A DNA stretch of 12,950 bases from Peptococcaceae bacterium (GTDB lineage Bacteria > Bacillota > DSM-12270 > Thermacetogeniales > Thermacetogeniaceae), in assembly GCA_003160265.1 (NCBI GenBank), contig PLQY01000015.1:436-13385 (forward strand). The letters are read 5' to 3'. Shown here piece after piece: positions 1-12,950 of the stretch. The notes below the pieces were generated by a model. It saw nothing but the letters and a program-made list of their open reading frames with translations. It made no database searches and was not told the DNA's origin. Made by a program: the position numbers and the translations under genes. How positions within the stretch are numbered: position 1 is the first letter of the stretch; every line of letters begins with the position of its first letter.

Positions 1-2
1 TG

Positions 3-221
3 ATCGTCTACGCCCTGATCGAATACGTCGTCAAGCAGGAGAGACTTGCCACGTCGGCCAGGCAGGCGCTGTTCATGTTCCGCATGCCGGCCATCGTCAC
101 TTTAAGGGTCAATGGACAGATCATGCAGCAGATCGGCAACATCAAGCCCTTCATGGTGGAGATCCTGGCCGCCCTGAACGTCAAACCTCTGGAGCTGGAT
201 GGTGGTGTGGACACCGGCTAA
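3..221 (+). CDS. C-terminal fragment of a probable transposase
   Basis: The reading frame is open from the left edge of the window and ends at a TAA at 219-221, giving about 72 residues of a protein that starts outside the window. The visible part begins IVYALIEYVVKQERLATS and continues with a mixed hydrophobic and basic composition, ending LKPLELDGGVDTG-like. A V-x-A-L-I-E-x-x-x-x-Q segment followed by a short tail is typical of the end of DDE transposases of the IS1634/IS4 type, which place the catalytic glutamate region just before such helices. This family call is from recollection of the pattern, not from a search. It is the only plus-strand gene in the window and converges on the DUF932 gene, which fits an insertion sequence abutting the element. 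It could instead be another helical protein. Confidence 0.5.
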   Translation: MVYALIEYVVKQERLATSARQALFMFRMPAIVTLRVNGQIMQQIGNIKPFMVEILAALNVKPLELDGGVDTG

Positions 222-245
222 AACTGCTGAACGAACGACTTTTTA

Positions 246-277
246 AAAACTTGCTTGTCAATGTTCAAATAAGTTTT
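246..277 (-). terminator. possible terminator after the DUF932 gene
   Basis: On the minus strand AAAACTT pairs with AAGTTTT across an 18-nt loop, and the second arm runs straight into further T residues. It lies about 35 nt beyond the stop of the DUF932 gene, in the gap between two convergent genes. The stem is short and AT-rich, so this is a weak call. It could also be part of the insertion-sequence end. Confidence 0.35.
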
Positions 278-309
278 CCCTTGGAGCGGAAAATGGGTTT
301 CAACTAACT

Positions 310-1263
310 CTATTTACTTTCCACATAGCGATTGAGCAACAATTGCGCTCTCTCCATAAAGGGATCTCCGTCGATTACCCTGGCAAGTCTATTTTCCTGC
401 CAGTTGGCGCTTTTCCGTGCAGGCTCCCGGTGGTCGGCGAAGTCGGCAGCCGCATTGAACAAGGCGTATGCCGAGTTTTTGAAGTTCGCCAGGTCGGGCG
501 CCGCCAGCCTTGCCCTGAAGTCCTCGCGGAGTTCGATGGCGTTGTTTCTGACCCGTGCCGTTGCCCTGGTCTCGTCTATGGGAAACAGGCTTTCGATGTA
601 TTCTCCCACTTGAGCCGAAGTCAGGATCAGGCTTGCGAACTCCTCCGCCTTGAGACGCAGGATCTCCATGTATTGGTTGGCGTTGACCAGGGTCATCCTG
701 GCCTGCTCCAGTTTGGAGATCATGTCGCCCCGATGCTTGGTTGTCCAGATTCTCCTGGCTCCTCTTAGCGCCGCAGTCAGGGTGTTATTGCAAACTACCC
801 GAGTTGGCGTGATTGCCACTTTAACTGCGTTATATCCGTCGTGCCCGTTGCTAAAGAGCAGATACGGGTCAACCTGGTCGCCAAGGATGGTGACTTGCTC
901 CATCCGGGCCAGCAGCCATGTTTTCCGGCCACCAAAGAGACTTCCTGCGGTCTCGTACCTGACGCCCTCGCCCAGAAGCTGGTCGGTGAAGGCGAAGGCT
1001 TCGGCGTTCTGGCAGATCTGGTATTGGTCGCTGACAATACCCAATAGATCGCCGGTATCGTCGCGGAGGTTTGCCCGGTATTCATCGGTTAAGGCGTGTC
1101 CCTCACCGTAAAAAACCGGCACCTGCTCAACTCGCCAGTCAAGCCCGGAGATACGCAGCGCTTCCTCGCTGGTCAGCGCTTCTTCAACGCGGACGCCCAT
1201 GCCGTGCCAGGGGGTCTGTCTTACGTAAAACATCGAGTCGTTCCCAGTTATTCCGCTCGCCAT
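310..1263 (-). CDS. DUF932 / phage-plasmid-like protein (TIGR03299 type)
   Basis: A protein of about 317 residues of the DUF932 family, common on plasmids and phages; the biochemical role is not established. Recognition rests on the N-terminal pattern ending MFYVRQTPWHGMG, the EALRISGLDWRVEQVPV block, the segment IVSDQYQICQNAEAFAFTD, the central FSNGHDGYNAVKVAITPTRV and the VVCNNTL block, all characteristic of the family. The ATG at 1263 is chosen because family members begin about ten residues before the D-S-M-F-Y segment. The frame also stays open to a TTG at 1302, but that lies only 3 nt from the Shine-Dalgarno. A perfect AAAGGAGG lies upstream at about 1306-1313, separated from the ATG by a 30-base hairpin. 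The toxin gene ends 85 nt upstream, so these genes may share a transcript. Confidence 0.85.
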   Translation of the reverse strand: MASGITGNDSMFYVRQTPWHGMGVRVEEALTSEEALRISGLDWRVEQVPVFYGEGHALTDEYRANLRDDTGDLLGIVSDQYQICQNAEAFAFTDQLLGEGVRYETAGSLFGGRKTWLLARMEQVTILGDQVDPYLLFSNGHDGYNAVKVAITPTRVVCNNTLTAALRGARRIWTTKHRGDMISKLEQARMTLVNANQYMEILRLKAEEFASLILTSAQVGEYIESLFPIDETRATARVRNNAIELREDFRARLAAPDLANFKNSAYALFNAAADFADHREPARKSANWQENRLARVIDGDPFMERAQLLLNRYVESK

Positions 1264-1270
1264 CTTGTGC

Positions 1271-1300
1271 GGGTGCGCGGCCGCCTCTCGGCCCGCACCC
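1271..1300 (-). promoter_or_regulatory. stable hairpin between Shine-Dalgarno and start of the DUF932 gene
   Basis: On the minus strand GGGTGCG pairs with CGCACCC, and after one bulged G the stem continues GGCCG with CGGCC around an AGAGG loop, giving 12 base pairs in 30 nt. It sits directly between the perfect AAAGGAGG and the ATG at 1263. When folded it would bring the ribosome binding site to about 12 nt from the ATG. Structured spacers of this kind are known, for example in phage T4 gene 38. Here the role is inferred. Confidence 0.5.
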
Positions 1301-1347
1301 AATCGCCTCCTTTGAGTGATTGGATTTACGGGCCAACGGCCCTGTTG

Positions 1348-1740
1348 CTACCCGTCCAGTTCGTCACAGTCGCTGCAGAGCTCCAGGATCAGAGCTACTT
1401 TCACCTTCATTTCGGCTAAGGTCTCAGGATCGATATGCCCCACCAGCTTCAGCTTGTCTTGGAATACCGTCATGATCTGGTCACTGACCACTTTGGACGG
1501 TATTTTCAGTCCGGCTTCCCGCCAATGTTCGATATTCAGATCCCAGGGACCTGCTGCCGGCTGACTGGATACACTTGCAACCACCAGATCCTGTCTTGCC
1601 TGGTTGTGGTACTCCGAACTCACCACTACTGCAGGCCTGGTTTTAGAGCCAGGTTTCTGCCGGAAGGGCAGTTCAACTATGACCACATCGCCCGGCCTGA
1701 ACTTCCTCTTTTCATTCTTCCAACTCTTCGTAGTCGTCAT
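1348..1740 (-). CDS. PemK/MazF-family toxin, probable endoribonuclease
   Basis: A protein of about 130 residues of the PemK/MazF family, whose members cleave mRNA at short sequences and are held inactive by a partner antitoxin. The family core is clear: FRPGDVVIVELPF at the start of the barrel, KTRPAVVVSSEYHN, a V-A-S-V-S-S strand, then WREAGLKIPSKVVSDQIMT, and a closing helix that begins with D-P-E-T-L-A-E. The P-G-D and R-P-A-V-V-V-S elements and the conserved Ser are where family members carry substrate-binding residues. The ATG at 1740 is used because the preceding in-frame ATGs (1752, 1758) also lack a convincing ribosome binding site. All of them overlap the antitoxin gene, which implies translational coupling. 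There is only one toxin in the window although the antitoxin block occurs twice. Confidence 0.88.
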   Translation of the reverse strand: MTTTKSWKNEKRKFRPGDVVIVELPFRQKPGSKTRPAVVVSSEYHNQARQDLVVASVSSQPAAGPWDLNIEHWREAGLKIPSKVVSDQIMTVFQDKLKLVGHIDPETLAEMKVKVALILELCSDCDELDG

Positions 1741-1900
1741 CTGTCCATTCATCTTCATCAAAGAATCCGGTCGCCTCAACCAAGGCCACCTTCTTCCCCG
1801 CCAGATCCGGCCAGAGACGATCCATGAGCCGGTTGAAAAGCCAGTTCTGGTCCTCCCAGCTCATCTCTTGCGCCGCCCGTTCCAACTCTTCTCTCGTCAT
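1712..1900 (-). CDS. antitoxin partner of the MazF-like toxin
   Basis: A small protein of about 62 residues directly upstream of the toxin, overlapping it by about 29 nt in another frame. It has a helical N-terminal part, MTREELERAAQEMSWEDQNW, followed by LFNRLMDRLWPDLAGKK, and a strongly acidic tail (DEDEWTDDDYEELEE). This layout, a folded N-terminus plus an acidic tail able to fill the toxin groove, is usual for MazF antitoxins. I do not recognise the exact family. Two starts are possible: GTG at 1912, eight nt after a GGAGG, and ATG at 1900 after AGAGG. The ATG is preferred because the duplicate copy near 12.8 kb has lost the GTG. Autoregulation by the pair would be normal for such modules, but no operator is proven here. 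Confidence 0.75.
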   Translation of the reverse strand: MTREELERAAQEMSWEDQNWLFNRLMDRLWPDLAGKKVALVEATGFFDEDEWTDDDYEELEE

Positions 1901-2021
1901 CAAAACAATCACCTCTCATTCCTCCGATCCGCTCCTCTCTTGACAAAATAGAGTGCCCGGAGGGATTTCTCCCTGCGGGCGCAAGATTCCACGCCCGCCG
2001 GGGCAAACAAAAAAAGACACA
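1762..2021 (-). repeat. 260-bp direct repeat, copy 1 (antitoxin leader and start)
   Basis: This block recurs at 12638-12897 in the same orientation. A run of 25 identical bases (1912-1936 against 12788-12812) and many shorter runs anchor the alignment. The register shifts by one base inside the antitoxin start because copy 2 lacks one base. The copy covers the antitoxin's first two-thirds, its leader, and the T-run of the upstream terminator. The leader keeps a perfect 7-bp stem, GCGGGCG with CGCCCGC (1975-1998), whose loop differs between copies, and a GGGA-GAAA-TCCC hairpin. Structure is kept while loops drift, which suggests the leader RNA matters. Confidence 0.85.
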
Positions 2022-2065
2022 AAACCACCTTGAGCAGCATGCTGCTCCTAATGGCAAAAGTGTCT
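2009..2065 (-). terminator. apparent intrinsic terminator of the structured RNA
   Basis: On the minus strand AGACAC (2060-2065) pairs with GTGTCT (2015-2020), and the second arm runs straight into seven T residues. Between the arms lies a perfect 16-bp palindrome, GAGCAGCATGCTGCTC (2032-2047), which would fold as an inner hairpin. This is a plausible rho-independent end for the transcript starting near 2682, although the long interior makes it atypical. Confidence 0.55.
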
Positions 2066-2242
2066 CGTCTTTCAAAAGTTATTCAGTTGCCAGCGCGCCT
2101 GCAACAACGCACCGGAATTCGGAATCTCTTCATGCGGAGTACTACGGGTCCCAATTGGGGGCGATTCCTAGGCGTAAACCCCCGCCAACCGCTGCGGCAT
2201 TCGCCGCTCCTCCGCCGGGCAGGTTACCGCACTGCCCACGCA

Positions 2243-2533
2243 GGCCACCGCATCGCTCTTCGCTCTCTGCCCAGTGGCCGTTCTGCCCGTCACTCACGGC
2301 TGGGTCCCACCGCCTCTGCCCCGCTCTTCGCACCACAGAGGTTCCGTCAAGGCGGGAAACTCGCAATCGCTCTTCGCGCATTTCATGCAAACTTCCTCTT
2401 AAGCCTTTTCCGAAAGACGCCTCGCTCTTCGCTCTCAGCGTCCGCCACAGGAGTACACCCGCTCTTCGCACTGGGACTTTTCCTGTGTCCTTCCCTGCCA
2501 GCCTGCGATCGCTCTTCGCTCTTCTCATGCAGG
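2243..2533 (-). repeat. six hairpins with the shared loop motif GCGAAGAGCG
   Basis: The ten-base motif GCGAAGAGCG occurs six times on the minus strand (plus-strand spans 2510-2519, 2460-2469, 2423-2432, 2368-2377, 2322-2331, 2254-2263), with steps of 37 to 68 bases. Each copy lies inside its own inverted repeat. The stems are CCTGC/GCAGG (2502-2533), CACAGGA/TCCTGTG (2446-2487), GACGC/GCGTC (2416-2442), GGAAGTTTGC/GCGAGTTTCC with three G-U pairs (2355-2396), CCTCTG/CAGAGG (2313-2341) and GGCCACTG/CGGTGGCC with one G-U pair (2243-2279). The loop sequence is constant and the stems differ but stay complementary, as expected for RNA structural units rather than a simple DNA repeat. Confidence 0.75.
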
Positions 2534-2688
2534 TTCCGGAACTTTCATCCGCACCGGTATTTGGGATACCGGTGGACAGGAAGAGATGTTGTCTCAGTTA
2601 TAAAGCCTCTGAGACCAGGCATACCAAGTTTATTGACTTGGGCATCCCGTGACTTTTGACAACTTCTGCCACGGGCTTCTTTATCCGA

Positions 2689-2717
2689 ACTCTACAACCT
2701 TTTTAAAAGGTTGTCAA
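2689..2717 (-). promoter_or_regulatory. sigma-A type promoter with palindromic operator, drives the structured RNA
   Basis: On the minus strand a consensus -35 TTGACA (2712-2717) is followed after exactly 17 bases by a -10 like TAGAGT (2689-2694). The spacer is filled by a perfect odd-length palindrome, CAACCTTTTTAAAAGGTTG, extending one further pair each side (2694-2714). A second palindrome, GAGCGATCGCTC (2722-2733), lies just upstream of the -35. A palindrome between -35 and -10 is a classical repressor position, so the RNA is probably regulated. The regulator is unknown. Confidence 0.7.
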
Positions 2718-3011
2718 CAGGGAGCGATCGCTCACCTAAAATCTTACCCGAGGGGATCCGGATCACTCACATCGAAATCTTACCGATTCCTGAAATGGTC
2801 TAAGTTCCGCCCCTTCGCGCCGTAAATAATCACCGAGAACTTCGCTTCCCGTCAGTTCCGTGTCAGATCAGATCGGCTCGCCCTTACCTGTCACTTAACC
2901 TTCGGGTTCGGCGAGGCCGGTCGACCTCGTCATCGGACGGACCGCCAGGTAGTCACTCCCTGCCGGGCAAACGATCGGTGGTGCCACCACCAATAATGGC
3001 ACCGCACACGC
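2718..3011. other. gene-free region upstream of the structured RNA, with direct repeats
   Basis: No gene is supported here. Two related direct repeats lie at 2726-2748 and 2761-2784; read on the minus strand each starts GGTAAGATTT and ends GTGAG-C/T-GATC. A shorter relative, GGTAAGG followed by GCGAGCCGATC, lies near 2871-2888. There are also small hairpins: AACC-TTCG-GGTT near 2898-2909, CGAGG/CCTCG near 2911-2929, and GGTGCCA/TGGCACC (2980-3003) just beyond the ABM gene's stop. The last has no T-run and is at best a weak terminator. The repeats could be operator or replication-protein sites. Confidence 0.5.
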
Positions 3012-3317
3012 TCACTTGAGCCAGCTGGCAGTGCGGGGGCGAACCTCGACCCGCAACGGGGGCTCGGCCAGAAGGTCCAGGATCTCGTCACGCCACTTGT
3101 CGGCATCTTCGCTCCCTTCGTAGCGCGACTTCGCTCCCTCGTCCTTAAACAACTCCAATGACCACATCGTGTCCGGCTCGCCGGGCACTGCACACATGAC
3201 CCAAGGGTCGCTGGCACCTGACTCCTTGATGTACTTCGTCGCCAGCTCGAACAGGGTGTCACCGCGACCAGGCTTTGCGACCATCTTAATCACGTAACCG
3301 GGCTGACTCTCAGCCAT
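3012..3317 (-). CDS. small antibiotic-biosynthesis-monooxygenase (ABM) domain protein
   Basis: A protein of 101 residues with the layout of the ABM/quinol-monooxygenase-like dimeric alpha-beta barrel family: a first strand VIKMVAKPGRGDTLFELATK, a segment with D-P-W-V-M-C-A-V-P-G-E-P-D, a W-S-L-E-L-F strand (the family's typical conserved aromatic and acidic positions), then a helix before a final strand, LRVEVRPRTASWLK. Members act on quinones, haem or polyketide-like substrates, or have no known substrate. Nothing here fixes the substrate. The ATG at 3317 is chosen because AAAGGAG lies ten bases upstream. An overlapping ATG four bases earlier is out of frame and closes at once. It has its own promoter and a long structured leader and appears to be a single-gene cargo unit. 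Confidence 0.75.
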   Translation of the reverse strand: MAESQPGYVIKMVAKPGRGDTLFELATKYIKESGASDPWVMCAVPGEPDTMWSLELFKDEGAKSRYEGSEDADKWRDEILDLLAEPPLRVEVRPRTASWLK

Positions 3318-3379
3318 ACATACCAGACTCCTTTCACCGTTCATGCATGTGAAGTAGAACTTAAACGTCAAGAGCTGAC

Positions 3380-3421
3380 GGCACATCTTCTTCCCCGACT
3401 TGCCGGGGAAGAAGATGTGCC
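3380..3421 (-). promoter_or_regulatory. perfect 18-bp hairpin in the leader of the ABM gene
   Basis: GGCACATCTTCTTCCCCG pairs perfectly with its reverse complement across a six-base loop. A smaller element, CGTCA-AGAGC-TGACG, abuts it (3367-3381). It lies between the promoter at 3466-3494 and the gene start at 3317, so it would be in the 5' untranslated RNA. It lacks a T-run, so it is not an ordinary terminator. It could be a leader switch, an RNA-stabilising hairpin, or a palindromic miniature repeat element. Confidence 0.65.
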
Positions 3422-3465
3422 GCGTAGTGATGTATTAATAACCGCTAACCAATCTCGTTACTTAC

Positions 3466-3494
3466 ATTTAACAGAACTTGCTAGGTAATGTCAA
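3466..3494 (-). promoter_or_regulatory. sigma-A type promoter for the ABM gene
   Basis: On the minus strand a consensus TTGACA (3489-3494) is followed after 17 bases by TTAAAT (3466-3471), four of six matches to the -10 consensus. The predicted start near 3459 gives a leader of about 140 nt. It lies 28 bp past the stop of the preceding gene, so the ABM gene need not depend on read-through. Confidence 0.6.
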
Positions 3495-3521
3495 GGACAC
3501 GGGACACGCAGGGCTCCTGGA

Positions 3522-4199
3522 CTATTTTTTCAGCTTCACGGCGCGACTGAATTCGTCCGGTCTGGCGCCCACGACGGCAAGATCCCAGGTGTATTTTTTT
3601 CCCGGTGGCGTTTTCTGTTCAGCGTCTTCGCAGTCCGGGTAAATAAATATATCCGCTTCCGGCGCAGGATCGTCGCCCAGTCTCGGAGCGTCGACCAGCC
3701 ACCGGATCGCCTCGCCGTCCTTGCTGGCGAAACTGACTTCCGCCATCACCGGCCGGCCAGGGCGGCGGACCAACCTCCAGCCGAACCCGGGCATTTCCAG
3801 CCTGGCGTGGGCGTAAAACAGCCCCAGGACCGCCTGCCGGCAGGCATCACTGGCATCGGCAGGATGCTGGCGCCCTTTGACCGCCCAGAGCTGGAATTGC
3901 GCATTGGTAGTGCCTGGGGCGCTCTGCGAAAACACGCTGTAGATATCCACCACCCCCGCGAGCCAGAGACTTTTAGCCGCAGCGCCCATCTCTTGCCGGT
4001 TGCGCCGCAGCGCCACCGCGGCCGCGGTCTGGGTCAGCGCCCCGGCCTCCGCCAGGCATTCCATAAGAGCAACTGCTTTGCCATCGCAATCGTCCCTCTC
4101 TTTCATGGAGCCGGCCTTCATCTTGACCAGGCAAACTCCATGGGCATAAAAACTATCCGCTTTCAACTTTTGTTCCAATAGTTGTTCCAGCGCATTCAA
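3522..4199 (-). CDS. unrecognised winged-helix-like protein
   Basis: A 225-residue protein I do not recognise. Residues about 45-85 (from KAVALMECLAEAGALTQTAA through LRRNRQEM to LAGVVDIYSVF) read like a winged helix: a helix, a second helix starting L-T-Q-T-A-A, a basic recognition-like helix, then a strand pair ending in a tyrosine-containing wing. The second half has G-W-R-L-V-R-R-P-G-R-P-V-M-A-E-V-S-F and Y-T-W-D-L-A-V-V-G, which could form a beta-rich domain. The general arrangement resembles replication-relaxation proteins of Gram-positive plasmids, but that is a weak resemblance. The start has AAAGGAG four bases upstream. It follows the S1-like gene by 23 nt and is surely in the same transcript, so a role in RNA or DNA transactions of the element is plausible. 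Confidence 0.6.
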   Translation of the reverse strand: MNALEQLLEQKLKADSFYAHGVCLVKMKAGSMKERDDCDGKAVALMECLAEAGALTQTAAAVALRRNRQEMGAAAKSLWLAGVVDIYSVFSQSAPGTTNAQFQLWAVKGRQHPADASDACRQAVLGLFYAHARLEMPGFGWRLVRRPGRPVMAEVSFASKDGEAIRWLVDAPRLGDDPAPEADIFIYPDCEDAEQKTPPGKKYTWDLAVVGARPDEFSRAVKLKK

Positions 4200-4222
4200 C
4201 TCCTTTCCAGCTGCTTTTTGCT

Positions 4223-5257
4223 CTAACCCCAGAGGTCAAGACGCAGTTTCTGCTCCTTGGGCGAATAGACATTGACCTTGGCGAGCACTCTTTCCCCGAC
4301 ATGAAGTCCGTGCAGAGTCGAGGCGATCCCGATCAGCCCGGGCTGCACTTCCAGGTGCAGCACCAGCGAGCCATCCTGCTGTTTTACCTGCCTGACAACC
4401 CTGGCCGCGACCACGTCGCCCCTCTGGCAGCTGTATGTTGCCCATGGGTCTGCCTCAACGGCAGTCAGAGACACCCTGATCGTGTCTGTCTGGCGGTCAA
4501 CCCGGATCACCTTCGCCTTGGCCTGTTTGCCCGGACGGAACAACCGCTCCAGCCTCTCGGCCTGGCGCGTTGTCGCCGAACCCCGGGACACCTCGACCAG
4601 CACTCCGCCCCCCACGTCCACCACGAGTCTTGGCGGCTTGTCGCCTTCCGCCGGCAGGACTGCCTTCACCACCACATCGATTATTTGATCGGGCTGAAGC
4701 GTTGCAAATACCCTTTCCCGGGCGTCGGCAATGGCCGCCCGGCGGGAGCAGGCCGCCAGGCGATTTTCCTTATCCATACCGGCGATTTTCACTCTCACCA
4801 CCTGGCCGACGTAACGGAACATGAGCCGCTGGCTCTCCAGGCCGGTTTCACTGAGCGGGCAGACGCCCTTCACGCCGCCGAGGTCGAGTTCCCAGACGGC
4901 CGTCTTCAAGTTGTCGGGGAAGGTGATCTTTTCCACGCAAGCCTCTATTGGCCGGTCTTTCTTGTGAACGAACCATAGATACTCCCATCGATCCGCTTCC
5001 TGAACGAAGCCCTCCGGTTTTACCTTTTGCATAGCCGCAGGGAACGTCTCCCTTGGTTTTTTTCCGCTTGTCTTCTTGCTCTTCTCAGGCACAGGAGTTG
5101 CCGTCGGCTCTAAGGCGACCCGCCCTTCATCCGGCAGATCTCTGTCTAAGGCTTCAGGATCGATAATCTGGTTCTCCGGAGCAACGTAATCTTCCAGCAC
5201 AATACCCGTCTTTTGCTTATCATCGATGAAATCTTGCTTTACCTTGGAAATTACCAT
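4223..5257 (-). CDS. protein with three S1-like RNA-binding repeats
   Basis: A protein of 344 residues. Residues 1-80 are charged and probably disordered, including a K/S-rich stretch. Three S1-like OB repeats follow: one around 95-165 (GVKGVCPLSETG then GQVVRVKIAGMDKENRLAAC), one around 175-250 (VVDVGGGVLVEVSRGSA then GKQAKAKVIRVDRQTDTIRV), and one around 255-340 (RGDVVAARVVRQV then VGERVLAKVNVYSPKEQKLR). The G-x-x-V-x-A-K-V-x-x-V-D-x-x pattern that closes each repeat is the S1 signature. S1 domains bind single-stranded RNA or DNA. The ATG at 5257 has AGGAGAGG at good spacing; an in-frame GTG three codons earlier is too close to it. It begins 80 nt after a terminator, and I see no clear promoter in that gap. 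Confidence 0.78.
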   Translation of the reverse strand: MVISKVKQDFIDDKQKTGIVLEDYVAPENQIIDPEALDRDLPDEGRVALEPTATPVPEKSKKTSGKKPRETFPAAMQKVKPEGFVQEADRWEYLWFVHKKDRPIEACVEKITFPDNLKTAVWELDLGGVKGVCPLSETGLESQRLMFRYVGQVVRVKIAGMDKENRLAACSRRAAIADARERVFATLQPDQIIDVVVKAVLPAEGDKPPRLVVDVGGGVLVEVSRGSATTRQAERLERLFRPGKQAKAKVIRVDRQTDTIRVSLTAVEADPWATYSCQRGDVVAARVVRQVKQQDGSLVLHLEVQPGLIGIASTLHGLHVGERVLAKVNVYSPKEQKLRLDLWG

Positions 5258-5337
5258 GAGAAACACCTCTCCTTCTCTAAGCTTGTTCTGTTTTTATTGC
5301 CCATTCCAAGATCCATTGCCCCGTCCGGAATCCAAAC

Positions 5338-5370
5338 AAAAAAAGCGCCGGCCATTATAGCCCGCACTTT
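5338..5370 (-). terminator. intrinsic terminator at the end of the par-rep-tra operon
   Basis: On the minus strand AAAGTGC pairs with GCGCTTT (one G-U), then after a G-G mismatch GGC pairs with GCC around a TATAATG loop, and the hairpin runs into seven T residues. It overlaps the stop of the small ORF by two bases. The TATAAT in the loop looks like a -10 box, but no -35 lies at proper spacing. Confidence 0.8.
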
Positions 5371-5479
5371 AGCTAAACTGCCACCGGCAATCACCGGTAA
5401 GAACCAGCTGCTCCCGGCACGACAGGAAGATGTTCAGCGTATAGATACCGTCTTCATTGACGTTCGTTTCAGCGCTCAT
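5369..5479 (-). CDS. possible small protein downstream of the coupling-protein gene
   Basis: A 36-residue ORF, MSAETNVNEDGIYTLNIFLS continuing through CREQLVLTGDC to a TAA that overlaps the terminator. The frame is open upstream for another 18 or so codons with coding-like content (GQCFGCFEKFRRHE) but without a start codon. A good AAGGAG with an ATG at 5516 lies there in a different frame and reads only M-L-R-L-F before TGA. Loss of one T from the TTTT run near 5500 would join that start to this ORF, giving a protein of about 48 residues. Function is unknown. The region between the coupling-protein gene and the terminator holds nothing else. Confidence 0.35.
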   Translation of the reverse strand: MSAETNVNEDGIYTLNIFLSCREQLVLTGDCRWQFS

Positions 5480-5593
5480 CTCGTGCCGGCGAAACTTTTC
5501 AAAACAGCCGAAGCATTGGCCGCTCCTTTCTGGTCAGGATAAACTTAAAACGCAGCAATTCAGGCATGTCCATCATTCTTTCCTGTCAACCAC

Positions 5594-7615
5594 TCAGCTT
5601 TGCCACCAAGCGCTTTTTTCACCAACCCCTCTTCCGCCGTTTTCCGGTAGTTCCGGCTGCTCCTCGAGGTCCGGGGGAACATCCATCCCCGGCCCTTCGG
5701 GGAGATCAACTTGCTCCTCGTTCTGCAAGCCGTCCACATCTATATCCAGCTGCTCCGGAGTTATTTCCCGCCGTGGCTGATCCATGCCGGAGGCGGACAA
5801 TTCCTCGGCCTCGGGAAACTCCAGGTAATCCACCGTCCGGAGCCTGACCGGCGGCGTGCCGTCCGGCAGGAACGCCAGGCTGGTTCTGGCGCGGGTGTTC
5901 ACGACCTCGCTCAGCATCATCAGCTCCCTTCCGGCGCTGCTCCTGGTCACCCGGTGGTCCCCCTCGCCGGGGCCGTAGCTATCACTCTCGGTGGCCACGG
6001 TAGCCCGGCCAATCAGCCGGGAGACGTAGTCCGCAGTGTGGTTGTCCTTCACGCCCAGGACCAGCTTCGTGTCGCAGCAGGAGAGGATCTCCTCCCAGGT
6101 TCTCCCGTACTTGCGCTCCAGTTGCGGCAGACCCTGGATGATCACGTGGCACTCGATGCCCCGGCTGCGCACCGTGGCGATCTTCTTCTCAAACTCCGGG
6201 ATGACCACAATATTGGCAAATTCGTCCAATAATGCCCTGACGGGCACCGGAAGGCGGTTCGTGCTGTCCGAGTCCGCCAGAGCCACCAGGCGGACGAAGA
6301 GAAAGGTGAAGAAGAGCGACGCCAGGAAATTGAACGCCCCATGCGTGTCGGGGGTGATCACGAAGTAGGCGCAGGGGTTCTTGCCCGGCAGGGCCAGGTC
6401 TATTTCCGTGGAGTCCGTGATCCGCCGTACTTGTTCTTGCTGGAAGGTCTGGAGCCGGGTGCCGAGGCCGATCACGATGTTGCCCCACATGTTCTCGCCG
6501 GCCATCTTGGAGATCATGTACGGGCCGTAAGCCGGATGCGTTTTGGGCAGTATGGTGAACCGGCTGTCCAGCGCCAGCCTGTCGCCCAGAGCCACCAGAT
6601 CGTAAACCTGCCCTACCGTGCCCGGGCATCTCCGGCCATCCGCCTCGTAGCAGACATACAAGACCAGCGCCTTGAGCAGGTTCTGCTCGGCTCGGTTCCA
6701 GAAACTGTCGCTGTTTTTCTGAGCGCCGTTATCCGTGGTGGAGATCACCACCTCGGAGAACACGTCGGCATCCAGCGGTTCGCTGATCTCGTTCAGGGGG
6801 TTCCATTGGTTGGATTCCAGCATCTGCACCAGGTCGAGCTTTCTGACTATATATCCCTTGGAGCGCAGCCACCGGGCCATGCTCCTGTAGATCTCCCCTT
6901 TCGGATCGGTCACGAGAACGCTGATGCCCTCCCGCACGGCGGTCATGATGTTGGGGCGCACATAGGCCCGGCTCTTGCCGCTGCCGGGCGTTCCGACCAC
7001 CAGCACGTGCTTGTTCATCCAGACCTTGAGCGTCGGCGGGATGCGCACGCTCTTCCGATCTATCATCGCCCCGAGGACGATGCCCGGCCCATGGCCAAAC
7101 TCGCACACCCGCGCCAGGTCGGCCTTCTCCGCCCAGCGGGCGGGGCCGTGGGTGTCTTTCTTTGCGCCGGCCTGGTCCGCGAAGTAAAGCTGCCAGACCA
7201 GGAAGATCAGCGTGCCGCCCAGGGCGTTGAGGACGAGGAATACGTTCCGCACGAAGGAATACTGCAGGCCTTTAAAGTTGGTTGCCCATGCCCGCAGGAC
7301 AGATAGGGGATGGGCCAGGTAGTACCGCGGCGCTACCGCCCGGAAGGCCGCCGCCTTCTTGAAGAGGGGGTTGTACGACAAAGCCTTGGCGACCCAGGCC
7401 GCCGCGCAACCCATGGTCGCCACGTCCGCCACCAGGAACGCAGCGGCAAGAAGCGCTATGATCGCGGCCAGCCCTGGTGAGCGGCGCCTCAGCCAGATAG
7501 TCCAGGATACGGCGGCGATCAGGGCGAACGGCCAGCACCACCAGGCTAAAAGGACCGTAAAAATAACCGCCGCAGCGGTTACAAGCGGGTCTCTTTTCGC
7601 CAATTCCACGCTCAC
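5594..7615 (-). CDS. VirD4/TraG-type type IV coupling protein
   Basis: A 673-residue ATPase that, in this family, docks the relaxase-DNA complex to a type IV secretion channel at the inner membrane. The N-terminus has membrane segments near 11-42, 47-76 and 122-146. Walker A is VVGTPGSGKS at about 206-215, followed by the family signature VLVTDPKGEIYRS at about 233-245, the W-N-P-L motif near 271, and Walker B ALLDEFANIVVIPEFEKK from 461. The I-x-Q-G-L-P-Q-L segment and the C-C-D-T-K-L-V-L-G motif also fit. The C-terminal 80 residues are acidic and proline-rich, probably a flexible substrate-binding tail. The ATG lies three bases after the stop of the loader gene. No relaxase or mating-pair gene is visible, so the rest of the transfer set must lie elsewhere or be missing. 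Confidence 0.93.
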   Translation of the reverse strand: MSVELAKRDPLVTAAAVIFTVLLAWWCWPFALIAAVSWTIWLRRRSPGLAAIIALLAAAFLVADVATMGCAAAWVAKALSYNPLFKKAAAFRAVAPRYYLAHPLSVLRAWATNFKGLQYSFVRNVFLVLNALGGTLIFLVWQLYFADQAGAKKDTHGPARWAEKADLARVCEFGHGPGIVLGAMIDRKSVRIPPTLKVWMNKHVLVVGTPGSGKSRAYVRPNIMTAVREGISVLVTDPKGEIYRSMARWLRSKGYIVRKLDLVQMLESNQWNPLNEISEPLDADVFSEVVISTTDNGAQKNSDSFWNRAEQNLLKALVLYVCYEADGRRCPGTVGQVYDLVALGDRLALDSRFTILPKTHPAYGPYMISKMAGENMWGNIVIGLGTRLQTFQQEQVRRITDSTEIDLALPGKNPCAYFVITPDTHGAFNFLASLFFTFLFVRLVALADSDSTNRLPVPVRALLDEFANIVVIPEFEKKIATVRSRGIECHVIIQGLPQLERKYGRTWEEILSCCDTKLVLGVKDNHTADYVSRLIGRATVATESDSYGPGEGDHRVTRSSAGRELMMLSEVVNTRARTSLAFLPDGTPPVRLRTVDYLEFPEAEELSASGMDQPRREITPEQLDIDVDGLQNEEQVDLPEGPGMDVPPDLEEQPELPENGGRGVGEKSAWWQS

Positions 7616-7618
7616 ATC

Positions 7619-7978
7619 TCACACCCCCAGCAGCAGCTTCTGCAGTTCCTCGTTCTCCGCCCTGGCCAGATCCGCCCGGATCTCTTCTTCGGGCATCCAC
7701 ACCGGGAGCGCCATGCGCTCTATGCGCGACTTGATCTTGTCGTGATGCCGCAGTTCCTCGATCGTGCAGTTGCTGGTGAACATCGTGGTCTTGCGCTGGT
7801 TCAGGCGGTGGTCCAGCACGGCGTACATGGTCTCGTTGACCCATGACGATTCCTGCTTTTCCGTTCCGATGTCGTCCAGGATCAGCAGGTCAACCTGCCG
7901 GGCGGCATCGATCAGGTCGGAGGCGCAGATGCCGGTCTCCCTGTCGAATGTAGCTCTGATCTCGTTGAAGAAATCCAC
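7619..7978 (-). CDS. DnaC-like helicase loader, C-terminal part (after frameshift)
   Basis: The second half of a DnaC/IstB-type AAA+ ATPase. The frame begins with GTG-encoded DFFNEIRATFDRE and contains Walker B VDLLILDDIGTEK, then WVNETMYAVLDHRLNQRK and TTMFTSNCTIEELRHHDKI (sensor 1 region), and the R-I-E-R-M box, all in the right order for a DnaC-type loader. There is no ribosome binding site before the GTG. The frame continues the upstream ORF if one base is added near 7979-7985. The stop lies three bases before the coupling-protein start. It is best read as one gene with the next entry. Confidence 0.8.
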   Translation of the reverse strand: MDFFNEIRATFDRETGICASDLIDAARQVDLLILDDIGTEKQESSWVNETMYAVLDHRLNQRKTTMFTSNCTIEELRHHDKIKSRIERMALPVWMPEEEIRADLARAENEELQKLLLGV

Positions 7979-8502
7979 GTGGTGATAAACTTGGCGCTGA
8001 TGCTGTATTTCCTGATCAGGGCGTTCGCCATCGACGCCGCCAGTCTGGTCTTACCCGAGCCTTTGACTCTGCCGTATAGATACAGGCCCTTGCCCTTTGA
8101 CTGCATGACCCGGGACTGCTCCACATAGTTCACGGCGATCTTTTTGGCTGCGAAGGCCCGCTTCCGGTGTTCTGGTCTTTTATATCTGTCGATCGCAAAC
8201 GAGGCGATGGTCAGAGCGGCGAATTCTGCCGGAATGGCCGCCGAACGGAACCTCTGATCGATTTCCTGCTGCTCATGGCACTTGCAGAACCGGGCGACCT
8301 CAAAGCCGTCGATGATTCTGACGACCAGCCCCGATCCGTCGCACAGGTTGAACGGACAGTCAGACATCGCACGGGAAGTCGCCTGGCGCCTCTCCGAGGT
8401 GGTCGTAAAAGCCCTGCCGTCTCCTGAGTTCTTCAAGCCTCGCAATCTCTCCGCCAGGGCTGACAGGTCGATCAGCTTGGCAATTGGTTGGGGCTGCGCC
8501 AT
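7912..8502 (-). CDS. DnaC-like helicase loader, N-terminal part (frameshifted)
   Basis: The first half of the loader: a short N-terminal region, a cysteine cluster (CPFNLC near 49-54, CKC near 73-75) that could bind zinc, and Walker A GRVKGSGKTRLAAS at about 144-157. Coding quality ends near residue 173 (ISAKFITT), after which the frame reads 23 unrelated residues to a stop at 7912. Restoring one base at about 7979-7985 joins it to Walker B and gives roughly 294 residues, the normal size. Loaders bring the replicative helicase to the origin, and this one directly follows the initiator gene. The ATG at 8502 has AAGGGAG upstream but lies 143 nt inside the initiator gene. An alternative ATG at 8367 overlaps the initiator stop by eight bases (ATGTCTGA). 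Confidence 0.82.
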   Translation of the reverse strand: MAQPQPIAKLIDLSALAERLRGLKNSGDGRAFTTTSERRQATSRAMSDCPFNLCDGSGLVVRIIDGFEVARFCKCHEQQEIDQRFRSAAIPAEFAALTIASFAIDRYKRPEHRKRAFAAKKIAVNYVEQSRVMQSKGKGLYLYGRVKGSGKTRLAASMANALIRKYSISAKFITTWISSTRSELHSTGRPASAPPT

Positions 8503-9172
8503 CTTTTCTCGCTCCCTTCATGATGGCTCCCGGCGGTCTGCCGGGAGCGGGGTCTGTAGCACTCCTGTTGTTAAACCTGGTTTCCGGGACATTAGACAAT
8601 CGGTCATGACCCGGTTCCGGTCCTGAAGCGGAATCAGCGGCATCTTCTTGATCTTTTTCTTTTTTATTGGGTATTGTTATCTGGGTATTGTTAGGGTCAA
8701 CTGGCTTTACCAGGTGGTCAACTACGTTTACCACCCCCCTATCCTCTTTTTTACCAGGTGGTAAAGCCGCTTTACCACCTGGTAAACTGGCTTTACCACC
8801 CCCCGCTGCGCCAGGCGGTGTGCTTGCTTCATCGTCTCCGCGGGCTTCCTCCGCAGCATCCGGTGGGTCTTCAAGGTAATAGATCGTGCTGTCGTACTCG
8901 TCGTTGGTCTTCCGGACAGTGCGGCGTATCCAGCCCTGACTTTCCAGTTCCCGCACGGCCTTGATCGCCGTGGGCTTGCTGATCTTGCACCTCCTCGCAA
9001 TCGTGTTCAAGGACGGCCAGGCCTCCTGATTCTTGTTGGCGCATCTGGCGAGAAAAAGGCGAACGATAATGGCGTGCTCCGAAAGAGAGGAGTCGAAAAG
9101 GTCATTGTAATCCCAAAACCAGCCTCTTTTCCGCTTGTCAATCAGCACTTGCCGCTCTTCATGGTCAGACAT
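8360..9172 (-). CDS. winged-helix replication initiator (plasmid Rep-like)
   Basis: A 270-residue protein. Residues about 17-100 form a DnaD/HTH_36-like winged helix: WFWDYNDLFDSSLSEHAIIV, then EAWPSLNTIARRCKISKPTA, IKAVRELESQGWIRR and a D-S-T-I-Y-Y-L wing. Residues 105-230 are low complexity, including GGKASLPGGKAALPPGKK, the translation of an iteron-like DNA array (8705-8804). The C-terminal 40 residues are a charged helix. In RepA_N-type Gram-positive plasmids the initiator has an N-terminal winged helix and the origin lies inside its own gene; this layout matches that logic, though I cannot assign it to that family. The ATG at 9172 overlaps the EAL gene stop by eight bases, so it is translationally coupled. 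The next gene is the helicase loader. Confidence 0.78.
   Translation of the reverse strand: MSDHEERQVLIDKRKRGWFWDYNDLFDSSLSEHAIIVRLFLARCANKNQEAWPSLNTIARRCKISKPTAIKAVRELESQGWIRRTVRKTNDEYDSTIYYLEDPPDAAEEARGDDEASTPPGAAGGGKASLPGGKAALPPGKKEDRGVVNVVDHLVKPVDPNNTQITIPNKKEKDQEDAADSASGPEPGHDRLSNVPETRFNNRSATDPAPGRPPGAIMKGARKDGAAPTNCQADRPVSPGGEIARLEELRRRQGFYDHLGEAPGDFPCDV
8705..8804. repeat. iteron-like array inside the initiator gene, candidate replication origin
   Basis: Five copies of a unit beginning TTTACCA start at 8706, 8727, 8750, 8771 and 8792, with steps of 21, 23, 21 and 21 bases, about two helical turns. Copies 3 and 4, TTTACCAGGTGGTAAA and TTTACCACCTGGTAAA, are exact reverse complements five bases apart. 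Copies 2 and 5 share TTTACCACCCCCC. The array encodes the low-complexity linker of the initiator. Regular two-turn spacing of related sites in a rep gene is typical of plasmid origins bound by their own initiator. Confidence 0.7.
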
Positions 9173-9845
9173 GTTCCGCCACGCACCTTTCCATCTCCAT
9201 CGGCCTGCCAAGCAGGAAACCCTGGCCGTAGATAACACCAAGATCGATCAGGGCAGACAACTCCTCCTGCCGCTCTATGCCCTCGGCGATGACCGCAGCC
9301 CCCAGATCCCCGGCCAACTGCAGAAGGCGATGTATCGTATGCAGCCGGTTGGGGTGGCGATCGCACTCCGCCACGAGGTAGCGGTCGATTTTGATATAGT
9401 CGGGCGCCAGTTCCGCTATCAGCCGGAGCCGGTCATTCCCGCTGGATACGTCGTCCACCGCCAGCTTGAAACCGGAAGCGCGCACGGCCTCGATGGCCTG
9501 CATGAAACGTGGGAACACACTGTTCAGCGCCGACATCTCGACGATCTCGACGCATACCTCTTCCGTGGTGCGTCTGCCGGCGTATTTGGTGATCCTGATG
9601 TCCTGACTCACCAGCCAGACCAATGTTTCCGGGAGGATATTCACAAAGGCGATGCCGGGTGGCGCCCCGGCCACGGCCATGGCAAACGAGGCCGCATCCA
9701 CTTCCCGGAGTATTCCGCAACCGGCGGCCGCCGCCAATACTTTCGCCGGCCCCTCGTTCCCCGGTCCCCGGAGCAGGGCCTCGTGGCCGATTATTTGCTT
9801 GGCGCCCAGGTTATAGACTGGCTGATACAAGTGCCTGATCCGCAT
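9165..9845 (-). CDS. stand-alone EAL-domain c-di-GMP phosphodiesterase
   Basis: A 226-residue protein consisting of one EAL domain, the enzyme that hydrolyses the second messenger c-di-GMP. Most catalytic motifs are present: the signature HEALLRG at 21-27, N69 in FVNILPETL, E100 and E103 in VEIVEMS, the aspartate pair at 131-132, K152 in PDYIKIDR, VIAEGIERQEEL from 185, and YGQGFLLGRP at 206-215. The usual D-D-F-G-T-G loop reads D-D-V-S-S-G, a change in the loop that affects dimerisation and activity, so catalysis is likely but not assured. There is no sensor domain, GGDEF domain or membrane segment. The ATG has AAAGGAGA seven bases upstream. It sits between the partition and replication genes, an unexpected place for signalling. 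Confidence 0.9.
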   Translation of the reverse strand: MRIRHLYQPVYNLGAKQIIGHEALLRGPGNEGPAKVLAAAAGCGILREVDAASFAMAVAGAPPGIAFVNILPETLVWLVSQDIRITKYAGRRTTEEVCVEIVEMSALNSVFPRFMQAIEAVRASGFKLAVDDVSSGNDRLRLIAELAPDYIKIDRYLVAECDRHPNRLHTIHRLLQLAGDLGAAVIAEGIERQEELSALIDLGVIYGQGFLLGRPMEMERCVAEHV

Positions 9846-10179
9846 GGCGAATCTCCTTTCGTCCGGTTGCAGCGACAGTCCGGACCGCCGCTGCTTTGCC
9901 GTGAATCAGAACATGGACAACAGAGCAGATCAGGTCGGACAGGTGGATCGTGACGCGGTAGCCCGCAACGGTGCGCACCAGCGCGAAAGCGGGGTAGATA
10001 GTCTCCACCTGGCCGGTGAAGCTCCGGGGATAGATACCGGTGTCTTTGGATTTCACGGTTATTTTGACACCAGCGACGATGCCATAGGAGTCAGCGAAAT
10101 AAACCTCAACTGTATTTTTTGGATCCCCCTTTGGACCGTTCAAAATACGCAAAGCAATCACCTCGTATTTCATGCTCAT
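9811..10179 (-). CDS. small hypothetical protein, distantly Veg-like
   Basis: A protein of about 122 residues. The segment GQVETIYPAFALVRTVAGYR followed by V-T-I-H-L-S-D-L-I-C resembles the closing strands of the Firmicute Veg protein family (G-x-x-x-x-T-Y-P-x-V-F-V-V then Y-S-Y-x-D-L-L-T), an SH3-like small fold. The similarity is faint and from memory. It ends 35 bases inside the EAL gene, so the two are coupled. The start is uncertain: ATGs at 10179 and 10173 lack a ribosome binding site and sit directly after a strong hairpin, while a GTG at 10251 would place the hairpin inside the coding sequence. Confidence 0.5.
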   Translation of the reverse strand: MSMKYEVIALRILNGPKGDPKNTVEVYFADSYGIVAGVKITVKSKDTGIYPRSFTGQVETIYPAFALVRTVAGYRVTIHLSDLICSVVHVLIHGKAAAVRTVAATGRKEIRHADQALVSASL

Positions 10180-10183
10180 AAAC

Positions 10184-10222
10184 AAAGCGCCAGACACCCT
10201 GAATGATGATGTCCGGCGCTTT
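10184..10222 (-). terminator. hairpin between the parR-like and Veg-like genes, terminator or start-site control
   Basis: Thirteen-base arms, AAAGCGCCGGACA and TGTCTGGCGCTTT, pair with one mismatch around a 13-base loop; on the minus strand the second arm runs into a T-rich GTTTATG. It would act as an intrinsic attenuator in mid-operon. It ends four bases before the ATG at 10179, so it could also control translation. The A-rich outer arm makes it partly bidirectional. Confidence 0.55.
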
Positions 10223-10267
10223 GAACCAATAATTTTCTGCTTCCCTTGCACCGCCTTACTTTGCTAT

Positions 10268-10528
10268 TTAAAGATCCGCTATCGTATTGAGAATGTCGGC
10301 AACAAAATTGCCTGGCTCTTTTGGCGCTTCCTTTGTCGCTCTGGCTGCCCAGGGTTCTCCAAGGCGGTCATGCCGCATCATTTCCTCGACCCGGTCGAAT
10401 CTCTTGTTTATCAGTAAGGCCGTGTCCAGCGCCTGCCGAATATAGGCGGTCCGCTCTCTTGCTGATACGGTGAAAATCCAGTGATCAGCCGGTAAGCGAA
10501 TCTCCAGCCGTTTCAAGGGCTTAGACAT
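10268..10528 (-). CDS. parR: ParR-like ribbon-helix-helix partition protein
   Basis: An 86-residue protein with an N-terminal ribbon-helix-helix pattern: a basic start MSKPLKRLEIRLPADH for the DNA-binding strand, then ERTAYIRQALDTALLI for the helices. The C-terminal half is variable and ends D-I-L-N-T-I-A-D-L, like the short hydrophobic tails by which ParR adaptors contact ParM filaments. In type II partition, ParR binds the centromere and ParM pushes the copies apart. It lies directly after the ParM-like gene, which is the standard order. The ATG at 10528 follows AAAGGTGG by about eight bases; two GTGs upstream in frame lie within that site. The name rests on position and fold pattern, as ParR sequences are poorly conserved. 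Confidence 0.7.
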   Translation of the reverse strand: MSKPLKRLEIRLPADHWIFTVSARERTAYIRQALDTALLINKRFDRVEEMMRHDRLGEPWAARATKEAPKEPGNFVADILNTIADL

Positions 10529-10545
10529 GTTTTCCACCACCTTTC

Positions 10546-10592
10546 GCCGGTATGAAGACGGAAAAATCGTTCAAACCCGAAACCATACCGGC
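10546..10592. repeat. inverted repeat between parM-like and parR-like genes
   Basis: GCCGGTATG (10546-10554) and CATACCGGC (10584-10592) form perfect 9-bp arms separated by 29 bases. They are upstream of the parR-like ribosome binding site. The same CCGGTAT core forms a hairpin in the structured RNA (2552-2574). It may be an operator, a hairpin setting ParR level, or a partition site. Confidence 0.5.
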
Positions 10593-10636
10593 AAATGGAC
10601 ACGAATAATGCGCTCAAATGCATACAGCGCAAGGTA

Positions 10637-10834
10637 TCAGGCTTGCCGGGATTTACGCGACCTGCAGGCGTTCAAGAAACCGATGGCATTGGCATAAACG
10701 GGGTTTTCGACGATGACGAAGTGTGGAAACACCAATCTGACGTCGCCATTTGTCCGCATAGTCATGCGGCGCAGTTCGTCTCCCATGATCAGCGCCCCGC
10801 CGCCGCCTGCGATGGTCGAAGTGATATAGGTCAT
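10637..10834 (-). CDS. parM: ParM-like actin homologue, C-terminal part
   Basis: A 65-residue ORF holding the last part of an actin-like ATPase: MTYITSTIAGGGGALIMGDE is the adenosine motif (hydrophobic stretch then G-G-G-G), and PVYANAIGFLNA is the ParM family's closing P-x-x-A-N-A-x-G motif. Its ATG overlaps the preceding stop as ATGA, with AAGGAG just upstream, so it could be translated by reinitiation. An actin fold split at this point would separate subdomain pieces of the nucleotide pocket, so a single polypeptide is expected. It is best read with the next entry as one gene with a frameshift. Confidence 0.8.
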   Translation of the reverse strand: MTYITSTIAGGGGALIMGDELRRMTMRTNGDVRLVFPHFVIVENPVYANAIGFLNACRSRKSRQA

Positions 10835-11697
10835 CCTCTCCTTGAGAATAGACGCAACTGGTTTACGATTTCATCGGCAACCACCTTTGCCGCCTGCACA
10901 ATCGCCTCTGACAGGTCGATCAGCTTCCCGCCGGAGTAAATCTGCCGGTGACGCCAGGTATCGGCCATCATGTATGACGGCAGGGGCTTTCCCGTCAACT
11001 CCAGGTAGACGTCGGCCATACGCTGCTGGACGAGTGACACACCTTTTTCTATCGTCCCGTAGCAGTCAGGCACCAATTGGGGGCTCTCGCCGGCACGGAA
11101 TTCGAAGAGTAGAAAGTTGATGGTGTAGCTGCCCAGATCCAGCACCAGGACATAGTTTACAGGCAGATCCGTTACCAGAAATATGGATGGGTCGGTTGAC
11201 ATCATGATACCGGCGCCCTGGGGTCGCACATCGACGTTTCGAAGCACGATGCACTTTTCTGCGCCACCATCCACGGAGATCCAGGCCGGTCTCCTTTCCA
11301 GTCGTTGCTTGATCGCGCCTCGTTGATGCCTGAGATAGTCAATCGGCAGACCCAGCACGACATCTACTTCATCATGATCGGCAGGGTATTTGCTGCCGGC
11401 GCAGAGCAGGTACGCTGCGGTGAACAGCAGCAAATCATGGGTGATGTCGGGCTTTTCCACCTGTCCCATCATCCCTTTTGCCGAGCCGGTCCGCAGCGCC
11501 GCCCCTCCCACTAACTTTTCAACCTGGCTGCCATTGAACGTCAGCTGTACCAGATGTTCCGCTTTTCCCTTAAAAAGGTCATCACCCTTGCTGTCCGGAA
11601 TATCAGCCTCAAACGACGCCAACTGGACCAGCGGAACATCGGCCGCGGCCGCTTTTGTTCCAGAGTAACCAATGTCAATGCCAAATTCCCAAACCAT
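10831..11697 (-). CDS. parM: ParM-like actin homologue, N-terminal part (frameshifted)
   Basis: A 288-residue ORF encoding most of a ParM/actin-like ATPase, the filament-forming motor of type II partition. Phosphate-1 is FGIDIGYSGTKAAA at residues 5-18, the VDVVLGLPIDYLRHQ block lies in the middle, and phosphate-2 is VLVLDLGSYTINFLLFE. It ends E-I-V-N-Q-L-R-L-F-S-R-R-G at a TGA that overlaps the next ATG. The downstream frame supplies the missing adenosine motif, so one base appears lost near 10834-10845. Adding it would read K-E-R-M-T-Y-I across the junction and give about 354 residues, normal for the family. The ATG has GGGAGG eight bases upstream. The gene opens the par-rep-tra operon. Confidence 0.87.
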   Translation of the reverse strand: MVWEFGIDIGYSGTKAAAADVPLVQLASFEADIPDSKGDDLFKGKAEHLVQLTFNGSQVEKLVGGAALRTGSAKGMMGQVEKPDITHDLLLFTAAYLLCAGSKYPADHDEVDVVLGLPIDYLRHQRGAIKQRLERRPAWISVDGGAEKCIVLRNVDVRPQGAGIMMSTDPSIFLVTDLPVNYVLVLDLGSYTINFLLFEFRAGESPQLVPDCYGTIEKGVSLVQQRMADVYLELTGKPLPSYMMADTWRHRQIYSGGKLIDLSEAIVQAAKVVADEIVNQLRLFSRRG

Positions 11698-12029
11698 TAA
11701 CTTCGCCTCCCAAAATTCCTTTTAATAATTCACAAACAGATCTCCATCAGGCGTAAAGCACAGGGCAGCGTTTAGAAGTCTTGCCGCTGTCAGCATCAGC
11801 GCATCGCGACCGGCTTAACGGCGCTTCACATCAACAGACATCATAAATCCACATCCCTTCGATCGAATTGAAATAAAAACCTGACCCTCGTTTACGAGAA
11901 TCAGGTTCTCTTTCCCAGATCATCAAGGAGATGCCGATCGGACGCTGGCCAGCCTGTTTCGGTGGGCTCATGCCCGCCTACCCCCTCTCCTATCCTTCTG
12001 GCGCTTCTGGCGCCTGATCAACGATCGCC
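11698..12029. other. intergenic region upstream of parM, possible promoter and centromere
   Basis: This stretch of about 330 bp has no gene. It contains the terminator of the upstream gene (11873-11907), then a weak promoter-like pair reading toward parM: TATGAT (11840-11845), with a poor -35 (TTCGAT, 11862-11867) that overlaps a TTCGATCGAA palindrome. In type II systems the centromere usually lies just upstream of parM and consists of direct repeats. I see only scattered CATCA words near 11829-11852 and no clean array. Near 12000-12016 there is a small tandem, GCGCCAGAA twice on the minus strand. Confidence 0.4.
11873..11907 (-). terminator. intrinsic terminator downstream of the 12.0-12.5 kb gene
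   Basis: On the minus strand AACCTGA pairs with TCAGGTT and, inside two mismatches, CTCG pairs with CGAG around a TAAA loop. The hairpin runs into TTTTTATTT. It lies about 120 bp past the stop of the hypothetical gene and ahead of parM, separating the two units. Confidence 0.75.
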
Positions 12030-12530
12030 CTAGTCATCCCATGGATTGATATAGCGGTGCCTGGCCTTGATACCGGGCTGCAGCGCTATACCAGCCGGCT
12101 TGAAATAGTAGCCGTGCTCATACCGATCGGCATACTCCACGCTGCCATACAGCCACCTCTGCTTTTGCTCGTCCAAGATCTCGATACTGCACCCGCAAGA
12201 GAACTCGAAGGTGTCGCGCCTCTCACCAACGGCCGGAAGATAAAACTTGCCCCATTCGTTCAATTTAAGCCGGCCAGCGGCGTCGATATCGCCCAGGAGA
12301 TACTTGCAATAATGATAGGCATGCTGAACAGCGTCCTGAAAACCTTCGATGGTATGCATGTAGATTCGGGAATCGAATTCGGCTTCACTATCTTCGGCAT
12401 CCTCAGCCCTACGGTGTATCTTCTGTGCTTCTTCGACTTGGGATTCAAGCTCAGCAAGAAGCTTGTGCATGGAAAACTTGAGCCTTGCCGCCAGATCTTT
12501 CGGTTCAGCCATAACTGTCTCGTTAAGCAT
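12030..12530 (-). CDS. hypothetical protein, possible DUF5348-like C-terminus
   Basis: A 166-residue protein without a clear assignment. Residues about 8-60 are helical and charged (LAARLKFSMHKLLAELESQV), perhaps a coiled coil. The second half reads like a small beta domain: GRLKLNEWGKFYLPAVG, FEFSCGCSIEILD, a W-L-Y-G-S-V-E-Y strand, GYYFKPAGIALQPGIKARHR. The order, a C-G-x-x-I-E-I strand, W-x-x-G-x-V-E-Y, then G-Y-Y-F and a L-x-x-G-x-x-A-R close, is reminiscent of DUF5348 proteins of Firmicute mobile elements; this is a recollection, not a match. The ATG at 12530 has AAAGGAGG seven bases upstream and overlaps the preceding ORF's stop by eight bases (ATGCTTAA). A terminator follows. Confidence 0.6.
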   Translation of the reverse strand: MLNETVMAEPKDLAARLKFSMHKLLAELESQVEEAQKIHRRAEDAEDSEAEFDSRIYMHTIEGFQDAVQHAYHYCKYLLGDIDAAGRLKLNEWGKFYLPAVGERRDTFEFSCGCSIEILDEQKQRWLYGSVEYADRYEHGYYFKPAGIALQPGIKARHRYINPWDD

Positions 12531-12795
12531 AACCCGTCCTCCTTTTGGGTTTGAGATTCGGGTAGACATCATCCGGCGCGATCGCTGAACTGTAAGCCAT
12601 TGCAAGCATTAGTTTTGTTTTTGACGTGCCGGCACCCAGAATCCGGACAGCCTCATGAAAGACCACCTTCTTGCTCACCAGATCCGGCCACAACCGCTCC
12701 ATGAGCCAGTTGAGCAACCAGTTCTGGTCCTCCCAGGACATCTCCCTCGCCGCCTGATCCAATCTTCTTTCGTCATCAAAACAACCGCCTCTCAT
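12523..12795 (-). CDS. chimeric antitoxin-like ORF (diverged copy without its toxin)
   Basis: A 90-residue ORF whose residues about 12-50 (LDQAAREMSWEDQNWLLNWL and MERLWPDLVSKKV) repeat the antitoxin at 1712-1900. Relative to that copy it lacks one base after the original ATG, so the antitoxin frame is now read from an upstream ATG (MRGGCFDDERR). The acidic toxin-binding tail is replaced by an unrelated basic tail ending KPKRRTGYA. No toxin gene follows. The overlap with the next gene (ATGCTTAA) suggests it may still be translated and coupled. It may be a decayed antitoxin or a solitary one recruited as a regulator. Confidence 0.5.
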   Translation of the reverse strand: MRGGCFDDERRLDQAAREMSWEDQNWLLNWLMERLWPDLVSKKVVFHEAVRILGAGTSKTKLMLAMAYSSAIAPDDVYPNLKPKRRTGYA

Positions 12796-12897
12796 TCCTC
12801 CGATCCGCTCCTTTCTTGACAAAATAGAGCACCCAGGGGATTTCTCCCTGCGGGCGCAGATTGCCAACGCCCGCCGGAGCAAACATAAAAAGACACA
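12638..12897 (-). repeat. 260-bp direct repeat, copy 2
   Basis: Partner of the block at 1762-2021, in the same orientation and displaced by 10,876-10,877 bases. The leader stem GCGGGCG/CGCCCGC and the GGGA-GAAA-TCCC hairpin are conserved although the loop between the stem arms differs. The GTG start option of copy 1 is changed to GCG, and one base is missing a few codons into the antitoxin. Confidence 0.85.
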
Positions 12898-12950
12898 AGT
12901 GCCGCACAAGCACTCCTCCTCATCTTTGACCCAACTTGAACAGTAAATCG

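Follow-up and report, generated by a model that had tools for sequence, protein, structure and literature searches.

Comparative sequence analysis demonstrates, on the minus strand of the 12,950-nt stretch of DNA studied here (the window), a conserved, covarying RNA secondary structure. It is organised as an array of usually five hairpins, six in the window, which are regularly spaced and end in GC-closed GNNRA pentaloops, and it is accompanied by promoter-like and terminator-like signals in the context of a mobile element. The explanation favoured here, with a probability of roughly one half, is that of a stand-alone structured noncoding RNA of conjugative or integrative elements, the loops of which would dock to give a compact particle. 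An S1-domain protein would be its likeliest partner, and transfer or maintenance of the element its purpose.

Hairpin array and layout of the RNA in the window

Between 2255 and 2519 on the minus strand, GCGAAGAGC occurs six times, each copy being closed by its own separate stem. Read on the plus strand, the window contains six exact copies of CGCTCTTCGC, starting at 2254, 2322, 2368, 2423, 2460 and 2510; likewise, GCGAAGAGCG is present on the minus strand in six exact copies confined to 2254-2519, and has no occurrence on the plus strand of the whole window. When 2001-2690 is shuffled 1000 times with dinucleotides preserved, the most frequent 10-mer reaches three copies at most. The own-stem scores of the six hairpins sum to 97, versus a mean of 58 and a maximum of 72 for all 265 derangements of the left and right flanks, and a mean of 52.9 and a maximum of 92 for 2000 random position sets in the same RNA; 97 is reached in neither control. 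The six copies of one motif on six different stems, which the initial annotation had described, are thus confirmed. Since inner G-C pairs close each loop, the window loops are GC-GAAGA-GC pentaloops and not 10-nt loops. The minus strand folds with -268.7 kcal/mol (z -2.4, 20 shuffles) and the plus strand also beats its shuffles (z -3.35, 20 shuffles); because both strands fold better than their own shuffles, folding energy cannot fix the strand.

The RNA as first delimited covers 2009-2682 of the minus strand, with approximate, predicted ends. The promoter-like site TTGACA-17-TAGAGT (2689-2717, minus strand) agrees with the consensus at 10 of 12 positions, and two promoter-like sites are found in 1900-2800 versus 0.5 expected. 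The conserved 137-nt core (2444-2580, minus strand) matches the covariance model R2, described below, with 116.1 bits (E 3.6e-29), a score that is not independent, the window being one of the six sequences behind the model. In order, the core consists of P1, the hairpin P2, the CGGATGAAAGTTCCG hairpin, loop hairpin 1, and a helix of 9 bp with the internal loop AAAAGTCCC/GGGTGTAC that carries loop hairpin 2. The CGGATGAAAGTTCCG hairpin (2537-2551, minus strand) has 100% of its cells paired in columns 42-59 of the alignment A7 and can be written CGGRTGRAAG..CCG across relatives. Loop hairpins 1 (2511-2519), 2 (2461-2469) and 3 (2424-2432), all on the minus strand, are assigned from an exact copy of GCGAAGAGC together with stem scoring. 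The copy at 2369-2377 (minus strand) has, by its place, no counterpart in five-loop members and is probably the window's extra hairpin. Stem scoring and alignment identify the two remaining copies, at 2323-2331 and 2255-2263 (minus strand), with numbers 4 and 5 of the relatives, and between them lies the conserved box GGTGGGACCCAGCCG...CGGGCAGAACGG (2278-2311, minus strand; 17 members aligned).

The predicted RNA end is a terminator-like hairpin, GACAC...GTGTC with a T run (2009-2060, minus strand), which is seen in the fold as GACACTTTTGCC...GTGTCTTTTTTT at about 2060-2009. A simple terminator scan of 1900-2800 listed no terminator, this hairpin included. Among the relatives, a (G/A)ACACTTTGG...GTGT-type hairpin with a T run was found in 12 of 27 loci by a script that missed the window's own and returned none in L207 and L220. 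In 15 of 27 loci, a distance of 29-34 nt separates P1 from the end of the best sigma-70-like site, a count without shuffle control. From P1 to the T run, the RNA measures 576 nt in the window (2583-2008), 684 nt in L188 and L192, 793 nt in L189 and 723 nt in L207. A second kind of repeat, CTAA-CGCC(G/A)CAGGC hairpins, is observed in the 3' half of the longer members L188, L189 and L207 and is not evident in the window.

Relatives, covariation and the RNA strand

Direct DNA searches recovered the window's own genome and otherwise pieces, namely leader and terminator in the same-genus genome G013 and short matches. With the leader as query against 398 genomes of the phylum, the own genome was found together with two short matches judged by eye to be chance. 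The first relatives were obtained with an alignment of the antitoxin-like protein (A2), which in the 398 phylum genomes identified the own genome and five genomes of family f14. In all five, a non-coding stretch with window-like boxes lies upstream of the antitoxin gene; AAAAGTCCCA..GCGAAGAGC..GGGTGTACTC is present in four of these stretches and GGTGGGACCCAACCG in five. Covariance model R1, applied to the 398 phylum genomes, gave matches in nine: the own genome, the five f14 genomes, G286 of family f111 (E 1e-35) and two with weak scores. The latter, G240 (E 0.004) and G339 (E 0.008), were judged by eye to be chance and dropped, as they show neither loop hairpins nor element homologues. Model R2, the R1 set with G286 added, yielded 22 matches in 20 of the 113 genomes of G286's class, covering 14 of its 55 genera; in the window's own class, the own genome alone matches (1 of 20). 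With the covariance-model search suggested at the outset, the homologous loci, counting the window, number 28 and are spread over 26 genomes, 17 genera and 11 families of one phylum. Two copies each are carried by G460 (L213, L232) and G497 (L225, L233).

An exact pattern of two 10-mer copies returned 42 IMG/VR stretches and at least 120 genome-contig stretches, with no R2 member among the matches listed; the best R2 score in those 162 loci is E 0.08 (L125). Anchor and box patterns gave no match in IMG/VR, CGGATGGAAGCTCCGGA occurs there in seven contigs, which R2 does not recognise as members (best E 0.91), and searches of PLSDB plasmids and INPHARED phages for the RNA gave no match. The locus L002/L202 (G013:C134) was first read as a member with another constant loop, and is left out of the count because R1 and R2 give no match there. 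Its toxin pair shares 75% DNA identity over window 1268-2083, and the stretch before the pair is shorter, with four hairpins bearing the loops (G/A)CGGGTG(C/T) (three times) and CGTGTG (once). It may be another constant-loop RNA, unrelated to the first, that occupies the same place.

Base pairing was evaluated in several alignments. In A3, a 142-column MAFFT alignment of the window, L188, L190, L192 and L189, 97.1% of the cells are paired over 42 pairs, and 18 of the 42 pairs show two-sided change. None of 500 shuffles reaches either value and two of 500 reach the number of pair types; slid versions of the structure attain 37-43% pairing, a comparison that favours the A3 structure because it was drawn from the same alignment. 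In A7, the R2 alignment of 27 of the 28 loci (25 distinct), 98.4% of 1030 cells are paired in the 137-nt core, and two-sided, compensatory change affects 37 of the 42 pairs (278 cells). All five measures lie above all 500 shuffles, and pairing in slid structures amounts to 33-43%; unlike A3, A7 was fitted to the model structure and leans towards it. In alignment A5, the number of pair types is not above shuffles (296 of 500 reached it). In A3 and A7, the relatives display compensatory changes beyond the controls, and the stems retain their complementarity in homologues. Beyond the core, 17 members chosen across the diversity have hairpin 4, the GGGACCC..CGGGCAAAAYGG box and the last loop in common, with variation; RNAalifold predicts 12 pairs there, nine of them with two-sided change. 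An alignment of four relatives over their full length predicts 162 pairs, of which 34 show two-sided change. Among the 1030 cells of A7, 72 are G-U and 2 are A-C. Since G-U outnumbers A-C to this extent, the minus strand of the window is read as the RNA, in agreement with the strand first assigned.

In Rfam 15 (4227 families), a library that presumably includes the GOLLD, ROOL, OLE and HEARO models, nothing matches the window at gathering score. At E<=1, the 28 loci give two weak matches alone, both below gathering: one in the window leader at 1938-2008 (18.8 bits vs 45 needed) and one at the RNA end of L227 (28.4 bits vs 70 needed). The GOLLD, ROOL and OLE models have no match at E<=1 in the 28 loci. 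The comparison with the large RNAs of Rfam, proposed in the initial annotation, brings no family to its threshold. The claim made there of a new large structured minus-strand RNA is strongly supported, as the stems stay complementary in relatives and no reading frame is shared by all of them. In the open-licence literature, covered through titles and abstract beginnings among the matches listed, the RNA is not described.

Loop class and gene context

The pattern [GC][CT]GNNRA[AG][CG] with G-C or C-G ends, scanned in the first 340 nt of each RNA (400 nt for the window), gives 122 matches in 25 RNAs, versus 36 when the sequences are reversed and 4 on their reverse complements; some of the matches, e.g. 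CTGCTGAAG, are not hairpins. Five loops are present in 17 of the 25 RNAs, six in the window and fewer in seven (L225, L227-L231 and L233, with two to four by the pattern). The five places lie at about 60, 110, 148, 180 and 243, with L220 counted and the last two shifted in L224; the window's loops lie at 62, 112, 149, 204, 250 and 318. Across the RNAs, the own stems score 1566, versus a maximum of 1054 in 500 within-RNA derangements. The commonest loops are GATGA (57), GAAGA (21), GAAAA and GCTGA (11 each), GATAA (5) and GAGGA (4). In L220, GNRA tetraloops occupy four of the five loop places (GCGAGAGC, GTGAGAGC twice and GTGTGAGC). Because of the loop variants and these tetraloops, the constant feature is a closed GNNRA loop replaceable by GNRA; by their letters, the loops are GNRA-like pentaloops exchangeable with a GNRA tetraloop. 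The single constant loop first reported is therefore identical six times within the window and broadens into a GC-closed class across relatives. Loop likeness amounts to 0.57 within one RNA versus 0.26 between RNAs (shuffled; maximum 0.38).

The GNRA fold has known pentaloop variants; in three of four representatives, the flipped-out bases contact protein (PMC12550061). The presence of one GC-closed GNNRA class, with GNRA tetraloops in one relative, suggests that the loops are probably docking loops. A conserved 11-nt tetraloop receptor, looked for by eye, was not found. With regard to the CsrB-type binding or loop-loop contacts initially envisaged, the loop class fits docking of the GNRA type better than CsrB-like binding or kissing between identical loops.

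Downstream of the RNA, the window encodes a 66-aa antitoxin-like protein (1712-1912, minus strand; 22 homologues, no Pfam family) and a PemK/MazF-type toxin (1348-1746, minus strand; PF02452, E 4e-16). One antitoxin homologue in the protein database comes from Desulfohalotomaculum tongense, and PemK searches gave one distant protein in IMG/VR and three distant ones in PLSDB. Upstream lie the genes for the protein 'u3522' (3522-4199, minus strand; tblastn homologues, no Pfam family), for an S1-domain protein that is a possible partner (4223-5266, minus strand; PF00575, E 2e-6) and for a type IV coupling protein (T4SS-DNA_transf; 5594-7615, minus strand; PF02534, E 6e-50). An actin-like partition protein is also recognised by Pfam, and replication, partition and transfer genes are present in the window's element. 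Upstream of the RNA, a u3522 homologue is found in 19 of 27 loci and an S1-domain gene in 14 of 27; u3522 was not seen in L215 (over 138 nt) or in L222, L224, L225, L227, L228, L231 and L233 (most over 1.5 kb). The order coupling protein, S1, u3522, RNA is shared by the window, L243 (3.5 kb before the RNA) and L245, and the order S1, u3522, RNA recurs in other loci; integrase, RadC and ArdC-type genes occur near several.

The first downstream gene in the 27 loci belongs to a PemK pair in eight, is DUF4258 in eight, SSB in three, antitoxin-like and then SSB in one, integrase in three and of another kind in four, Pfam having been run on one to two of each kind. The RNA is thus constant while the downstream cargo changes, and since these genes vary, it is not specific to the toxin-antitoxin pair of the window. 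Three further similarities were observed in the window. Towards the contig end, 12638-12898 repeats part of the stretch with leader and antitoxin (85.6% to 1762-2022). The inverted repeat around AGGCTTTAT(A/C)A at window 2591-2622 recurs with 91% identity in L003 at about 1501-1531, between two genes of G019 (E 5e-4). Window positions of about 2712-2790 are shared with L005 at about 1501-1600, by eye an apparent transposon end beside a transposase-like frame in G013.

Rival readings and proposed mechanism

That the region codes for protein is barely credible. The window does hold long frames, among them 209 and 165 aa on the plus strand, the latter matching L207 (E 4e-6) and L213 (7e-5) at 32-33% in tblastn, among the matches listed, and in L207 and L226 one antisense frame runs through the whole 560 nt. 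However, a sense frame open over 560 nt is found in none of 23 relatives and an antisense one in L207 and L226 alone, the longest runs in any frame being 80 codons in L229, 79 in L230 and 72-73 in L222, and the changes follow base pairs. The open antisense frames are taken as chance in G+C-rich sequence; across all relatives, no single frame stays open from end to end. Repeats acting at the DNA level, such as iterons, a transfer origin or partition sites, would suit a 10-mer repeated in a mobile element that also carries genes for replication, partition and transfer; this explanation is very improbable, given that stem letters change with pairing kept, that G-U is favoured over A-C on one strand and that the loop sequence itself differs between relatives. 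A role in the control of the neighbouring toxin-antitoxin pair, as RNA antitoxin or as regulator, by analogy with type III systems (ToxI repeats, terminator, ToxN), has in its favour a repeat-bearing RNA whose terminator lies, in the window, just before the antitoxin-like gene and the MazF-fold toxin gene, as well as the PemK-type genes that follow in 8 of 27 loci. ToxI repeats are near-identical tandem units, which those found here are not, and the downstream gene is not conserved: linkage to a ToxN-type toxin is not kept, with a PemK-type gene next in those 8 of 27 loci only and other genes in 19 with the RNA conserved, and G013 has a similar toxin pair without the RNA. Because the downstream genes proved variable, this reading was dropped as improbable.

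A more serious, if doubtful, contender is a multivalent protein scaffold or sponge with about five sites, in which each GNNRA pentaloop binds one copy of a protein, either S1 or a peptide as in phage N-boxB. Phage boxB is a single short hairpin for antitermination, as opposed to the array in a large RNA found here. What the two have in common is a GNRA-like pentaloop with a flipped-out base, and such bases often contact protein (PMC12550061). The greater likeness of loops within one RNA than between RNAs and the upstream S1-domain genes also fit a scaffold, whereas the middle loop base varies widely between RNAs, is absent in four L220 loops, and several loci have no S1 homologue nearby (mostly within 1.5 kb). 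CsrB and RsmZ likewise present several hairpins with a common loop. Unlike theirs, the loops here are GNNRA, and GGA, the CsrA motif, is contained in four GAGGA and one GGGGA of the 122 matches and in none of the six window loops.

In the preferred explanation, docking into a compact particle, the loops would adopt a GNRA-tetraloop fold from which one base is flipped out and would insert into helices through A-minor contacts; the RNA would thereby be packed, either inside a single molecule or across copies. The upstream-encoded S1-domain protein would be the likeliest protein partner, and the particle would serve transfer or maintenance of the element and not the toxin-antitoxin cargo. Several sequence observations weigh against docking: no loop receptor was found, the neighbours are not constant, and seven of the 25 RNAs appear to have two to four loops. 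Furthermore, the likeness of loops within one RNA (0.57 vs 0.26) is not required by generic docking. It is rather unlikely, though worth considering, that the RNA is a self-assembling RNA or RNP particle, in which the GNNRA loops would dock into the helices of the next copy, with or without S1, for transfer or maintenance.

OLE, a large structured RNA of Gram-positive type bacteria that works with proteins, is comparable in being large and structured; it differs in its neighbouring genes and in that the RNA described here has no Rfam match. GOLLD and ROOL are also large and heavily structured, and ROOL resides on phages and prophages, as the present RNA does on other mobile elements. Both are held together by A-minor contacts and loops, a role that GNNRA loops may play here. 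The differences lie in the conjugative or integrative setting, the regular array of GNNRA hairpins and the lack of an Rfam match to either. According to a cryo-EM study, GOLLD, ROOL and OLE assemble into 14-, 8- and 2-mers through A-minor and loop contacts; it also assigns ROOL to phages and prophages and describes protein binding by the OLE 5' region (PMC12286853). Since raiA RNA stays a monomer in the same study (PMC12286853), size does not predict assembly.

The RNA is rated as a new class, with its own architecture and host element, within the known broad kind of large structured RNAs found on mobile elements. Strongly covarying large RNA classes are rare in bacteria, and what most of them do is an open question. 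The present one comes with an alignment, a covariance model and the single-contig carrier genomes G249, G456 and G459; its neighbouring genes recur in an order that includes a coupling protein and a protein with an S1 RNA-binding domain, and the role of its loops is testable by small changes. If it is a self-assembling particle, it would be the conjugative counterpart of the phage ROOL cages. With this RNA, the role of large ornate RNAs becomes testable in conjugative elements.
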